Shown here: positions 1-64,000 of the stretch, one piece after another | Layout: the number at the start of each line of letters is the position of its first letter | Position numbering within the stretch: the stretch's first letter is position 1 | From: Rhodoferax koreense | Lineage (GTDB): Bacteria > Pseudomonadota > Gammaproteobacteria > Burkholderiales > Burkholderiaceae_C | NCBI RefSeq assembly: GCF_001955695.1 | Contig: NZ_CP019236.1 | Span: 3,534,001 to 3,598,000, forward strand | Length of the DNA: 64,000 nt | Direction of reading: 5' to 3' | The notes under the pieces: model-generated | Databases searched by the model: none | Told to the model about the DNA's origin: nothing | Seen by the model: only the letters and a program-made list of their open reading frames with translations | Translations under genes and position numbers: made by a program

Positions 1-1
1 A

Positions 2-1066
2 CCCTACCGAGGCGTGGCCGAGCCGCGCGACGCGCGTTATCCCTTCGCGCTGACCACCGGCCGGCTGCGCGACCACTGGCACGGCATGAGCCGCACCGGC
101 ACCCTGGGCCGGCTGTTCGGCCACGTGGCCGAGCCGGCCGTGCAGCTGCATGCCCAGGCGATGGCCCGGCTCCAGCTGAAGGACGGGGACCTGGTGCACC
201 TGACCTCGCGCCGCGGCTCCATCATGCTGCCAGCGCAGACGTCAACCGAGGTCGCGCCGACGCAGGCCTTCGTCGCCATGCACTGGGGAGAGGAATACCT
301 GAGCGGCGTGAGCACCAGCGGTAAACGGCTCGGCGGCATCAACGCCGTCACCAACCCGGCGTATTGCCCGGTCTCCAAGCAGCCCGAACTCAAGCACACG
401 GCGGTGAAGATCCTGAAGGCCGAACTGCCCTGGGCCCTGCTCGGCGTGGCCTGGCTGCCCGAAGACGATGCCTTGGCCGCGCGCGAGCAGTTGCGCGAGC
501 TGATGGCGCTGTTTCCGTTCGCCACCTGCGTGCCTTTCGGCCGCGAGCGCACCGGCCTGCTGTTCCGCGCGGCGGGATACGAGGCCGCGCCCGACGCGGT
601 GGTGGCGCGCATCGAAACCCTGCTCGGCCTGAGCGGCCCCGAAGTCCTGCGTTATGCCGACCGCAGGAAGGGCCAGCGCCGCGCCGTGCGGCTGCTGCGC
701 ACAGCCGAGCGCGCCGAAGTCGCAGGCTTCGTGCTCGCCGGCGACATCAGTGCGGAAGGCTGGATCAAGACGCTGCTGCAGGACCAGTTGCCGGCCCAGG
801 CCTACGGCCGGCTGCTGCTGGTGCCGGGCGCGAAGGCGCCGGTGGCGTTGCAGGCGCGCGGCAAGCAGGTCTGCACCTGCTTCAACGTGACCGACATGGC
901 CATCCAGGCACAAATCGCGTCGCAGTCGAACACGGTCGTCGACACAGAAGCGAAGTGCTTGGCGACGCTGCAGGCCGCGCTCCAATGCGGCACCAACTGC
1001 GGCTCCTGCCTGCCGGAGGTGCGCCGGCTGGTGCGCATGGCCATGCCCGCAAGGCAGCCGGCCTGA
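2..1066 (+). CDS. nasA: assimilatory nitrate reductase catalytic subunit, C-terminal part
   Basis: This is the last 354 residues of a molybdopterin oxidoreductase whose start lies outside the window. The segment TTGRLRDHWHGMSRTG is the hallmark of the molybdopterin-dinucleotide-binding domain of assimilatory nitrate reductases, which reduce nitrate to nitrite in the cytoplasm. The C-terminus carries a BFD-like [2Fe-2S] module: Cys pairs in CTCFNV and CGTNCGSC about 50 residues apart, as in NasA proteins that have this added electron-transfer domain. It is followed 73 bp downstream by ybiB and then cobA, which makes the siroheme precursor needed by assimilatory nitrite reductase. Family assignment is firm; the symbol is a family-level inference. 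Confidence 0.9.
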   Translation, partial: PYRGVAEPRDARYPFALTTGRLRDHWHGMSRTGTLGRLFGHVAEPAVQLHAQAMARLQLKDGDLVHLTSRRGSIMLPAQTSTEVAPTQAFVAMHWGEEYLSGVSTSGKRLGGINAVTNPAYCPVSKQPELKHTAVKILKAELPWALLGVAWLPEDDALAAREQLRELMALFPFATCVPFGRERTGLLFRAAGYEAAPDAVVARIETLLGLSGPEVLRYADRRKGQRRAVRLLRTAERAEVAGFVLAGDISAEGWIKTLLQDQLPAQAYGRLLLVPGAKAPVALQARGKQVCTCFNVTDMAIQAQIASQSNTVVDTEAKCLATLQAALQCGTNCGSCLPEVRRLVRMAMPARQPA

Positions 1067-1139
1067 AAGCCGGGCCCAGACGAAGCCAAAAGCCATCTCA
1101 TAACCAAAAGTCATCAGCCATACCCGACAATCGAGCCCC

Positions 1140-2069
1140 ATGGGAATCAGCCAATACATCAAGGAAATCGGCCGCGGCAAGGAAGGCGCGCGCTCGCTGA
1201 GCCGCGATCAGGCGGCGGACCTGTTCGGCCAGGTGCTCGACGGCAGCGTGACCGACCTGGAGATCGGCGGCTTCTGCCTGGCCATGCGCATCAAGGGAGA
1301 AACCCCGACCGAGATGGCCGGCTTCCTCGACGCCACCGCGGCACGCATCGACGCCCTGCCCGCCTCGGACCGCCCGCTCGTGGTGCTGCCGAGCTACAAC
1401 GGGGCGCGCAAGCTGCCGGTGCTCACGCCGCTGCTGGCCCTGCTGCTGGCGCGCGAGGGCCTGCCGGTGCTGCTGCACGGCACGGCCACCGAATCGCAAC
1501 GCGTTTTTGTACCAAATGTGCTTACAGCGCTTGATCTTCCTGCGCTGTCTGCTATCAGAAAGGTAGCAAATGGCGAAGTCGCCTATGCGGCCACCGAACT
1601 GCTCTGCCCCGGCCTGAAACGCCTGCTCGATGTGCGCCGCGTGGTCGGCCTGCGCAACCCGGCACACAGCCTGGTCAAGCTGATGTCCCCCTGCGCCGGC
1701 GCCAGCCTGGTGGTCAGCAGCTACACGCATCCCGAATACGCGGTGTCGATGGGCGCCACGTTCTCGCTGATGAAGAGCCACGCGATGCTGCTGCGCGGCA
1801 CCGAAGGCGAAGTGGTGGCCGATCCGCGCCGCCTGCCGCAGATGACCGGCTTCCTGGCCGGCGAGTCCACCGTGCTGCAGGAAGCCCAGGCCGGCCCCCT
1901 GGCCGCCGTGCCGGAACTGCCGAAGGACATCGACGCCGACACCACCGCGCGCTACATCCAGGACGTGCTGGCCGGCCGCAAACCGGTGCCCACGCCCATT
2001 GCCCGGCAGGTGGCGCTGCTGCTGCGCCTCACGAAACAGATCACCGCCCTCGAGGCCCAAACCGCATGA
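1140..2069 (+). CDS. ybiB: YbiB family DNA-binding protein (anthranilate phosphoribosyltransferase fold)
   Basis: A 309-residue protein of the TrpD2/YbiB type. It has the two-domain fold of anthranilate phosphoribosyltransferase (N-terminal helical domain, then an alpha/beta domain with LLHGT around residue 116), but characterised members bind nucleic acid and are not known to make anthranilate. It begins at ATG 1140 and its stop overlaps the cobA start (ATGA), so the two are probably translationally coupled in the nitrate-assimilation operon. Codons about 121-146 lie on an AT-richer segment (1500-1572) containing GCTATC-AGAAA-GGTAGC, a dispersed repeat that appears to have become part of the reading frame. 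Its role next to nasA is not known. Confidence 0.85.
   Translation: MGISQYIKEIGRGKEGARSLSRDQAADLFGQVLDGSVTDLEIGGFCLAMRIKGETPTEMAGFLDATAARIDALPASDRPLVVLPSYNGARKLPVLTPLLALLLAREGLPVLLHGTATESQRVFVPNVLTALDLPALSAIRKVANGEVAYAATELLCPGLKRLLDVRRVVGLRNPAHSLVKLMSPCAGASLVVSSYTHPEYAVSMGATFSLMKSHAMLLRGTEGEVVADPRRLPQMTGFLAGESTVLQEAQAGPLAAVPELPKDIDADTTARYIQDVLAGRKPVPTPIARQVALLLRLTKQITALEAQTA
1500..1572 (+). repeat. dispersed GCTATC-N5-GRTAGC repeat embedded in ybiB
   Basis: This AT-richer patch interrupts otherwise very GC-rich coding sequence. Its core is GCTATC (1551-1556), a 5-nt loop and GGTAGC (1562-1567), preceded by GCGCTGTCT. The same core with the same 5-nt loop recurs at 8986-9010 and 28220-28238. 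Similar elements are, to my knowledge, common in Comamonadaceae genomes. Here it stays in frame in ybiB. Confidence 0.55.
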
Positions 2070-2944
2070 ACGGCATGAACACACCTCCCGATGCATCCAC
2101 CGCCAGCCTCGTCGCCGCAGCCGACAGGGCCTTTCCGAACGCACGGCCCTCCGGCAGCGCCAGCGGCCGCTGCACCCTGGTTGGCGCCGGCCCGGGCGAT
2201 CCGGAACTGCTGACGATCAAGGCCCTGCGTGCGATCCAGGCCGCCACCGTGCTGCTGGTCGACGACCTGGTGAACGAGGACATCGTCAGCTTCGCCTCAC
2301 CCACCGCACGCATCGTGCACGTGGGCAAACGCGGCGGTTGCAAATCCACGCCGCAGGCCTTCATCGAAAAACTCATGGTGATGGCCGCGCGCGAAGGCGA
2401 AACCGTGGTGCGGCTCAAGGGCGGCGACCCGTTCATCTTCGGCCGCGGCGGCGAAGAGGTGGAACACCTGCGCGCGGCCGGCATCGAGGTGGACGTGGTC
2501 AACGGCATCACCTCGGGCCTGGCGGCCGTGACCTCGGTCGGCGTGCCGCTGACACACCGCGAGCACGCCCACGGCGTGGTGTTCGTCACCGGCCACGCCA
2601 AGCCTGGCGACACCGGCACCGACTGGCGCGCGCTCGCCGCCACGGCCCACAGTGCCAAGCTGACGCTGGTGATCTACATGGGCGTGAGCGGCGTGCGGCA
2701 CATCCAGGACGAGTTGTTGACCGGGCTGCCGGCCAGCACGCCCGTGGCCGTGGTGCAGAACGCCACGCTGGCCACCCAGCGCCAGGCGCTGACCAGCCTG
2801 GGCTCGCTCTGCGAGACCATCGCGCGCGAACGGCTGGGCAGCCCGTCGATCATGATCATCGGCGACGTGGTATGCGGCATGCAGGCCGTGCAGCAGCCCG
2901 AAACTGCCGCCGGAAGCGATCTGCGCGCGCAACGCAGCGCCTGA
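2066..2944 (+). CDS. cobA: uroporphyrinogen-III C-methyltransferase
   Basis: A 292-residue SAM-dependent tetrapyrrole methylase that converts uroporphyrinogen III to precorrin-2, the first step of siroheme (and cobalamin) synthesis. Visible signatures are VGAGPGDPELLT near residue 39, VRLKGGDPFIFGRGGEE near residue 115 and GVPLTHR near residue 158, all standard for CobA/SUMT. About 35 poorly conserved residues precede the catalytic domain. The ATG overlaps the ybiB stop by four bases. Its place after nasA fits siroheme supply for nitrite reductase. The stand-alone CobA lacks the CysG dehydrogenase/ferrochelatase domain, so oxidation and iron insertion must be encoded elsewhere. Confidence 0.93.
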   Translation: MNGMNTPPDASTASLVAAADRAFPNARPSGSASGRCTLVGAGPGDPELLTIKALRAIQAATVLLVDDLVNEDIVSFASPTARIVHVGKRGGCKSTPQAFIEKLMVMAAREGETVVRLKGGDPFIFGRGGEEVEHLRAAGIEVDVVNGITSGLAAVTSVGVPLTHREHAHGVVFVTGHAKPGDTGTDWRALAATAHSAKLTLVIYMGVSGVRHIQDELLTGLPASTPVAVVQNATLATQRQALTSLGSLCETIARERLGSPSIMIIGDVVCGMQAVQQPETAAGSDLRAQRSA

Positions 2945-2951
2945 GCCGGGA

Positions 2952-4130
2952 TCAGCCCGCGGCAGCGGTGTCCGCAGGCTTGCCTGCGGTTGTTGGCGCC
3001 GGCGTGTCGTCGTGCGGATCGACGACTTTTTCAGGCTCGGGCCGCTTCGGCCGCACGAAGGCCTTGCGGCCCAGATGCAGCGCCAGCAGGCCGAACGGCA
3101 TGCGAATCCAGTGGGACCGCACATACAGCGCGAAACGGGCGGGCCAGGTGCCCAGGCTGCTGGTGCTGGCATGCGCCGGCCGCAAGGCGCGCGTGTAACA
3201 AGCATCCATCAGCGCCGCCACCCCGAATGCGGGCCGGCCCACGGTCGCCGCCTGCAGCACGGCTTCGGGCACCGGGGTTTCGAGCAGCAGCGTGGTGTAG
3301 CGCAACGCGTAATACAGCGGGCGCTGCAGGCCGAGGTGCAGTGCCCGGGGCACCAGGCCTTCCCAGAAACCGGGCGTGGCGCCGAAATGGCGCAGCAGGC
3401 TGTCCAGGTCGAACAGGTCGCGCAGGCCGTTGTCGAGTTCGCCCTCGTGGAACAGGTGGGTGGCACTGTGCAGCAACATGTCCCAGGGCTGCAGCACGTC
3501 GACGTGCGCCGCGCCCGGCAGCGGCACGATGCCTTCGAACAGCGCCGGCGTGTTGACCTGGATGCGCGCCGTCTCGGGCAGGATCGCATGGTGCACGTCG
3601 AGCGAGGTGCCGCGGCGGATGTGCGTCAGCGGCGGAATCTCGTGCATCCACTGGCGGTAATAGCGCTGGTCGTACTCGTCCTGTTTCGCGCTCTGCCAGC
3701 CGTGCGCCATGAGCCAACTCTCCACGTCGGCCAACTTGGTCTTGGGCACAATGATGTCGATGTCGGAGAAGGTCCGCCCCGCAGCCGCGGGCAGGCCGGC
3801 CATCACGTAGGCCGCGCCCTTGAGCAGCACGGTGCGCACCTTGGCGTCGGCAAGTTCGCGACGCAGGCATTCGACCTCCCACTGCACCGACACGATCTGC
3901 CGGTCCGACAACAGCTTGTCGGCCAGCAGGTGCAGGCGTGGACGCGGGGGCACGGCATCGATCAGGCCGGCATCGCCGAGCCGGTAGGCCAGCCGCGCCA
4001 ATAGGTTGGCCCGGCGCCCCTGGCGGATCAACAGATCCCACTCGAGCGGCGACAAACCGGTGACCGATGCGGGCGCCAGCAACGCGCGCAGGATGAGATC
4101 CCGCTGGATCGGCCTACGCGGCTGGCTCAT
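2952..4130 (-). CDS. NTP_transf_5-type nucleotidyltransferase of an HPr-rel-A cassette
   Basis: A 392-residue protein of the uncharacterised nucleotidyltransferase family (NTP_transf_5 type). LLKGAAYV (about 102-109) and FSDIDIIVP (about 121-129, with D123 and D125) form the Pol-beta-like active site, followed by DVHHA. A longer in-frame start exists upstream, but ATG 4130 overlaps the kinase stop (ATGA) and is preferred. It is the last gene of a four-gene minus-strand cassette. Such enzymes transfer nucleotides or act on peptides in RiPP and lasso-peptide clusters; the substrate here is unknown. The C-terminal 40 residues are Pro/Ala/Asp-rich and probably disordered. It converges on cobA with only 7 bp between stops. 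Confidence 0.82.
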   Translation of the reverse strand: MSQPRRPIQRDLILRALLAPASVTGLSPLEWDLLIRQGRRANLLARLAYRLGDAGLIDAVPPRPRLHLLADKLLSDRQIVSVQWEVECLRRELADAKVRTVLLKGAAYVMAGLPAAAGRTFSDIDIIVPKTKLADVESWLMAHGWQSAKQDEYDQRYYRQWMHEIPPLTHIRRGTSLDVHHAILPETARIQVNTPALFEGIVPLPGAAHVDVLQPWDMLLHSATHLFHEGELDNGLRDLFDLDSLLRHFGATPGFWEGLVPRALHLGLQRPLYYALRYTTLLLETPVPEAVLQAATVGRPAFGVAALMDACYTRALRPAHASTSSLGTWPARFALYVRSHWIRMPFGLLALHLGRKAFVRPKRPEPEKVVDPHDDTPAPTTAGKPADTAAAG

Positions 4131-5044
4131 GCCGCACCGCCTTGCCGCAATGCTTCGAAGGCGCGCTCTGCGTCCTCGAGTCGGCTGTAGGTGAATTGGA
4201 AACACCCGGCTTGGTCGATCAGTTGCCCGATGGCGTCGAAGCCGCGCCGGCCGTGGAGGTGGTAATTGAAGGACTGCTCGGCCAGCAGCATGAAGCTTTG
4301 CGCACGGCTGTGCGGCGCCATGACGGGTGCGGCATCACGTTGGTATTTGGGCAGCACCACCCAATGGGGCCGCGCGGGCTCGCGCACGCGCAGCACGCTC
4401 TCGACCGGTGGACGGACGAGCGCCACCGTGCCCTTGCTGGTATTGGGCACCGGCACGGTGAGGCATGCGTCGGGCGCGAAGGTGCGGATCACGTCGATCG
4501 ATCGGTTCTTGAGGTTGATCGGCCGAGCCATGCCGTAGATCAGGCCATTGTCGATGTCGTACAAGGCCAGTTCGTCGGACAACAGCCGCCAGCCTTTCAT
4601 CACCAGGCCGGCGCACAGCGTGCTCTTGCCCGAGCCGGGTGGCGCCGGGAACACAGCGGCCTTGCCGTCTTTTTCGATGACGGCGGCATGGAAGATCAGG
4701 TATTGGTGGCTGGTCGAAGTCACGCACCAGTTGAGTCCCCATTCCAGCCCGGCGAAGGCCTGGCCCGGCGACAGGGGAATGAAGAACGGCCGGCCATCGA
4801 GATAGAACACGGCTTCGGGCTTGAACCCGCTGCGCAAAGGCGCCTCACGCGCGATCTCGACATGGAAATCGGCGAAGGTATCAGGCGGCAAGACCGGGAA
4901 ATCGGCGTACATCAGCGCCAGGTCGTGCGCCAGCGTGGGCAGATTCGACTTGAGCCGCGCGACGAAAGGATGCAGATCGAGCAGCAGGCTACCGCGACGC
5001 AACGCGCCGCTCAACTCAGCCTGCGTAAGTTCGGAAATTTTCAA
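4127..5044 (-). CDS. HprK-related kinase A
   Basis: A 305-residue P-loop kinase related to HPr kinase/phosphorylase but without an HPr partner nearby. The Walker A is PAPPGSGKST (133-142), preceded by HAAVIEKDG and followed by LLSDELALYDI, where the acidic pair fits the HprK Walker B region. The start is an unusual TTG at 5044 that overlaps the TGA of the PqqD-like gene (TTGA). The next in-frame Met is at residue 45, too far in, so translational coupling from the upstream gene seems likely. The family is known as HprK-related kinase A of the HPr-rel-A system. By analogy with lasso-peptide kinases it may phosphorylate a peptide or protein; that is inference. Confidence 0.85.
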   Translation of the reverse strand: MKISELTQAELSGALRRGSLLLDLHPFVARLKSNLPTLAHDLALMYADFPVLPPDTFADFHVEIAREAPLRSGFKPEAVFYLDGRPFFIPLSPGQAFAGLEWGLNWCVTSTSHQYLIFHAAVIEKDGKAAVFPAPPGSGKSTLCAGLVMKGWRLLSDELALYDIDNGLIYGMARPINLKNRSIDVIRTFAPDACLTVPVPNTSKGTVALVRPPVESVLRVREPARPHWVVLPKYQRDAAPVMAPHSRAQSFMLLAEQSFNYHLHGRRGFDAIGQLIDQAGCFQFTYSRLEDAERAFEALRQGGAA

Positions 5045-5328
5045 AGAGATTTGGAAACAACGAGACCGGCGTCCTGCAATTGCAGCAGCGTCGTCTTAAT
5101 GTACTCGACGATGGCCGGCCCGTCCTGCTCGTCGAACCGAGCGGCCAGCACTTCAGCGATTTCGGCTGGTGTGCGTGGCGAGGACTCTAGAAGTTGAAGG
5201 ACTTCCATGCCCAGTAATTCGACCAGATGGGTGCTTCCGGAGGCCGCGTCATAAACGACCGCATGGTCTTCATCGGGCCATTCACGGTAGACGTGCTCAC
5301 CCGAACCTGCTCTCGACCACAGCGACAT
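5041..5328 (-). CDS. PqqD family protein of the HPr-rel-A system
   Basis: A 95-residue protein (from ATG 5328; a TTG four codons upstream is possible). It has the compact winged-helix PqqD fold: a beta hairpin around HAVVYDAASGSTHLVELLG, then helices with TPAEIAEVLAARF and a C-terminal LLQLQDAGLV. PqqD-like proteins are peptide-binding RiPP recognition elements that present a substrate to modifying enzymes. It sits between the Tat-like-signal protein and the HprK-related kinase, overlapping the latter by four bases. This argues that it delivers a protein or peptide to the kinase and/or nucleotidyltransferase. Function in this system is inferred only. Confidence 0.82.
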   Translation of the reverse strand: MSLWSRAGSGEHVYREWPDEDHAVVYDAASGSTHLVELLGMEVLQLLESSPRTPAEIAEVLAARFDEQDGPAIVEYIKTTLLQLQDAGLVVSKSL

Positions 5329-5383
5329 GGCTGCGTTCAAACAAGGGGCTCGTTCGCAAACGCCACCGCCGCGCGGCCCGGAC

Positions 5384-6091
5384 TCAAGGCTTGGCGATGT
5401 AGTTGCCGCGCAGGTAGGTCAGAATCTGGGTCTTGTCCCAAGGTGCACCGCCGCCCGCGGGGGTGTAGGTACCGCTGGCCATGAGCGGCAGCTGGTTCTG
5501 ACCGCGCACCACGATACAGGTGTTCATCTGGTTTGCTGAACTCGGGAAGAAGTAGTTCAGTTGCGCCGTGATGATGGCTTTCGTGAAATCGTCGGCCGTC
5601 GTGAGCACCGTGACCACCGGCGTGGAGCCGCTCACGCCTGGCGGCAGCACGATACCGAGGTTGCTGACCAGCGCAGACATGGTGACGTATTTGTACTTGT
5701 CCGCGTCTGCCACGGAACTGTCGATACCGTAGTAGATGTTCGAGCGAATCGACTTGAGCTGGACCCACGGGGCCGCGGTGAATCCAGTGTTGGAACGCGC
5801 CGTGTTGGTCGCCCAGTTGGTCACTGTCCAGGTTTCGTCGGTATAGAACTTCTGGCCCGGGTTGGCGGCCTGGCTTTTGGTCAGGTTGCCGGTCATGTTC
5901 GAACCCCAGGCCGATGGCGCGCGGCAGCTCCAGGCCATGGCAGGGCTGCTTGCAAGGGTAGCGACGACGGGGACACCGGCTGCACCGAGTTTGATCAGGC
6001 GGCGGCGTGAAGGCAAACGCACGGACGGCTGCGTTGCGTTGGTCTCTTCCAACATCTTTTCTTCACCCACGTTTTCGTTCTTTTCGTTCAT
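5384..6091 (-). CDS. Tat-like signal protein, putative substrate of the HPr-rel-A cassette
   Basis: A 235-residue protein that I do not recognise outside this context. The first 26 residues are charged (Glu/Asn/Lys rich). Then comes SRRRLIKLGAAGVPVVATLA (about 28-47) and SSPAMAW, a twin-arginine-like signal with an AMA cleavage site near residue 53. The mature part begins WSCRAPSAWGSNMTG and is rich in Asn, Ser, Thr and aromatic residues. ATG 6091 has AAAGG about 7 bases upstream. It is the first gene of the cassette, 55 bp before the PqqD-like gene. Position and export signal make it the best candidate for the modified product (inference). Confidence 0.7.
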   Translation of the reverse strand: MNEKNENVGEEKMLEETNATQPSVRLPSRRRLIKLGAAGVPVVATLASSPAMAWSCRAPSAWGSNMTGNLTKSQAANPGQKFYTDETWTVTNWATNTARSNTGFTAAPWVQLKSIRSNIYYGIDSSVADADKYKYVTMSALVSNLGIVLPPGVSGSTPVVTVLTTADDFTKAIITAQLNYFFPSSANQMNTCIVVRGQNQLPLMASGTYTPAGGGAPWDKTQILTYLRGNYIAKP

Positions 6092-6284
6092 ACGAGCCTT
6101 TTTTCAAACCATTTCAACAGCCACTGACTCTACCCGATGCATTTCGGTCGTCGATGGCATAAGTCACACAATACGCAAAAGCGCAATGCCGCTTCAGCAG
6201 CTAAGTAGCATAAATTGTGCCGTACCCCGTTACCGCGAATAACCCATTGATTCGTAATGGATTTTCTCGATTTTCCGCATTTCA

Positions 6285-6313
6285 TTGGACAACCTGGCGC
6301 GAGTTTGTAAATT
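6285..6313 (+). promoter_or_regulatory. putative sigma-70 promoter of trhO
   Basis: TTGGAC (6285-6290) and TAAATT (6308-6313) are separated by exactly 17 bp in the AT-rich divergent spacer between the HPr-rel-A cassette and trhO. Transcription would begin near 6320, about 50 bp before the ATG. This is pattern-based only. The rest of the 281-bp spacer (6092-6372) should also hold the cassette promoter on the other strand, but no clear boxes stand out. Confidence 0.45.
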
Positions 6314-6372
6314 TCCTCGACAAAAGCGCGGACACGCCCCGTTAAACTCTCGGCCGCAACCCCTCCCATCCG

Positions 6373-7320
6373 ATGAATGACTTCCTGACCGCCGCGTTCT
6401 ACAAGTTCGTGGAATTGCCTGGTTTTGCCGAGTTCAAGCCCCGCGTGATGGCGGTGTGCGCAGAAAACGGCGTGTTGGGCAATATCCTGCTTGCCGAGGA
6501 AGGCATCAACGGCACCATTGCCGGCCCTGTGCAGGGGGTGCGGCATGTGCTGGCCTGGCTGCGCAGCCATGCGGCATTCGACGATCTCCAGCACAAGGAG
6601 GCCCACGCGAGCCACGCGCCGTTCTACCGGATGAAGGTGCGGCTGAAACGCGAAATCGTGTCCATGGGCGTGCCAGAAGTGCGGCCCGGTCTGATGGCCG
6701 GGCAGTACGTGAAGCCCGAGGACTGGAACCGCCTGCTCGACGACCCGGATGTGGTGGTCGTCGATGTGCGCAACGATTACGAAGTCGGCATCGGCAGTTT
6801 CGAAGGCGCGCTCAATCCGCACACACAGCGCTTCACCGAACTTCCGCAATGGGTGCGCCAGGCCTCGGCGCCGGGCCAGCCGCTCGCCGGCAAGCCCAAG
6901 GTGGCGATGTTCTGCACCGGAGGCATCCGCTGCGAAAAGTCGACGGCGCTGCTGCGTGCCCAGGGTTTCGAGGAGGTCTACCACCTTGAAGGCGGCATCC
7001 TCAAGTACCTGGAAACCGTGCCCGAGAATGAGAGCCGCTGGCACGGCCAGTGTTTCGTGTTCGACGAACGGGTCTCGGTGGGCCATGGTCTGGTACCCGG
7101 CGATCTCGAGTTGTGCCGTTCCTGTCGCCATCCGCTCGGTGACGAAGATCGCGCCTCACCCCACTTCGTGCGCGGCGTGAGTTGCGCGCGCTGCCACGAC
7201 AGCCGCAGCGAAGCCGAAAAACGCAATCTTTTGGAGCGCGAACGCCAGGTGGCGCTGGCGCGGGAACGCCAACAGGCCCATATCGGCGCCCGCCAGGCCC
7301 CGCCGAACCCGCGAACTTGA
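6373..7320 (+). CDS. trhO: oxygen-dependent tRNA uridine(34) hydroxylase, rhodanese family
   Basis: A 315-residue TrhO (YceA) protein. It makes 5-hydroxyuridine at the wobble position of tRNAs using oxygen. The N-terminal ACP-like domain contains GNILLAEEGINGTIAG (36-51), typical of the family. The rhodanese domain starts around residue 120 (VVVDVRNDYE), and the catalytic Cys181 lies in FCTGGIRCEKS. The C-terminus has four Cys in CRSC and CARC that may bind a metal. The last 40 residues are Arg/Ala-rich. A plausible promoter lies 60-90 bp upstream. The next gene begins 3 bp after the stop, so the two are probably co-transcribed. Confidence 0.92.
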   Translation: MNDFLTAAFYKFVELPGFAEFKPRVMAVCAENGVLGNILLAEEGINGTIAGPVQGVRHVLAWLRSHAAFDDLQHKEAHASHAPFYRMKVRLKREIVSMGVPEVRPGLMAGQYVKPEDWNRLLDDPDVVVVDVRNDYEVGIGSFEGALNPHTQRFTELPQWVRQASAPGQPLAGKPKVAMFCTGGIRCEKSTALLRAQGFEEVYHLEGGILKYLETVPENESRWHGQCFVFDERVSVGHGLVPGDLELCRSCRHPLGDEDRASPHFVRGVSCARCHDSRSEAEKRNLLERERQVALARERQQAHIGARQAPPNPRT

Positions 7321-7322
7321 AC

Positions 7323-7967
7323 ATGGCGGCGTTGCCGGTGCTGTATTCGTTTCGCCGTTGCCCGTATGCGATGCGTGCGCGGTTGGCGCTGCGCGTCAGC
7401 GGCCAGGTCTGCGAGTTGCGCGAGGTGGTGCTGCGCGACAAACCCGCCGAACTACGGCTGGTTTCCGCCAAGGCCACGGTGCCGGTACTTGTGGATGCGG
7501 ACGGCTCGGTCCTCGAGCAGAGCCTGGACATCATGCGCTGGGCGCTGACACGCCACGATCCCGAGGATTGGCTGGTGCCGCCGCTGGGCAACCTGGACGA
7601 CATGCTGGCCCTGATCGAGCAGATCGACGGCCCGTTCAAGTTTCACCTCGACCGCTACAAGTACCCGCAGCGCTATCCGGAGACCGGTGTGTCGCATCGG
7701 GAAGCGGCTGCCGCCATCCTGGCGCCGCTGCAAGCCCGGCTGAGCCAGACCACGCATCTGTTCGGCAGCCGACCCGCGCTGGCCGACATGGCGATCGCGC
7801 CGTTCGTACGGCAGTTCGCGCATGTCGATGCCGACTGGTTCTCGGCACAAGCCTGGCCGGAACTCCAGGCCTGGCTGTCGGCGTTCGAAGCTTCCGATCT
7901 GCTGGCCGGCGTGATGCACAAGTACCCAGCCTGGCGTGCCGGCACACCCGGCATCCGCTTCGGCTAA
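7323..7967 (+). CDS. glutathione S-transferase family protein
   Basis: A 214-residue thioredoxin-fold protein. The N-terminal half has LYSFRRCPYAMRARLAL (residues 7-23), a glutaredoxin-like CPYA site of the kind found in Omega/YfcG-type or GRX-like transferases. ATVPVLVDADGSVLEQS supplies the cis-Pro and the glutathione-contacting Ser. The C-terminal half is the helical GST domain with SRPALADMAIAPFVRQ. ATG 7323 is two bases after the trhO stop. The stop overlaps the stop of the convergent flavoprotein gene by three bases. Substrate is unknown. Confidence 0.88.
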   Translation: MAALPVLYSFRRCPYAMRARLALRVSGQVCELREVVLRDKPAELRLVSAKATVPVLVDADGSVLEQSLDIMRWALTRHDPEDWLVPPLGNLDDMLALIEQIDGPFKFHLDRYKYPQRYPETGVSHREAAAAILAPLQARLSQTTHLFGSRPALADMAIAPFVRQFAHVDADWFSAQAWPELQAWLSAFEASDLLAGVMHKYPAWRAGTPGIRFG

Positions 7968-8917
7968 AGCGCCAGCCGCGCCCGCGCCTCGAAGTATTCG
8001 CGCTGGAGCTGGGCCACGAGGTCGGCCGTGCTCTGCACCTTGTCGATGGCGCCGATGCCTTGGCCGCAACCCCAGATGTCCTTCCAGGCCTTGCGTGCGT
8101 CGCCGCCGAAATTCATCTTGGTCGGGTCGCTTTCGGGCAGCGCGTCCGGGTCCAGCCCGGCCGCGCGGATCGATGGTGCGAGGTAGTTGCCGTGCACGCC
8201 GGTGAACAGATTGCTGTAGACGATGTCGTCGGAGTTTCCGTCGACGACGGCCTGCTTGTACGCGTCGCTCGCACGGGCTTCGAAGGTGGCGATGAAGGCC
8301 GAGCCGATGTAGGCGAAGTCGGCGCCCATCGCCTGCGCAGCCAGCACCGCCCCACCCGTGGCGATGGCCCCGCTCAGCGCCACCGGGCCGTCGAACCATT
8401 GCCGGATCTCCTGGATCAGTGCAAACGGGCTCTTCACGCCGGCATGCCCACCCGCGCCCGCGGCCACGGCGATCAGGCCGTCAGCGCCCTTCTCGATCGC
8501 CTTCTTGGCAAACTTGTTGTTGATGATGTCGTGCAGCACCACGCCGCCGTAACTGTGCGCCGCGGCGTTGATGTCCTCGCGCGCGCCGAGCGAGGTGATG
8601 AGGATCGGCACCTTGTACTTCACGCACAGCGCCATGTCGTGCTCCAGCCGGTCGTTGGACTTGTGCACGATCTGGTTGATGGCGAAGGGCGCCGCCGGCC
8701 GATCCGGGTGCGCCTGGTTGTAGGCCGCCAGGGTTTCGGTGATCTCGGCCAGCCAGTCCTCGAGCTGCTCGGCCGGCCGCGCGTTCAATGCCGGCATGGC
8801 GCCCACCACGCCGGCAATGCATTGCGCGATCACCAGTTTGGGATTGCTGATGATGAACAGCGGCGAGCCGATGATGGGCAGCGGCAGATGGCTCAGGACG
8901 GGGGGAAGTCTGGACAT
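7964..8917 (-). CDS. nitronate monooxygenase-like NAD(P)H-dependent flavoprotein
   Basis: A 317-residue TIM-barrel flavoprotein of the 2-nitropropane dioxygenase/nitronate monooxygenase family. The N-terminus has PLPIIGSPLFIISNPKLV for FMN-binding. AAGAGGHAG near residue 152 contains the active-site His region, and GAIATGGAVLAAQAMGADFAYIGSAF forms the phosphate-binding loop. Members oxidise alkyl nitronates or reduce quinones/enones with NAD(P)H; the actual substrate cannot be told. It lies downstream of the acyl-CoA dehydrogenase on the same strand, separated by 100 bp with a strong hairpin. Confidence 0.85.
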   Translation of the reverse strand: MSRLPPVLSHLPLPIIGSPLFIISNPKLVIAQCIAGVVGAMPALNARPAEQLEDWLAEITETLAAYNQAHPDRPAAPFAINQIVHKSNDRLEHDMALCVKYKVPILITSLGAREDINAAAHSYGGVVLHDIINNKFAKKAIEKGADGLIAVAAGAGGHAGVKSPFALIQEIRQWFDGPVALSGAIATGGAVLAAQAMGADFAYIGSAFIATFEARASDAYKQAVVDGNSDDIVYSNLFTGVHGNYLAPSIRAAGLDPDALPESDPTKMNFGGDARKAWKDIWGCGQGIGAIDKVQSTADLVAQLQREYFEARARLAL

Positions 8918-8985
8918 GCGGTCTCCGGAAGGTGATCGTGCGATCTTAGGAAGAATCAGGCTGCAACGCCTGTCTACGGCGCGAC

Positions 8986-9010
8986 AGTCGCTATCCCTTT
9001 GATAGCGACT
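8986..9010. repeat. perfect 10-bp inverted repeat with GCTATC-N5-GATAGC core
   Basis: AGTCGCTATC (8986-8995) and GATAGCGACT (9001-9010) flank the loop CCTTT. It sits between the acyl-CoA dehydrogenase stop and the flavoprotein start. No T-run follows on either strand, so a Rho-independent terminator is not convincing. It shares core and loop length with 1551-1567 and 28220-28238. Confidence 0.7.
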
Positions 9011-9017
9011 CTGTACC

Positions 9018-10808
9018 TCAAAAGGCTTCCAGCGCCAGCGCGGTCACGCTGTCCGCGCCCTCGACGATGCTGTTGCGCAGGCCTGGGGCCTTGCTCAACA
9101 GATGATCGGCGTAGAAGCGCGCGGTGACGATCTTCGCCTGCATGAAAGCCGCATCCTCTCCCTTGGCCAGACAACTCTCCGCCGCGAGCAGAGCGCGGCC
9201 CATCTGCCAGCCGGCCACGAGGTTGCCCGCGAGCATCAGGTAGGGCACGCTGCCGGCATACACGGCGTTCGGACAGGTGCGGCTACCGGCCACCACGAAG
9301 TCCACCGCGTCCAGGAAGGCTTCACGCGCGGCCTGCAGCCTCTGCGCCACGGCCAGCGCATGGTCGCCACCCTGGGCCCGCAGATCCGCTTCGGCGGCGG
9401 CCACCTGCTGGGCGATCGCCCTCGCCGTCTGGCCACCATCGCGCGCGGTCTTGCGGCCGACGAGGTCGTTCGCCTGGATGGCGGTCGTGCCTTCGTAGAT
9501 CGCCAGGATCTTCGCGTCGCGCAGGTACTGCGCCGCACCGGTTTCCTCGATGAAGCCCATGCCACCGTGCACCTGCACGCCGAGCGAGGCCACTTCCAGG
9601 CTCATTTCGGTGCTGTAGCCCTTGATCAACGGCACGAGGAATTCGTAGAACGCCTGGTTCTGCCTGCGCACTTCGGCATCCGTGTGGTGGTGCGAGGCAT
9701 CGTAGGCCGCGGCGGCCACCGTGGCCATGGCGCGGCAACCCTCGCTGTAGGCGCGCATGGTCATCAGCATGCGCCGCACGTCGGGATGGTGGATGATCGG
9801 CGCGCTGGCCGCGATGGAGCCATCCACCGGCCGGCTCTGCACGCGGTCCTTCGCGAACTGCACGGCCTTCTGGTACGCGCGCTCGGCAAGTGCGATGCCC
9901 TGCACGCCCACGGCGTATCGCGCGGCGTTCATCATGATGAACATGTACTCCAGGCCGCGGTTTTCCTGACCGACGAGAAAGCCGGTGGCGCCACCTTGGT
10001 CGCCGTACTGCAGCACCGCCGTCGGCGAGGCCTTGATGCCCAGCTTGTGCTCGATGCTCACGCAGTGCACGTCGTTGCGCGCACCCAGGCTGCCGTCGGA
10101 ATTCACCAGGAACTTGGGCACGACGAACAGGCTGATGCCCTTCACCCCCTCGGGTGCCCCGACCACCCGCGCGAGCACCAGGTGCACGATGTTCTCGGCC
10201 ATGTCGTGTTCACCGTAGGTGATGAAGATCTTGGTGCCGAAGACCTTGTAGCGGCCATCGGCCTGCGGCTCGGCGCGGCTCCTCACCATGGCCAGGTCGC
10301 TGCCGGCCTGCGGCTCGGTAAGGTTCATCGTGCCGGTCCACTGGCCGCTGACCAGTTTCTCCAGGTAGACAGCCTTGAGTTCGTCCGAGCCCGCAGTCAG
10401 CAGTGCCTCGATGGCGCCATCGCTGAGCAGCGGGCACAGCGCGAAACTCATGTTGGCGCTGTTGCACATCTCGATGCAGGCCGCACCAATGGTCTTGGGC
10501 AGGCCCTGGCCGCCAAACTCCACGGGATGCTGCAGCCCCTGCCAGCCGCCTTCGGCGAATTGGCGGAACGCCTGCTTGAAACCGGGCGTGGTCGTGACCT
10601 CGCCGTCCTTGAAGCTCGAGGGGTTGCGGTCGCCTTCCCAGTTCAGCGGGGCCAGCACCCCTTCGTTGAACTTGGCCGCTTCCTCGAGCACCGCCTGCGC
10701 CGTATCGAAACCTGCGTCCTCGAAGCCGGGCAGACGCGCCACCGCGTCGATGTCCGCCAGATGGCGGATGTTGAACAGCATGTCTTTCAGCGGGGCGGTG
10801 TAGCTCAT
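9018..10808 (-). CDS. acyl-CoA dehydrogenase, DmdC/AcdA-like long form
   Basis: A 596-residue FAD-dependent acyl-CoA dehydrogenase. It is longer than the usual 380 residues because of a C-terminal extension typical of the DmdC/FadE5-like group. The flavin and substrate motifs are MNLTEPQAGSDL (about 160-171), KIFITYGEHD, HKLGIKASPTA and LGVQVHGGMGFIEETGAAQYLRD. AIYEGTTAIQANDL carries the conserved Glu at the expected catalytic-base site. It introduces the alpha-beta double bond in acyl-CoAs and passes electrons to ETF, whose genes lie directly upstream. The N-terminus MSYTAPLKDMLFNIRHLA is characteristic of this subgroup. Confidence 0.93.
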   Translation of the reverse strand: MSYTAPLKDMLFNIRHLADIDAVARLPGFEDAGFDTAQAVLEEAAKFNEGVLAPLNWEGDRNPSSFKDGEVTTTPGFKQAFRQFAEGGWQGLQHPVEFGGQGLPKTIGAACIEMCNSANMSFALCPLLSDGAIEALLTAGSDELKAVYLEKLVSGQWTGTMNLTEPQAGSDLAMVRSRAEPQADGRYKVFGTKIFITYGEHDMAENIVHLVLARVVGAPEGVKGISLFVVPKFLVNSDGSLGARNDVHCVSIEHKLGIKASPTAVLQYGDQGGATGFLVGQENRGLEYMFIMMNAARYAVGVQGIALAERAYQKAVQFAKDRVQSRPVDGSIAASAPIIHHPDVRRMLMTMRAYSEGCRAMATVAAAAYDASHHHTDAEVRRQNQAFYEFLVPLIKGYSTEMSLEVASLGVQVHGGMGFIEETGAAQYLRDAKILAIYEGTTAIQANDLVGRKTARDGGQTARAIAQQVAAAEADLRAQGGDHALAVAQRLQAAREAFLDAVDFVVAGSRTCPNAVYAGSVPYLMLAGNLVAGWQMGRALLAAESCLAKGEDAAFMQAKIVTARFYADHLLSKAPGLRNSIVEGADSVTALALEAF

Positions 10809-10843
10809 GGCTTGTCTCTCGCGGTTTTTCTGGGTTTGGGGTC

Positions 10844-10872
10844 AAAAAAAGGGCACCGCACGCGATGCCCTT
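10844..10872 (-). terminator. Rho-independent terminator after etfA
   Basis: Read on the minus strand: AAGGGCA, a 10-base loop and TGCCC, followed by seven T. It lies 22 bp beyond the etfA stop and 36 bp before the acyl-CoA dehydrogenase start. Full read-through from etfBA is therefore not expected, and the dehydrogenase probably has its own promoter. Confidence 0.75.
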
Positions 10873-10894
10873 GTCCATCAGCTCACAAGCCGAC

Positions 10895-11827
10895 TCAGAG
10901 CGCGGCGACGAGTTCGGGCACGGCCGTGAACAGATCGGCCTCCAGGCCATAGTCGGCCACGCTGAAGATCGGCGCTTCCGGGTCCTTGTTGATGGCCACG
11001 ATGACCTTGCTGTCCTTCATGCCGGCCAGATGCTGGATCGCACCCGAAATGCCGGCGGCGATGTAGAGCTGCGGCGCCACGATCTTGCCGGTCTGGCCCA
11101 CCTGCCAATCGTTCGGTGCGTAGCCGGCATCGACCGCGGCGCGCGATGCACCGAGCGCGGCACCGAGCTTGTCGGCCAGCGGCGTCATGACCTCGTTGAA
11201 CTTCTCGGCACTGCCCAGCGCCCGGCCACCGGAGACGATGATCTTGGCGGCGGTGAGTTCGGGGCGGTCGTTCTTGGCGATCTCGCTGCCAACGAAGCTG
11301 GACTTGCCCGCATCGGCCACGGCACTGACGGTTTCCACCGCGGCAGATCCACCGCTGGCCGCCGCCGGATCGAAGCCGGTGGTGCGCACGGTGATGACCT
11401 TGGTGGCGTCGCTGCTCTGCACGGTGGCAATGGCGTTGCCAGCGTAGATCGGGCGCTCGAAGGTGTCGGCGCTGTCGATCTTGGTCACGTCGGAAATCTG
11501 GGCCACGTCGAGCTTGGCCGCCACGCGCGGGGCGATGTTCTTGCCGGATGCGGTGGCGGGGAACAGAAGATGGCTGTAGTTCGAGGCGATGGCCAGCACC
11601 TGCGCGGCGACGTTTTCGGCCAAGCCGTGTTCGAAGCCCGGCGCGTCGGCATGGATGACCTTGCTCACACCGGCGATGTGTGCGGCGGCGGCGGCGGCCG
11701 CACCGGCATTGGCGCCGGCCACCAGCACATGCACATCGCCACCGCACTGGGCGGCGGCGGTCACGGTATTGAGCGTGGCGCCCTTGATCGAGGCGTTGTC
11801 GTGTTCAGCGATTACGAGTGCGGTCAT
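10895..11827 (-). CDS. etfA: electron transfer flavoprotein subunit alpha
   Basis: A 310-residue FAD-binding ETF alpha subunit. It shuttles electrons from acyl-CoA and related dehydrogenases to ETF-ubiquinone oxidoreductase. The C-terminal domain has [13 protein letters not shown] (near 200), [35 protein letters not shown] (split here for description: [17 protein letters not shown] then a typical AGISGAIQH) and [18 protein letters not shown], all FAD-contacting motifs. The Ala-rich linker around residues 42-50 is unremarkable. The start is one base after the etfB stop. Confidence 0.95.
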
Positions 11828-11828
11828 G

Positions 11829-12578
11829 TCAGATCACCTTGGCTTCGGTTTTCAGTTTGGATACGAGGGTTGCGACATCGGGAACCTTGATGCCGGCGCT
11901 GCGCTTGGGCGGCTCGCTGACCTTCAGGGTCTTCAGGCGCGGCTTCACGTCGACGCCCAGGTCTTCGGGCTTGAAGATGTCGATCTGCTTCTTCTTGGCC
12001 TTCATGATGTTTGGCAGCGTGACGTAGCGCGGCTCGTTCAGGCGCAGGTCGGTGGTGACCACGGCCGGCAGGCTGAAGCTGATGGTTTCCAGGCCGCCAT
12101 CCACCTCGCGGGTGACGGTGGCCTTGTTGTCGGCCACTTCCACCTTGCTGGCGAACGTGGCCTGCGGCAGATCGGCGAGTGCGGCCAGCATCTGGCCGGT
12201 CTGGTTGCTGTCGTCGTCGATGGCCTGCTTGCCGAGGATGACCAGGCCGGGCTGTTCCTTGTCGAACAGGGCCTTGAGGAGCTTGGCCACGGCCAGCGGT
12301 TGCAGCTCTTCGGTGGTCTCGACCAGGATGGCGCGGTCGGCGCCGATGGCCATGGCCGTGCGCAGGGTTTCCTGGCACTGCGTGACGCCGCAGGAGACGG
12401 CGATGACTTCGGTCACGACGCCCTTTTCCTTCAGGCGGACGGCCTCTTCGACGGCGATCTCGTCGAAGGGGTTCATGCTCATCTTGACATTGGCGATGTC
12501 CACGCCGGTGTTGTCGGACTTCACGCGCACCTTGACGTTGTAGTCAACCACGCGTTTGACGGCGACCAGGACTTTCAT
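11829..12578 (-). CDS. etfB: electron transfer flavoprotein subunit beta
   Basis: A 249-residue ETF beta subunit with the expected start [40 protein letters not shown] (near 36-55) is the AMP-binding family signature, and [17 protein letters not shown] sits near residue 123. It forms the heterodimer with EtfA. It is the first gene of etfBA. Upstream on the minus strand are a TATAAT box (12726-12721) and a palindrome resembling a TetR-type operator. Confidence 0.95.
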
Positions 12579-12696
12579 GAGTTTGGCTCCAGAGAGTTAT
12601 TGAATTTGACTGAGACGTACCACGGCAGATTCTATGCCGCAGCTCTCCGGCGACTTGGCCATCACCCCGCTATCGCCGGATGATCAGCCATAAAAA

Positions 12697-12710
12697 AGAA
12701 CGGTCGTGCT
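12697..12710 (-). promoter_or_regulatory. putative TetR-type operator in the etfBA promoter
   Basis: AGAACGGTCGTGCT is an imperfect palindrome (AGAACG / CGTGCT, 5 of 6 paired). On the minus strand a TATAAT lies at 12726-12721, so the palindrome would cover roughly +4 to +17, a repressing position. The motif resembles operators of TetR-family acyl-CoA/fatty-acid regulators in betaproteobacteria. The regulator is not in the window. No good -35 was seen. Confidence 0.45.
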
Positions 12711-12790
12711 ATTTCAAACGATTATAGAGGGAGGCTTTTCCGTTGGCCTGTCGCGCGGGCGATGGCGGTCAATTGGATTGGCAAATTGAA

Positions 12791-12958
12791 TTGCGCGCCG
12801 CGCGCTTTGGCAGTGACCAACGTTTTCTTTGGCGATACAGCCACAACCAATGGTTCTTCTTCGCGCAGCAGATCGGCTTCCTGGTGACCAGCCTGATCGG
12901 GATCCGGGTGTGGATCATCGATCCGTTGCTGGGCCGGCTGTTTCGGGAGCCCGCATGA
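12791..12958 (+). CDS. small single-TM protein, Mu-like module copy 1
   Basis: About 55 residues from a TTG inside the block shared with copy 2 (the frame is open further up to TTG 12743). The shared part reads RAARFGSDQRFLWRYSHN, then a membrane segment WFFFAQQIGFLVTSLIGI and a basic tail. The stop overlaps the gemA start (ATGA). No recognised family. The start codon is uncertain because no clear ribosome-binding site is visible. Conservation of frame and of the overlap in copy 2 argues that it is translated. In phage-derived loci such proteins may be lysis or membrane accessory proteins, but nothing here proves it. Confidence 0.5.
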   Translation: MRAARFGSDQRFLWRYSHNQWFFFAQQIGFLVTSLIGIRVWIIDPLLGRLFREPA

Positions 12959-13380
12959 GCAAGCTCGCCCGTGACAACCGCAATGCCGACCTGGCGCGCA
13001 TTCACATCGGCGTGGCCGCCCTGCAATGGTCCGATGACGACTACCACGCCATTCTTCACGCCAAGACCGGTGTCACATCGGCTAGCAAGCTCGACGCGGC
13101 CGGCCGCAAGACCTTCCTCGCGCACCTGGCCGCATGTGGCTGGAAGCCTGCCAAGAAGCCATTCAGCCAGGCCGACAAGATCAACTGGTACTGGCAGCAG
13201 CTGGTGAAGGCGGGCGGTGTGAAGGACGGCTCCAAGGCCGCAATGATGGCCTTTGTGGGGCGCACCGCCGGCATGGGTGTCGCCGACCTGAAGTTCCTGC
13301 CCACCAAGCAGGCTTCGACGGTGATCGAGGCCCTGAAGGCCTGGCACAAGCGCGCCACGGCGAAAGGCACCGCATCGTGA
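12955..13380 (+). CDS. GemA/gp16-like regulatory protein, Mu-like module copy 1
   Basis: A 141-residue protein of the Mu gp16/GemA (DUF1018) family. Features are IHIGVAALQWSDDDYHAIL near the N-terminus, KPAKKPFSQADKINWYWQQL in the middle and MGVADLKFLPTKQASTVIEAL near the end. In Mu-like phages GemA is an early gene product that affects host gene expression and supercoiling. ATG 12955 has GGGAG 7 bases upstream. It is followed by mor with a GTGA overlap. Copy 2 lies exactly 4002 bp downstream with about 90% protein identity. No transposase, portal or capsid genes accompany it, so it is an orphaned early-region fragment of a Mu-like phage or a domesticated locus. Confidence 0.82.
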   Translation: MSKLARDNRNADLARIHIGVAALQWSDDDYHAILHAKTGVTSASKLDAAGRKTFLAHLAACGWKPAKKPFSQADKINWYWQQLVKAGGVKDGSKAAMMAFVGRTAGMGVADLKFLPTKQASTVIEALKAWHKRATAKGTAS

Positions 13381-13778
13381 GCGAATGGGCCGATCTGTCG
13401 ACCGAGCTGCTGCCCCAGGTGCTGCAGGACTTCGTGCGCCTGATCGGCCTGCCCGCCACCATGCGGGTGGTCGAGCGCCACGGTGGCCGGCGCTTGTACA
13501 TTCCCCTCAACGCGACGCCGAGTCATCATCTGGCACAACTGATCGGCGTCGACAAACTGGCCCAGCTCAGTGCGGTGTACGGGCGCGAGGACCACTTCGA
13601 CATTCCCAAGGCCGTGGTCGCGCTGCGCCACCTTCGCGACCAGCGCATCCGCTCGGAGATCGGCCCGAAGTCGGCCAGCAAACTCGCCGCCGAGCACCAT
13701 CTGACCGAGCGCCAAATCTGGAACACTGTCGGCCGCGCGGCTGACGTGAATCGCGATCAGGTCAGCCTGTTCGAGTGA
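13377..13778 (+). CDS. Mor transcription activator family protein, copy 1
   Basis: A 133-residue protein of the Mor/C family, which in phage Mu switches on middle transcription. The N-terminal dimerisation part contains LPQVLQDFVRLIGLPATM. The C-terminal HTH region is KSASKLAAEHHLTERQIWNT. It starts with GTG 13377, overlapping the gemA stop. Only six residues differ from copy 2, and the second half is nearly identical, suggesting recent duplication or gene conversion. With no phage middle operon nearby its present target is unknown; promoters inside this island are possible targets. Confidence 0.82.
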   Translation: MSEWADLSTELLPQVLQDFVRLIGLPATMRVVERHGGRRLYIPLNATPSHHLAQLIGVDKLAQLSAVYGREDHFDIPKAVVALRHLRDQRIRSEIGPKSASKLAAEHHLTERQIWNTVGRAADVNRDQVSLFE

Positions 13779-13796
13779 CTTTTCCACCGCTCAAGG

Positions 13797-13840
13797 TGCC
13801 TGATACGATGGCAGCTTTCGGCCAAGAGCCGTCATTCGGT
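13797..13840 (+). repeat. recurrent intercistronic element, copy a
   Basis: CTGATACGATG (13800-13810) is followed by CTTTCGGCCAAGAGC and a TCATTCGG end. It lies just after mor copy 1 and about 30 bp before the next small gene. Related elements occur after each of the next genes (14556-14592, 14995-15012, 15715-15765, 16138-16190 inverted) and after mor copy 2 (17802-17845). Confidence 0.6.
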
Positions 13841-13868
13841 TGCACAAGCCAACGACTAAATCGAAAAC

Positions 13869-14507
13869 ATGGACCGGATGGAGCGAGCAATTGCCAAGAT
13901 TCTTCGACCTAAGCTAGTCGAACACGGCTTCGAGCTTTCGAAAAAATGGGACTGCTTCGTTCGGAAGCGAGATTACGGTGAGGACTCCTTCGTGGTTGTA
14001 AACCAAGGCACCGCAAGGGGAGCCGGGAAGTTCTACGAAATCAATTGCTTCGCCCATGTACGTCATGAGAAGGTCGAACTACTTTGGAACACGTTGGGGA
14101 TGGTTTACGGCGAGGACCAGTTGCACACATGGACCTTGCTCTACAAACCCAGGGAGCAAAATTTACCCCCCATGACGGTGTCGCCGACTTCGGTCGAAAT
14201 AGACGTCCAGAAAGTTGCGGGTCAGTTAGTGGAGCTTCTTGACCATTCGGAGAAGGTTTTTTATCCGCGCTTCGCTGACCTCAAGGAGGTCGAGGAATGG
14301 ATAAATAAGAAGCCTTTGGCCGATACGAACCCGACCGCTGGTGGCCCAATTGAGCATCTAACCATGAGGGCTTTGATACTTGCAAAGCTCGTGAACCCTC
14401 CCCGGTACGCTGTGGTTAGGGAGGCATTTCTGGCTCTGGATAAGGGCATGTTTCCGCGCGAAAAGCGGATGGCAATGCTACAAACTGTAGACGGAATGAG
14501 TCTCTGA
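13869..14507 (+). CDS. hypothetical protein, DUF4304-like N-terminus
   Basis: A 212-residue cytoplasmic protein with codon use and GC clearly lower than the surrounding genome, which suggests transfer. The first part, ILRPKLVEHGFELSKKWDCF followed by VRKRDYG and a beta-rich stretch ending FYEINCFAHV, resembles the DUF4304 pattern ('long helix, GF, aromatic/beta'). This is a weak match by eye. No catalytic motif or signal peptide is visible. It sits alone between two copies of a recurrent intercistronic element, all on the same strand as its neighbours. DUF4304-like proteins often occur near toxin/immunity loci; no toxin is seen here. Confidence 0.65.
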   Translation: MDRMERAIAKILRPKLVEHGFELSKKWDCFVRKRDYGEDSFVVVNQGTARGAGKFYEINCFAHVRHEKVELLWNTLGMVYGEDQLHTWTLLYKPREQNLPPMTVSPTSVEIDVQKVAGQLVELLDHSEKVFYPRFADLKEVEEWINKKPLADTNPTAGGPIEHLTMRALILAKLVNPPRYAVVREAFLALDKGMFPREKRMAMLQTVDGMSL

Positions 14508-14552
14508 ACGACAGCTATCGAGCATTCTGCAAGCCCGCTTTGGGCCCTGTGC

Positions 14553-14595
14553 CGCCTGATACGATGCCCGGATTCGGCCAAAAGCAGTCAGTTAA
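14553..14595 (+). repeat. recurrent intercistronic element, copy b
   Basis: CTGATACGATG (14556-14566), then ATTCGGCCA (14572-14580) and AAAGCAGTCAGTT. It follows the 212-residue gene and ends 15 bp before the next start. The 11-base core is identical to copy a although the flanking genes are unrelated, so it is not simply part of the Mu-like duplication. Confidence 0.6.
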
Positions 14596-14607
14596 AACTA
14601 GCTCCAG

Positions 14608-14994
14608 ATGCAAGATTACATTCAACTCGTCGGCCTTGCCCTGCAGAAAATGTGCCCTGTCGATGCGCGTAAGTTGCTTCTCTACGCAGAGGTAGAAGAC
14701 GGCGTCACCGGCCTTTCCGTGCTTTTTTCAGATGCCGGAGGGAAAGTCAATTTCCGATTTGCGTCAGAAGAGCTAAAAACCTTGACGTACGAGTTTTGGG
14801 AGACCGGTGCAGATAAGGTGCCTGCCCGTTCATGGCGTGGCCTGGAATACGGGCTTGTTGGGTCGCAGCTTTCAGTCCATTTTTCTTACCCCGAGCAGTT
14901 GGACCCGGAAGAGGACCAATCCGACCGCAGGCCACGCGTGGTTGCAAAACACTTTCCTAGCGCGGCTGTGGACTACTCTCGGCCCAACGGCTAG
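14608..14994 (+). CDS. hypothetical protein resembling YezG-type immunity proteins
   Basis: A 128-residue acidic protein of lower GC than the flanks. LLLYAEVEDGVTGLSVLFSD in the first half, and VHFSYPEQLDPEEDQSDRRP with VVAKHF at the end, resemble the DUF600/YezG pattern ('YAEV... F.Y... RR... KKYF') of immunity proteins for secreted nuclease toxins. The match is by eye and moderate at best. No cognate toxin is next to it, so it could be an orphan immunity gene carried in the small-gene array. There is no signal peptide or membrane segment. Confidence 0.6.
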   Translation: MQDYIQLVGLALQKMCPVDARKLLLYAEVEDGVTGLSVLFSDAGGKVNFRFASEELKTLTYEFWETGADKVPARSWRGLEYGLVGSQLSVHFSYPEQLDPEEDQSDRRPRVVAKHFPSAAVDYSRPNG

Positions 14995-15014
14995 ATTCGG
15001 CCAACAGCAGACAT
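14992..15014 (+). repeat. recurrent intercistronic element, copy c (short)
   Basis: ATTCGGCCA (14995-15003) followed by ACAGCAGACATT, starting at the stop codon of the YezG-like gene and ending about 20 bp before the next ATG. The CTGATACGATG part is missing in this copy. Confidence 0.5.
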
Positions 15015-15034
15015 TGCTTTCGCTCAGCTAATTC

Positions 15035-15691
15035 ATGAAATACAACGACTCTCAGCCAGCCTTGGCCTCAAACGATTGCTTGTCCTCAAGGTCGCTGTTT
15101 AACTTGTTGCTGCGCCGCAGTCGAGCGGTAGGAACATTTTCCCTGGCGTCCGCGGTGGTTTTTTCAATGGCTTCAAGCATTGCGTCAGCCCAGCAAGCCG
15201 ATGTGCCAGATTTCGAGCGGCTAGTTCGAGCATCCCAATACCTTGAGAGCTACAAAGCTTCCGCCGAAGTGTCATCGCGCGTCTTTGGAGCTCGCAAGCA
15301 AGGAAGTGACGAGGAGTACGCCAGATTTATGGGATTCGTCGCAACTACGGAACTCGGCGATGCGACTCCATGCATTGCTCGGGCAATGGCGAACCAAGGT
15401 TTAGCAGGCGAAGACGTTGCCGAACTCACTGCTTTTTTTGAGTCTTCGCTCGGAGTGAGATTTTTGGCGTCTGGCAAGCAGCTTATGAAGGACACCTTTG
15501 AACAAGGGCGGGCCTTGTCGCCGTCTTATGAAAGCTTCACCGACTCGGAAAAATCTCAGTTGCGAGAAGCTGTTCAGAGGCCTTCATTCGGAAAGTACAA
15601 CGCGATGGCGCGGCGACAAAGCTATGGCATGGCACTCCTTGACTGCATTAAAGCTTCGGTGTCGAAACAACATCCCGGTGAGAAATTCTGA
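15035..15691 (+). CDS. secreted hypothetical protein, DUF2059-like C-terminal half
   Basis: A 218-residue protein. After a charged start comes a hydrophobic stretch FSLASAVVFSMASSIASAQQ (about 35-54), an N-extended Sec signal with cleavage after ASA, so the product is periplasmic or secreted. The segment EDVAELTAFFESSLGVRFLA matches the DUF2059 pattern by eye. Such proteins have no known activity. Two or three Cys (C112, C204) may form a disulphide. GC is lower than the genome average. It is the third gene of the array of unrelated small genes. Confidence 0.6.
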   Translation: MKYNDSQPALASNDCLSSRSLFNLLLRRSRAVGTFSLASAVVFSMASSIASAQQADVPDFERLVRASQYLESYKASAEVSSRVFGARKQGSDEEYARFMGFVATTELGDATPCIARAMANQGLAGEDVAELTAFFESSLGVRFLASGKQLMKDTFEQGRALSPSYESFTDSEKSQLREAVQRPSFGKYNAMARRQSYGMALLDCIKASVSKQHPGEKF

Positions 15692-15714
15692 GTCGCTGCA
15701 ATTGAGGACTCACC

Positions 15715-15775
15715 AATGTCTGCTTTGGGGAAATGCCGACCGGCAGCTTTGGGCCCGAAGCGGTCTTCCGACGCG
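15715..15775 (-). repeat. recurrent intercistronic element, copy d (palindromic)
   Basis: AATGTCTGCTTTGGGG (15715-15730) is the reverse complement of the AGCAGACATT tail of copy c. About 20 bp later AGCTTTGGGCCCGAAGCGGTC forms the opposite arm. This copy therefore shows both arms of what appears to be an imperfect palindromic element. Confidence 0.5.
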
Positions 15776-15813
15776 CTCCATACCGGACCTTGCTCGACCC
15801 CGATAATCGACGC

Positions 15814-16137
15814 ATGAATCACTGGAAAGATGTGCTCGCGAGCCTGTCCGATGCCGGGCACTTTCTAGCTCACTGGCATCTTCATTCCGGCATGGCGTTC
15901 TACATGTACGTGCCCAGGAGGATGGACATCGGCCCGGAAACGGTCAAGGCTGGTTCCGATGTGCGCTTCGAGGAAATAGCGCGTCTGGACATCATGCGTT
16001 CCGTGCGCCTTGGAGGCTTGGACGCAACGAATGACATCGACGCGTGCCGACGTGCCGCTGCTTCGATTCGTGAAGTAGCCGTGGAAGAAGTCGAGGGTGG
16101 AATTCAGCTGAGCCTGCGCGGAGCCGAAGTCCGGTAG
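15814..16137 (+). CDS. hypothetical protein, 107 residues
   Basis: A small protein starting MNHWKDVLASLSDAGHFLAH, with HLHSGMAFYMYVPRRMDIGP next and an amphipathic C-terminal half. I do not recognise a family. ATG 15814 is preferred to an in-frame ATG 27 codons upstream, because that part overlaps the palindromic element. There is no signal peptide. It is the last of the small genes between Mu-like copies 1 and 2. Coding is plausible from length and position but not proven. Confidence 0.5.
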   Translation: MNHWKDVLASLSDAGHFLAHWHLHSGMAFYMYVPRRMDIGPETVKAGSDVRFEEIARLDIMRSVRLGGLDATNDIDACRRAAASIREVAVEEVEGGIQLSLRGAEVR

Positions 16138-16190
16138 TGGCCGAAAGGGGTCATCGTATCAGCGTCAACTTACGGCCGAAAGTGGCCGGC
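16138..16190 (-). repeat. recurrent intercistronic element, copy e (inverted)
   Basis: CATCGTATCAG (16152-16162) is the exact reverse complement of the CTGATACGATG core. It is flanked by GGCCGAAAGG (16140-16149) and CGGCCGAAAG (16173-16182). It follows the 107-residue gene directly, continuing the one-gene-one-element pattern but in the opposite orientation. Confidence 0.55.
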
Positions 16191-16195
16191 GGTCG

Positions 16196-16291
16196 CCACC
16201 CGATCGAGCGCCAAATCTCGAGTATTGTCGGCCGCGCCCCTGACGTAAGCCGTGACCAGGTCAACCTATTCGACTGGCTTTTCCAGCCCCG
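16196..16291 (+). pseudogene. degraded 3' end of a mor gene (fourth copy)
   Basis: About 95 bp align by eye with the last 80 bp of mor and the start of its 3' flank. Shared strings include GAGCGCCAAATCT, TTGTCGGCCGCGC, CTGACGT, ACCAGGTCA and GGCTTTTCCA. It has many substitutions, and the TGA stop has changed. It is older than the two intact copies, lies 490 bp before copy 2, and has no upstream gemA. Confidence 0.65.
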
Positions 16292-16330
16292 TCGATCACT
16301 GTAACTGCCGGCCTTGCGCTGCCCGAGAAG

Positions 16331-16488
16331 CGTCCGACTTTAACCAGCCAATGTGTCCGAGATAGCGTCCGAGTTCACGGAACTCGGACGTTGAAGCCTG
16401 TCGGCCGCTGCGTACGTAACCTCATGACAGCATTGGCTTTTTCGAACTCGGACGCGAGATCCCGTCCGAGTTCCCAACGTCCGAGTTC
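16331..16488. repeat. cluster of CGTCCGAGTTC direct and inverted repeats
   Basis: The 11-mer CGTCCGAGTTC occurs at 16366-16376, 16463-16473 and 16478-16488. Its reverse complement is at 16380-16390 and 16444-16454, with a degenerate CGTCCGACTT at 16331. The first pair makes a perfect 11-bp hairpin with a 3-nt loop. The rest of the gap 16292-16786 shows no convincing gene. The cluster looks like a protein-binding or recombination site, but its role is unknown. Confidence 0.7.
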
Positions 16489-16792
16489 CAGCCCCGATCA
16501 AGACCACAGCGAAGCCTCCGTCACAAGCCTTTTGCGCGCTGCGCTGCAAGCTGTTTTCCCAATGAAAACTGGCCTCTAGGCCCGTTGAATCACTCGCACC
16601 CACCACCGGCCCACTTCGGCCCGTTCCGTGCCCATACTGGCCGTTTCGCTGCCCTGGATGTCCCATTCCGTGCCAAAACCACCGTCAGCCCCGAAACACC
16701 CCAAATCGCCCGGAAACCCGCGCCAAATCTAGCGACCGAAATTTTTCCCTCCCGCATCCGTCATGTCAAAACGGTCACCTCCCCACATTGAA

Positions 16793-16960
16793 TTGCGCGC
16801 CGCGCGCTTTGGCAGTGACCAACGTTTTCTTTGGCGATACAGCCACAACCATTGGTTCTTCTTCGCGCAGCAGATCGGCTTCCTGGTGACCAGCCTGATC
16901 GGGATCTGGGTGTGGATCATCGATCCGTTGCTTGACCGGCTGTTTCAGGAGCCCGCATGA
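16793..16960 (+). CDS. small single-TM protein, Mu-like module copy 2
   Basis: About 55 residues, with only a few changes from copy 1 (for example HNH for HNQ, GIWVW for GIRVW, and LLDRLFQ for LLGRLFR). The shared block begins near 16787. An in-frame ATG at 16763 would add ten residues not shared with copy 1. The stop overlaps gemA copy 2 (ATGA). Function unknown; one transmembrane helix is evident. Confidence 0.5.
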   Translation: MRAARFGSDQRFLWRYSHNHWFFFAQQIGFLVTSLIGIWVWIIDPLLDRLFQEPA

Positions 16961-17382
16961 GCAAGCTCGCCCGCGACAATCGCAACGCCGACCTGGCGCG
17001 CATCCACATCGGCGTCGCCGCCCTGGGTTGGTCCGACGACGACTACCGCGTCATCCTGCAGGCCAGGACGGGCGTCACGTCGGCCAGCCAGCTCGACGCC
17101 GCTGGCCGCAAGGCCTTTCTTGCCCACCTGGAAACCAGCGGCTGGAAGCCTGCCAAGAAGCCCTTCAGCCAGGCCGACAAGATCGACTGGTACTGGCAGC
17201 AGCTGGTGAAGGCAGGCGGCGTGAAGGACGGCTCGAAGGCCGCAATGATGGCTTTCGTGGGGCGCACCGCCGGCATGGGTGTCGCCGACCTGAAGTTCCT
17301 GCCCACCAAGCAGGCTTCGGCGGTGATTGAGGCCCTGAAGGCCTGGCACAAGCGCGCCACGGTGAAAGGCGCCGCATCGTGA
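16957..17382 (+). CDS. GemA/gp16-like regulatory protein, Mu-like module copy 2
   Basis: A 141-residue GemA-family protein, colinear with copy 1 at a constant offset of 4002 bp with no indels. About a dozen substitutions separate the two, mostly in residues 24-60 (LGWSDDDYRVILQARTG against LQWSDDDYHAILHAKTG). The conserved core KPAKKPFSQADKIDWYWQQL and MGVADLKFLPTKQAS are intact. Both copies keep open frames and ribosome-binding sites (AGGAG before ATG), so neither looks decayed. Role as for copy 1: orphan early regulator of a Mu-like element. Confidence 0.82.
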   Translation: MSKLARDNRNADLARIHIGVAALGWSDDDYRVILQARTGVTSASQLDAAGRKAFLAHLETSGWKPAKKPFSQADKIDWYWQQLVKAGGVKDGSKAAMMAFVGRTAGMGVADLKFLPTKQASAVIEALKAWHKRATVKGAAS

Positions 17383-17780
17383 GCGAATGGGCCGATCTGT
17401 CGACCGAGCTGCTGCCCCAGGTGCTGCAGGACTTCGTGCGCCTGGTCGGCCTGCCCGCCACCATGCAGCTGGTCGAGCATCACGGTGGCCGGCGCTTGTA
17501 CATCCCGCTCAATGCGACGCCGAATCATCATCTTGCGCAACTGATCGGCGTCGACAAACTGGCCCAGCTCAGTGCGGTGTACGGGCGCGAGGACCACTTC
17601 GACATTCCCAAGGCCGTGGTCGCGCTGCGCCACCTTCGCGACCAGCGCATCCGCTCGGAGATCGGCCCGAAGTCGGCCAGCAAACTCGCCGCCGAGCACC
17701 ATCTGACGGAGCGCCAAATCTGGAACATTGTCGGCCGCGCGGCTGACGTGAATCGCGATCAGGTCAGCCTGTTCGAGTGA
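17379..17780 (+). CDS. Mor transcription activator family protein, copy 2
   Basis: A 133-residue Mor/C-type activator, 127 residues identical to copy 1. The changes are clustered in residues 23-50 (LVGLPATMQLVEHH against LIGLPATMRVVERH), plus one near the C-terminus (WNIVG against WNTVG). It has the same GTG start overlapping gemA. The HTH is unchanged, so both should recognise the same DNA site. It is followed by copy f of the recurrent element. Confidence 0.82.
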   Translation: MSEWADLSTELLPQVLQDFVRLVGLPATMQLVEHHGGRRLYIPLNATPNHHLAQLIGVDKLAQLSAVYGREDHFDIPKAVVALRHLRDQRIRSEIGPKSASKLAAEHHLTERQIWNIVGRAADVNRDQVSLFE

Positions 17781-17798
17781 CTTTTCCAGCGCTCAAGG

Positions 17799-17845
17799 TG
17801 CCTGATACGATGGTAGCTTTCGGCCAGAAGCAGACAGTCGGTACG
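17799..17845 (+). repeat. recurrent intercistronic element, copy f
   Basis: CTGATACGATG (17802-17812), then CTTTCGGCCAGAAGCAGACAG. Part of the duplicated block, 4002 bp from copy a, but its tail matches copy c (AGCAGACA) better than copy a. Confidence 0.6.
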
Positions 17846-18133
17846 TCGGCATTAGGGCGGGCTGCTTTTCATCGGCATCTGTGCAGCCAGTTGTTTTTGA
17901 TTGGACGGAGCCACTCCGCCGATGCGGTCGAGCGAAACCTCGTTTGTCCCGGGGTCAATGCTTTGCAAGTTGGTCGCCTCAACCACGCCTTGAACGCATA
18001 GGCGTGCGATTCGGATGAATTGTCCATGGCGTTCCCACGTGGGCAGCCCTCGGTTTGACTCGACCGAAGGCCGCGTAGCTTTTGGCCAACCTGCCGGCTA
18101 CCCATGCGCTGGGCATTTCAACCGGCACGAGGG
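17846..18133. other. intergenic region without a recognisable gene
   Basis: Lower-GC sequence between mor copy 2 and the amidase stop. A faint further relative of the recurrent element (CCGAAGGCCGCGTAGCTTTTGGCCAA, near 18064-18089) is the only structure noticed. Short open frames here show no family resemblance. Confidence 0.4.
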
Positions 18134-19543
18134 TCAGAGCGCAGGATGCAGGTCACGAACCCGGCTCACGCCCTCAAGCAGCGAGGCCACGTGCAGAATG
18201 GTCGACTCCGCCAGCCAACTCCCCACCAGTTGCACGTTGATAGGCATGCCCTCTTTGCTCGTACCGAAGCGCATCGAGATGCCTGGCAGACCTGTGACGT
18301 TCAGGGGGACGGTTGCACCTTGAAGGTACGTGGCATCGACCTTGTGCCCATCGATGACGAACTCGGCGATCCCGTGCTTGTGGGCGGGAATCGGAAGGAC
18401 GTGCGTGAGCAGTACGTCGAAACTCTTGAAATACTCGGCGTAGCCGTCACGGATGCGCTCTGCGCCCTGTTCGGCGTCGATGAAGTCCGTCATCGAGGTA
18501 TCCGGCAGACTCAGCATGGTCTTGGCCATCTTGTAGATTTCGTCGTCATGACGACCGGCCGTGGCTTCTGCGAACGCAGCCTTCATTTCCATCACGTGCA
18601 GACGGTTGAAGACATCGAGGGCGAAGTCTTTCTCCAGAGCCGGGATGCCGACTTCCTCGACGTGGATGCCCAGCCCCTTGAGCGCGTCTGCGGCGGCGGA
18701 CACGGTCGCGCGCACCTCTGGGTCGACCGGGCCGAAGCCGGGGCCGGTCATCCAGCCAACGCGCAGATGCCGGCCGGGCTGGCGGCCGATACCAGCATCG
18801 AACTGCACCGTGCTCGTGGCGAAGGCATCCTTGCCGTCCGGGCCGGCGAGCTGCGAGAAGGCCAGCGCCAAGTCACGAATGCTGCGTGCCATAGGACCGA
18901 CGTGCCAGAAGCGGCGTGGGACGCGGGGCCAGATGCCAGTCATCGGCACACGACCGTGTGTGGCCTTCAGCGACACGATACCGGTCTGAGCGGCTGGACC
19001 GCGCACGGAGATGGCCAAGTCAGTGCCCAGGCCTATCGGCGACATGCCCGCGGCGATGGCTGCTGATTCACCGCCGCTGGAGCCTCCAGGCGTCTTGGTC
19101 AGGTCCCAAGGGTTGTTCGAGCGGCCCGACAGCAGGTTGTCGCTCTCTATCCAGTAGGAAAACTCAGGGAGGTTCGTCTTGGCCAGCAGGATGCCACCCG
19201 CTTTCTTCATGCGCGCCACGCTCTCGGCGTCGGCATCGGGCGTACGGCCCCTGAAGATGGGCGAGCCCCGCTGCGTGAGCACGCCGGCAGTATCGATGGA
19301 GTCCTTTGCTGTGAACGGGACGCCGTGCAGCGGGCCGAGCTCTTTGCCCGCTTTAACGTCGGCGTCCGCCTGCTCTGCGGCTTCGAGCGCGCCGTCTGCG
19401 AGAGTCACGATTGCGTTCACCTTGGGGTCTACCGCTTTGATGCGGTCGAGGTGCGCCGCGACGACTTCCACGGAGGAAATTTCGCGGGTACGGATGAGTT
19501 CAGCCAGCTTGGTGGCGTCGAGGAAAGTGAGGTCTTGAGCCAT
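18134..19543 (-). CDS. amidase (amidase signature family)
   Basis: A 469-residue cytoplasmic hydrolase of the amidase signature family. The Ser-cisSer-Lys triad is visible: Lys in FTAKDSIDTAG (near 80), Ser in TPGGSSGGESAA (near 150) and the nucleophile in GTDLAISVRGPAA (near 175). The usual GGSIR is ISVR, as in some family members. Substrate is unknown. ATG 19543 has AAAGGA upstream and fits the family start; the frame remains open 48 codons further into the divergent regulator. It is transcribed away from a TetR gene with a palindromic operator between them, so it is probably that regulator's target. The pair lies between Mu-like copy 2 and fragment copy 3. Confidence 0.9.
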   Translation of the reverse strand: MAQDLTFLDATKLAELIRTREISSVEVVAAHLDRIKAVDPKVNAIVTLADGALEAAEQADADVKAGKELGPLHGVPFTAKDSIDTAGVLTQRGSPIFRGRTPDADAESVARMKKAGGILLAKTNLPEFSYWIESDNLLSGRSNNPWDLTKTPGGSSGGESAAIAAGMSPIGLGTDLAISVRGPAAQTGIVSLKATHGRVPMTGIWPRVPRRFWHVGPMARSIRDLALAFSQLAGPDGKDAFATSTVQFDAGIGRQPGRHLRVGWMTGPGFGPVDPEVRATVSAAADALKGLGIHVEEVGIPALEKDFALDVFNRLHVMEMKAAFAEATAGRHDDEIYKMAKTMLSLPDTSMTDFIDAEQGAERIRDGYAEYFKSFDVLLTHVLPIPAHKHGIAEFVIDGHKVDATYLQGATVPLNVTGLPGISMRFGTSKEGMPINVQLVGSWLAESTILHVASLLEGVSRVRDLHPAL

Positions 19544-19567
19544 GATGAAAGTCCTTTCAGATTTGAT

Positions 19568-19583
19568 TACCAACCACTTGGTA
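19568..19583. promoter_or_regulatory. putative TetR operator between amidase and regulator
   Basis: TACCAA-CCAC-TTGGTA is a perfect 6-bp-arm palindrome in the 103-bp divergent spacer, 25 bp upstream of the amidase ATG. Position and symmetry fit a dimeric TetR-family site controlling both genes. Confidence 0.55.
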
Positions 19584-19646
19584 GATAAATCATAAGCGGT
19601 AGAATTGACCCGTGTCAAAGAATTTTTCGTCGAAGGGAAAATTAAC

Positions 19647-20222
19647 GTGGGACGGAAGCCAGACCCGAACAACGCACGCGAGTCCATCCTGGAAGCCGCG
19701 AGGCTGGCTGCGCAGTCGCGCGGCTACGCGGGGTTGAACTTTCGTGAGTTGGCTGGGACGGTAGGCGTCAAGCACACGAGCCTTTACTACCACTTCGCAA
19801 CCAAGGGAGACCTTGCTGCCGCTGTCGCGAAGCGCTACTGGCAAGACACCGCTGCTGGGCTAGATGCGATGCTCGCGGAGGTCGGCGACAGCCGCGCCGC
19901 GCTCCGCAACTACCCGAGCATTTTTCGAAAGTCACTTGAAAACGAGAACCGCTTGTGCCTGGTCAGCTTCATGTCGGCGGAGTACGACGAGCTCCCCGAC
20001 GAAGTGAAAACAGAGGTTCAGGCTTTCGCTGACGTCAATGTGGCGTGGCTGACGAAGGTGCTTGTTGCTATGGGCCTCTCGCCCGAAACCAGCGAGCAGC
20101 GCGCCAAGTCCATTTATGCCGCCGTCGCCGGCGCTCAGCTCATGGCGCGGAGCCGCAATGACATCGCGCTCTTCGACGCGCTCATGGACGGCTACCGGAG
20201 CGCCGGGCTGCTGCCGGCCTGA
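19647..20222 (+). CDS. TetR/AcrR family transcriptional regulator
   Basis: A 191-residue repressor from GTG 19647 (VGRKPDPNNARESILEAA), preferred over a TTG 14 codons upstream because AAGGG lies at the right distance and the product begins as family members do. The HTH is LNFRELAGTVGVKHTSLYYH (about 33-52), followed by FATKGDL, both standard TetR. The C-terminal ligand-binding domain is generic. It is divergent from the amidase and probably represses it and itself through the palindrome at 19568-19583. The ligand may be the amide substrate or a related compound (inference). Confidence 0.88.
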   Translation: MGRKPDPNNARESILEAARLAAQSRGYAGLNFRELAGTVGVKHTSLYYHFATKGDLAAAVAKRYWQDTAAGLDAMLAEVGDSRAALRNYPSIFRKSLENENRLCLVSFMSAEYDELPDEVKTEVQAFADVNVAWLTKVLVAMGLSPETSEQRAKSIYAAVAGAQLMARSRNDIALFDALMDGYRSAGLLPA

Positions 20223-20302
20223 TGAATTAACGACGCTGGCGGTAAATTTTTTGCAAAGCAAGTCTGCTGTTGTGTCGTGGACTTAGCCTTCTAACAGCCC
20301 GC

Positions 20303-20501
20303 ATCGAGGCCCTGAAGTCCTGGCACAAGCGCGCCACGGCGAAAGGCGCCACATCGTGAGCGAATGGGCGGATCTGTCGACCGAACTGCTGCCCCAGGTG
20401 CTGCAGGACTTCGTGCGACTGATCGGCTTGCCCGCCACCATGCTAGTGGTCGAGCGCCACGGTGGCCGGCGCTTGTACATTCCCCATAGAGCGACGCCGG
20501 A
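20303..20501 (+). pseudogene. truncated Mu-like module copy 3 (gemA 3' end plus mor 5' half)
   Basis: Bases 20303-20359 encode the GemA tail IEALKSWHKRATAKGATS, and 20356-20501 encode the first 48 residues of Mor (LPQVLQDFVRLIGLPATM to RRLYIPHRATP). Both ends are abruptly lost: upstream follows the TetR 3' flank, and downstream the Mor frame runs into unrelated sequence. No functional product is expected. It closes the accessory island on the right. Confidence 0.8.
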
Positions 20502-20578
20502 CCCACACTCGGGCGACGCCCTGACAGCGCTGGCCCTGAAAAATGCAACCACCGGGACCGAAGGACCTTCAGGCGGTC

Positions 20579-20606
20579 AAAAAAAACCCGCCGAAGCGGG
20601 TTTTGC
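20579..20606 (-). terminator. Rho-independent terminator of the PEP-CTERM gene
   Basis: On the minus strand AACCCGC-TTCG-GCGGGTT is followed by TTTTTT, 14 bp after the stop of the PEP-CTERM gene. The UUCG-type tetraloop and T-run make this a clear terminator. The A/T symmetry could let it work in both directions. Confidence 0.85.
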
Positions 20607-20619
20607 AGGGCGCTGAGTC

Positions 20620-21402
20620 TCAGGCCTTCTTGCGCTTGCGAGCAGCCGCGAGGCCAGCCAAGCCGATGCCCAGCAGCGCCAGGGAGCCAGGCTCGGGGAC
20701 GTTGTTGGACACATTGATGCCGACCGCCACGTTGTCCATTTCGAACGCCCGTCCAGTCGTGGAGAACGCAAAGCTGGTGAACTGCTCGGCAGGGCTGAAG
20801 AACAGGTTCACGTAGATGTTCGACGAATCTGCCGACTGGTTGCCCGACGTCCCGTTGAACTGCGCGATCAGGCTGGCGCCGGTGACCGTGGTGATCAGGT
20901 CGCCATTGGCGTTGTAGAACATCAGATCGTTGTACGTGTCGATGGAGCCGTAATACAGGCCGAGATAGTTGAGGCTGGCGTTCGAGCCCAGCGTGGACAG
21001 CAAGCCGGAGTAGTTGACCGTCACAACGTCTGGCAGCGAGCCGTTCGCGGTGGGGCCGTAGGCGTAGCAGCCGCTGTCGCCGGCAGGTGCCGCGGCGACA
21101 CCGGCCACGGTGCCCTTGCGAAAGTCATAGGTGCCGCCGTTCAGGCTGACCAGATTGGACGGGGTGTCCAGGCCGCAGCCTTGGCTGTTGCCGCCGCCGT
21201 TGCGGGCCCCGAACGTTTCCACGAACACATTCGAGCCTGGCGTGGCCACATTGGCTGCCGTCAGGAATGGGCTGGTCTTGCCGGACTGGTCGCCACCGGC
21301 GACGTTCGTGTTGGTGTAGGTGTAGTTCACCGACACGGCGTGCGCCGAAAACGAAGCCACGGCTGCAGCAGCCAGCATGGCCTTGACGAACAGATTCTTC
21401 AT
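20620..21402 (-). CDS. PEP-CTERM sorting domain protein
   Basis: A 260-residue exported protein. MKNLFVKAMLAAAAVASFSA is a Sec signal. The body is Asn/Ser/Thr/Gly-rich with little charge. The C-terminus has VPEPGSLALLGIGLAGLAAA and then RKRKK, the PEP-CTERM tripartite signal (motif, hydrophobic helix, basic tail) recognised by exosortase in the inner membrane. Such proteins are usually surface or exopolysaccharide-associated. The exosortase is not in this window. A strong terminator follows. Confidence 0.88.
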   Translation of the reverse strand: MKNLFVKAMLAAAAVASFSAHAVSVNYTYTNTNVAGGDQSGKTSPFLTAANVATPGSNVFVETFGARNGGGNSQGCGLDTPSNLVSLNGGTYDFRKGTVAGVAAAPAGDSGCYAYGPTANGSLPDVVTVNYSGLLSTLGSNASLNYLGLYYGSIDTYNDLMFYNANGDLITTVTGASLIAQFNGTSGNQSADSSNIYVNLFFSPAEQFTSFAFSTTGRAFEMDNVAVGINVSNNVPEPGSLALLGIGLAGLAAARKRKKA

Positions 21403-21590
21403 GAAATCTCCCTGGTTGATGTTGAGTGAAGACCATCATGCAAGGGCCGTACCAGGAGAAATTTTCCTTTGAATTCAATGATGTAGTCTGAATATTTCGC
21501 CAAATGAAAAAATTTTGTAAGCTTGCTCGACGTAGGAGAGCACCGACACCATCCACACAGCAACGCGCCAGCCGGCCCCGAACACCCAGG

Positions 21591-22910
21591 TCAACCCTGA
21601 CGCGCCGGTTGGTTTCCGGCCGCTGGCAACGTGCCGGAACGGTTGCTCTCCACCACCTCGCCCGCGCCCTGCACATGCACGACCCGCTGCGGATAAGGCA
21701 CCTCGATACCGCCCGCGCGCAGCGCACGCAGGATGCCCAGGTTGATCGCCGAGCGCAGATTGCCCAGGCCGTTCTCCGGGTCTTCGATCCAGTAGCCCAC
21801 GGTGAACTCCAACCCGTCGGCGCCGAAATTGGACAGCGTGACCGAGGGCGCCGGCTCGGCCAGCACGCGCGGCTCGGCGCGCGCGGCATCGGCCAGCAAG
21901 GTCATCACGCGGTCGACATCGCTGTCGTAGCCGACGGACACCACCGTGTTCTGCGCGATGCGCCGGTTGTTCAGCGACCAGTTCTCCACGCGCTGCGTGA
22001 TCAGCATCTCGTTGGGCACGATGGATTCGCGGCCATTGGGGGCGCTGACCACGGTGTAGCGGGCGTTGATGTCGGTGATGCGGCCCTCGAAACCGTCAAT
22101 GCGCACGTGGTCGCCGATGCGCATGCTGCGCTCGGCCAGGATGACGAAACCGCTCACATAGTTGGACGCGAGCTTCTGCAGCCCGAAGCCGATGCCCACG
22201 CCCACCGCGCCACCCAGCACCGACAGCGCCGTGAGGTCGATGCCGACCGAGGACAGCGCCACCAGCAGGCCCACGAACAGCATCGACGCGCGCGTGGCAT
22301 TGGCCACGGCCTTGCGCAGCGACAGTTCGCCTCCAGTGGCCGCATGCAGCAGCCGCGCCTCGATGGCCGAGGAGATCCACAGCGTGATGATCAGCACCGT
22401 GCCGGCGGTGAGGCCGCCTTCGATCATGGTCCGTACCGACAGCGTCGAGCCGCCCACCTTCCATCGGATCTGGTCCAGCTGCTCGAGGATCACCGGCAGC
22501 AGGCCGCTCACCCACAGGACCACCGCCAGCCAGGCCACCCAGGAGATGGTGCGCTCCAGCACCCGCACCACCGGGGCATCCCTGAACGCGACCTGCAGCA
22601 CCTTCACGCCGAGGCGGATCACGGCCAGCGAGATCAACACCGGAATCGCGATGCGGAACACCGCCAGCGGCAGCCGGTGCGCCACCAGGGCCTGCGCGAC
22701 ATAGGCCAGGCACAGCAGCAACAGGGGAAACAACACGCCGTCGACCAGCCGGCGGCCGAACAGGATGGAGCCTTCCTCGCGCCAGCCCAGGCCGCGGCGC
22801 AAGGCCCAGGCCAGTCCCAGCGCGGCCAACACACACGCGGCGATCACCGTCCCTTCGGCCAGCGCCGAAGGGCGGGTCAGCGCGGCGAGCCAAGTCTGCA
22901 GGCTGTCCAT
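21591..22910 (-). CDS. mechanosensitive ion channel, MscS family
   Basis: A 439-residue inner-membrane protein. About five hydrophobic segments occupy residues 20-265. They are followed by the MscS pore helix and beta domain: LGGAVGVGIGFGLQKLASN, YVSGFVILAERSMRIGDHV and NEMLITQRVENWS. It gates on membrane tension to release solutes during hypo-osmotic shock. The N-terminus is longer than in E. coli MscS (286 residues), with additional TM helices, as in YbdG/YnaI-type channels. The C-terminal 30 residues are low complexity. It stands alone on the minus strand. Confidence 0.9.
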   Translation of the reverse strand: MDSLQTWLAALTRPSALAEGTVIAACVLAALGLAWALRRGLGWREEGSILFGRRLVDGVLFPLLLLCLAYVAQALVAHRLPLAVFRIAIPVLISLAVIRLGVKVLQVAFRDAPVVRVLERTISWVAWLAVVLWVSGLLPVILEQLDQIRWKVGGSTLSVRTMIEGGLTAGTVLIITLWISSAIEARLLHAATGGELSLRKAVANATRASMLFVGLLVALSSVGIDLTALSVLGGAVGVGIGFGLQKLASNYVSGFVILAERSMRIGDHVRIDGFEGRITDINARYTVVSAPNGRESIVPNEMLITQRVENWSLNNRRIAQNTVVSVGYDSDVDRVMTLLADAARAEPRVLAEPAPSVTLSNFGADGLEFTVGYWIEDPENGLGNLRSAINLGILRALRAGGIEVPYPQRVVHVQGAGEVVESNRSGTLPAAGNQPARQG

Positions 22911-22957
22911 GCCACTCGGGTCCCTGCGGTCACGGCCTTATGCACAGGTGACGGCGC

Positions 22958-23911
22958 TCAAAGATCGGCCAGCACCCGCACGTGCGCCTCTACGCTGCGG
23001 CCCAGCGCGCTCAGGTTGTAGCCGCCTTCCAGGCAACTCACGATGCGGCCCTTGGCGTAGCGCTTGGCCACTTCCTTGACGCGCCAGGTGATCCAGGCGT
23101 AGTCCGCCTCCACCAGGCCCAGCTGCCCCATGTCGTCCTCGCGGTGCGCGTCGAAGCCGGCGCTGATGAAGATCATCTCCGGCTCGAAAGCCTCCAGCCG
23201 CGGCATCCATTCGGCTTCGATGATCTCGCGCACCTCCATGCCCTTGGTGTAGGCCGGCACCGGCACGTTGACCAGGTTGGCCGCGGTGGAAAGCGAGCCG
23301 CCCTCGGGGTAATAAGGGTGCTGAAAGAAGCTCACCATCAGAATGCGCTCGTCGCCGCAAACGATGTCTTCGGTGCCGTTGCCGTGGTGCACGTCGAAGT
23401 CGACGATGGCCACGCGGGACAGGCCATGCCGCGCGAGCGCGTATTCCGCCGCCAGCGCGACGTTGTTGAAGAAGCAGAAACCCATCGCGTGATCGCGGCA
23501 GGCGTGGTGACCCGGCGGGCGCACGGCGCAGAACGCGTTTTCCAGCTCGCCGGCGATCACGGCGTCGGTGGCGGCCAGCGCGGCGCCGGCCGCATGCAGA
23601 GCGGCGTCCCAGGTGTGCACGCATAGCGAGGTGTCGGGGTCGAGCTGGGCATGGGTCGGGCCGCCTGCGTCGATCTCGTCGCGCAGCCCGTCGGTCAGGC
23701 CGCGCAACGCGGCGATGTGGGTGCGGGTGTGGGCCAGTTCCAGATCGGTGAGAGAGGCTTCAGGCGCCTCGCGCCGCTCCAGGGCGTCGGCCACGCCGGT
23801 GATGAGCAAGCGGTCTTCGATGGCGTCCAGCCGGGCCGGGCATTCGGGGTGGCCTTCGCCCATCTCGTGCTGGCGACAAGACGGGCTGGTGAAGTATCCG
23901 GTTTTATTCAT
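22958..23911 (-). CDS. histone deacetylase family protein (acetylpolyamine/acyl amidohydrolase-like)
   Basis: A 317-residue zinc amidohydrolase of the arginase/deacetylase fold. Catalytic motifs are RPPGHHA (charge-relay His pair, about 136-142), GFCFFNNVALAA, VDFDVHHGNGT (zinc Asp and His) and FISAGFDAHRED (second zinc Asp). Bacterial members deacetylate polyamines or other small acylated amines, as there are no histones. ATG 23911 (MNKTGYFTSP) matches family starts; an upstream in-frame codon would add 18 unrelated residues. It is divergent from moxR with 41 bp between starts. Confidence 0.9.
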   Translation of the reverse strand: MNKTGYFTSPSCRQHEMGEGHPECPARLDAIEDRLLITGVADALERREAPEASLTDLELAHTRTHIAALRGLTDGLRDEIDAGGPTHAQLDPDTSLCVHTWDAALHAAGAALAATDAVIAGELENAFCAVRPPGHHACRDHAMGFCFFNNVALAAEYALARHGLSRVAIVDFDVHHGNGTEDIVCGDERILMVSFFQHPYYPEGGSLSTAANLVNVPVPAYTKGMEVREIIEAEWMPRLEAFEPEMIFISAGFDAHREDDMGQLGLVEADYAWITWRVKEVAKRYAKGRIVSCLEGGYNLSALGRSVEAHVRVLADL

Positions 23912-23952
23912 GATTGCCGGCCATCGCTGGTCATTTCGTGTAACGTCCTGCC

Positions 23953-24876
23953 ATGCTTGTTGCACAGCCCAAATTGAAGTCTCTCCTGGATCAGCTTAAC
24001 ACGGTGATCGTGGGAAAAACCGCTCAAGTCCAGGACTGCGTGGCCTGCCTGCTGGCCGGTGGCCACCTGCTGATCGAGGACGTGCCGGGCGTCGGCAAGA
24101 CCACGCTGGCCCACGCGCTGGCGCGCACCTTCGGGCTGCAGTTTTCGCGCGTGCAGTTCACGGCCGATCTGATGCCCAGCGACCTGTCCGGCGTGTCCGT
24201 CTACGAGCGGGGCCGCGAGGCCTTCGTGTTCCACCCCGGGCCGGTGTTCGCGCAGATCCTGCTGGCGGACGAGATCAACCGCGCCAGCCCCAAGACCCAG
24301 AGCGCGCTGCTCGAGGCCATGGAGGAAAAGCAGGTCACGGTGGAAGGCGCGACGCGCCCCCTGCCGTCACCGTTCTTCGTGATCGCCACGCAGAACCCGA
24401 TGGACCAGCTCGGCACCTTCGCGCTGCCCGAATCCCAGCTCGACCGTTTCCTGATGCGCATCTCGCTCGGCTACCCGGACCGCGCAGCCGAACGGGTGCT
24501 GCTCGGCGGCCAGGACCCGCGCGAACGCGCCAACACGCTGGAGAGCCTGCTCACGCCGCACGAGCTCCAGCAATTGCAGCGCCAGGTGCTGGAAGTGCAT
24601 GTGTCCGAACCCCTGCTCGACTACGTGCAGGACCTCGTCGCCGCCACGCGTTCCGGCCGCTGGTTCCTGCAGGGCCTCTCCCCGCGCGCCGGCATCGCCG
24701 TGGTGCGCGCGGCCAAGGCCCAGGCGCTGCTGAGCGGACGCGACTACGTGGCCCCCGACGACGTGCAGGCCATCCTGCCGCAGACGGCGGCGCACCGGCT
24801 GATCCCGGTCGGCGATGCGGGCCGAGGCGCGGTGGAACAGGTGCGCGCGATGATCGACGCCGTGCCTTTGTCGTAG
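23953..24876 (+). CDS. MoxR family AAA+ ATPase
   Basis: A 307-residue MoxR-type AAA+ protein. The Walker A is EDVPGVGKTTLA (about 43-54), Walker B is ILLADEINRA, and sensor 1 is FFVIATQNPMDQLGTF. LPESQLDRFLMRI carries the arginine finger region, and SPRAGIAVVRAAKAQA near residue 245 is the family-specific sensor 2. MoxR ATPases act as chaperones for partners encoded next to them. Here these are a DUF58 protein and a transglutaminase-like membrane protein, the widespread moxR-DUF58-TgpA arrangement, though 290 bp of repeats intervene. Confidence 0.93.
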   Translation: MLVAQPKLKSLLDQLNTVIVGKTAQVQDCVACLLAGGHLLIEDVPGVGKTTLAHALARTFGLQFSRVQFTADLMPSDLSGVSVYERGREAFVFHPGPVFAQILLADEINRASPKTQSALLEAMEEKQVTVEGATRPLPSPFFVIATQNPMDQLGTFALPESQLDRFLMRISLGYPDRAAERVLLGGQDPRERANTLESLLTPHELQQLQRQVLEVHVSEPLLDYVQDLVAATRSGRWFLQGLSPRAGIAVVRAAKAQALLSGRDYVAPDDVQAILPQTAAHRLIPVGDAGRGAVEQVRAMIDAVPLS

Positions 24877-24903
24877 ATGACGCCACGCCGACCGTCCGCA
24901 CTG

Positions 24904-25116
24904 CGCTTGTCGAAGGGCTTGGCAGGGGTGCTTCGACAGGCTCAGCACGAACGGAATCACTTCCCCGTTCGCCCTGAGCTGGTCGAAGGGCTTGACACAG
25001 ATGCTTCGACAAGCTCAGCACGAACGGGGGATCAAAATCCCGCCGCGCTCGCACTGGACGTGTGGAACGGCGGTTGGCATCTGCCCTCCCCGTTCGCCCT
25101 GAGGCTGTCGAAGCGC
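24904..25116. repeat. cluster of CTTCGACA/GTTCG dispersed repeats
   Basis: At least four copies of a palindromic repeat lie between moxR and the DUF58 gene. CTTCGACAGGCTCAGCACGA continues to 24954, and a near-identical unit spans 25003-25029. Opposite-strand copies (CCCGTTCGCCCTGAGCTGGT and relatives) occupy 24963-24993 and 25088-25116. A partial copy starts at 24904. This REP-like family is common in proteobacterial genomes. Alternating orientation would let the transcript fold into large hairpins. Confidence 0.8.
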
Positions 25117-25168
25117 TGTTTCCCACCCCACGGCTTCGGCCAACTTCGCGCAGACGGTGCCTAGCGCC

Positions 25169-26149
25169 ATGGCCTTTGCCACCACCCTCCAGCGCCTCAA
25201 CCCCCTCGCCCCGGCGCGTGCACGCTTCCAGCGCTGGTGGCAAAGCCGGCTGCCGCTGGCCGATACGCTGCGCCTCACCCAGCGCAACGTGTACATCCTG
25301 CCCACCGCCCCGGGCTGGATGCTGGCCGCGACCTTGCTCGTGCTGCTGGTGGCCAGCATCAATTACCAGCTCAACCTCGGCTACCTGTTGACCTTCCTGC
25401 TCGCGGGCTGCGCGGCGGTCGGCATGCATGTGGCGCATGCCACGCTGCGCGGCATCGATCTCAAGCTCGTCGCGCCGGACGCGCAGTTCGCCGGCACCAG
25501 CACCGTGCTCACCGTGCAACTCAGCAGCGAGCGCCGCACACCCCGGCGCGGCATCGGCCTGGCGCTGCTCGGCACCGACCACTGGACCTGGACCGACGTG
25601 CCCGCCCTCGGCAGCGCCACCGTGCACGTGGCCTTCGCGCCCGCCACGCGCGGCCTGCATCGCGTGCCGGCGATCACGGCCGAAACCCGGTTCCCGCTGG
25701 GCACCTTCCGCGTCTGGTGCTACTGGCGGCCTGCCGCGCAGGTCATGGTCTACCCCAAGCCCGAGGCGCATCCGCCACCGTTGCCGCCCGGCGAGCCGAA
25801 ATCCGGCGGCGCGGGTACGGGCCATGCGCAGAGCAGCGGCGAATTCGATGGCGTGCGCGGCTACCGGCGCGGCGATCCGCTCAAGCTAGTGGTCTGGAAG
25901 AAGTTCGCCAAGGCCGGTGAACTGGTGAGCCGCGACAGCCCGCAGACGCAGCAGCATGTGTTGTGGCTCGATTTCGCGCAGGCAGGCAGCGCCAGCGTGG
26001 AGCAGCGCCTGTCGCGGCTGTGCGCCTGGGTGCTGCAGGCCGACCAGCTCGGGCTCGATTTCGGGCTGCGCCTGCCCGGCGCCGAGATTGCACCCGGTGG
26101 CGGCGCGGCGCACCAGCGGCGTTGCCTGGAGGCGCTCGCCCTGTGCTGA
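25169..26149 (+). CDS. DUF58 domain-containing protein
   Basis: A 326-residue protein with two TM helices near residues 48-90 (WMLAATLLVLLVASINYQLN and LLTFLLAGCAAVGMHV), then a beta-rich part and the DUF58 motif SSGEFDGVRGYRRGDPLKLV (about 229-248) with WKKFAKAGEL. DUF58 proteins have a von Willebrand-like fold and partner MoxR ATPases; the biochemical role is not established. ATG 25169 is chosen; a GTG four codons upstream is also possible. The last codons overlap the GTG start of the transglutaminase gene. Confidence 0.88.
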   Translation: MAFATTLQRLNPLAPARARFQRWWQSRLPLADTLRLTQRNVYILPTAPGWMLAATLLVLLVASINYQLNLGYLLTFLLAGCAAVGMHVAHATLRGIDLKLVAPDAQFAGTSTVLTVQLSSERRTPRRGIGLALLGTDHWTWTDVPALGSATVHVAFAPATRGLHRVPAITAETRFPLGTFRVWCYWRPAAQVMVYPKPEAHPPPLPPGEPKSGGAGTGHAQSSGEFDGVRGYRRGDPLKLVVWKKFAKAGELVSRDSPQTQQHVLWLDFAQAGSASVEQRLSRLCAWVLQADQLGLDFGLRLPGAEIAPGGGAAHQRRCLEALALC

Positions 26150-28203
26150 AAGCCCCGAGATCCGGCCTCTCCAGCTCGGCCCGCCTCTCGACACTGCCGC
26201 GCGAGGGCCGCGACACGCTGTTCCTGCTGCTCGTAGTCGCCTGGGTGCTGCTGCCGCAGATCGGCAACCTGCCGCTGTGGTGCAGCCTGTTCGCCGCGGG
26301 CCTGCTGCTCGCGCGCGGCTGGCTGGCCTGGACCTCCGGCCCCCTGCCCTCGCGCTGGTGGATGGCCGGCCTGCTGGCCGTGACGCTGGCCGCCACCTGG
26401 GCCACGCACCGCACCCTGCTCGGCCGCGACGCGGGCGTGACGCTGATCGTGGTGCTGCTGGCGCTGAAGACGCTCGAGCTGCGCGCGCGGCGCGATGCCT
26501 TCGTCATCTTCTTCCTGGGCTTCTTCACGATGCTCACGAACTTCTTCTTCTCGCAGTCGCTGCTCACGGCAGCCGCCATGCTGGTCGCCCTGCTCGGCCT
26601 GCTGACCGCGCTGGTCAACGCGCACATGCCCGTCGGCAAGCCGCCGCTGGCCGAAGCCGCACGCACCGCCGGCTGGATGGCCCTGCTCGGCGCACCGGTC
26701 ATGCTCGTGCTGTTCATGCTGTTCCCGCGCATGGCGCCGCTGTGGGGCATTCCGAGCGACGGCATGACGGGGCGCAGCGGCCTGTCGGGCACGATGCAGG
26801 TCGGCACCATGGCCAGCCTGGCACTGGACGACAGCATCGCGCTGCGGGTGCGCTTCGAGGGCGCGCCACCTCCGCAGGACACGCTGTATTTCCGCGGGCC
26901 GGTGCTGTCGCAGTTCGACGGCCGCGAGTGGCGCGCACAGTACGCCGGCTTCGGCTTCGAGAATCCGCGCGAGGCCAACCTGCAAGTCAGCGGTCCACCC
27001 GTGCGTTACGAGGTCACGCTCGAGCCCAACAACCGGCCCTGGCTGCTGCTGCTCGACGCCGCCCCGAGCCCGCCCCAACTGCCGGCGCAGCAGACTGGCC
27101 GCGTGTTCATGACGCCCGACCTGCAGTGGATGGCCAGCCGCCCGCTGACCGACCTCACGCGCTACCGCGCCGAGAGTTATCCCGACTTCCGCCACGGCCC
27201 CGAGCGCCAATCCCTGCGCCTGCAGGCCTATGTCGACCTGCCCGCCGGCTTCAACCCGCGCACGCTGCAGCTCGCGGCCGACCTGCGGCGCGACCCGCGG
27301 TATGCCAATGCCGATGCCGCGGCCTTCGTGGCCGCCGCGCTCGAGAAGCTGCGCACCGGCGGCTACAGCTACACACTCGAGCCCGGTGTCTACGGCCGGG
27401 ACACGGCCGACGTGTTCTGGTTCGACAACAAGGCCGGCTTCTGCGAACACATCGCTTCGGCCTTCGTGGTGCTGATGCGCGCGCTCGACATCCCGGCGCG
27501 CATCGTCACCGGCTACCAGGGCGGCGACATCAACAGCGTGGACGGCTTCTGGACCGTGCGCCAGAGCGACGCCCACGCCTGGGCCGAAGTCTGGCAGGCC
27601 GGCCGCGGCTGGGTGCGCGTGGACCCGACGGGCGCGGTCTCGCCGGGCCGCATCGGTTCGCTGGCCCGGCTGCAGGCGCCGGCCGGCGTCTTCGCCACCG
27701 CCATCGGCACGGTGAACCCCACGCTGGCGGCCAACCTGCGCGCGGCCTGGGAGGCCCTGAACAACCGCTGGAACCAGTGGGTGCTGAACTATACGCAGAC
27801 CCGCCAGCTCGACCTGCTCAAGCGGCTGGGCCTGGACGTGGCCGGCTGGGAGGATCTGGTCCGCGCCATCGGCGTGCTGCTGGCGCTGTTGGGCGCGGCC
27901 GGTGTCGGCTGGATGCTGTGGGAGCGGCGCCAGCACGACCCCTGGCTGCGCCTGCTGGCCCAGGCCCAGGCCCGCCTGCGCCAGGCCGGCGTGGAGGTGC
28001 CCGCTGCCACGCCGCCCCGGCAGATGGCCGCTTTGCTGGCGCGGCACTTCGATGCCGAAGCCGACGACCGCACGGCCGCCGTGCGCGACTGGCTGCTGCA
28101 GCTCGAAGCCCAGCGCTACGCCCCGGCCGCATCGCCAGAGCGCCGTGCCGGGCTGGCTAGACTCCGGCGTGTCTTCCAACAATTGGCCTGGCCAGGTTCA
28201 TGA
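26143..28203 (+). CDS. TgpA-like membrane transglutaminase (DUF3488 plus transglutaminase core)
   Basis: A 686-residue inner-membrane protein. Residues 25-190 hold about six TM helices (DUF3488). A periplasmic part carries the papain-like triad: Cys in AGFCEHIASAFVVLMRALD, His in SDAHAWAEVW and Asp in VRVDPTGAV. A final TM lies near residue 570 (LLALLGAAGVGWMLW), followed by a cytoplasmic DUF4129-like tail. Pseudomonas TgpA is essential and has transglutaminase activity. GTG 26143 overlaps the DUF58 stop; longer frames upstream are Arg/Ala-rich shadow sequence. The TGA overlaps the mltB start (ATGA). Confidence 0.9.
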   Translation: MLKAPRSGLSSSARLSTLPREGRDTLFLLLVVAWVLLPQIGNLPLWCSLFAAGLLLARGWLAWTSGPLPSRWWMAGLLAVTLAATWATHRTLLGRDAGVTLIVVLLALKTLELRARRDAFVIFFLGFFTMLTNFFFSQSLLTAAAMLVALLGLLTALVNAHMPVGKPPLAEAARTAGWMALLGAPVMLVLFMLFPRMAPLWGIPSDGMTGRSGLSGTMQVGTMASLALDDSIALRVRFEGAPPPQDTLYFRGPVLSQFDGREWRAQYAGFGFENPREANLQVSGPPVRYEVTLEPNNRPWLLLLDAAPSPPQLPAQQTGRVFMTPDLQWMASRPLTDLTRYRAESYPDFRHGPERQSLRLQAYVDLPAGFNPRTLQLAADLRRDPRYANADAAAFVAAALEKLRTGGYSYTLEPGVYGRDTADVFWFDNKAGFCEHIASAFVVLMRALDIPARIVTGYQGGDINSVDGFWTVRQSDAHAWAEVWQAGRGWVRVDPTGAVSPGRIGSLARLQAPAGVFATAIGTVNPTLAANLRAAWEALNNRWNQWVLNYTQTRQLDLLKRLGLDVAGWEDLVRAIGVLLALLGAAGVGWMLWERRQHDPWLRLLAQAQARLRQAGVEVPAATPPRQMAALLARHFDAEADDRTAAVRDWLLQLEAQRYAPAASPERRAGLARLRRVFQQLAWPGS

Positions 28204-29276
28204 TCAAAAAAATTCCGTTTGCTATCGCACTGATAGCAGCCTGCGCGCTCCCACTGTGCGCTGGCGCCGAAAAACCCTCTAAACGAAAGAAGCCTGCGAC
28301 AGCGGTCGCAGCCGCCGGCCCGCTCTACGCCACCCGGGCGGACGCCATGGCCGATGCCGACGACATCGCCAGCCGGCGCGACCTGGACCGCGAATGGGTG
28401 CGCCAGGCCATCGGCCAGGCGCATTTCCTGCCGAGCGTGGCGCGGCTGATGACGCCGGCGCCCAGCGGCACACCGAAGAACTGGCGGGTCTACCGCAGCC
28501 GTTTCGTCGAGCCGATCCGCATCGCGGCCGGCGTGCGCTTCTGGGAACAGAACCGCGCCGCGCTCGAACGCGCGGAGAAGGAATACGGCGTGCCGGCCGA
28601 GATCATCGTCGGCATCATCGGCGTGGAGACCATCTACGGCCAGCAGGTCGGCAGCTTCAAGGTGATGGACGCGCTGGCCACGCTGGCCTACGACTTCCCC
28701 GCCAGCCATCCGCGCGCCCGGGAACGCAGCGCCTACTTCAAGGGCGAACTCGAGCAGTTCCTGAGCCACGCCAACCGCACCGGCATCGACCCGTTCGCGC
28801 TGCGCGGCAGCTACGCCGGCGCCATGGGCATGCCGCAGTACATGCCCACGAGCTGGGTCAAGTACGCGGTGGACTTCGACGGCGACGGCCGTGTCGACCT
28901 CTTCGACAGCCCGGCGGACGTGATCGGCTCGGTGGCCAACTACTTCAAGTCGTTCAACTGGCAGCCGGGCATGCCCACCCACTACCCGGTGCGTTTCGAT
29001 GCCACCGCGGTGGACATGGAGGCCCTGCTCGCACCGGACATCCTGCCCAGCTTCAGCGTGGCCAGCTTCACCGCCAAGGGTGCGATCCTGGAAGGCGATG
29101 CGCTGCAGCACAAGGGCCAGCTCGCACTGGTGGAATTGCAGAACGGCGCGGAGCCGCCGAGCTACGTGGCCGGCACGGAAAACTTCTACGTCGTCACGCG
29201 CTACAACTGGTCGAGTTATTACGCGATGGCGGTGATCGAACTCGGCGAGGCCGTGGCGGCTGTCATCCGCAAGTGA
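28200..29276 (+). CDS. mltB: lytic murein transglycosylase B
   Basis: A 358-residue MltB-family enzyme that cleaves the MurNAc-GlcNAc bond to form 1,6-anhydro products. The signal peptide is IPFAIALIAACALPLCAG; the Cys is not in a clean lipobox, so it may be soluble periplasmic. The catalytic Glu lies in GIIGVETIYGQ (about 139-149). GSYAGAMGMPQYMPTSW and DFDGDGRVDLF (an EF-hand-like loop) follow as in the family. Translation is coupled to the transglutaminase gene. The signal-peptide codons contain a dispersed TGCTATC-N5-GATAGCA repeat (28220-28238). Confidence 0.92.
   Translation: MIKKIPFAIALIAACALPLCAGAEKPSKRKKPATAVAAAGPLYATRADAMADADDIASRRDLDREWVRQAIGQAHFLPSVARLMTPAPSGTPKNWRVYRSRFVEPIRIAAGVRFWEQNRAALERAEKEYGVPAEIIVGIIGVETIYGQQVGSFKVMDALATLAYDFPASHPRARERSAYFKGELEQFLSHANRTGIDPFALRGSYAGAMGMPQYMPTSWVKYAVDFDGDGRVDLFDSPADVIGSVANYFKSFNWQPGMPTHYPVRFDATAVDMEALLAPDILPSFSVASFTAKGAILEGDALQHKGQLALVELQNGAEPPSYVAGTENFYVVTRYNWSSYYAMAVIELGEAVAAVIRK
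28220..28238 (+). repeat. GCTATC-N5-GATAGC repeat inside the mltB signal-peptide codons
   Basis: TGCTATC (28220-28226), loop GCACT, GATAGCA (28232-28238), followed by GCCTGCGCGCTC. It encodes part of AIALIAACAL. Same core and loop length as the elements in ybiB and at 8986-9010. Confidence 0.6.
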
Positions 29277-30983
29277 TCAGGCGCCGGCGCTCCACGCGCA
29301 GGCTTGGTTGCGCCCACCATGCTTGGCCTGGTAGAGCGCGGCATCGGCCCGGCGCAACAGCATCGCCCCATCGTCCACGTCGGGCGCCAGGCCGGCCACG
29401 CCGGCGCTGATGGTGACGCGGCCGACCGCGGGGAGCTCCTGCGCGGCCATGGCCTGCACCAGTTCCCGCGCGATGCGTTCGGCCTGGTCGACGTCGGTGT
29501 CGGGCAGCATCGCCACGAACTCCTCGCCGCCGAGCCGCGCCACCCAGTCCGTGCCCCGCAGCCGGCTGGTCATCAACTGCGCCAGGTGTTTGATCACCAC
29601 GTCGCCGGTCTCGTGGCCGAAGGTGTCGTTCACACGCTTGAAGTGGTCGATGTCCACCATCACCACCGAAAGCGGCCGGCCGCTGCGCCGCGCCAGTGCC
29701 AGGCCATGCTGCCACGGCGGCTCGAAGCCCCTGCGGTTCAGCAGGCCGGTCATCGGATCGGTCCGGGCCTGGTTGGCCAGCTCCTGCGTAGCCTTCTCGA
29801 GTTCGCGCGTGCGGTCGCGCACCCTCTGCTCGGTCTCCTCCTGCACATGCATCAGCCGCTCGGTCATGCCGTGCAGCGCGGTGGAAAGCTGGTGTACATC
29901 GGCACTGCTGTGCAACAACGGAATCTGCGCGCCAGGCCGGCCCGCCCGCACCTCGCCGGCCGCGGCGGTGATGGCCGACAGGTGCGCGCTCAGGCGCGCG
30001 GCCGCCAGCCACGCCAGGCCGGTGGCCAGCACCGCCACGGCGAGGCCGACCCAGATGGCGCGCTGCGTGGCCGCCCGTTCGTCGATGAAGGCCACCGACA
30101 CCGGCATGCTCGCCACCACGTGCCAGCCGAGGTCGCTGGCGGGGGTGCGCGCCGGCAGGCGAACCACCGAGGTCAGATAGTCCTGTCCATCCTTCCACGG
30201 CACCACGGCCACGTGGATGCCGTTACCGACGCTGATGGCGCGGGCTGGGTCGAGCACCGGCAGCTTCTGGCCTTCGGCGGCAAATCGATCGGTCTGGCCG
30301 TCGGGCGCATAGATCACGTTGCCCGCGCGGTCGAAGATGAACACCGACAGCCCGAGTTCGCGGGCCCTGGGCGGCATCAGCGACTCGATGACGCGGCGCG
30401 TCCAGTCCCAGGTGCCATGCGCGGCGAGCACGCCGACCACCACGCCGTCCACCTTGATCGGCGCGGCAAAATCGACGAAGCGCTCGGGGGCCCCGTCCTG
30501 CGCCGGCGGCAGCAGCGCGGCCAGCAGCTTGGCGGCATGCACGTCGCCCACATACACGCCTTTCAAGCCCTTGGCGTACCAGGGCCGTTCCTTCACGCTC
30601 TGGCCCACCAGCAGATTCCCGGTGGCCGAGCGCACGACGCCGCGCAGGTCGGCCACGCCGATCCACCGGCTGCTCGGCGTGGCCGACTGGCTCAGCGCCA
30701 GGATCTGGCGCACGCCGTCGTCCTCCAGGCCGTTGACCCACATCGGCTCGGCATTGGCCAGCAACTCCATTTCTCGGCTCCGTTCGAACAGCCCTTCGCT
30801 CAGCGTGCGCGCGGCATTGTGGGCCACGGCTTGCAGCCCATCGGCCGCGGCCTGCTCGATGCGCGGCGTCAGCATGCTGATCCACACATAGGACAGGGCC
30901 GCCGTCGCGGCGACCGCCAGCGCGCTGAACACCAGCGCCATCTGCAGCCGCAGGCTCCAGTGGGAAAAAGGCTTGAGCTTCAT
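29277..30983 (-). CDS. diguanylate cyclase with Cache-like sensor and HAMP
   Basis: A 568-residue inner-membrane enzyme. TM1 is near residues 14-35 and TM2 near 310-330, flanking a periplasmic Cache-type domain that probably binds a small ligand. HAMP-like and coiled segments (HGMTERLMHVQEETEQRVRD) lead to the GGDEF domain. The active site GGEEF begins at 485, and the I-site RGTD at 476-479 suggests product inhibition. It makes cyclic di-GMP from two GTP. ATG 30983 (MKLKPFSHW) is preferred to an upstream in-frame codon. An HD-GYP phosphodiesterase gene lies 5 kb away. Confidence 0.92.
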   Translation of the reverse strand: MKLKPFSHWSLRLQMALVFSALAVAATAALSYVWISMLTPRIEQAAADGLQAVAHNAARTLSEGLFERSREMELLANAEPMWVNGLEDDGVRQILALSQSATPSSRWIGVADLRGVVRSATGNLLVGQSVKERPWYAKGLKGVYVGDVHAAKLLAALLPPAQDGAPERFVDFAAPIKVDGVVVGVLAAHGTWDWTRRVIESLMPPRARELGLSVFIFDRAGNVIYAPDGQTDRFAAEGQKLPVLDPARAISVGNGIHVAVVPWKDGQDYLTSVVRLPARTPASDLGWHVVASMPVSVAFIDERAATQRAIWVGLAVAVLATGLAWLAAARLSAHLSAITAAAGEVRAGRPGAQIPLLHSSADVHQLSTALHGMTERLMHVQEETEQRVRDRTRELEKATQELANQARTDPMTGLLNRRGFEPPWQHGLALARRSGRPLSVVMVDIDHFKRVNDTFGHETGDVVIKHLAQLMTSRLRGTDWVARLGGEEFVAMLPDTDVDQAERIARELVQAMAAQELPAVGRVTISAGVAGLAPDVDDGAMLLRRADAALYQAKHGGRNQACAWSAGA

Positions 30984-31113
30984 CGCGCGGGCTGTAGGGT
31001 GGGGAATGGAATGCCGCATTCCAGTTGACCAGAATCCCCGCACTCTACAGTCAAAAGCCACAGTGCCCGCGCGGCCATTGGCATCATCGGAAGCTTGCGC
31101 CCTCCCCAGGCCC

Positions 31114-31767
31114 TCAGTTGGCGGCGGCGCGCATTTCCGTCGAGCGGCCCAGCAGCCGCGTCTTCAACAGGGGATCGACCGGCTTGTCGCCGAGCCAGAT
31201 GCCGAGCAGCGCGTTGTAGAAGGCGATGTCGCGCAGCGGCTCGGTCAGCGGCTTCCTGTTGAGCTCGACCACGGTGCCCGTGCCCGGCACCCAGTCCAGC
31301 GTCAGCAGGTCGCCCTTGCGCAGGCCGCCGGGCTGGCTGGTGATGGCCCTGACCAGCTGCGCCATCTGGCCCGCGATACGCGCCTGGCTGTCCCGGTCCG
31401 GATCGGACTTGTCGTCCTTGTCGGCCATGCTGCGCATCACCGCTTCGTCGAATTCTTGGCCGCTCACGTCGCGCAGCATGGCGATCATCAGCCGGCGCGG
31501 GCCTTCGCTGGCCAGCACGTCCTCGGCCGTGCGGCGGCGGTCCAGCAGGTACAGGCCCATGGCATAGACCTTGAAGATCAGCCGCATGCTGATGCCGCCG
31601 CCATTGAGCTTGAGACTCCTGCCGGCGACATGCGCCGCGTCGTCGAACTCCACGCCACCCACGTCGATGGCGGCCAGGGCCGGACTGCACGCGACCACGC
31701 ACGAAGCGGCGGCGAGCACCGAGCTCGCGGCGACCAGGGAAGGCATGGTCCTGAAATTGAATTTCAT
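31114..31767 (-). CDS. chalcone isomerase-like periplasmic protein
   Basis: A 217-residue exported protein with signal peptide SLVAASSVLAAASCVVACSP and cleavage after ALA. The rest matches the bacterial chalcone-isomerase-like (Chalcone_3) pattern: MRLIFKVYAMGLYL near residue 60, RRLMIAMLRDVSGQEF near 90 and FYNALLGIWLGDKPVDPLLK near the end. Bacterial members bind hydrophobic ligands such as fatty acids and have no shown isomerase activity. It is the last gene of a minus-strand operon with the FlgH-like and Sbal_3080-like lipoproteins. Confidence 0.82.
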   Translation of the reverse strand: MKFNFRTMPSLVAASSVLAAASCVVACSPALAAIDVGGVEFDDAAHVAGRSLKLNGGGISMRLIFKVYAMGLYLLDRRRTAEDVLASEGPRRLMIAMLRDVSGQEFDEAVMRSMADKDDKSDPDRDSQARIAGQMAQLVRAITSQPGGLRKGDLLTLDWVPGTGTVVELNRKPLTEPLRDIAFYNALLGIWLGDKPVDPLLKTRLLGRSTEMRAAAN

Positions 31768-31802
31768 CGGATGCTCCTTGAGGTTGGGGGACCGGGTGGC
31801 GG

Positions 31803-32516
31803 CTACCAGATCGACAGGCTGTTGGTCAGGATGCGCTGCAGCCAGCTGCGTCGGCCGGCCTCGGACACGTCGCCACGGCCCAGCACCTCGAGCTTGGCGT
31901 TGACCACGTCGGACGAGGCCACGAGGTTGCTCTCGGACAGGTCCTTCGGGTCGACGATGCCCGAGAAACGCAGCGTGCTCACGCCGCCATTGAGCGCCAC
32001 GCTGCGTTCGCCGGCGATCACCAGGTTACCGTTGCTCAGCACGTTGATGACCGATGCCGCCAGCATGCCGGTGAAGCTGCTGGTGTTCTCGGTGCTGCCC
32101 GAGCCCTTGAACGAATCGCTGCCCGAGGCGGAGTCGTTCAGGTTGAGGATCTTGTTGATCAGGCCGCCGCTGGTGCTGGAGGTGCCCGGCCCCTTGGTGG
32201 CGACGGCGTTCTCGCGGCTGGTGTCGGTGGTGACCTTGTTGCTCGCGGACAGGCTTTCGGAAATGTCGACCTTGAGCGTGTCGCCGATGTTGCGCGGCTT
32301 GCGCCTTACGGAGAACGGCGAGGACTGCATGCCGACCTGGAAGATCGCGCCGTTGTTCAACCGCTCGATGTTGATCGGCCGCGCGGTGGGCGGCGCCAAT
32401 GTTGGCGGCGAGACGATCGAGTCCGACACGGTGCCGCAGCCGGAGACCAGCCCGGCGAGCACCAGGGCCGCGCCGAGGCCTGCCGCCCGGTTGGAGGAAG
32501 GAAGATGAGGTTTCAT
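31803..32516 (-). CDS. orphan FlgH-like L-ring lipoprotein
   Basis: A 237-residue outer-membrane lipoprotein: signal with lipobox VSGCG (Cys near residue 27). The body aligns with flagellar L-ring protein FlgH: NNGAIFQVG, RKPRNIGDTLKVDISESLSA, SSFTGMLAASVINVLSNGNL, VIAGERSVALNGGV, TLRFSGIVDPKDLS and WLQRIL at the end. FlgH normally sits in flgGHIJ; no flgG, flgI or flgJ is present here. It may be a paralogue used in another ring or envelope structure, or a relocated flagellar gene. Operon partners are another lipoprotein and an Ala-rich protein. Confidence 0.85.
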   Translation of the reverse strand: MKPHLPSSNRAAGLGAALVLAGLVSGCGTVSDSIVSPPTLAPPTARPINIERLNNGAIFQVGMQSSPFSVRRKPRNIGDTLKVDISESLSASNKVTTDTSRENAVATKGPGTSSTSGGLINKILNLNDSASGSDSFKGSGSTENTSSFTGMLAASVINVLSNGNLVIAGERSVALNGGVSTLRFSGIVDPKDLSESNLVASSDVVNAKLEVLGRGDVSEAGRRSWLQRILTNSLSIW

Positions 32517-32566
32517 GGAACACCCTTGGATGGCTGGAATGGCTGGGACTTGTGTCGCAGGCAGGC

Positions 32567-33205
32567 TCACTGGAAACCGGTGAGGAGTGCACTGACGACC
32601 GGCTTCAGCTTGTCGCTCGTGGAAGCCCACTTGCCGCGGCCCATGAAGTTGTTGTTGCGGTAGTCGCTGCTGGACAGCACCACGCCGCCGGCCCGCTGCA
32701 GCTTCAACGAGACGGCGCTCACGTTCAGCTTGTATTGATCTTCGAAAACGGGAACGGCCCACTCCACCTCGGCCACGTAGCGCAGCCAGACGTCGCAATC
32801 CGGCGGTACGGCAAAACGGTCGTACACGCGGCTTTCGACGCCATGGTCGCGCAGCGCACGTTGCAAGACGGGCACCATGTCGGGCACCTCCGCCTGCGGG
32901 TTGTATTCGATGCAGACTTCCTTGAACGTGGGATGCAGGTGGTAGACCGTATTGCTGGCGTCGGGCGTCGCGATCGAGAGCGAACCGGTGGCCACCGTGG
33001 CGGCGCCCTTGGCCGCTTCCCAGAGCGGTGCCGGCGAAATGATGGAGCAGCCCGACAGCGACAGCACCATCATGACCGCCAGCGCGAGCGCGAGAAGCAG
33101 GCCCGCGCCCGAGACGCCATACGGCCGGTGCCGCCGGTCGCGCCGGTCCCTTTGCTGGGGCGCCGCCGCCGCGCCATGGCCTCCCAGTGAATGGACGGGC
33201 CGCAT
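32567..33205 (-). CDS. lipoprotein resembling the Sbal_3080 family
   Basis: A 212-residue protein with an unusually long basic N-region (about 30 residues, many Arg), then LLLALALAVMMVLSLSGCS with a lipobox. The mature part has FKEVCIEYNPQAEVPDMVPV, PPDCDVWLRYVAEVEWAVPV and FEDQYKLNVSAVSLKL, which resembles Sbal_3080-type lipoproteins; this match is by eye. The two Cys may form a disulphide. The ATG lies in TGATG with the upstream stop, so translation is coupled. Function unknown. Confidence 0.65.
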   Translation of the reverse strand: MRPVHSLGGHGAAAAPQQRDRRDRRHRPYGVSGAGLLLALALAVMMVLSLSGCSIISPAPLWEAAKGAATVATGSLSIATPDASNTVYHLHPTFKEVCIEYNPQAEVPDMVPVLQRALRDHGVESRVYDRFAVPPDCDVWLRYVAEVEWAVPVFEDQYKLNVSAVSLKLQRAGGVVLSSSDYRNNNFMGRGKWASTSDKLKPVVSALLTGFQ

Positions 33206-33768
33206 CACGCCACCTCGCTGAGCATCTGCTTGCCGGCCGCCACACCCATGGTCAGGTAGGCGGCGGCGCTGCTGGCGGCGCTGCCGATGCCGTCGGCCAC
33301 AGAAGCCACGGCATCGCCGACGGAACCGGCTGCCGAGGCAACGGAATCCTCCACGCTGGTCGCCGCGCTTTCGACCGTGCTGGCGATGGCGTTGCCAGCG
33401 CTTCGCAAGGCATCCACACCTTCGTGCACCAGGTTCGAGACGCCGTCGCCGAATTCGGCGATGCCCTGCTGCACGTCGTGAACGGCGTCGCCGATGGCCG
33501 TTTCGGTACCGTTGATCGCATCGCCCACCGCGTCGGTGACCGCGTTGACCCCGCCTTTGGCGGCCTGGCCGAGCTTTTCAAGGCTCTCCGCGCTGAACGT
33601 GTAGGCCGTGCCCACCGCATCGCCGATCGCGCTGGCCGCGCCCATCACCGTGGCCGTGGTCGCTCCGTACTGGGCGGCATTGGCCTCGTAGGCGCCCGGC
33701 GCCACCTTCGGCCCGGCCACCGAGGGCATATAGCCGCCGAGCGAGGATATTGAATTGACGCTTCCCAT
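33205..33768 (-). CDS. Ala/Gly/Val-rich repetitive protein, first gene of the flgH-like operon
   Basis: A 187-residue low-complexity protein built of imperfect repeats such as GDAVGTAYTFSAESLEKLG, VTDAVGDAINGTETAIGDAV and SVGDAVASVADGIGSAA. It has long amphipathic helices, no signal peptide and no Cys. AAGGAGATC before ATG 33768 is a strong ribosome-binding site. The pattern resembles lipid- or amyloid-interacting 11-mer-type helices, but no family is recognised. A shorter protein of similar composition is encoded divergently at 34217. It is coupled to the Sbal_3080-like lipoprotein gene. Confidence 0.7.
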   Translation of the reverse strand: MGSVNSISSLGGYMPSVAGPKVAPGAYEANAAQYGATTATVMGAASAIGDAVGTAYTFSAESLEKLGQAAKGGVNAVTDAVGDAINGTETAIGDAVHDVQQGIAEFGDGVSNLVHEGVDALRSAGNAIASTVESAATSVEDSVASAAGSVGDAVASVADGIGSAASSAAAYLTMGVAAGKQMLSEVA

Positions 33769-34216
33769 GCTGATCTCCTTGGATTCGGTTGAAAGACGAG
33801 TCGATATTAGTTTTCAGCCTCTCATATTCATCACCAGATAAATCCCATTAAAACCCGTCAATTCGAATACCGACATATTTCATTTATGCAAAATATACAA
33901 ACACGATAAGAAAACCATGGACTATTCAATTTGCGGTACATATCCAAAACAAAGTATCGATGACCGTACAACAAGCCCGCGCATCGCCGGCGCCCCCCTG
34001 GGATCGCCGAATTCCGCTCGTACCAAGATGGACACCTCGTATCCGCAGTTCCTCATTCGTGTGCATTTCGTACCACCAATGAAATAAATCGGACTCAAAG
34101 TAAATGCCTCCAATATTTCTTCAATAAATCCCGACAATGCCGATACATTGTGAATACCGCATTCTTTAACGATGTATTGACCGTATCCGCCGTTTCATTC
34201 AGCCAAAGGAATCCGC
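33769..34216. other. AT-rich divergent intergenic region
   Basis: A 448-bp region strikingly richer in A+T than its surroundings between two divergent Ala-rich protein genes. It should hold both promoters, possibly with xenogeneic-silencer sites. No clear palindrome was picked out by eye. A 71-codon open frame on the minus strand (TTG start) has no recognisable product. Confidence 0.5.
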
Positions 34217-34570
34217 TTGAGCCGCATCCCACCCCTTTCATCACTGAATACCGCACGCGCGGCCTCGGCCGAAACGCCCGCGAAGGCCACGGTGGCGGCC
34301 GTGGCGTCCAAGGCGGCGGACGCGGCCAAGACGCTGTACGCCCTCAGCGCCGGCAACGTGGGCCGAGTCGCCGGCTTGCACGACGTCGGCAGCCAGGTGG
34401 TGGGTGCAGCCGTCGGTGGTGTGGTGCAGGCGGCCGGCGATGCCGTGGTGGGCGTGGTGCAGGGCGTGGAAGACACGGTGTCGGCCGCCGTCGACACGGC
34501 GGGCGACGTGCTCGGGTATGCGACCGTCGTCGCCGCGGCGGTGAAACACGCGATCGACGTCTTCGTTTGA
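34217..34570 (+). CDS. small Ala/Val-rich protein, divergent relative of the 33205-33768 product
   Basis: A 117-residue protein starting at TTG 34217, supported by AAAGGAA 8 bases upstream. [40 protein letters not shown] and [20 protein letters not shown] show the same composition and repeat style as the divergent protein (compare GTAYTFSAESLEKLG). The two may be paralogues. No signal peptide, Cys or catalytic motif. The product is likely a helical membrane- or surface-associated protein, but that is a guess. Confidence 0.6.
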
Positions 34571-34698
34571 GATCGCCCATATTGCTAGGGATGCCGGCAG
34601 GGCCATGGGCGGGCCACGGTACGCCCGAAGCGGCATCGGCTTAGCATGGGCCCTCCTGGTTTCGGTCCTTCCGCCGAGCCCCAACCGAAGCGCCCCCT

Positions 34699-35700
34699 AT
34701 GATCCCGTTTTCCGTCCTCGACCTCGCCCCCATCGTGGAAGGCAGCACCGCCGCCCAATCGTTTCGCAACACGCTCGACCTGGCCCAGCATGCCGAGTCC
34801 TGGGGCTACCGCCGCTACTGGCTCGCCGAGCACCACGGCATGCCGGGCATCGCCAGCGCGGCGACGGCCGTGGTCATCGGCCATGTGGCGGCCGGCACGA
34901 AGTCGATCCGCGTCGGTGCCGGCGGCATCATGCTGCCCAACCACTCGCCGATGGTGATCGCCGAACAGTTCGGCACGCTGGCCGCGTTGTTCCCCGATCG
35001 GATCGACCTCGGCCTGGGCCGCGCGCCCGGCTCCGACCAGGCCACGGCGCGCGCCCTGCGCCGCGATCTCGCCTCGGACGCGCAGCAGTTTCCGAACGAT
35101 GTGGTCGAACTCATGGCCTATTTCGAGCCCGTGCAACCCGGCCAGACGCTGCGCGCCGTGCCGGCGGCCGGCCTTTCGGTGCCGTTCTGGATCCTGGGTT
35201 CGAGCCTGTACGGCGCCCAGCTCGCCGCCGAGCTCGGCCTGCCGTTCGCCTTCGCCTCGCATTTCGCGCCGGCGGCGATGCTGCAGGCCATCGAGATCTA
35301 CCGCGCGCGCTTCAAGCCGTCGAAGCAACTCGGCCGCCCGTATGTGATGCTCGGCTTCAACGTGTTCGCGGCCGACACCGACGAGGAGGCCCGGCTGCTC
35401 GCCACCTCGATGCAGCAGGCTTTCGTGAACCTGCGCAGTGGCCGCGCCTCGATGCTGCAGCCGCCCCGCCCGGGCTATCTGGAACAGCTCGGCCCGGCCG
35501 AACGCGGCATGCTCGACCAGACGCTGTCGTGTTCCGCCATCGGCGCACCCGACACGGTGCGCCGCCAGTTGCAGGCCTTCATCGAACGCACCGGTGCCGA
35601 CGAGTTGATGATCACCTCGCAGATCTACGACCACGCGGCGCGGGTGCACTCGTACGAGATCGCCGCCGAAGTCCGCAGCGACGTGGCCGTGGCGGCCTGA
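34699..35700 (+). CDS. LLM class flavin-dependent oxidoreductase (luciferase-like)
   Basis: A 333-residue TIM-barrel protein of the bacterial-luciferase superfamily, YhbW/MsnO8 type. Family features are [19 protein letters not shown] at the start, [20 protein letters not shown] (about 39-58), [20 protein letters not shown] and [14 protein letters not shown]. It uses FMNH2 and O2 to oxygenate an unknown substrate, or acts only as a flavin-binding reductase. It stands alone between the Ala-rich small protein and the YjfB-like gene. Confidence 0.9.
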
Positions 35701-35738
35701 GCGACTCAAGAATCCGCCGCGCCGGCCGATAAAGCGCC

Positions 35739-35942
35739 ATGAACATCGCCAACACCCCCGCCGTCCAGGGCGCGACCGCAGCGGCTTCCGCGCCGGCTTC
35801 GGACACGCTCAACATCATGGTGCTGAAAAAGGCGCTGAACACGCAGGCTGCGATGGCCGCGGCGCTGATCCAGGCCCTGCCCGAGCCGCCGCCGCTGGCC
35901 ACCGAGGGTAGCCTCGGCACGCAGCTCAACACCTTCGCCTGA
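35739..35942 (+). CDS. YjfB family putative motility protein
   Basis: A 67-residue protein resembling the YjfB family: ASDTLNIMVLKKALNTQAAM, AALIQALPE and GSLGTQLNTFA match the 'LKKALdtq...Llqalp...lGt.vn..A' pattern. These small proteins are annotated as motility-related, with no known biochemistry. It lies back to back (5 bp between stops) with the HD-GYP gene, so shared cyclic-di-GMP or motility context is plausible. Confidence 0.7.
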   Translation: MNIANTPAVQGATAAASAPASDTLNIMVLKKALNTQAAMAAALIQALPEPPPLATEGSLGTQLNTFA

Positions 35943-35946
35943 GGGA

Positions 35947-38076
35947 TCAGGCCTCCCCCTCGCGCGGGTCGGGCTGGCGCCGCGTGGTCCAGTTCGTCGG
36001 GCCGAGATAGCCCGCGATGTCCACCTCGTCGATGAGTTCCGGCGCCAGGAAGCGCTCGGCATAACGCCGGTACACGCCCGAAGTCAGGAACAGGTCGAAC
36101 ACGTCGCCATCGATGTGACGGCGCTGCTTGAAACCGTAGAGGATGGCAATCGCCTCGGACAGCGTCTTCGATTTCTTGTACGGCCGGTCGGCCGCGGTGA
36201 GCGCCTCGAAGATGTCGGCCACGGCCATGATGCGCGCCGGCACCGACAGCTGCGAGGCGTCGAGCCGCCGCGGATAACCCTTGCCGGTCAGCGTCTCGTG
36301 GTGCGTGCCGGCGTATTCCGGCACCCGGCGCAGGTTCTTGGGGAACGGCATCGCGTCCAGCATGGCGATGGTCTGCATGATGTGTTCGTTGATCTTGTAG
36401 CGTTCCTCGGGCGTGAGCGTGCCGCGGCTCACCGACAGGTTGTACAGCTCGCCATGGTTGTAGAGGTGCTCGGGCACGTCGAGCTTGAATCCGAAGCGCG
36501 GGTCCATCGCGGCCGAAGGCGGGCGTTCGACGATGTGTTCCGGCTTGTCGTCGAGCAGTTTCTCGCGCACGGGAAGCGCCTGGCCGGGAATCGCGTGCAG
36601 CCGCGCCTGGGCGCCGTGCGAGATGCCGAGCCGGTCGTCGAAGTGGCGCCACCAGGTCTGCTCCGCGATCTGCCGCAGCCGCGCGACGCGGTCCTGCGCC
36701 ATGTATTCCGCACCGAGGTTGCATTCGGCCAGGAAGGCGAAATCCTCCTGCAGCCGGGCCTGGCGCGTGTTGCGGCGGCGCATGGCCGATGCTTCGTCCT
36801 CGCCCGCGAGGCGCGCCTGCAGTGCATCGATCTCGGCATCGCGCCACAGCACCTCGAAGCGCGTGCGGATCTCGTGGATGCGGTCGTAGATCGTCTCCAG
36901 CTTGGTGGCCTTGTCGACCACGTATTCGGGCGTGGTCATCTTGCCGCAGTCGTGCAGCCAGGCGCCGACCTGGAACTCGCGCCATTCTTCGGGCGTGTGG
37001 AAGCCGAACGAGGCCAGCGGGCCTTCCTTGGCGGCGGTGGCCTCCTCGGCCAGCATGATGGCCAGCGCGGGCACACGCTCGCAGTGCCCGCCCGTGTAGG
37101 GACTCTTGGCGTCGATCGCCCCGGCGATGAGCCGCACCATCGAGTCCATCACGTCCTGCTGCGCCTGCACGAGCTGGTGGTTGTCGAGCGACACCGCGGC
37201 CTGCGCGGCCAGGGCCGAAGCCAGCCGGACCGATTCGGCATCGAAGGGCACGACTTCCCCCGTCGCCGGATCGAGCGCGTTCATGAGCTGCAGCACGCCG
37301 ATCACCTCGCCTTCGCGCGGCGCCAGCGGCAGCGCCAGCATCGACACCGTGCGGTAACCCGAGGTGGCGTCGAAGCCGCGCGTGCCGCTCAGGTCGAAGC
37401 GGTCTTCTCGATAGACATCGTCGATGACCACGGCCTGGTTGCGCAGCGCCACGAAGGCCGAGACGAACTGCGTGTTCTCGCGGCCGTCCGGGTCGTGCAG
37501 CGGAATCTCGGCGACCGGCAACTGGTCGTCGCGCGTGCGCAGCGCGAAACGCAGGGTGCGCTGCTCGGTGACGATGTACAGCGTGACCGCGTCGCATTGC
37601 GTGAGCTGGCGCGCACCCCAGATCATCTGCTCGAGCAGGCCCATCATGTCGCGTTCGCGGGACATGTTGAGCCCTGCGGTGATCAGGTCTTCGAGCTTTT
37701 GCTGGGAGGTTTGCAAGGCCTGGGTGCTGCCGCGCACCGAGGCCTTCATCACCGACAGGGCCGCGCCGAGCTCGTCGACCTCGCGCAGCCGCGAGCGCAC
37801 GCGCGGCGTGGGTGCCAGGTCCATGCGGTGGATGCGCCGGGCGTCCGCCGCCAGCGCGGCCAGCCGACCCGCGAAGCGGCGCGCGCCGAACCAGGCCAGC
37901 GCGGCGGCCAGCAACAGGAAGGTCAACACGAAAGCCCCCATCCAGAGACGCAGGTCGCTGGCGCCCAACCCGCCAAACGCCATCGCCACCACTGCGGCGC
38001 CCGCCAGCAGCAGTGCCGCCAGCACGGCGCCGGTCAGTGCGGCGCGGATGCTCCAGCCGTCGCGTGCGGCCGTCAT
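35947..38076 (-). CDS. GAF and HD-GYP domain cyclic-di-GMP phosphodiesterase-like protein
   Basis: A 709-residue membrane protein from ATG 38076; a TTG twelve codons upstream lacks a ribosome-binding site. Two TM helices near residues 12-35 and 45-65, a HAMP-like linker, a GAF domain (about 140-300) and an HD-GYP domain follow. Metal residues are HD in AWLHDCGKM (about 375-376), then HHETLTGKGYP (about 592-602) and DIFEALTAADRPYKK. Between the HD and the HHE/GYP parts lies an insertion of roughly 150 residues not present in compact HD-GYP domains. The expected reaction is hydrolysis of cyclic di-GMP. It opposes the diguanylate cyclase 5 kb away. Confidence 0.88.
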   Translation of the reverse strand: MTAARDGWSIRAALTGAVLAALLLAGAAVVAMAFGGLGASDLRLWMGAFVLTFLLLAAALAWFGARRFAGRLAALAADARRIHRMDLAPTPRVRSRLREVDELGAALSVMKASVRGSTQALQTSQQKLEDLITAGLNMSRERDMMGLLEQMIWGARQLTQCDAVTLYIVTEQRTLRFALRTRDDQLPVAEIPLHDPDGRENTQFVSAFVALRNQAVVIDDVYREDRFDLSGTRGFDATSGYRTVSMLALPLAPREGEVIGVLQLMNALDPATGEVVPFDAESVRLASALAAQAAVSLDNHQLVQAQQDVMDSMVRLIAGAIDAKSPYTGGHCERVPALAIMLAEEATAAKEGPLASFGFHTPEEWREFQVGAWLHDCGKMTTPEYVVDKATKLETIYDRIHEIRTRFEVLWRDAEIDALQARLAGEDEASAMRRRNTRQARLQEDFAFLAECNLGAEYMAQDRVARLRQIAEQTWWRHFDDRLGISHGAQARLHAIPGQALPVREKLLDDKPEHIVERPPSAAMDPRFGFKLDVPEHLYNHGELYNLSVSRGTLTPEERYKINEHIMQTIAMLDAMPFPKNLRRVPEYAGTHHETLTGKGYPRRLDASQLSVPARIMAVADIFEALTAADRPYKKSKTLSEAIAILYGFKQRRHIDGDVFDLFLTSGVYRRYAERFLAPELIDEVDIAGYLGPTNWTTRRQPDPREGEA

Positions 38077-38217
38077 CACGAAATCCGCTCCGACGTGAAA
38101 AACTGCCCACAAACCCGGAGCGCGGACGTTGCGTACCCGTCAATCGACCGGGTTGACGCGCCGCCGGGGTTATGGTCGGCCGACCTCAGCAAATCCATGG
38201 TTTTCTTCGCCAATCCT

Positions 38218-38658
38218 ATGAACATCGATGCAATCCGGAATCTAGGCTGCGCCATGCTGCTCGCCAGCGCCGCGGCATGTTTCGCCCAACCTGTGGGTTA
38301 TGTGAAGACCTTGACCGGCGAGGCCAGCGTGCAATCGGGCGGCAAGACCGCACCCGCGCGCGTCGGCACGCCGCTGGCGGTCGGGGACGTGATCCGCACG
38401 GCCGCGGCCAGCAGCCTCGGCGTGACATTGAAGGACAACACGCTGATGTCCTTCGGCCCGTCCACCGAATTCACGCTCGACGCCTACCTGTTCGCGCCGG
38501 CCAAGGGCGACCTGAAGCTGGGCGGCCGAATCGCCAGCGGCAGCATGCACTATGTGTCGGGCGCGATTGCTCATCTGAAACCCGAAGCGGTGGAGTTCAA
38601 GACACCCAGCGGGATCATCGGCGTGCGCGGCACGCGTTTCGTGGTGGTGGTCGAATGA
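38218..38658 (+). CDS. FecR domain-containing periplasmic protein
   Basis: A 146-residue exported protein. The signal peptide is MNIDAIRNLGCAMLLASAAA with cleavage after CFA. An in-frame ATG seven codons earlier is possible. The FecR domain comprises VKTLTGEASVQSGGKTAPAR, VGDVIRTAAASSLGVTLKDN and VEFKTPSGIIGVRGTRF. This small form lacks the TM and sigma-regulator parts of true FecR, so it is probably a ligand- or glycan-binding periplasmic protein. Its stop overlaps the OmpA-like start (ATGA). A CHASE2 cyclase follows convergently, a partnership often seen with FecR proteins. Confidence 0.87.
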   Translation: MNIDAIRNLGCAMLLASAAACFAQPVGYVKTLTGEASVQSGGKTAPARVGTPLAVGDVIRTAAASSLGVTLKDNTLMSFGPSTEFTLDAYLFAPAKGDLKLGGRIASGSMHYVSGAIAHLKPEAVEFKTPSGIIGVRGTRFVVVVE

Positions 38659-39296
38659 GCCTGCGTCCGCTCTGTCCTTCCAGCCGGCACGCGCTCGCGG
38701 CCACGTTGATCACCGCCCTGCTGGCCACCGCCTGCGCCACGCCGGAGGTGAAGGCACCGCCCGCTCCGCCGCGTTCCTACCTGGTGCTGCTGGAGAACGA
38801 CGATGGCACGACAGGCAAGGTGATCTACACCGGTGCTGCCGGGGCGGTCGAGTTGAACCAATCGCACCACGCCGTCGCATTGAAGGATTCCGCACAGCGC
38901 TACACCATCGACGCCCAGCAGTTGAGCCGCGATACCGATGCAGCCGTTCGCGCGCAGCCCAGGCCGCCGAAGTCCTTCCAGCTGTACTACGACATCGGCG
39001 ATACGCGCATCAACAAGGCCTCGGCCGCGCTGCTGGCCCAGATCCAGGCCGAGGTGCGCAGCCGGCCCGCACCCGACATCTCGGTGATCGGCCACACCGA
39101 CACCGTGGGCAGCGCCGCATCCAACGAAGTTCTCTCGTTGCGCCGCGCCGAACAAGTAAGCCAGTTGCTGAAGGCGGCCACGGCCGAGGCCGTCAACGTC
39201 GACGTGACCTCGCATGGCGAGCGCAACCCGCTCGTGCCCACGCCCGACAACACCCCCGAGCCGCGCAACCGCCGCGTCGAAGTCACGGTGCGTTGA
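38655..39296 (+). CDS. OmpA family lipoprotein
   Basis: A 213-residue protein with an N-terminal signal and lipobox LLATACATP (Cys near residue 28), then a linker and a C-terminal OmpA-like peptidoglycan-binding domain: FQLYYDIGDTRINKASAALL, ISVIGHTDTVGSAASNEVLS, LRRAEQVSQLL and EPRNRRVEVTV. It would anchor the outer membrane to peptidoglycan. It is translationally coupled to the FecR-domain gene, so both likely work at the envelope with the neighbouring CHASE2 cyclase. Confidence 0.88.
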   Translation: MSLRPLCPSSRHALAATLITALLATACATPEVKAPPAPPRSYLVLLENDDGTTGKVIYTGAAGAVELNQSHHAVALKDSAQRYTIDAQQLSRDTDAAVRAQPRPPKSFQLYYDIGDTRINKASAALLAQIQAEVRSRPAPDISVIGHTDTVGSAASNEVLSLRRAEQVSQLLKAATAEAVNVDVTSHGERNPLVPTPDNTPEPRNRRVEVTVR

Positions 39297-39331
39297 CGCT
39301 ACGCCATCGGCGCGGTGGCGTTGGCTTTGCA

Positions 39332-41509
39332 TCATTTGTCCTCCATGACCAGCAGATCGCCGAGCACACCGCCGCGCAGCCGGCCCAGGTGCAGTTGCAC
39401 CAGGGGATCGGCGGCATCGTCGGCGGCCAAGGCCTCGAAGGCCGGCAGCGCCTCGGGGGATGATGCCGCCATCAACGCATAGGCCGCCTCGTAGGCCCGC
39501 AGGCGTTCGGGATCGGACGCGCCGTCCAGCCCGTCGTTCAGCGGCTGGTACACCGACAGCGGCTCCGTCTTGCCCTTGAGCACCAGCCGGCCGACAGGGC
39601 GCACCGCCGCACCGGCACAACCAGCCAGCGTCGCCTCCGACAGGCAGGTCCAGGTGCCCAGGTGCTTGTTCACGCTTTCCAGCCGCGCCGCGGTGTTCAC
39701 GGCGTCGCCCAAGGCACGGTAGTCGAACATGGTGCTGCCGCCAAAGTTGCCGACGATGACTTCTCCGCTGTGCACACCGATGCGGGTGCGGCCGAAGGCC
39801 AGGCCGGCCGCATGCTGGCGCCGGGCAAAGTCGGTGGCGAAACGCTGCATGGCCAGCGCGCAATCGAAGGCACGCTGCCGGTGGTCGGCCTGCGCCACGG
39901 GCGCGGAGAACATGATGGCCACGGCATCGCCGACGATGCGGTCCAGCGTGCCCTGGTGCCGGAAGGCGATGGCGATCATGCCGTCGAGATAGGCATTGAG
40001 CAGGCCCACCGCCTGACCAGGGTCGATCTTCTCCATCAGTGCGGTGAATCCGGCCAGGTCGGTGAAGATGAAGCTGCATTCCCGCCGATCGCCGCCGAGC
40101 TGGAGTTCCTCCGGGTGTTCGACGATGTGCGCCACCCGGTTCGGCGAGACATAGCGCGAAAACGCCTGCGACACCCAGCGCCTGCGCTGCTCGCTCGCAT
40201 GGTGGCGCAGCAGGCTCGGCAGCAGGAAGGCCAGGAACACACCCAGCGCTGGCGTCAGCGGGTCGAGCAGCAGCCGATGATCGACGAACGCGGTCCACCC
40301 GCCCCAGCCCATTGCGGCGATCAGCAAAGCCGTGGCCGCCACCGAAACGGCGGGCCCGGTGGTCAACGCCAGGCCGCCGACCAGCAAGCCGCCGACGGCC
40401 ACCGCCAGGATTTCGATCGCATGGGCCCACCCCGGCCGGTACAGGAACGCATCCGTGAGCGCCTGCTCCAGCACCTGGGCATGCACCTCGACCCCCGGGA
40501 CGACCGTGCCCAGCGGGCTGAAGCGCAAGTCGAGCAGCCCTTGCGCGGAACTGCCGACCAGCAGCAAACGGCCCCGCAGTGCCTCGGCCGGCAACCGGCC
40601 TTCCAGCACCTGCCAGGCGGGAATGGTGCGCAAGGGTGCCGCGCCTGTGTAGTGCACCCAGAGCTCGCCGCGCGGCGTGGTCGGCAGGGTCATCTGCCCG
40701 ATGCGGACTTCCGCCAGCCCGCCGCCGGCCGAATCCACACCGCGCAACAGGTAGTTGGTCTGGCCCTGGCCGACGCGCAGCATCTCCGCGGCCAGCGTGG
40801 GGACGAGCTGCCCACCCGCGCGCAGCACCAGCGGCACGCGGCGCACCACGCCGTCCGGGTCGGGCAGGAACACCAGCGCGCCGTTGCCGGCCGCCGCCCC
40901 GGCCAGCGCCGGCAGCGCGGGCAGGATGCCGGCGAACTCGGGCACGGCGGCGGTGGCGGCGGGGCCCATCTCGACGAAGCGCGCGGACTGCGGCAGGGTT
41001 TGACTGCCTACCGCCTCGGCGGATGGCCGTTCGGTGCGCATCGAAAGCCCAAGCACCGCATGGCTGCCGCGCAGCGCGTCGGCGAAGGCGGCGTCATGGT
41101 CGGGCAGGCCGGCCAGCAAAGCGCGACCGACCGAGGGCAGTTGCCACAGGCTGGCCATGGCCCGCGGCGAGGTGCGATCGGGCTCGGCGAACACCACGTC
41201 GAAGCCGATGGCCGCGGCCTGGGCGGCTTCGAACCGGTGCACGAGCTCGGCCAGCCGCGTGCGGGGCCAAGGCCATTGGCCGAAGCGGGCGAGGCTCTCC
41301 TCGTCGAGGTCGATGACCCGCACCGCCGTGTCCTGGTAAACCCGCGGATGCCAGCGCTGGTACTGGTCGAACACCGCCAGACGCAAGGCCTGCAGCGGCC
41401 TCGGATCGGCAATCAGCAACGCCACGCTCAGCCCAAGCCAGACCAGCAGCCCGAGGAGGGCCAGCCCGCTGCGACCGCCGCGCCATCCCATGCCGGCCGT
41501 CGACGTCAC
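39332..41509 (-). CDS. CHASE2 domain class III adenylate/guanylate cyclase
   Basis: A 725-residue membrane protein. TM1 is near residues 15-35, an extracytoplasmic CHASE2 sensor covers about 40-340 (QDTAVRVIDLDEESLARFGQ, GFDVVFAEPD and RLLLVGSSAQGLLDLRFSPL), then three TM helices lie near 350-430. The catalytic domain has metal-binding Asp in FIFTDLAGFT and IVGDAVAIMF, and the transition-state Asn/Arg in GDAVNTAARLESVNKHLG. It should make cAMP (or cGMP) in response to a periplasmic signal. It converges on the FecR-OmpA pair with 35 bp between stops. Confidence 0.9.
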   Translation of the reverse strand: MTSTAGMGWRGGRSGLALLGLLVWLGLSVALLIADPRPLQALRLAVFDQYQRWHPRVYQDTAVRVIDLDEESLARFGQWPWPRTRLAELVHRFEAAQAAAIGFDVVFAEPDRTSPRAMASLWQLPSVGRALLAGLPDHDAAFADALRGSHAVLGLSMRTERPSAEAVGSQTLPQSARFVEMGPAATAAVPEFAGILPALPALAGAAAGNGALVFLPDPDGVVRRVPLVLRAGGQLVPTLAAEMLRVGQGQTNYLLRGVDSAGGGLAEVRIGQMTLPTTPRGELWVHYTGAAPLRTIPAWQVLEGRLPAEALRGRLLLVGSSAQGLLDLRFSPLGTVVPGVEVHAQVLEQALTDAFLYRPGWAHAIEILAVAVGGLLVGGLALTTGPAVSVAATALLIAAMGWGGWTAFVDHRLLLDPLTPALGVFLAFLLPSLLRHHASEQRRRWVSQAFSRYVSPNRVAHIVEHPEELQLGGDRRECSFIFTDLAGFTALMEKIDPGQAVGLLNAYLDGMIAIAFRHQGTLDRIVGDAVAIMFSAPVAQADHRQRAFDCALAMQRFATDFARRQHAAGLAFGRTRIGVHSGEVIVGNFGGSTMFDYRALGDAVNTAARLESVNKHLGTWTCLSEATLAGCAGAAVRPVGRLVLKGKTEPLSVYQPLNDGLDGASDPERLRAYEAAYALMAASSPEALPAFEALAADDAADPLVQLHLGRLRGGVLGDLLVMEDK

Positions 41510-41672
41510 GGCAACCGGCCCGGCATGGCTTCAGCCGGAAGGAAAGTGGCGCGGGAACATAGGGGCTGGGTCATGCGGCGGCCTGGCTGGTGATGGTTCC
41601 GACTCTATCCTGCATCGCACGCCGGCCATGCAGGACAGCGCCGCATTGTGCATCCGACGCACACGCCTTTGT

Positions 41673-42122
41673 TCAGCCGAGATGCTGCCTGGTCCAGCGC
41701 GCGATGTCGGCCGCGCCCATGGCACCCGCCTGCCGCGCGACTTCCCGCCCGCCGACGAACAGCGCCAGCGTCGGGATGCTGCGGATGTTGAACCGCGCCG
41801 CCAGGCTCTGGACGGCTTCTGTGTCGACCTTGGCCAGCCGGACCTGCGGCTCGAGCTGGGCCGCGGCCTGCTCGAAAGCCGGGGCCATGGTGCGGCACGG
41901 GCCACACCATGGGGCCCAGAAGTCGACGAGCACCGGAATCTGGTTGCGGCCGATGTGGCGGTCGAAACCGGTTTCGTCGCCAAGCGCCACCGAATGGCCG
42001 GTGAACAGGGGCTGTTTGCATTTGCCGCAGTCGGGCGCACTCCCGAGCTGCCCCCGGGCCACGCGGTTGGTGGTCTGGCAGTGCGGGCAGACGACGTGGA
42101 CCATGCTGGATGTTTCGGTCAT
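41673..42122 (-). CDS. trxC: thioredoxin 2 with N-terminal zinc finger
   Basis: A 149-residue TrxC. The N-terminal zinc ribbon has Cys pairs CPHC and CGKC. The thioredoxin domain has the active site FWAPWCGPCRTMAP and the cis-Pro in IRSIPTLALF. It reduces protein disulphides and is often oxidative-stress-induced (OxyR in E. coli). ATG 42122 has GGAG upstream; a second Met at residue 7 is possible. The 160 bp downstream hold nothing recognised. Confidence 0.94.
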   Translation of the reverse strand: MTETSSMVHVVCPHCQTTNRVARGQLGSAPDCGKCKQPLFTGHSVALGDETGFDRHIGRNQIPVLVDFWAPWCGPCRTMAPAFEQAAAQLEPQVRLAKVDTEAVQSLAARFNIRSIPTLALFVGGREVARQAGAMGAADIARWTRQHLG

Positions 42123-42318
42123 GGGAGCGCTCCTGTTGTTCGGCTTCGGACGGGTTCAGTTGGGGACGGGGTCGCCAAAAGCAAGCCGTCCGCGTCCCGC
42201 GGCGAGATCAAGGGAACCCCTGGCCCGCGCGGCGCACCAACCCATGCCATCATCGGCGCACCGATGACGTCCTTCGACGGTTCACAACGATCCACAACGC
42301 CAACCACCCGGAGCTTGC

Positions 42319-42996
42319 ATGCCTTCACAATCCCCGCCGCTCGTCCCACCGCTTCTCGGAACATGCCGTCAGGTCGCAACGACACTGGCCCTTTGCCTCG
42401 CGGCCGGCCTGTCCGGCGCCCAGACGGCGCCGCCGCCCCAGACCACGGCCCAGAGCGCCGCCCCGCCCACGGTGCGCCTGCGCGGCACCGTGCAGAGCGT
42501 GACGCCGAACATGCTCACGGTCAAGGAGCGCAGCGGCGAAGTGATTCCACTGGTGATCAGCGACCGGATGGTCGTCAACGAGGTGTATCCGATCGCCCTG
42601 GCCGACATCCAGCCCGGCAGCTACATCGGCACCGCCGCCATGCCTCAACCCGACGGCAGCCAGCGCGCCATCGCGGTCACCGTGTTCCCCGAGAGCGCGC
42701 GCGGCGTGGGTGAAGGCTTCCATCCGTTCGACCTGCAGCCCGAAAGCACCATGACCAACGCCACCGTGGCCGACGTGGCCGCCGCCCCCAAGGGCCGTAC
42801 GCTGCAGCTCAAGTACAAGGACGGGCAGAAGACCATCGTGGTCCCGCCCGACGCACCGGTCGTGACCTTCAAGCCCGGCGACCGCAGCCTGCTGGTGCCG
42901 GGCGCGAGTGTGTCGCTGAGCGCACAGGCCATCGACGGCAAGCCGACCGCCGTGCGGGTGAACGCCGGTCGCAACGGTTTCGTGCTGCCGTATTGA
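42319..42996 (+). CDS. DUF5666-like periplasmic protein
   Basis: A 225-residue exported protein. A hydrophobic signal VATTLALCLAAGLSGAQ is preceded by about 20 residues, with cleavage near GAQ. The rest has small beta-barrel repeats: VRLRGTVQSVTPNMLTVKER, LADIQPGSYIGTAAMPQPDG and SRGVGEGFHPFD-like text (ARGVGEGFHPFD), then LLVPGASVSLSAQAIDGKPT. It resembles OB-like DUF5666 proteins by eye. No enzyme motif is visible. It stands alone between trxC and a convergent SDR gene. Confidence 0.72.
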   Translation: MPSQSPPLVPPLLGTCRQVATTLALCLAAGLSGAQTAPPPQTTAQSAAPPTVRLRGTVQSVTPNMLTVKERSGEVIPLVISDRMVVNEVYPIALADIQPGSYIGTAAMPQPDGSQRAIAVTVFPESARGVGEGFHPFDLQPESTMTNATVADVAAAPKGRTLQLKYKDGQKTIVVPPDAPVVTFKPGDRSLLVPGASVSLSAQAIDGKPTAVRVNAGRNGFVLPY

Positions 42997-43018
42997 GCGC
43001 TGGCGTTCGCGCGCAGGC

Positions 43019-43924
43019 TTAGCCGGCCGGCAGTTCCGTGGCCAGCCCGGCCTTGGCCAGCTCGAGCTGGTATTGCTCGAAACCGGTCTGCGGCACGACC
43101 TCGCCGGTCCGGTCCCGGATCTCGTCCAGCTTTTCCAGGACCAGCGGTGCGACGTCACCGCTGCCTCCCAGGTGCACGCCGCGCGTCATCGTCACGTGCG
43201 CGCATTCGAAGCTGTCCGCGCCGGCCAGCAGGATCATGCGCGTAGGCGCGTCTTCGCTCACCAGGGCCACCAGGCCGGGGCTGACCTTTTCCGGCTGTAG
43301 GCTGCGCAGGGCGTCGGGCGACAGGATGCCCTGCGTCATCGCGGTGGCGGCGGTCGGCGCCAGGCAGTTGACGCGCACATTGTGCTTCGCACCCTCCAGG
43401 GCCAGGGTCTGCATGAGGCCGACCAACGCCATCTTGGCCGCGCCGTAGTTGGCCTGGCCGAAGTTGCCGTACAGCCCGGACGACGAAGTCGTGAAGACGA
43501 TGCGCCCGTAGTTCTGCGCGCGCATCGCATCCCACACGGCCTTGGTGCAGTTGACCGCGCCCATGAGGTGCACGTCCATCACCAGCCGAAAGTCGTCGAG
43601 CGACATCTTCGCGAAGCTCCTGTCGCGCAGGATGCCTGCGTTGTTGACGAGGATGTCCACCCGCCCCCATTCGGCGATCGTCGCCTGGACCATGGCCTGC
43701 ACTTGTGCCTCATCCGTCACGCTGCCGCCTCGGGCGATGGCGTCGCCACCCTGGCGCCGTATTTCCTCCGCCACGGCCTCGGCGTTCGAGCCCTCGCGTT
43801 CGCCACCCAGGTCGTTCACCACCACGCGCGCGCCATGCCGGGCCAGGGCCATCGCATGGGCGCGCCCCAGTCCACCACCGGCCCCCGTCACGATGGCCAC
43901 GCGGCCTTCGAGTAATCGATTCAT
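43019..43924 (-). CDS. SDR family oxidoreductase, 3-hydroxyacyl dehydrogenase (MFE-2-like)
   Basis: A 301-residue short-chain dehydrogenase. The NAD site is VAIVTGAGGGLGRAHAMALA. The catalytic Ser is in FTTSSSGLYGN, and the Tyr/Lys in ANYGAAKMALVG. GILRDRSFAKMSLDDF and the added C-terminal 60 residues resemble the hydroxyacyl-CoA dehydrogenase domain of peroxisomal multifunctional enzyme 2. ATG 43924 is preferred over one seven codons upstream because GAGGA precedes it. It is the last gene of the minus-strand Liv/BKACE operon and may oxidise the imported 3-hydroxy acid or its CoA ester (inference). Confidence 0.88.
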   Translation of the reverse strand: MNRLLEGRVAIVTGAGGGLGRAHAMALARHGARVVVNDLGGEREGSNAEAVAEEIRRQGGDAIARGGSVTDEAQVQAMVQATIAEWGRVDILVNNAGILRDRSFAKMSLDDFRLVMDVHLMGAVNCTKAVWDAMRAQNYGRIVFTTSSSGLYGNFGQANYGAAKMALVGLMQTLALEGAKHNVRVNCLAPTAATAMTQGILSPDALRSLQPEKVSPGLVALVSEDAPTRMILLAGADSFECAHVTMTRGVHLGGSGDVAPLVLEKLDEIRDRTGEVVPQTGFEQYQLELAKAGLATELPAG

Positions 43925-43993
43925 TGCAGTCAGTTCCTCATTCATGGAATTCGCCGAAGCGGCCCCGTGCCGCTCCGCGCCCTGCCCTCGCCA

Positions 43994-44935
43994 TCAAACG
44001 GCGACCGCGTCACGCCCCTTCAGACCCAGCATGTCGCGCGCTTCGGCCGGCGTCGCGATCTCCAGCGAGAGCTCCGTCAGGATACGACGGATCTTGCGCA
44101 CCTGGTCCGCGCACGACCGGGCCAGCTCGCCCCGGCCAAGGTACAGGCTGTCTTCGAGCCCCACGCGCACGTTGCCCCCCATCACCGCGGCCATGGTCAG
44201 CAGCGGCATCTGGTGCCGCCCCGCGCCGAGCACCGAGAAGCGGTAGCCGTCGCGGCCGAAAAGCCGATCGGCTGTCGTCCGCATGGTCACCAGGTTTTCC
44301 GGATCGGGGCCCATCCCGCCCAGGATGCCGTAAATCGACTGGATGAACAGCGGGCCCTGGACCAGGCCCTCGTCGACGAAATGCGCCAGGGTGTAGAGGT
44401 GCCCCACGTCGTAGCACTCGAACTCGAAACGCGTGCCGCAGCCGTCGCCCAGGGTCTGCAGGATGTGCTTGATGTCCTTGAAGGTGTTGCGAAAGATCAG
44501 GTCTTCCATGCCTTCGACATAGGGCTGCTCCCAGGGGTGCTGCCATGCCTTGATCTTGCGCGCGGCGGTGTGGATCGAGAAGTTCATCGAGCCCATGTTC
44601 AGCGAACACATCTCCGGCTTGAGCTGCAGCGGATAGGCCAGGCGTTGGTCGAGCGTCATGCGCGTGCTGCCGCCAGTGGTGATGTTGATCACCGCGTCGG
44701 TCGCCGCCCGGATGCGCGGAACGAACTGGTCGAACACCGCCGGTTCGAACGACGGACTGCCGTCGGCGGGGTTGCGCGCATGCAGGTGAAGGATGGCCGC
44801 GCCGGCCTGCGCCGCCTCGATCGCCTGTTCGGCGATCTGGTCGGGCGTGCACGGCAGGTAAGGCGACATGCTGGGGGTGTGCACCGATCCGGTCACTGCA
44901 CATGAAATGATCACTTTGTCTTGCTGCTTCGCCAT
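43994..44935 (-). CDS. beta-keto acid cleavage enzyme (BKACE/Kce family, formerly DUF849)
   Basis: A 313-residue TIM-barrel zinc enzyme. BKACEs condense a beta-keto acid with acetyl-CoA to give acetoacetate and a new CoA ester. Zinc ligands are the HxH of ILHLHARNP (about 47-49) and the Glu of VGLEDSLYLG near residue 230. ITTGGSTRM holds the conserved Ser, and RFEFECYD the conserved Glu. Substrates across the family range from 3-keto-5-aminohexanoate to dehydrocarnitine. Start MAKQQDKVIISCAVTGS fits the family. Embedded between a Liv importer and SDRs, it points to catabolism of an imported 3-hydroxy/keto acid. Confidence 0.92.
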   Translation of the reverse strand: MAKQQDKVIISCAVTGSVHTPSMSPYLPCTPDQIAEQAIEAAQAGAAILHLHARNPADGSPSFEPAVFDQFVPRIRAATDAVINITTGGSTRMTLDQRLAYPLQLKPEMCSLNMGSMNFSIHTAARKIKAWQHPWEQPYVEGMEDLIFRNTFKDIKHILQTLGDGCGTRFEFECYDVGHLYTLAHFVDEGLVQGPLFIQSIYGILGGMGPDPENLVTMRTTADRLFGRDGYRFSVLGAGRHQMPLLTMAAVMGGNVRVGLEDSLYLGRGELARSCADQVRKIRRILTELSLEIATPAEARDMLGLKGRDAVAV

Positions 44936-44979
44936 GGGGTTCTCTCGGTGGTGTGGGGTGATGATGGGCAGCCCGGCCG

Positions 44980-45702
44980 TCACACGGCCAGCCAGTCGGT
45001 CAGCAGCTGCGCATCGGCGAGCAACTGGCCCGGCGTGCCTTCGAAGACGATGTGGCCGTGGCCCATCACGCAGACACGGGTGGACACTTTCAACGCGATC
45101 GCCAGCTTCTGCTCGACCAGCACCACCGAGACGCCCTTCGCGTGCATGTCCTGGATGCACTCGCCGACCTGGGCGACGATCTTCGGCGCCAGGCCCTCCG
45201 TGGGCTCATCGATCAGCATCACCAGCGGATTGCCGAGCAGCGAGCGGCACATGGTCAGCATCTGCTGCTCGCCGCCGGAAAGACTGCCCGCCAGGGTGTT
45301 GCGGCGTTCCTTCAGGCGCGGGAAGTAGTCGAACATGTGCGCGATGGTCCAGTGCATCGCGCCGGGCGGTGCCGGTTGCTCGCCCATGCGCAGGTTCTCG
45401 TCCACGGTGAGGTTGGCGAACACCTCGCGTTCCTCCGGCACGTAGGCGACGCCGGCGCGGCAGATGCTGTAGGGCCTGGCGCCCGCGAGTTGCCGCCCCT
45501 GCAGTGCCACCTGGCCCGACGTCGGCGGCACCAGGCCCATGATCGCCTTCATCGTCGTCGAGCGGCCGGAGCCGTTACGCCCGAGCAGGCTGATGACCTC
45601 CCCGGCGCCGACATCGAAGCTCACGCCATGCAGGATGTGGCTCTTGCCGTAGTGCGCGTGCAAGTCCGTGACGGACAGCAGTGGATGGGCGGCGGCGGTC
45701 AT
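44980..45702 (-). CDS. livF: branched-chain amino acid-type ABC transporter ATPase (LivF-like) with Walker A Arg
   Basis: A 240-residue LivF-type ATPase. The signature SLSGGEQQML, Walker B PLVMLIDEPTEGLAP and H-loop region VVLVEQKLAIAL are normal. The Walker A reads GRNGSGRSTT, with Arg47 (CGC) in place of the almost invariant Lys. LivG next to it keeps a normal Walker A, so one of two ATP sites may be impaired. A sequencing error would have to alter more than one base of the usual AAG/AAA codon. The gene overlaps livG by four bases. Substrate class of Liv importers is broad and not limited to amino acids. Confidence 0.9.
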   Translation of the reverse strand: MTAAAHPLLSVTDLHAHYGKSHILHGVSFDVGAGEVISLLGRNGSGRSTTMKAIMGLVPPTSGQVALQGRQLAGARPYSICRAGVAYVPEEREVFANLTVDENLRMGEQPAPPGAMHWTIAHMFDYFPRLKERRNTLAGSLSGGEQQMLTMCRSLLGNPLVMLIDEPTEGLAPKIVAQVGECIQDMHAKGVSVVLVEQKLAIALKVSTRVCVMGHGHIVFEGTPGQLLADAQLLTDWLAV

Positions 45703-46454
45703 GCAGCCACCTCTTCGCCAAGGTAGGCTTCCTTGACGGCCGCGTTGTTGCGGATCTCGTCGGGCGATCCCGTGGCGATGGGCTGCCCGTACACCAGCAC
45801 GGTCACGCGGTCGCTCAGCGAGAACACGACTTCCATGTCGTGCTCGACGATCAGCAGCGCCCGCCCCTTCGTCACCTCACGGATCAGCCCGGCGGTGTAC
45901 GCGGTCTCTTCGTTGTTCATGCCCGCCATGGGCTCGTCGAGCAGGATCAGCTTCGGGTCGCAGGCCAGGGTCATGGCGATCTCGAGGGAGCGTTGCTCGG
46001 AATACGACATCTCGCCGGCGAGGGTCGATGCGCGCCGCTGCAGCCGCACGAGTTCGAGCAGCCGCTCGGTCTGGCGCCGCGTCTCGGCATCGCGGTCGAT
46101 GAACCTCCAGAACGTGTACTGCAGTCCGCGGGGGCGCATCACGGCCAGACGAAGATTCTCGTGGACCGTCAACTTCGGGAAGATGTTGGTGATCTGGAAC
46201 GATCGGGCCAGTCCGAGGTGGTTGATGGCCTGGGGCGACCGGCCCGCGATCGGTTGTCCGTCGAAGGTGATGCGGCCCGCGCTCGGCTTGAGCTGGCCCG
46301 AGATCAGGTGGAACAGGGTCGACTTGCCCGCGCCGTTGGGGCCGATCACCGCATGGCGTTCGCCGTGGAGGATGTCCAGGTCCACGCCGCGGATGATCTC
46401 GGTCGGGCCGAACGATTTGCGAAGACCGCGCAGGCTGAGAATGGCGTCGCTCAT
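45699..46454 (-). CDS. livG: branched-chain amino acid-type ABC transporter ATPase (LivG-like)
   Basis: A 251-residue ATPase. Walker A is GPNGAGKSTLFHL, the signature is MSYSEQRSLEIAM, and Walker B is PKLILLDEPMAGMN with the H-loop at LIVEHDMEVV. LGLARSFQITNIFPKLTVHE is the LivG-type helical region. ATG 46454 overlaps the livM stop (ATGA). It pairs with LivF to power the importer whose permeases are LivM and LivH. Confidence 0.92.
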   Translation of the reverse strand: MSDAILSLRGLRKSFGPTEIIRGVDLDILHGERHAVIGPNGAGKSTLFHLISGQLKPSAGRITFDGQPIAGRSPQAINHLGLARSFQITNIFPKLTVHENLRLAVMRPRGLQYTFWRFIDRDAETRRQTERLLELVRLQRRASTLAGEMSYSEQRSLEIAMTLACDPKLILLDEPMAGMNNEETAYTAGLIREVTKGRALLIVEHDMEVVFSLSDRVTVLVYGQPIATGSPDEIRNNAAVKEAYLGEEVAA

Positions 46455-47740
46455 GCAGGCCTCCGTTGTCGGTTGTCCATCGTGCCCAAGGCAGGCTGCG
46501 GAGCTGCATCCGCGCGGCTTTCGAGCGCGCCCATCCGCCTCTTCGCCAGCCGGCCCAGCCAGCCGCCACCGGCCAGCAGCGCCATCGGCAACAGCCATGT
46601 CGCTGCCGCCACGGGCGACCAGGCCCGGCCGAACAACGGGATCGGCGGCCAGGGCATCGCCGGGTTGGTGGCGGCCATCGCCCGGTAGTCCTGCGAGAAC
46701 ACCCGCTGCAGCATCTCGATCGCGAATGCGCCGCCGGCGCTCAGCAACAGGGCCGCGCCAAGCGACAGGAGCAACAGCGGCAGCAGGGCCGCCAGGCCGA
46801 ACCTGCGGTGCAGCTGGCCGACCGCACCGAGCAGCCCGGCCAGGCCGGTGGGCATGAACATCATCACCAGGACGAACAGGCTGCCCTGGTAAAGCAACCA
46901 GGATTGCGTCAGGTCGGAGACGGCGTAACCGAAGAAGGTCATCAGCGCCGCACCGAGCGCCGGACCGAGGAACGCCTGCACGCCACCAATGTAGGTGTTG
47001 AGCACCACCGCGGCCGACAGGCCCGGATCGAAGACGGCATAGTTGGCAGCTTCATTGTTCATGACCTGCAGCCCGCCGGCCACGCCGGAGAACATCGCCG
47101 AGATCGCGAACACGATCACGCTCAAGCGGTGCGTGTCGTAGCCCAGGAAACGCAGGCGATGGCCGTTCTCGCGCAGCCCGAGCGTCAGCCGGCCCAGCGG
47201 CGTGCGGGTGAAGAGAAACAGCAGGGCCAGTGACACCAGCACCCATGCCAGTGTCAGGTAGTAGACCTCGTTGGTGGAGCCGAAGGACAGGCCCCAGGCC
47301 GGCATGCGGGTCGACGAGACCCCGGCCTCGCCGCCGAACAGGTTCTTGAGGTGGGGTGCGAGCGAATGGACCAGTTCCGCGATCGCCAGCGTGATCATCG
47401 CGAAATAGGTGCCGGAGCGCTTGGTGGCGAAATAGCCGGCCATGGCGCCGAAGCACAGACCGCCCGCCGCGCCGGCAATCGGCATCAGCGGGGTCGGCAG
47501 CAGGCCGGCGCCGCCGAGCGCATTCATGGCATGCACGGTGGCGAACGCGCCGACACCGAAGTACGCAGCATGGCCGAACGACAACATGCCGCCCTGCCCG
47601 CAGAGCAGGTTGTAGGCACAGCCGAACAGGGCCGCGATCAGCATCTGGATGGCGGCGTTGACGAGACCTTGCGACAGCAGGAAAGGCAGCGCGACGAGCA
47701 GGGCGATGCCGACGGCCAGCAGCAGAAGATGGGGCTTCAT
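46451..47740 (-). CDS. livM: branched-chain amino acid-type ABC transporter permease (LivM-like)
   Basis: A 429-residue inner-membrane permease with about ten TM helices. CGQGGMLSFGHAAYFGVGAF (near 48-67) is the LivM signature, and LGYDTHRLSVIVFAISAMFS contains the coupling-helix region. The C-terminal 130 residues are longer than in E. coli LivM: another hydrophobic stretch (LAALLPLLLLSLGAALLLS), a periplasmic loop and a last TM. That extension is odd but continuous. It is coupled to livG by overlap and 4 bp from livH. Confidence 0.9.
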   Translation of the reverse strand: MKPHLLLLAVGIALLVALPFLLSQGLVNAAIQMLIAALFGCAYNLLCGQGGMLSFGHAAYFGVGAFATVHAMNALGGAGLLPTPLMPIAGAAGGLCFGAMAGYFATKRSGTYFAMITLAIAELVHSLAPHLKNLFGGEAGVSSTRMPAWGLSFGSTNEVYYLTLAWVLVSLALLFLFTRTPLGRLTLGLRENGHRLRFLGYDTHRLSVIVFAISAMFSGVAGGLQVMNNEAANYAVFDPGLSAAVVLNTYIGGVQAFLGPALGAALMTFFGYAVSDLTQSWLLYQGSLFVLVMMFMPTGLAGLLGAVGQLHRRFGLAALLPLLLLSLGAALLLSAGGAFAIEMLQRVFSQDYRAMAATNPAMPWPPIPLFGRAWSPVAAATWLLPMALLAGGGWLGRLAKRRMGALESRADAAPQPALGTMDNRQRRPA

Positions 47741-47744
47741 GGCA

Positions 47745-48686
47745 TCAGGCCTTTTCGCCGAGCAGTCCGTTGGGGCGCACCAGCAGGATCAGCAGCATGA
47801 GAGCGAAGGGAATGGTCGCGGACAGGCTTGACACTTTCAGCGTCAGCAGGCCGCCGACGTCCTGCGCCCATTGGCGGGCGCCGATCGGCGCCAGCAGATC
47901 GGCCAGGCTGGCGTCGATGCCGACCGCCAGCGAGGTGATCACCCCGATGAGCAGCGACGCCAGCATCGCGCCGCCGAGCGAGCCCAGGCCACCGACCACC
48001 ACCACCACGAACACCATCACGCCGAGCTCCAGCGCCATGTTCGGGTTGGTCGTGTAGAAGGCCCCCGCCACCGCACCGGCCAGCCCCGCCAGGGCGGCAC
48101 CCACGCCGAAGACGCCCATGAACACCATCGGCACGTTGTGGCCGAGCGCCTCGACCATGCGCGGGCGGTAGATGGCCGAGCGCACGATGATGCCGACCCG
48201 GGTGCGCGTCAGCATCAGGTAGATCAGGACGAACATCGCAATGGCGATGGCCCCCATGAGGATGCGGTACGCCGGGTAGTCCGCGCCGCCGAGGCTGAAG
48301 GCCGGGAAATCGAGCGACTTCGGAATGCGGTAGTTGACCGGGAAGTTGCCGTAGAAGAGCTTGACCAGTTCCGCGATGATGAAGGACAGGCCGAAGGTCA
48401 ACAGCAGTTCATGCGCGTGGCCATGGTGGTGCACGCGCCGCAGGAAATACCGCTCGACGACGACGCCGATCAGTCCCACCAGCAGCGGCGCGATCAGCAC
48501 GGCCAGCCAGAAGCCCACCAGCGACTGCAGCGTGTAGGCGAAATAAGCGCCGAGCATGTAGAACGAGGCGTGGGCGAAATTGAGCACGCCCATCATCCCG
48601 AAGATGAGGGTGAGCCCGGCCGAAACCATGAACAGCAGCAAGCCGTAGATGGCACCGTTGAGCAGAGAGACAAGCAACTGGTCCAT
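47745..48686 (-). CDS. livH: branched-chain amino acid-type ABC transporter permease (LivH-like)
   Basis: A 313-residue permease with eight or so TM helices. LLNGAIYGLLLFMVSAGLTL and IFGMMGVLNFAHASFYMLGA are the LivH N-terminal signatures, and VRSAIYRPRMVEALGHNV is the coupling region. ATG 48686 (MDQLLVSLLNG) has GAGGAA at the right distance and is preferred to a codon seven residues earlier. It is the second gene after the binding protein in the operon. Confidence 0.93.
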   Translation of the reverse strand: MDQLLVSLLNGAIYGLLLFMVSAGLTLIFGMMGVLNFAHASFYMLGAYFAYTLQSLVGFWLAVLIAPLLVGLIGVVVERYFLRRVHHHGHAHELLLTFGLSFIIAELVKLFYGNFPVNYRIPKSLDFPAFSLGGADYPAYRILMGAIAIAMFVLIYLMLTRTRVGIIVRSAIYRPRMVEALGHNVPMVFMGVFGVGAALAGLAGAVAGAFYTTNPNMALELGVMVFVVVVVGGLGSLGGAMLASLLIGVITSLAVGIDASLADLLAPIGARQWAQDVGGLLTLKVSSLSATIPFALMLLILLVRPNGLLGEKA

Positions 48687-48728
48687 GACATTCCTCGATG
48701 TGGCCAAGCCTTGAGCCTTGGGTGGCGA

Positions 48729-49973
48729 TCAGCCCGGGCGCTGCATCCGGCAGGAAGCCTGCGCGGGCGTGGCGGCCTCTTCGGCGGTGAACAGCTTGAC
48801 CGGCTTGAAGCCCATGTCGGTCTCGTCGACCTTGAACTTCGCATCCTTCGCAACCGCCGAGACGACGATCGGCAGCATCGCCTGGTGGTCCGCGGCACGC
48901 ATGCCGAGTTCGCCCATCGGCGTCTTGATCTTTGTCGTCTCCAGCGCGTTGGCAAACGCCTTCACACTCAGCGCGCCCCCCTCGGGCTTGACCCGCTTGA
49001 GCGCGTCGCCGACCATGGCCATGCCGAAGGCCGTGTGCGCCTCCACGAACACCGGCACGTGCCCGGTCTTGGCCTTGTAGTCGGCGACGAACGCCTCGGC
49101 CGCCTGGCCGCCGACCTCGGGATTGAAGGTCTGCGCCACGTAATGGCCCACGGCCAGATCCCCCGCGTTGGCCAGGTTGCCCGGCTGGTCCAGGTAGACC
49201 GTGCCGAAACGGGTCTTGAGGCCCGCGGCCTTGCTGGCCTTCATCAAGAGCAGCAGGTCGTTGGACCAGTTCCCGGTTAGCACCGAATCCGCCTTGGCCG
49301 CGTTGATCTTGGCCACGTAGGGTGCGAAGTCCTGGATCTTGTTGACGTCGTGCAGCGTCTTCTCCACCACCTGGTAGCCGCCGAGCGGGGCGTACTCGAC
49401 GATGGCCTTCTCCATATCCTGGCCCCATGAATAGTTCTGGTTGATCGCATACACCCGCGTGCCGAGCACGTTCGATTGCTTCATGGCCATCACCAGGGTC
49501 TTGGTGCGCATCTGGGAATTTGCGGCGAACCGGAAGTGGTAGAACTGGCATTTGTCGCCGGTGAGTTCCAGCGCCTCCGCCCCCATGTTGAAGAAGACGA
49601 CCTCCTTGCCGGGGTTGCGCATGTTGTATTTGCGGATGTCGTCGGTGATCTGCCCCGCGATGGCCGACGACGCGCCCTGTACCACCATCTGCACGCCGTC
49701 GGCGATCGCGGCCTTGAGCTTGTCCGCAGCGCCAGTCGGCCCGCCCTGGTTGTCGTACTCCACCAGCTGCAGGGGCTCACCGTTCCAGCCACCTGCGGCG
49801 TTGATTTTCTCGACCCCGTAACGCACCGCGTTGCGGTAGATGAGCCCGGTCGCCGCCTGGGGGCCCGACAGCGATTCGATCACGGCGATCTTGATCGGCG
49901 CGGCCATGGCGGCCGAGCAGGCCAGGCCGAGCGAGGCGACGAGCGCGGAGCCAAAAGTGGCGGTTTTTTTCAT
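48729..49973 (-). CDS. Liv-type ABC transporter substrate-binding protein
   Basis: A 414-residue periplasmic binding protein of the Leu/Ile/Val (Peripla_BP_6) type. The signal is KTATFGSALVASLGLACSAA with cleavage after AMA. The mature start APIKIAVIESLSGPQAATGL and the segment GQDMEKAIVEYAPLGGYQVV are characteristic. It determines the ligand of the importer. The ligand cannot be read from sequence, but the linked BKACE and dehydrogenases favour a hydroxy/keto acid over an amino acid (inference). Confidence 0.92.
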   Translation of the reverse strand: MKKTATFGSALVASLGLACSAAMAAPIKIAVIESLSGPQAATGLIYRNAVRYGVEKINAAGGWNGEPLQLVEYDNQGGPTGAADKLKAAIADGVQMVVQGASSAIAGQITDDIRKYNMRNPGKEVVFFNMGAEALELTGDKCQFYHFRFAANSQMRTKTLVMAMKQSNVLGTRVYAINQNYSWGQDMEKAIVEYAPLGGYQVVEKTLHDVNKIQDFAPYVAKINAAKADSVLTGNWSNDLLLLMKASKAAGLKTRFGTVYLDQPGNLANAGDLAVGHYVAQTFNPEVGGQAAEAFVADYKAKTGHVPVFVEAHTAFGMAMVGDALKRVKPEGGALSVKAFANALETTKIKTPMGELGMRAADHQAMLPIVVSAVAKDAKFKVDETDMGFKPVKLFTAEEAATPAQASCRMQRPG

Positions 49974-50058
49974 GGGTGTCTCCTGGTTGTGAAAGTACGA
50001 ACGACGAAAGGCGAACGTGGCGCAACGTGGTGGCCATGCGTGGGCCGGAAATCCGGCG

Positions 50059-50847
50059 TCAGAGGTATTCGACGTTGCCGTCCACGCTGATCGCCTGGCC
50101 GGTGACGCTGCGCGCTGCGGGTGAACAAAGGAACAGCGCCATCGCCGCCACGTCCTCGGCGCTGACCATGCGGCGCAGCGAAATCTTGCGCAGATATTCG
50201 TCGCGCATCGCGTCGACGCCGACCCCGGCCACCTGGGCCCGCGCCGCGATGACACCGCTCATGCGGTCGCCTTCCACCGTGCCGGGCAGGATCGCGTTCA
50301 CGCGGATGCCGCGGGGGCCGAGTTCGATGGCCAGCGACTTCATCAGCCCCACGATCGCCCATTTGCTGGACGCATAGGGCGTGCGAAAGCCATAGCCCAG
50401 GCGTCCCGCGACGGAACTCATCGCAATCAGGCTGGCATGGCTGGACGCGCCCAGCAGCCCGATGGCCCGCCGCGCGAAGTAGTACTGGCTGTTGAGATTC
50501 ACTGCGATCGTGCGCTCCCAGGCCGCGGCGTCGATGGTCTCGATCGGGCCGGTCGGCCCCGCGATGCCGGCGTTGTTGACCAGCACGTCGAGCCCGCCCA
50601 GCGCGCCTTGCACGTCATGGAACACCCGCTCGACGTCGTCGGACACGGCGGCATCCGCCACACTGGCGGTGATGCCGGGCGATGCCGCGTTGAAGCGGTC
50701 GAGCGCGGCACGGTCGATGTCGCAGACATGCACGCGCGCGCCGGTCTCGTGGAAGGCGCGGGCCACGGCGGCACCGATGCCGCTGGCGCCGGCGGTCACG
50801 AGCACCCGGAGACCGGTAACGGGGCGGAGGGCGTCGAGAATGGGCAT
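50059..50847 (-). CDS. SDR family NAD(P)-dependent oxidoreductase
   Basis: A 262-residue short-chain dehydrogenase. The cofactor site is VLVTAGASGIGAAVARAF (TAGASGIG for the usual TGGASGIG), then VLVNNAGIAGPTGP. Catalytic Ser is in AMSSVAGRLGYG and Tyr/Lys in TPYASSKWAIVG. It is the first gene of the Liv/BKACE operon, just before the binding protein. It probably oxidises the imported hydroxy compound to the keto acid for the cleavage enzyme (inference). ATG 50847; upstream frame is open but not conserved in style. Confidence 0.9.
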   Translation of the reverse strand: MPILDALRPVTGLRVLVTAGASGIGAAVARAFHETGARVHVCDIDRAALDRFNAASPGITASVADAAVSDDVERVFHDVQGALGGLDVLVNNAGIAGPTGPIETIDAAAWERTIAVNLNSQYYFARRAIGLLGASSHASLIAMSSVAGRLGYGFRTPYASSKWAIVGLMKSLAIELGPRGIRVNAILPGTVEGDRMSGVIAARAQVAGVGVDAMRDEYLRKISLRRMVSAEDVAAMALFLCSPAARSVTGQAISVDGNVEYL

Positions 50848-51177
50848 CGGTGCAGGTTCCTGGTCGCTGGTTCGGCCAATGACCGTTTCCAGGTAGCCGG
50901 CGTTCGTGGCTCTGGATCGGATCGGCAATGGCGTGAAGTGTGGTCGCCAGGCGATGGCAATCCAATGTGACTCGCCCACACAAACCCCGGGCTTCCTGTG
51001 TCAGCGGCAGACGCCGTGTAAACCCTAGGTTTCCCGGCCGACCCAGGCCGTCGAAGGCGATGCGGCTGGATTACATTGCACGCACTTCCCAGGGGGACGG
51101 CGGCGACGCCGCCTGCTGCAGGCCTGACGCGGCAGGCCCCTGGGACCGCCAACAGATCCAAGGAAGCGAACCCCCGA
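50848..51177. other. divergent promoter region of the Liv/BKACE operon and its regulator
   Basis: This 330-bp gap lies between the first SDR gene (minus) and the PucR-type regulator (plus). It should hold both promoters and the regulator's sites. No boxes are clear enough to call. The last 90 bp form a strong inverted-repeat structure described separately. Confidence 0.5.
51088..51146 (+). promoter_or_regulatory. structured leader upstream of the PucR-type regulator
   Basis: TCCCAGGGG (51088-51096) pairs perfectly with CCCCTGGGA (51138-51146). Inside are a GGCGGC-GAC-GCCGCC hairpin (51100-51114) and a further GC-rich CTGC/GCAG pairing. The closed element ends 31 bp before the ATG. It could be a leader RNA structure or an operator with dyad symmetry. 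Confidence 0.5.
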
Positions 51178-53130
51178 ATGCCCCTCGACGCCAACGTTGA
51201 ACACCTGCTTGCCGACCTGGTCCGGTTGCTGAACCACGGCGCATCCGCGGACGAGTTCTCCCGGCGGCTGGCGCTCGCCGAGGCCCTGCCCGACGCCGCC
51301 CGGCGGGCCGATCTCGTCGAGGTCGTACGCATGGCGATGGCGGTGCGCAATCGCCTCGAATTCCAGCAGCAACGCGAACGGGGCATGCTGGCCGTCAGCG
51401 AATCGGCGCAGGATCTGTCCAGCCGCCTGGAGCTGAACGACGTGCTGCATGCGATTGTGGTCAGGGCGCGCAAGCTCCTGGGATCGCACCTGGCGTGGCT
51501 GTCGGTCTACGACCCGGTCGTCGGCGAATTCCAGGCGCTGGCGGCCGACGGCGCGCTGTCGCAGGGCGTGTCGCGGATGACCGCCGGCCGGGACCTCGGT
51601 GTCGCCGGTCTGGTGATGTCGACGCGCCTGCCCTTCACCACGCCCGACTACCTGCACGACACGCGCTTCAGGCACGACCCCGCGCTCGACGATACCTTCC
51701 GCGCCGAAGGCATCGCGGCCCTGGTCGGCCTGCCCCTGATCTGGGACCAGGAGGTCATCGGGCTGCTGTTCGTCGCCGACCGGTACCACCGCACGCACGA
51801 CGCCCTGAGCGTTTCGATCCTGAGCACGCTGGCCACCCACGGCGCGGTGGCGATCAGGAACGCGATGGCCTTCGAGCAGGCCGCCTCGGCCTTGCGCAAC
51901 GCCGAGGCGGCAAGGGCCGAACTGGAACGCCACACGCGCAATATCCAGGCCGCCGCGGATGCCCACGAACAGCTGACCTCGCTGCTGGCCAAGGGTGCAT
52001 CGCTGTCGGAACTGTGCGGATCGGTGGCACAGTTGCTGGGGGGCAGCGTCCTCATCGTGGACGAGGCGTCCCATGTGATCAGCGAAGGCATCGCCCCGGG
52101 CCACGCGAGCGATGCCGCGGCCGCCTACGATCCGCACGGGCCGCGCAGCGACGCCATCCGGCAGGCGCTGAACACGAGCCGGCGCGAAGGCCGCTCCGTG
52201 GTCGCCTACCAGACCGAGCATGACATCTGCCGTGTCATGTCGGTCATCGGCGGCAGGGACGTGCTGGGCGCGATCCTGCTGTTCCGCCGCGATGCGCTCG
52301 ACGCGCTGTCGGTGCGCACCTTCGAACGCACGGCGAGTGTCGTCGGCATCGTGCTGCTGTCGCAGGAACGGATGGAAGCCGCGAAAACCCGCGACGCCTC
52401 CGCGCTGCTGCGCAACATGGTCTCGTTCAGGCAGGACGAACCCGCGCTGATGCGCGACCGCGCCGAACGGTTCGGCGTCAACCTGGGCCAACCGCTGTCG
52501 CTGCTGCTGGTTGAAATCGACGGCCTCGAAGCCGGCTATGTGATTCGGCGCCTTCGCACGGGCTCGCCTTTGCCGGGCACGCTGTCCGACGAGGTCGACG
52601 GCGCCATCGCGGTGTTGTGCAACACGACGCGGGCCGGTGACGTGGTCCAGTCCTTCACCGCGCTGGCCGGCCGCGAGTTCGGCCTCGGTTACCGGGGCGT
52701 GCTGTCCAAGCCGGTCAGGGCCGTGGAGGAATTGCCAGCCCTGTATGCGGCCTTGCGGCGCGCGCTGGCCATCCTCGGAAGGCTTGGCGTGAAAGGGCAC
52801 ATCCTCGGGCAGAACGAGATGGCGCTGTATTCGGTCCTGTTCGAAACGCATGACCGCGCCAGCCTGGACGCCTACCTGCGGGCCACGCTCGGCGCCGTGC
52901 TGGCCCAGGAGGAAAAACGAAGCGCGGAGATGCTGGCGACCCTGCTGTGCTACTTCGACCACAACCAGAATGCCAAGGAGACCGCACAGCATCTGGGCCT
53001 GCACGTCAACACCGTGCGGCAACGGCTGTCGACCATCGAAGACCTTGTGGGCCACTGGGGCCATGCCACGCGTGCACTGGAGGTCCACGTCGCGCTGCGT
53101 TTGTGGCACCTGAGCCGGCCCACCGTGTGA
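51178..53130 (+). CDS. GAF and PucR-type HTH transcriptional regulator
   Basis: A 650-residue regulator. Residues about 85-240 form a GAF domain (SRLELNDVLHAIVVRARKLL, LGVAGLVMSTRLPFTTPDYL and GLPLIWDQEVIGLLFVADRY). A CdaR/GGDEF-like middle part follows, and a C-terminal PucR HTH_30: LLCYFDHNQNAKETAQHLGL then HVNTVRQRLSTIEDL. It should activate the divergent Liv/BKACE operon, sensing the substrate or an acyl-CoA through GAF (inference from position). ATG 51178 is preceded by AAGGAAG; the longer open frame upstream crosses the inverted repeat. Confidence 0.88.
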   Translation: MPLDANVEHLLADLVRLLNHGASADEFSRRLALAEALPDAARRADLVEVVRMAMAVRNRLEFQQQRERGMLAVSESAQDLSSRLELNDVLHAIVVRARKLLGSHLAWLSVYDPVVGEFQALAADGALSQGVSRMTAGRDLGVAGLVMSTRLPFTTPDYLHDTRFRHDPALDDTFRAEGIAALVGLPLIWDQEVIGLLFVADRYHRTHDALSVSILSTLATHGAVAIRNAMAFEQAASALRNAEAARAELERHTRNIQAAADAHEQLTSLLAKGASLSELCGSVAQLLGGSVLIVDEASHVISEGIAPGHASDAAAAYDPHGPRSDAIRQALNTSRREGRSVVAYQTEHDICRVMSVIGGRDVLGAILLFRRDALDALSVRTFERTASVVGIVLLSQERMEAAKTRDASALLRNMVSFRQDEPALMRDRAERFGVNLGQPLSLLLVEIDGLEAGYVIRRLRTGSPLPGTLSDEVDGAIAVLCNTTRAGDVVQSFTALAGREFGLGYRGVLSKPVRAVEELPALYAALRRALAILGRLGVKGHILGQNEMALYSVLFETHDRASLDAYLRATLGAVLAQEEKRSAEMLATLLCYFDHNQNAKETAQHLGLHVNTVRQRLSTIEDLVGHWGHATRALEVHVALRLWHLSRPTV

Positions 53131-53193
53131 TGGCGAGGCCGCGCCGGTCCGCGCCCGGTGCGATGTGCGAACGACCGGTGGGCGAATCCGGCG

Positions 53194-53568
53194 TCAGCCG
53201 CCGGCGCGCTTGACGGTATGGCCCTGCTTCTGCAGCAATGCGATCACCGCCGTGCAGTGATCGCCCTGCACCTCGATCACGCCGTCCTTCACCGTGCCGC
53301 CGCTGCCGCAGGCGGCCTTGAGCTGCTTGCCCAGGGCCACGAGCGCATCGGCGTCGACCGGTACCCCTTTCACCACGGTCACGGCCTTGCCGCCGCGGCC
53401 CTTGGTCTCACGCGAGACGCGCACGACGCCGTCACCCGCGGGCACGGCCTTGGCCAGCGCCTTGCAGACGCATTGCGCCACCGGATGGCGGCAATCGGGG
53501 CACATGCGGCCGGCCTCGGTGGAATACACCAGGCCGCCGAGGTCGCCGAGGGACAACTTGTTCTTCAC
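53194..53568 (-). CDS. yciH: SUI1/eIF1-like translation initiation factor
   Basis: A 124-residue protein with an N-terminal CPDCRHPVAQCVC zinc-knuckle-like segment and a C-terminal SUI1 domain: VRVSRETKGRGGKAVTVVKG, LKAACGSGGTVKDGVIEVQG and DHCTAVIALLQKQGHTVKRA. YciH, the bacterial eIF1 homologue, affects initiation fidelity and is reported as a stress-related translation inhibitor. It is the downstream partner of the aldo/keto reductase gene with 7 bp between them. Confidence 0.9.
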   Translation of the reverse strand: MKNKLSLGDLGGLVYSTEAGRMCPDCRHPVAQCVCKALAKAVPAGDGVVRVSRETKGRGGKAVTVVKGVPVDADALVALGKQLKAACGSGGTVKDGVIEVQGDHCTAVIALLQKQGHTVKRAGG

Positions 53569-53575
53569 GGTGCCA

Positions 53576-54580
<1,005 letters not shown>

Positions 54581-54606
54581 GGGGGTCTCCTTGGATATCG
54601 TGTTGA

Positions 54607-54978
54607 TCAATGCAGCAGGTTGGTGGCCAGGCCGAGCTTGAGCGCCGCGGCCTGCAATCGTTTGTCGAGGGTCCACAGCGTCGCGCCTGGCGTCAGCCGC
54701 GTGGATGCGAGCAAATGTGCGTCCACGTACCCGATGCCGATGCCGTGCAGCGCATGCGTGGAGATGAATCCCAGCACCTCTTTATCGGTCGCCGTGGCCG
54801 CTTGTGACAGATTCTGCAACGCTTCCAGAACCTGTGCTCGCTGCTGCAAGCTGCCCAAGGCAAGTTCGCCTATGACGAACGGATGGGTCAACACCTGGCC
54901 GCCGTTCAGACAATGGGTCAAGGTTTTATTGCCTCTTTGCAAATGGTCGACCCACACCGAGGTATCGACCAGGATCAT
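54607..54978 (-). CDS. vapC: VapC family PIN-domain ribonuclease toxin
   Basis: A 123-residue PIN-domain protein. Acidic residues for Mg2+ are in MILVDTSVWVDHL (Asp5), FVIGELALGS (Glu) and YVDAHLLAST (Asp), with a final Thr/Asp in TLWTLDKRL. VapC toxins cut tRNA or rRNA. Its ATG overlaps the vapB stop (ATGA), the classical type II toxin-antitoxin arrangement. Confidence 0.9.
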   Translation of the reverse strand: MILVDTSVWVDHLQRGNKTLTHCLNGGQVLTHPFVIGELALGSLQQRAQVLEALQNLSQAATATDKEVLGFISTHALHGIGIGYVDAHLLASTRLTPGATLWTLDKRLQAAALKLGLATNLLH

Positions 54979-55172
54979 GTTGTGGGTGATGGACGCCGAG
55001 CAACAGGCTCGAGGCTGGGTTCGGAGCCGCCGAGCAGCGCCAGGCGGCGAGCACTTTCGCGCTCGATCAAGGCTTTCAGCGCTTCGCGCACCAGCGCCGA
55101 TTTTTCTTTCAGGCCGGTGAAACGTTCGGCGGTGGCCAGCAGATCGTCATCGAGAGCAAGGGTGGTTCGCAT
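54975..55172 (-). CDS. vapB: VapB family antitoxin
   Basis: A 65-residue protein with a ribbon-helix-helix-type N-terminus RTTLALDDDLLATAERFTGL and helix KSALVREALKALIERESARR, followed by a flexible tail that would wrap VapC. It neutralises VapC and, as a complex, represses its own promoter. The 140 bp upstream include ATCAATCGATGAT (near 55219), a possible dyad for autoregulation. Confidence 0.88.
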   Translation of the reverse strand: MRTTLALDDDLLATAERFTGLKEKSALVREALKALIERESARRLALLGGSEPSLEPVARRPSPTT

Positions 55173-55312
55173 GTTGATAACTCCCGGATAGTGGCGAGAC
55201 AGGCACGAATTATGACATCAATCGATGATCTATATGTGCCAGTGGTCAGGAATAAGCCGTGGCATTCATCGCCTTGGTACAGTCTGCCTCTCCAATACAA
55301 ACAGGTACCCCG

Positions 55313-55540
55313 ATGGCACGAACCAACGAATGGGCGGGCAAGGTGATGGCGCTGGTCAAGAGCGGCAACACGGCCGCGGCCATTGCCCAGATCAAGGTCG
55401 CGCCGAGCGTGAAGGACCTGCGGGCGTTCCAGACGGCCCTGGTCGTCGGCAAGCTCTCCGGTAAATGGCGCGACCTGGATGCCGCCGTGAATGAAAACCT
55501 CGCCCTGCTGGCCGCGCCGCGGCTGCACCGCTCGCCCTGA
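55313..55540 (+). CDS. small hypothetical protein upstream of rhlE
   Basis: A 75-residue protein from ATG 55313: ARTNEWAGKVMALVKSGNTA then AAIAQIKVAPSVKDLRAFQT and a C-terminal helix. It is helical, basic and soluble in appearance. It ends 29 bp before rhlE and is probably co-transcribed with it. I do not recognise a family. An in-frame codon 18 residues upstream is less likely. Confidence 0.65.
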   Translation: MARTNEWAGKVMALVKSGNTAAAIAQIKVAPSVKDLRAFQTALVVGKLSGKWRDLDAAVNENLALLAAPRLHRSP

Positions 55541-55569
55541 GCCTTCTGAACGCCCTACCGAATCCATCC

Positions 55570-56829
<1,260 letters not shown>

Positions 56830-56838
<9 letters not shown>

Positions 56839-57819
56839 ATCGATGGTCAGCTTCTGCGCGCGCACCACATTGCGCCAGGCGCGGTAGTCGGCCTCGATGA
56901 AGGCGCCCAGCAGCGCCGGGGAGCCGGGCGCGGCCTCGATCGCGTCGAGCTTGAAGCGCGCCGTCACCTCGGGCAGCGCCACGGCCTTGTTGATCGCGGT
57001 ATTGAGCAGCTGGATGACGGCCGGCGGCGTGCCGACCGGCGCCATCAACGCGAAGAAGTTGACCACGTCGATGCCGCCCAGGCCGGCTTCGGCCATGCTC
57101 GGCACATCGGGCAGGGCCGCCGAACGTTTCGCGCTGGTCACGGCCAATGCGCGCACCCGGCCATCCTTGATGAACGGCAGCAGCGCGGGGATGGTGCCCG
57201 TCACCAGCTGGATATGGCCGGCGATCATGTCCATCGTGGCCGGCGCCACCCCGCGGTAGGGAATGTGGGTGATGTAGGTACCGGTGCGCGACTTCAGCAG
57301 TTCGAGCACCAGGTGGTTCACGCCACCCGCGCCGGCCGAGCCGTAGTTCAGGTCGCCCGGTTTCTGCCGCGCCAGCGCGACCATTTCCTTCATGTTGTGC
57401 GCCGGGCTGGCGGCGTTCGTCGCCCAGACCAACGGGCCGCTGGCGATCATGCCCACCGGGGCGAACTGGTGCAGCGGATCGTAGTTGGCATTCGGCAGCG
57501 AGGCGGCGACGGTGGTGAACGGCGACGCCACCAGCAGCAGGGTGTAACCGTCCGGCGCGGCCTGGGCCACGGCCTGCGCGCCGATCGCACCGGACGCGCC
57601 GGCGCGGTTTTCCACCACGAAGCTCGCCCCCATCACCTCGCCCATCTTCTGCGCCATGAGCCGCGCCACGGCGTCGGTGCCGGCCCCCGGCGCGAAGGGC
57701 ACGATGATCTTGATCGGCCGCTCGGGGAAATTCTGGGCTGACGCCTTGTTCGCTACAAAAGGAAGAGCAGCCAGCGCAAGCGTGGAAAGCGCTTGGCGCC
57801 GATTTGATTTGTAATTCAT
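56830..57819 (-). CDS. tripartite tricarboxylate transporter substrate-binding protein (Bug family)
   Basis: A 329-residue periplasmic binding protein. The signal runs through QALSTLALAALPFVANKASA, and the mature start FPERPIKIIVPFAPGAGTDA is the Bug/TctC signature. ENRAGASGAIGAQAVAQAAP is the second conserved site. Bug proteins are greatly expanded in Burkholderiales and often lack linked TctAB membrane genes, as here. The ligand is unknown. Confidence 0.93.
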
Positions 57820-57888
57820 GAAGCAATAAACCTGACGTGATGGCCGGATTTTGTGGCAATCACGTGGCAGATCGATGACAACGGTGGC

Positions 57889-58239
57889 TCAGCTCCCGCG
57901 GTACGTCGAATAGGCCCAGGGACTCACCAACAGCGGCACGTGGTAGTGCTGGTCGGTGTGCGCCACGCCGAAATCGAGGCTCACCTTGTTCAGGAAATTG
58001 GGCTCGGGCAACACCACGCCGCGCGACTTGAAGTAGCCGGCCACGTCGAACACCAGCCGGTAGGTGCCGGCCTTGAGCGTGTGGTTGTCGTACAGCGGGC
58101 CGTCGCTGCGTCCATCTGCGTTCAGCACGAAACGCTTCACCAGCGTCGCCTGTTCGCCGTCCGTTGTGTAGAGCGCGACGGCCATGCCCGCGGCCGGGGT
58201 GCCATGCATGGTATCCAAAACGTGTGTGCTTAATCCCAT
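57889..58239 (-). CDS. uraH: 5-hydroxyisourate hydrolase (transthyretin-like)
   Basis: A 116-residue transthyretin-related enzyme that hydrolyses 5-hydroxyisourate to OHCU in urate degradation. Signatures are LSTHVLDTMHGTPAAGMAVA at the N-terminus, with the catalytic His, and the C-terminal YSTYRGS tetrapeptide typical of HIU hydrolases. It is divergent from the GntR regulator, and a TGTATACA palindrome lies between them. The next pathway enzymes (UraD, PuuE, AllC) are encoded downstream of that regulator. Confidence 0.94.
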   Translation of the reverse strand: MGLSTHVLDTMHGTPAAGMAVALYTTDGEQATLVKRFVLNADGRSDGPLYDNHTLKAGTYRLVFDVAGYFKSRGVVLPEPNFLNKVSLDFGVAHTDQHYHVPLLVSPWAYSTYRGS

Positions 58240-58281
58240 GGAAGCCCTTCAACAAAATGGTGCGGATTTACGAAACAAGCG

Positions 58282-58289
58282 TGTATACA
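58282..58289. promoter_or_regulatory. putative GntR operator TGTATACA
   Basis: A perfect 8-bp palindrome in the 78-bp spacer between uraH and the GntR gene, 28 bp before the regulator ATG. GntR/FadR-subfamily proteins bind such short dyads. It could control both directions. Confidence 0.5.
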
Positions 58290-58317
58290 GTGACAGGATT
58301 TGACGTATGATAGCGGC

Positions 58318-58989
58318 ATGGAATCTTCACTCAACACCAATACCAACACCATCGTTGATGCCCTGACCAAGGCGATTGTGGAGCATCGCCTGCATCCGGG
58401 CACCAAGTTGGCCGAACAGAAACTGGCCGATCACTTCGGCGTGTCGAGGACGCTGGTGCGCCAGGCGCTGTTCCAGCTGTCGCAGAACCGGCTGATCCGG
58501 CTCGAGCCCGCGCGCGGCGCCTTCGTGGCCGCGCCCTCGGTGTCCGAGGCGCGCCAGGTGTTCGCGGTGCGGCGCATGCTCGAGGCCGAGATGACGCGCG
58601 CCTTCGTGCGCGAGGCCACGCCGGCCAAGATCAAGGCGCTGAAGGACCACCTGGCGCAGGAAAAGGTGGTGCTCAAGGACAAGGACCTGGTCAACCGCAC
58701 CGAGGTGCTGGGTGACTTCCATGTGCGCATGGCGCAGTTGCTCGAAAACGAAGTGCTCGTGCAGATGATGGTCGAGCTGCTGTCGCGTTGCTCGCTGATC
58801 ACCCTGATGTACCAGACCGAAAACTCGGTCGAACACAACGGCGACCATGACGAACTCATCAAGGCTATTGCCGCCAAGGACGAGGCCCTGGCCGTGCGCC
58901 TGATGGAGGAGCACCTGCGCGCCATCGAGGCCAGCCTGACTTTCGACCGGAAGATTCCGAGCAACGACATCGCCATGGCGCTGGCTTAG
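58318..58989 (+). CDS. GntR family regulator (FCD domain) of ureide catabolism
   Basis: A 223-residue FadR-subfamily regulator. The wHTH is TKLAEQKLADHFGVSRTLVR followed by QALFQLSQNRLI (about 27-58). The helical FCD domain has EVLGDFHVRMAQLLENEVLV and a metal/ligand His in HNGDHDELIKAI. It is probably a repressor released by a purine-catabolism intermediate such as allantoin or urate (inference from context). ATG 58318; an in-frame TTG 6 codons upstream is less likely. Confidence 0.9.
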   Translation: MESSLNTNTNTIVDALTKAIVEHRLHPGTKLAEQKLADHFGVSRTLVRQALFQLSQNRLIRLEPARGAFVAAPSVSEARQVFAVRRMLEAEMTRAFVREATPAKIKALKDHLAQEKVVLKDKDLVNRTEVLGDFHVRMAQLLENEVLVQMMVELLSRCSLITLMYQTENSVEHNGDHDELIKAIAAKDEALAVRLMEEHLRAIEASLTFDRKIPSNDIAMALA

Positions 58990-59085
58990 CACCCCCCCAG
59001 GTTGGCGCACTTCGTGTCGCCGCCCACCCCCTACAGGGGGCGACACTGGCGGCCCGGCAAAGCCGGTTCCGCGGTGTCCTGGAAT
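58990..59085 (+). repeat. GC-rich dispersed repeat with hairpins after the GntR gene
   Basis: TGTCGCC (59015-59021) pairs with GGCGACA (59039-59045) around an inner CCCCC/GGGGG stem, followed by a CCGGC-AAA-GCCGG hairpin (59054-59066). I recall near-identical blocks as repeats in other Comamonadaceae genomes. It may serve as a factor-independent pause or terminator, but there is no T-run. Confidence 0.55.
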
Positions 59086-59167
59086 AAGGCAGGCTTGTCT
59101 GCCGCGTGCGATGTGTGCATTGAACGCGGATTGGCGCTAATGTTGCTTGCATTTTGAAGACCGAACC

Positions 59168-60142
59168 ATGACCTCAGCCGAAAACACCACCGTTCCCTAC
59201 GACCGCGACCTCAAGGGTTATGGCCGTGACGTGCCGCATGCGCAGTGGCCGAACCAGGCCCGGATCGCCGTGCAGTTCGTGCTCAACTACGAGGAAGGCG
59301 GCGAGAACAATGTCCTGCATGGCGACCCGGCGTCGGAGACTTTTCTCTCCGAGCTGATCACCGCGCAGGCCTTCGAGAACCGCCACATGACCATGGAGTC
59401 AATGTACGAATACGGTTCGCGCGCCGGTGTGTGGCGCATCCTGCGCGAATTTGAGAAGCGTGGCCTGCCGTTGACGATCTTCGGCGTGTCGATGGCGCTC
59501 GAGCGTTATCCCGAGCTGACCCAGGCCTTCGTCGACCTGGGCCACGAGATCGCCTGCCACGGCTGGCGCTGGATCCATTACCAGAACCTGCCCGAGAAGA
59601 CCGAGCGCCGCCACATGGAGATCGGCAGCCACATCATTCGCGACATGACCGGCGGCCAATGGCCGGTGGGCTGGTACACCGGCCGCGACAGCCCGAACAC
59701 GCGCCGCCTGCTGGCCGACATGGGCGGCTACGAGTACGACAGCGACTACTACGGCGACGACCTGCCGTTCTGGAGTGAAGTCACCAAGTCCGACGGCAGC
59801 AAGACGCCGCACCTGGTCGTGCCCTACTCGCTCGACACCAACGACATGCGCTTCGTGCAGACCCAGGGCTTCAACACCGGCGAACACTTCCTGCAGTACC
59901 TGAAGGACACCTTCGACGTGTTGTACGCCGAGGGCGACCCCACCGGGCTGGACCGGCCGAAGATGATGAGCATCGGCATGCATTGCCGCGTGCTCGGCAA
60001 GCCGGGCCGCTTCGGCGCGCTGCAGAAATTCCTCGACCACGTGCAAAGCCATGAGAAGGTGTGGATCTGCCGCCGCATCGATCTGGCGCGGCACTGGAAG
60101 GACGTGCACCCCTACCAGGCCGCAACTTCGGCCGCCGAATAA
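59168..60142 (+). CDS. puuE: allantoinase, PuuE polysaccharide-deacetylase family
   Basis: A 324-residue protein of the metal-independent allantoinase family (PuuE), which opens allantoin to allantoate. Motifs are YDRDLKGYGRDVPHAQWPNQ and VQFVLNYEEGGENNVLHGD at the N-terminus, GHEIACHGWRWIHYQ (deacetylase-like His region) and GWYTGRDSPNTRRLL. The C-terminal half has YSLDTNDMRF and SIGMHCRVLGKPGRF. ATG 59168 (MTSAENTT) is chosen. The next gene follows after 3 bp. Confidence 0.93.
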   Translation: MTSAENTTVPYDRDLKGYGRDVPHAQWPNQARIAVQFVLNYEEGGENNVLHGDPASETFLSELITAQAFENRHMTMESMYEYGSRAGVWRILREFEKRGLPLTIFGVSMALERYPELTQAFVDLGHEIACHGWRWIHYQNLPEKTERRHMEIGSHIIRDMTGGQWPVGWYTGRDSPNTRRLLADMGGYEYDSDYYGDDLPFWSEVTKSDGSKTPHLVVPYSLDTNDMRFVQTQGFNTGEHFLQYLKDTFDVLYAEGDPTGLDRPKMMSIGMHCRVLGKPGRFGALQKFLDHVQSHEKVWICRRIDLARHWKDVHPYQAATSAAE

Positions 60143-60145
60143 GCC

Positions 60146-61921
60146 ATGGCCCTGACGCTCGCCCAACTCAATGCCGCGCCCGAAGCCGAGGCGCTGCACC
60201 TGCTCGACGGCCTGTACGAACATTCTCCGTGGATCGCCGAAAAGGCGCTCGCAGCCCGGCCGTTTGCGTCACTGGCCCAACTCAAACACGCGATGGTGCA
60301 AGTGCTGGCCGCGGCCGACCGCGCGGCCCAGGTGGCGCTGGTGTGCGCCCATCCCGAGCTGGCGGGAAAGGCCATGGAGGCAGGCCGCCTGACGGCCGAG
60401 TCGACCACCGAGCAGAAGGCCGCCGGCCTCACGCAATGCCTGCCTGCCGAGCTGCAGCGCATCCGCGAACTGAACGCGGCCTACCTCGCCAAGTTCGGCT
60501 TTCCCTTCGTGCTGGCCGTGCGCGGCCCGCGCGGCACGGGCCTGGCCAAACAGGTGATCCTGGCCACCTACGAACGCCGGCTGCTGAACCACCCCGATTT
60601 CGAACTCGCCGAAGCGCTGCGCAACATCCACCGCATCGCCGAGATCCGCCTGAACGACCTGTTCGGCTACCAGCCCGAACTCGGCAACCTGGTCTGGGAC
60701 TGGCAGGAAGCCTTGAGCGTGCACACCGATCCGGGCTATGCCGAACTCGGCCAGCTCACCGTCACCTACCTCACCGATGCCCACCGCGCCTGCGCCGCGC
60801 GGATCGCCGCCGACATGCGTGGCTGCGGCTTCGACGAAGTGGCCATCGACGCCGTGGGCAACGTGGTCGGCCGCTATTTCGGCACCACGCCGGATGCGAA
60901 ATACCTCATGACCGGCAGCCATTACGACACGGTGCGCAACGGCGGCAAGTACGATGGACGGCTCGGCATCTTCGTGCCCATGGCCTGCGTGCGCGAACTC
61001 TCCCGCCAGGGGCGCCGGCTGCCGTTCGGCTTCGAGGTCGTGGGCTTCGCCGAAGAGGAAGGCCAGCGCTACAAGGCGACCTTCCTCGGTTCGGGCGCCC
61101 TCATCGGCCATTTCGATCCCGCGTGGCTGGAGCAGCAGGATGCCGACGGCATCACCATGCGCGCGGCGATGGCCCATGCCGGCCTGAAGCCCGAAGACAT
61201 TCCCGCCATCCGGCGCGACCCCGCGGCCTACCTCGGCTTTGTCGAGGTGCACATCGAGCAAGGCCCGGTGCTCAACGAACTCGACTTGCCGCTGGGCATC
61301 GTCACCTCGATCAACGGCAGCGTGCGTTATGTGGGCGAAGTCTTCGGCATGGCCAGCCACGCCGGCACCACGCCAATGGACCGCCGGCGCGACGCCGCCA
61401 CCGCCGTGGCCGAACTCGCGTTGTACGTCGAACGCCGCGCCGCGCAGGACGGCGACTCGGTCGGCACCATGGGGATGCTGCAGGTGCCCAACGGCTCGAT
61501 CAACGTCGTGCCCGGCGCCTGCCGCTTCAGCCTGGATCTGCGTGCGCCGGTGAATAACCAGCGCGACGCCCTGGCCGACGACGTGCTCGGCGAACTCAGG
61601 GCGATCTGCGAACGCCGCGGCCTGCGCTGCACGCTCGAGGAAACCATGCGCGCCGCTGCGGCACCCAGCGCCCCGGCCTGGCAGCAGCGCTGGGAGCGTG
61701 CCGTGTCCGCCCTCGGCGTGCCCCTGTACCGCATGCCCAGCGGCGCCGGCCACGATGCGATGAAGCTGCACGAGGTCATGCCACAGGCCATGCTGTTCGT
61801 GCGCGGGCTGAATTCGGGCATCAGCCACAACCCCCTGGAAAGCACGACCAACGACGACATGCAGCTCGCCGTCGATGCCTTTCTCCACCTTCTGAACGAT
61901 TTGGCGACCGAAGCTCGCTGA
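60146..61921 (+). CDS. fused OHCU decarboxylase / allantoate amidohydrolase
   Basis: A 591-residue bifunctional protein. Residues 1-170 are OHCU decarboxylase (UraD: AHPELAGKA near 68, KFGFPFVLAVRG near 125 and RIAEIRLNDLF near 163), which forms S-allantoin. Residues about 185-591 are allantoate amidohydrolase of the M20/HyuC type: metal ligands in GSHYDTVRNGGKYDGRLG, VVGFAEEEGQRYK, GFVEVHIEQGP and SGISHNPLESTT. It releases ammonia and CO2 from allantoate. The two steps flank PuuE in the pathway, so the fusion ties the enzymes together. Fusions of this kind are known in Burkholderiales. Confidence 0.93.
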   Translation: MALTLAQLNAAPEAEALHLLDGLYEHSPWIAEKALAARPFASLAQLKHAMVQVLAAADRAAQVALVCAHPELAGKAMEAGRLTAESTTEQKAAGLTQCLPAELQRIRELNAAYLAKFGFPFVLAVRGPRGTGLAKQVILATYERRLLNHPDFELAEALRNIHRIAEIRLNDLFGYQPELGNLVWDWQEALSVHTDPGYAELGQLTVTYLTDAHRACAARIAADMRGCGFDEVAIDAVGNVVGRYFGTTPDAKYLMTGSHYDTVRNGGKYDGRLGIFVPMACVRELSRQGRRLPFGFEVVGFAEEEGQRYKATFLGSGALIGHFDPAWLEQQDADGITMRAAMAHAGLKPEDIPAIRRDPAAYLGFVEVHIEQGPVLNELDLPLGIVTSINGSVRYVGEVFGMASHAGTTPMDRRRDAATAVAELALYVERRAAQDGDSVGTMGMLQVPNGSINVVPGACRFSLDLRAPVNNQRDALADDVLGELRAICERRGLRCTLEETMRAAAAPSAPAWQQRWERAVSALGVPLYRMPSGAGHDAMKLHEVMPQAMLFVRGLNSGISHNPLESTTNDDMQLAVDAFLHLLNDLATEAR

Positions 61922-61955
61922 AGCCCTACGAAGCCGCCACTGCGGCCGCAACCAC

Positions 61956-63182
61956 ATGACCGACTACGACCAACTCGACGCCTGGATCGACGCCCATTTC
62001 GACGAACAGGTCGGCTTCCTGCAGCGCCTGGTACAGGTGCCCACCGACACGCCGCCTGGCAACAACGCGCCGCATGCCGAACGCACGGCCGAACTGCTGA
62101 CCGACTACGGCTTTGCCGTGGAGAAGCACGCCGTGCCCGCCGAAGAGGTGGCTGCGGCCGGCATGCAGAGCATCACCAACCTGATCGTGCGCCGCCGCTA
62201 TGCCGAAGGCGGCCCGGTGGTGGCACTCAACGCCCACGGCGACGTGGTGCCGCCCGGCGAGGGCTGGACCAAGCAGCCTTACGCCGGCGAGATCGAAGAC
62301 GGCAAGATCTACGGCCGCGCCACCGCGGTCAGCAAGGGCGACTTCTCCACCTTCACCTACGCGGTGCGCGCGCTCGAATCGCTGGGTGCACCGCTCAAGG
62401 GCGGCGTGGAACTGCACTTCACCTACGACGAGGAATTCGGCGGCGAACTCGGCCCGGGCTGGCTGCTCAGGCACGGCCACACCAAGCCCGACCTGCTGAT
62501 CGCCGCCGGTTTCTCCTACCAGGTGGTCACCGCGCACAACGGCTGCCTGCAAATGGAAGTCACGGTGCACGGCAAGATGGCGCACGCGGCCATTCCCGAG
62601 AGCGGCATCGACGCGATGCAGGCGGCGGTGCACATCCTGAACGCGCTGTACGCGCAGAACACGCTGTACAAGCAGGTCAGCTCCCAGGTCGAGGGCATCA
62701 ACCATCCCTACCTGAACGTCGGCACCATCGAAGGCGGCACCAACACCAACGTCGTGCCGGGCAAGGTGGTGTTCAAGCTCGACCGGCGCATGATCCCCGA
62801 GGAAAACCCGGCCGAGGTCGAAGCCCGCATCCGCGCGGTGATCGCCGAAGCCGCGGCGCAGTGCGCGGGCGTCACGGTCGACATCCGGCGCATGCTGCTG
62901 GCGAATTCGATGAAGCCGCTGGCGGGCAACAAGCCCCTGGTGCAGGCGATCCAGAAGCATGGCGAAGCCTTGTTCGGCGAACCGATTCCGGCGATGGGCA
63001 CGCCGCTCTACACCGACGTGCGTCTTTACGCCGAAGCCGGCATTCCCGGCGTGATTTACGGCGCCGGCCCGCGCACCGTGCTCGAGTCCCACGCCAAGCG
63101 CGCCGACGAACGCCTCGATCTGGAGGACTTGCGCCGCGCCACCAAGGTGATCGCTCGCACGCTGCGCGACCTGCTCGGCTAG
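61956..63182 (+). CDS. M20 family metallohydrolase with altered metal site
   Basis: A 408-residue ArgE/DapE-like hydrolase. NAHGDVVPP (H94, D96) and FTYDEEFGGE (E159, E160) are as expected. The bridging-Asp motif reads YGRATAVSKGDF, with Ser126 where GRGxxDxKGG has Asp. The final His is in VLESHAKRADE. This belongs to an M20 subgroup with that variant, perhaps using a single metal or a nearby Asp129. It follows uraD-allC by 34 bp, so it may act on a ureide such as ureidoglycolate, or on an unrelated amide. The stop overlaps that of the convergent Crp/Fnr gene. Confidence 0.85.
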   Translation: MTDYDQLDAWIDAHFDEQVGFLQRLVQVPTDTPPGNNAPHAERTAELLTDYGFAVEKHAVPAEEVAAAGMQSITNLIVRRRYAEGGPVVALNAHGDVVPPGEGWTKQPYAGEIEDGKIYGRATAVSKGDFSTFTYAVRALESLGAPLKGGVELHFTYDEEFGGELGPGWLLRHGHTKPDLLIAAGFSYQVVTAHNGCLQMEVTVHGKMAHAAIPESGIDAMQAAVHILNALYAQNTLYKQVSSQVEGINHPYLNVGTIEGGTNTNVVPGKVVFKLDRRMIPEENPAEVEARIRAVIAEAAAQCAGVTVDIRRMLLANSMKPLAGNKPLVQAIQKHGEALFGEPIPAMGTPLYTDVRLYAEAGIPGVIYGAGPRTVLESHAKRADERLDLEDLRRATKVIARTLRDLLG

Positions 63183-63931
63183 AACTTGCCGCTGCGGGCG
63201 GCGGACAGGAAGGCCGTGAGTTGCGCGACATCGTGGACCAGCACGCTGCTGCCTTCCACCGCGACCAACCGTGCGGCGATCAGTTCCTTGAAACAGCGCG
63301 ACAGGGTCTCCGGTGTCAGGCTCAGGTGGCCGGCCACCACGTTCTTGCGGATCGACAGCCGGATCTGCGCCGTCTTCGCGCCATCGCCCGGCACCAGCCG
63401 CAGCAGGTAACGCACCAGCCGCAAGGTGGGCGGCTGCAGCGAATACGCCTCGATGTCGTCGACGATGCCCTTCACCCGCGAAGACAGGCTGCGCAGCATC
63501 GCCATCGCGAAGGCGCTGTTGCGCTCGATCAGTTGCACGATGGCGTCTCGCGGCAGGTAGAGGAACAGCGAATCCTCCAGCGCCTGAACATTCAGGAAAT
63601 AGCCCTCGCCGTTGAGCATGGTGATGTCGCCGAAACAGCCTCCCTGCCCGATCAGCTGGATCGGCTTGTCCGCGCCCTGCCACGACAGCAGCGACATCTT
63701 GATCTGCCCGTAGACGACGACGTGGAAACCATCGCAAGGATCGCCCTGGCGGTACAGGACCTCCTTGCGCCTGGCACGCACCCGCCGGGCCTTGGCGGCC
63801 AGCAAGGCCAGGTCTTCGTCGCCTGCATGGCGGAACAGGGGCACGTTGCGCAGCAGCTGCAGCAGCGTGGCCTGGGTGGGGATCGGCGTGATGTTGCCAC
63901 CGAACACCGCCGGAGGCCCGTCGGCGCCCAT
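63179..63931 (-). CDS. Crp/Fnr family transcriptional regulator
   Basis: A 250-residue regulator from ATG 63931; an ATG at 63979 would add 16 residues and overlap the upstream gene. The cyclic-nucleotide-binding fold spans about 20-140 (VLYRQGDPCDGFHVVVYGQI and GQGGCFGDITMLNGEGYF). The HTH is RKNVVAGHLSLTPETLSRCF (about 190-209), followed by KELIAARLV. No N-terminal Cys cluster, so not an Fnr-type oxygen sensor. Effector unknown; the CHASE2 cyclase 22 kb away is a possible cAMP source. Confidence 0.88.
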   Translation of the reverse strand: MGADGPPAVFGGNITPIPTQATLLQLLRNVPLFRHAGDEDLALLAAKARRVRARRKEVLYRQGDPCDGFHVVVYGQIKMSLLSWQGADKPIQLIGQGGCFGDITMLNGEGYFLNVQALEDSLFLYLPRDAIVQLIERNSAFAMAMLRSLSSRVKGIVDDIEAYSLQPPTLRLVRYLLRLVPGDGAKTAQIRLSIRKNVVAGHLSLTPETLSRCFKELIAARLVAVEGSSVLVHDVAQLTAFLSAARSGKF

Positions 63932-63957
63932 GGTGCCGCCGGCCGCAGGGCCGGCCT

Positions 63958-64000
63958 CAGGCCGTGGCCGAGCGGGCATGGTTCACCAGCATGATCGACA
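63958..64000 (-). CDS. C-terminal end of an unidentified gene
   Basis: On the minus strand the frame ends SIMLVNHARSATA followed by TGA at 63960-63958, 27 bp upstream of the preferred Crp/Fnr start. Only about 13 residues are inside the window, so neither the product nor the reality of the gene can be established. It is listed because the gene order suggests an upstream partner of the regulator. Confidence 0.3.

Follow-up and report, generated by a model that had tools for sequence, protein, structure and literature searches.

A four-gene cassette in Rhodoferax koreense

The window, by which we mean the whole 64,000-nucleotide stretch of Rhodoferax koreense DNA that was analysed, contains a cassette of four open reading frames (ORFs) at positions 2952-6091 of the minus strand:

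5384..6091, minus strand: exported protein with an RR signal, the proposed substrate (ORF, 235 aa)
5041..5340, minus strand: PqqD-family recognition protein, RRE-like (99 aa)
4127..5044, minus strand: HprK-related kinase A (305 aa, TTG start)
2952..4130, minus strand: NTP_transf_5 nucleotidyltransferase (NTase; 392 aa counted from the ATG)

The ORFs confirm the four minus-strand genes of a preliminary description of this DNA, including the overlaps that it had noted for three of them. The PqqD and kinase genes overlap by 4 bases, as do the kinase and NTase genes, and a gap of 43 bases lies between the end of the RR gene and the PqqD gene; therefore, the overlap linkage holds for the three enzyme genes and not for the RR gene.

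The preliminary description had also attached a gene with a Tat-like signal to the cassette. Of 93 kinase loci in a neighbourhood survey, 89 have an RR-signal protein adjoining the kinase (78 found by profile, 6 by rule and 5 by eye), as do 74 of 75 additional named, non-duplicate loci, so that homologous cassettes do not consistently lack such a gene. There is one RR protein per cassette, the gene order RR-PqqD-kinase-NTase is kept in 72 of the 78 complete loci, and fusion ORFs join PqqD to kinase at L058 and kinase to NTase at L111. The cassettes occur across alpha-, beta- and gammaproteobacterial records. The survey establishes that the cassette is real and that its linkage is beyond chance.

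The RR gene was not found near the kinase in four of the 93 loci (L108, L109, L131 and L132), and one of them, L109, adjoins a stp1-type exopolysaccharide (EPS) gene. These loci would fit an alternative in which the kinase and the NTase target something else and the RR protein, co-regulated with them, serves as cargo or as a regulator. We consider this unlikely, because three of these four loci also lack PqqD, and because each cassette carries a single RR protein with an invariant motif serine whose position follows the kinase tree (see below).

Conserved catalytic residues of the enzymes

Profile searches bore out the three family assignments of the preliminary description, each above its cut-off: the PqqD-like protein scored 63.8 bits with TIGR04353 (cut-off 35) and 23.5 bits with PF05402, the kinase 375.2 bits with TIGR04352, the HPr-rel-A kinase model (cut-off 200), and the NTase 196.1 bits with PF14907 (cut-off 31.2). 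The Walker A motif that had been read as intact is present:

4619..4648, minus strand: Walker A PAPPGSGKST, kinase residues 133-142 (G139, K140 and T142 kept in 93/93 kinases)

Compared with the HprK-type site (His, Walker Lys, Asp-Asp), H119, K140 and D157 are kept in all 93 kinases, and the second Asp is replaced by Glu158, again in 93/93. The kinase matches HprK structures at 4e-5, and the window kinase does not reach the HPr(Ser) kinase/phosphorylase model TIGR00679 (10.9 bits vs a cut-off of 240). In the NTase, a DxD and a later Asp are retained in 89/89 sequences, and the predicted structure has a Pol-beta-type nucleotidyltransferase fold. The two enzymes might instead form a regulatory or toxin-antitoxin-like pair with the kinase phosphorylating the NTase, which we regard as very improbable. 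At L092 and six loci of the same class (L115-L120) no PqqD match was obtained, and a small ORF in the gap is weakly PqqD-like in three of these seven (E<1e-3).

The RR-signal protein and its export

The N-terminal part of the window RR protein contains two elements of a signal:

5999..6007, minus strand: twin arginine, here three in a row, at residues 29-31 within SRRRLIK (alignment A2, 32 rows: R29 and R30 invariant; alignment A3, 14 rows: RR invariant)
5933..5986, minus strand: hydrophobic stretch of the signal, up to ..SSPAMA (read from the sequence and conserved in alignment A1; putative cleavage site at its end)

The database copy of this protein (P0001, 184 aa) begins at residue 52 and therefore lacks the signal, and the longer start is backed by homologues, whose N-termini align in 26 of 39. 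The window protein has no Pfam match up to E 1.

Part of the earlier Tat-like reading stands. An RRx-hydrophobic pattern, with either start inside an arginine run accepted, is found in 161 of 162 signals, a K or R follows two residues further on in 106, and TatC is encoded in the window's genome. The Tat model itself is another matter: TIGR01409 is below cut-off in the window protein (12.8 vs 16.7 bits) and, at E up to 1, matches only 2/32 and 1/14 of the relatives (best E 0.12 and 0.053). From the signal sequences, we infer that the RR protein is probably exported by Tat. The sub-threshold Tat scores would also suit a variant of our preferred explanation in which the RR is read only by the PqqD protein, export is Sec-dependent and the resemblance to Tat is incidental. 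The leader, where a recognition element is expected to bind, does contain the twin arginine. This variant is on the unlikely side, given the near-universal RRx-hydrophobic pattern, the following K/R and the presence of TatC.

A serine motif whose position follows the kinase clade

Downstream of the signal lies a short motif of the class [S/T][G/A/C/S]xxS:

5900..5914, minus strand: motif SAWGS, residues 60-64, with Ser64 (5900-5902) as the proposed modification site

The predicted structure has a pLDDT below 50 in the region around SAWGS. The SAWGS type is also carried by Rubrivivax gelatinosus IM 151 (L143). The Ser64 column is invariant (32/32), and R29, R30 and S64 are the only invariant residues of the 32 N-type proteins, in which the motif directly follows the signal. 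In the C-type proteins it lies at the C-terminus, and the invariant residues (n=14) are the RR and the motif Ser, plus one Pro and a second Ser. The substrate bodies are strongly divergent between genomes, while the twin arginine and the motif Ser are retained.

The N-terminal position belongs to one kinase clade and the C-terminal position to the remaining clades; on the kinase tree, motif position (N label) requires 3 changes vs a shuffled mean of 42.6. We asked how often the motif class beats the shuffles of the same held-out sequence (p<=0.05). The N-motif does so in 53/73 N-type vs 1/29 C-type proteins, and the C-motif in 28/29 C-type vs 1/73 N-type proteins. Seven of the 29 C-type proteins (L121, L122, L123, L125, L127, L128 and L129) had been picked by rule or by eye for a TC[FYW]xS or SC[WFY]xS end and, because the selection itself used the motif end, do not count in its favour; of the other C-type proteins, at least 21/22 pass. 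Among the 20 N-type proteins that fail at 5%, part of the failures come from variant motifs such as SVTAS and SGFTAS and from ORFs whose assigned start lies too far upstream. This per-sequence test came after a test with a pooled shuffle threshold, and we report both: at the 1% level of the pooled threshold, 27/73 held-out N-type proteins pass (expected <1), as do 22/36 from the set L094-L133 (7 N-type; expected <1). By eye, L042 has no clear motif and L119 lacks the exact spacing. The invariant serine motif, its switch between the N- and C-terminal positions and the exopolysaccharide/exosortase link described next are observations beyond the preliminary description.

Exopolysaccharide, XrtA and sigma-54 context

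Recurrent neighbours of the cassettes include exopolysaccharide genes and a trypsin-like protease, and PrsT, PrsR, EpsB, stp1, stp2 and an amidotransferase are cassette neighbours common with the XrtA/EPS system. In the order sample, the exosortase XrtA exceeds its cut-off in 47/50 kinase genomes vs 26/250 others. The association is weaker in the phylum sample (25/61 vs 10/337), where 36/61 kinase genomes have no XrtA over cut-off, implying that XrtA is not required; conversely, 26 of 73 XrtA genomes in the order sample lack the cassette. In the window's genome the cassette and XrtA are 1.1 Mb apart, and no EPS gene was found beside the window cassette.

Ahead of the substrate gene there is a candidate regulatory site:

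6207..6222, minus strand: possible sigma-54 promoter CGGCACAATTTATGCT (GG-N10-GC), 116 nt upstream of the substrate start codon, an ATG; score 9/12

This site is weak alone, as a score of 9 is reached in 17.8% of random windows. Across the loci, sigma-54 sites are enriched before the substrate gene: a score of at least 10 occurs in 65/159 loci there, in 3/162 ahead of the kinase and in 4.2% of random windows. Since the region ahead of the kinase is largely coding sequence, the random-window and Markov controls weigh more.

These associations also bear on whether the product could be secreted to act as an antimicrobial or a signal, as a large RiPP-like bacteriocin would, and not as a matrix protein. 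The divergence of the substrate bodies and the manufacture of lasso peptides and linear polyphosphorylated peptides (LPPs) by the same enzyme set would suit such a product. We find it improbable in view of the XrtA/EPS link and the neighbour clusters present in at least 3/93 loci, among which no transporter or immunity family was recognised (some clusters typed, the rest by eye). The substrate body domain also occurs in giant ORFs, which counts against a bacteriocin as well: an N-type substrate profile run on 300 order genomes, with up to 10 candidates scored per genome, gave at least 43 matches in at least 42 genomes, and those listed comprise 38 at kinase cassettes, 4 of the body domain only, inside giant ORFs, and 1 weak match (G231).

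Proposed mechanism

On balance, we think it probable that this is a dedicated post-translational modification cassette, in which a serine of the RR protein is phosphorylated and extended and the protein is exported into the EPS matrix. The PqqD-like protein would recognise the RR-signal protein encoded next to it by its leader, and the HprK-type kinase would phosphorylate the invariant motif serine (Ser64 in the window) in the cytoplasm. The NTP_transf_5 enzyme might then extend the phosphate, either with a nucleotidyl group or with a hexose, the latter having been reported for pseudomycoidin. The marked protein, which may or may not be folded when modified as the preliminary description suggested, would leave by way of its twin-arginine signal, which would be removed, and may enter the exopolysaccharide matrix under RpoN/PrsK-PrsR-type control. 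A bolder version, which we hold to be quite unlikely, has a phospho-sugar handle on the one near-end serine covalently joining the exported protein to XrtA-linked EPS, giving a phosphodiester-linked protein-polysaccharide matrix. The single predicted serine per protein is a target for mass spectrometry, and the exosortase/EPS link offers a concrete place to seek function, in flocs and the biofilm matrix.

Comparison with known systems

The HPr-rel-A families TIGR04352/TIGR04353 were compared by model names only, and these mention no RR substrate, Ser motif or EPS link; our literature search found no paper naming either accession. The XrtA/PEP-CTERM exopolysaccharide and floc system (PMC9850573, PMC1569441) resembles the cassette in shared genomes, neighbour genes and sigma-54 sites, whereas the cassette substrates carry an RR signal and have no PEP-CTERM model match (NCBIfam up to E 1).

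The parallel with lasso-peptide tailoring (kinase, NTase and recognition element) drawn in the preliminary description was right. Lasso precursors are reported to be phosphorylated on Ser by HprK-like kinases (PMC9266682), and PsmN of pseudomycoidin, annotated as a nucleotidyltransferase, is credited with adding one or two hexoses to the phospho-Ser (reviews PMC9266682, PMC8498205, PMC7533575). Paeninodin and pseudomycoidin share with the cassette an HprK-like kinase acting on a precursor Ser and a B1 recognition protein, but the proposed substrate here is a protein, and none of the six genes next to the window cassette encodes a macrolactam cyclase or B2 peptidase. Close to 15 other loci there is an AsnB-like cluster, whose one typed representative scored 831 bits with TIGR03108 (cut-off 817) vs 257 with the lasso cyclase model (cut-off 525).

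The LPPs of Bacillota, published in 2026 (PMC13381572), are closer. In that report, an HprK-like kinase phosphorylates core Ser3, next to the leader cleavage site, and deletion of lppN, the NTase counterpart, caused no visible change in the heterologous host. Like the cassette, LPP loci combine a discrete recognition element, an HprK-like kinase and an NTP transferase, lie among polysaccharide genes and encode a precursor (35-200 aa) with a conserved N-part and a variable C-part; the phosphorylated Ser lies just past the leader, and the N-type proteins have their invariant Ser in the matching place. The LPP NTase and PsmN are putative counterparts of the window PF14907 enzyme. In contrast to LPP, the cassette occurs in Pseudomonadota, its exported proteins have about 130-290 aa, an RR signal takes the place of the YxxP leader, and it shows a C-terminal motif in some clades, sigma-54 sites and the XrtA link. 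The LPP-type leader motif [YW]xxPx[LVIFA] is found in 3/162 leaders and [YW]xxP before the RR in 8, and by eye neither is present in the window protein. Pfam shows no SpI-like peptidase or MsbA-like transporter in the six genes on either side of the window cassette taken together, and neither was recognised in the neighbour clusters of at least 3 loci, typed via some representatives or by eye.

By analogy, the cassette would work like the LPP RiPPs and the phosphorylated lasso peptides, which are mostly Bacillota systems, without belonging to either. Kinase-plus-nucleotidyltransferase tailoring, described in these sources for lasso-peptide and LPP precursors, would here act on whole exported proteins of proteobacteria, and the EPS link may help to explain the polysaccharide-locus setting that the same sources give for the LPP and paeninodin clusters.

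The cassette and its distribution

All four open reading frames of the cassette proposed in the preliminary description were found at their positions, and profile searches placed the HprK-related kinase A (TIGR04352, 375 bits, cut-off 200), the PqqD-type recognition protein (TIGR04353, 63.8 bits, cut-off 35) and the NTP_transf_5 nucleotidyltransferase (NTase; PF14907, 196 bits, cut-off 31.2) above their cut-offs. The proposed substrate, a protein with a twin-arginine (RR) signal, matched no Pfam family and scored under the cut-off of the Tat model.

2952-6091, minus strand: four-gene cassette
5384-6091, minus strand: RR protein, 235 aa, the proposed substrate
14-2944 and 6373-8917: flanking genes, ordinary by Pfam (molybdopterin-binding/BFD end of an oxidoreductase, probably nitrate reductase; Glycos_trans_3N protein; tetrapyrrole methylase; rhodanese UPF0176; GST; nitronate monooxygenase)

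The PqqD and kinase genes, and the kinase and NTase genes, overlap by four bases, and 43 bases separate the RR gene from the PqqD gene. The genome holds a single copy each of such a kinase, such a substrate and a PF14907 protein. The database copy of the substrate (P0001, 184 aa) begins at residue 52, past the signal; comparison with homologues supports the 235-residue start.

To survey the neighborhoods, we searched the kinase model against 300 genomes of the order (50 above cut-off) and 398 of the phylum (61 above cut-off, 55 of them new relative to the order sample). Ninety-three kinase loci, mostly of ~10 kb, were fetched: all 50 from the order, three reached via the substrate (G319, G313, G304) and 40 of the 55 from the phylum; L093, on a small contig of G300, was excluded because the kinase is absent. 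The co-occurrence of kinase and Tat-like protein recurs widely: an RR protein adjoins the kinase in 89 of the 93 loci (78 by profile at E ≤ 0.01, six by a rule of RR plus C-terminal motif, and five, in L042, L046, L057, L058 and L127, by eye). By profile, rule and eye, none was found near the kinase in L108, L109, L131 and L132, among which only L131 has a PqqD match; in L109, the HprK_rel_A kinase adjoins a stp1-type glycosyltransferase, and no PqqD, NTase or substrate was found near it. A position-blind profile search of L040-L092 returned 49 matches, one per locus and each at the cassette. In a second sample, the best 80 of 348 named loci, 79 had the RR protein, or 74/75 after removal of five repeats of the first sample; it was not found in L144, from a Nitrosospira MAG. 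These loci come from genera including Massilia, Duganella, Herbaspirillum, Noviherbaspirillum, Rubrivivax, Paucibacter, Zoogloea, Dechloromonas, Thiobacillus, Gallionella and Nitrotoga, and from some alpha- and gammaproteobacterial records.

Among 78 complete loci, 72 have the order RR-PqqD-kinase-NTase, five place the RR gene last and one places RR-PqqD last. PqqD and kinase are fused in L058 (442 aa, L058:4162-5490), and kinase and NTase in L111 (706 aa, L111:4468-6588). In L107, the kinase lies on the strand opposite to that of the substrate and PqqD genes, and no NTase was found within the fetched stretch. In six loci of one class (L115-L120), the PqqD slot holds a small ORF that is strongly diverged and resembles PqqD weakly at best.

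As a phylogenetic control, a profile from 32 N-type substrates (alignment A2; serine motif just after the signal) was run against the same 300 order genomes, with scoring limited to 10 candidates in each, and gave 43 matches in 42 genomes, 38 of the matches at kinase cassettes. G231 gave a weak match. In G067, G088, G108 and G184, the profile covers the body region only, within open frames of 1,046-2,888 aa, and therefore a body domain (..GLxPGYWKNH..AALLN..) is common to the substrates and these giant ORFs (L222, L223, L224, L225), internal in two and near the frame end in two. A Pfam scan of the 32 substrates found no common family.

Association with exosortase and exopolysaccharide genes

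We grouped the neighboring ORFs at the 93 loci into clusters, with membership by BLAST links; typed by their representatives, the clusters included XrtA/PEP-CTERM amidotransferase (TIGR03108, 15 loci), stp1 (TIGR03087, 11), stp2 (TIGR03088, 10), EpsB (TIGR03013, 7), PrsT (TIGR02917, 7) and PEP-CTERM response regulator (TIGR02915, 4; the representative is incomplete and scores 487 bits, below the cut-off of 503). With the exosortase XrtA called by TIGR03109 above cut-off and at most eight or six candidates scored per genome, it was found in 47/50 kinase genomes of the order versus 26/250 others (Fisher p = 2.7e-32), and in 25/61 versus 10/337 in the phylum (p = 2e-15), p values that ignore shared ancestry. 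The kinase genomes of the order sample belong to 25 genera, and in 24 of these at least one such genome carries XrtA. Among the fetched loci of phylum genomes lacking XrtA above cut-off (L094-L113, L133), 17/21 are represented in one of the clusters for stp1, stp2 and the amidotransferase.

We searched up to 520 nt before the RR codons for sigma-54 sites (GG-N10-GC, matching the consensus at 10 or more of 12 positions) and found them before 65/159 substrate genes, against 4.6 expected from a Markov model; random windows drawn from these loci reach that score in 4.2% of cases, and upstream of the kinase there were 3/162. The site in the window itself has a score of 9. For Aquincola, PEP-CTERM expression is reported to depend on RpoN, and insertions in prsT, prsK and epsB2 to give floc-deficient mutants, complementation of the prsK mutant being unsuccessful (PMC9850573).

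A trypsin-like protease (PF13365) is an optional fifth partner, near the cassette in 16/93 loci (in 13 of them within 230 bases, in differing orientations; in L084 directly after the NTase gene, at L084:2832-3620) and in 23/75 further loci (nine within 350 bases, most others at ~900). Its scores on DegP-type models were under the cut-offs. In the window's genome, a relative (58% identity) lies 1.07 Mb from the cassette (G000:C1:4606900; L220:6883-7689), in a prsK-prsR-prsT-protease run (TIGR02916, 820 bits; TIGR02915, 735; TIGR02917, 843) ~55 kb from XrtA, in which the protease gene and prsT overlap. Lying beside the prs run here and beside the cassette elsewhere, the same protease is thus tied to both the PEP-CTERM regulators and the cassette, and it may serve to process the exported protein or act as a processing enzyme in the PEP-CTERM system.

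A conserved serine

Only R29, R30 and S64 (window protein numbering) are invariant among the 32 N-type proteins, the serine being that of SAWGS, SGFQS, SGMMS and the like, shortly past the point where the signal is expected to be cleaved. The 14 C-type proteins of alignment A3 carry the motif near the C-terminus (SCWTSF, SAAAYTSL, SSWSSL), and in them the RR, one proline, one serine following the signal and the motif serine are invariant. We then scored the proteins of other loci with weight matrices trained on A2 and A3, comparing each protein with its own shuffles (p ≤ 0.05). The N matrix scored above shuffles in 53/73 N-type and 1/29 C-type proteins, and the C matrix in 1/73 N-type and 28/29 C-type proteins; seven of these 29 were found with the motif's help and are to be set aside. 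The mean score in the N zone was 9.9 versus 1.3 in mid-protein controls (51 proteins).

On a tree of 167 kinases, built by a quick method and with N and C labels assigned by us, the N label requires three changes (shuffled mean 42.6) and the C label five (38.4); a single kinase clade (SH-aLRT 86) holds the N proteins, together with one unclear row and one without a substrate. Motif position goes with kinase identity, as would be expected for an enzyme and its site. A structure model of the window protein places the motif within a stretch of pLDDT < 50 ahead of a helical domain, as would be expected of an accessible site.

Proposed mechanism and precedents

Most likely, the cassette works as follows: the PqqD protein would recognize the substrate, the motif serine would be phosphorylated and then extended by the NTase, and the RR signal would direct export of the protein, which would reside in the exopolysaccharide matrix. 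Within a literature scope without preprints and most subscription journals, we found no mention of HPr-rel-A, TIGR04352, TIGR04353, PF14907 or NTP_transf_5, nor of exosortase together with HPr kinase, and topic searches did not give this cassette among the matches listed. We rate as the new aspect the proposed transfer of RiPP-type serine tailoring to exported proteins.

For pseudomycoidin, the NTase-like PsmN is credited with adding hexoses to phosphoserine, a host enzyme being a possible alternative (PMC9266682). The best precedent is LPP, which has an RRE, an HprK-like kinase that phosphorylates Ser3 of the core, and an NTP transferase that had no visible effect in a heterologous host; its loci lie within capsule genes (PMC13381572). 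RRE, HprK-like kinase and NTP transferase make up both sets, but that study confines LPP to Bacillota and describes a leader with a YxxP motif, a motif type present in 3/162 cassette substrates; the cassette therefore resembles an LPP system in how it works without belonging to that group.
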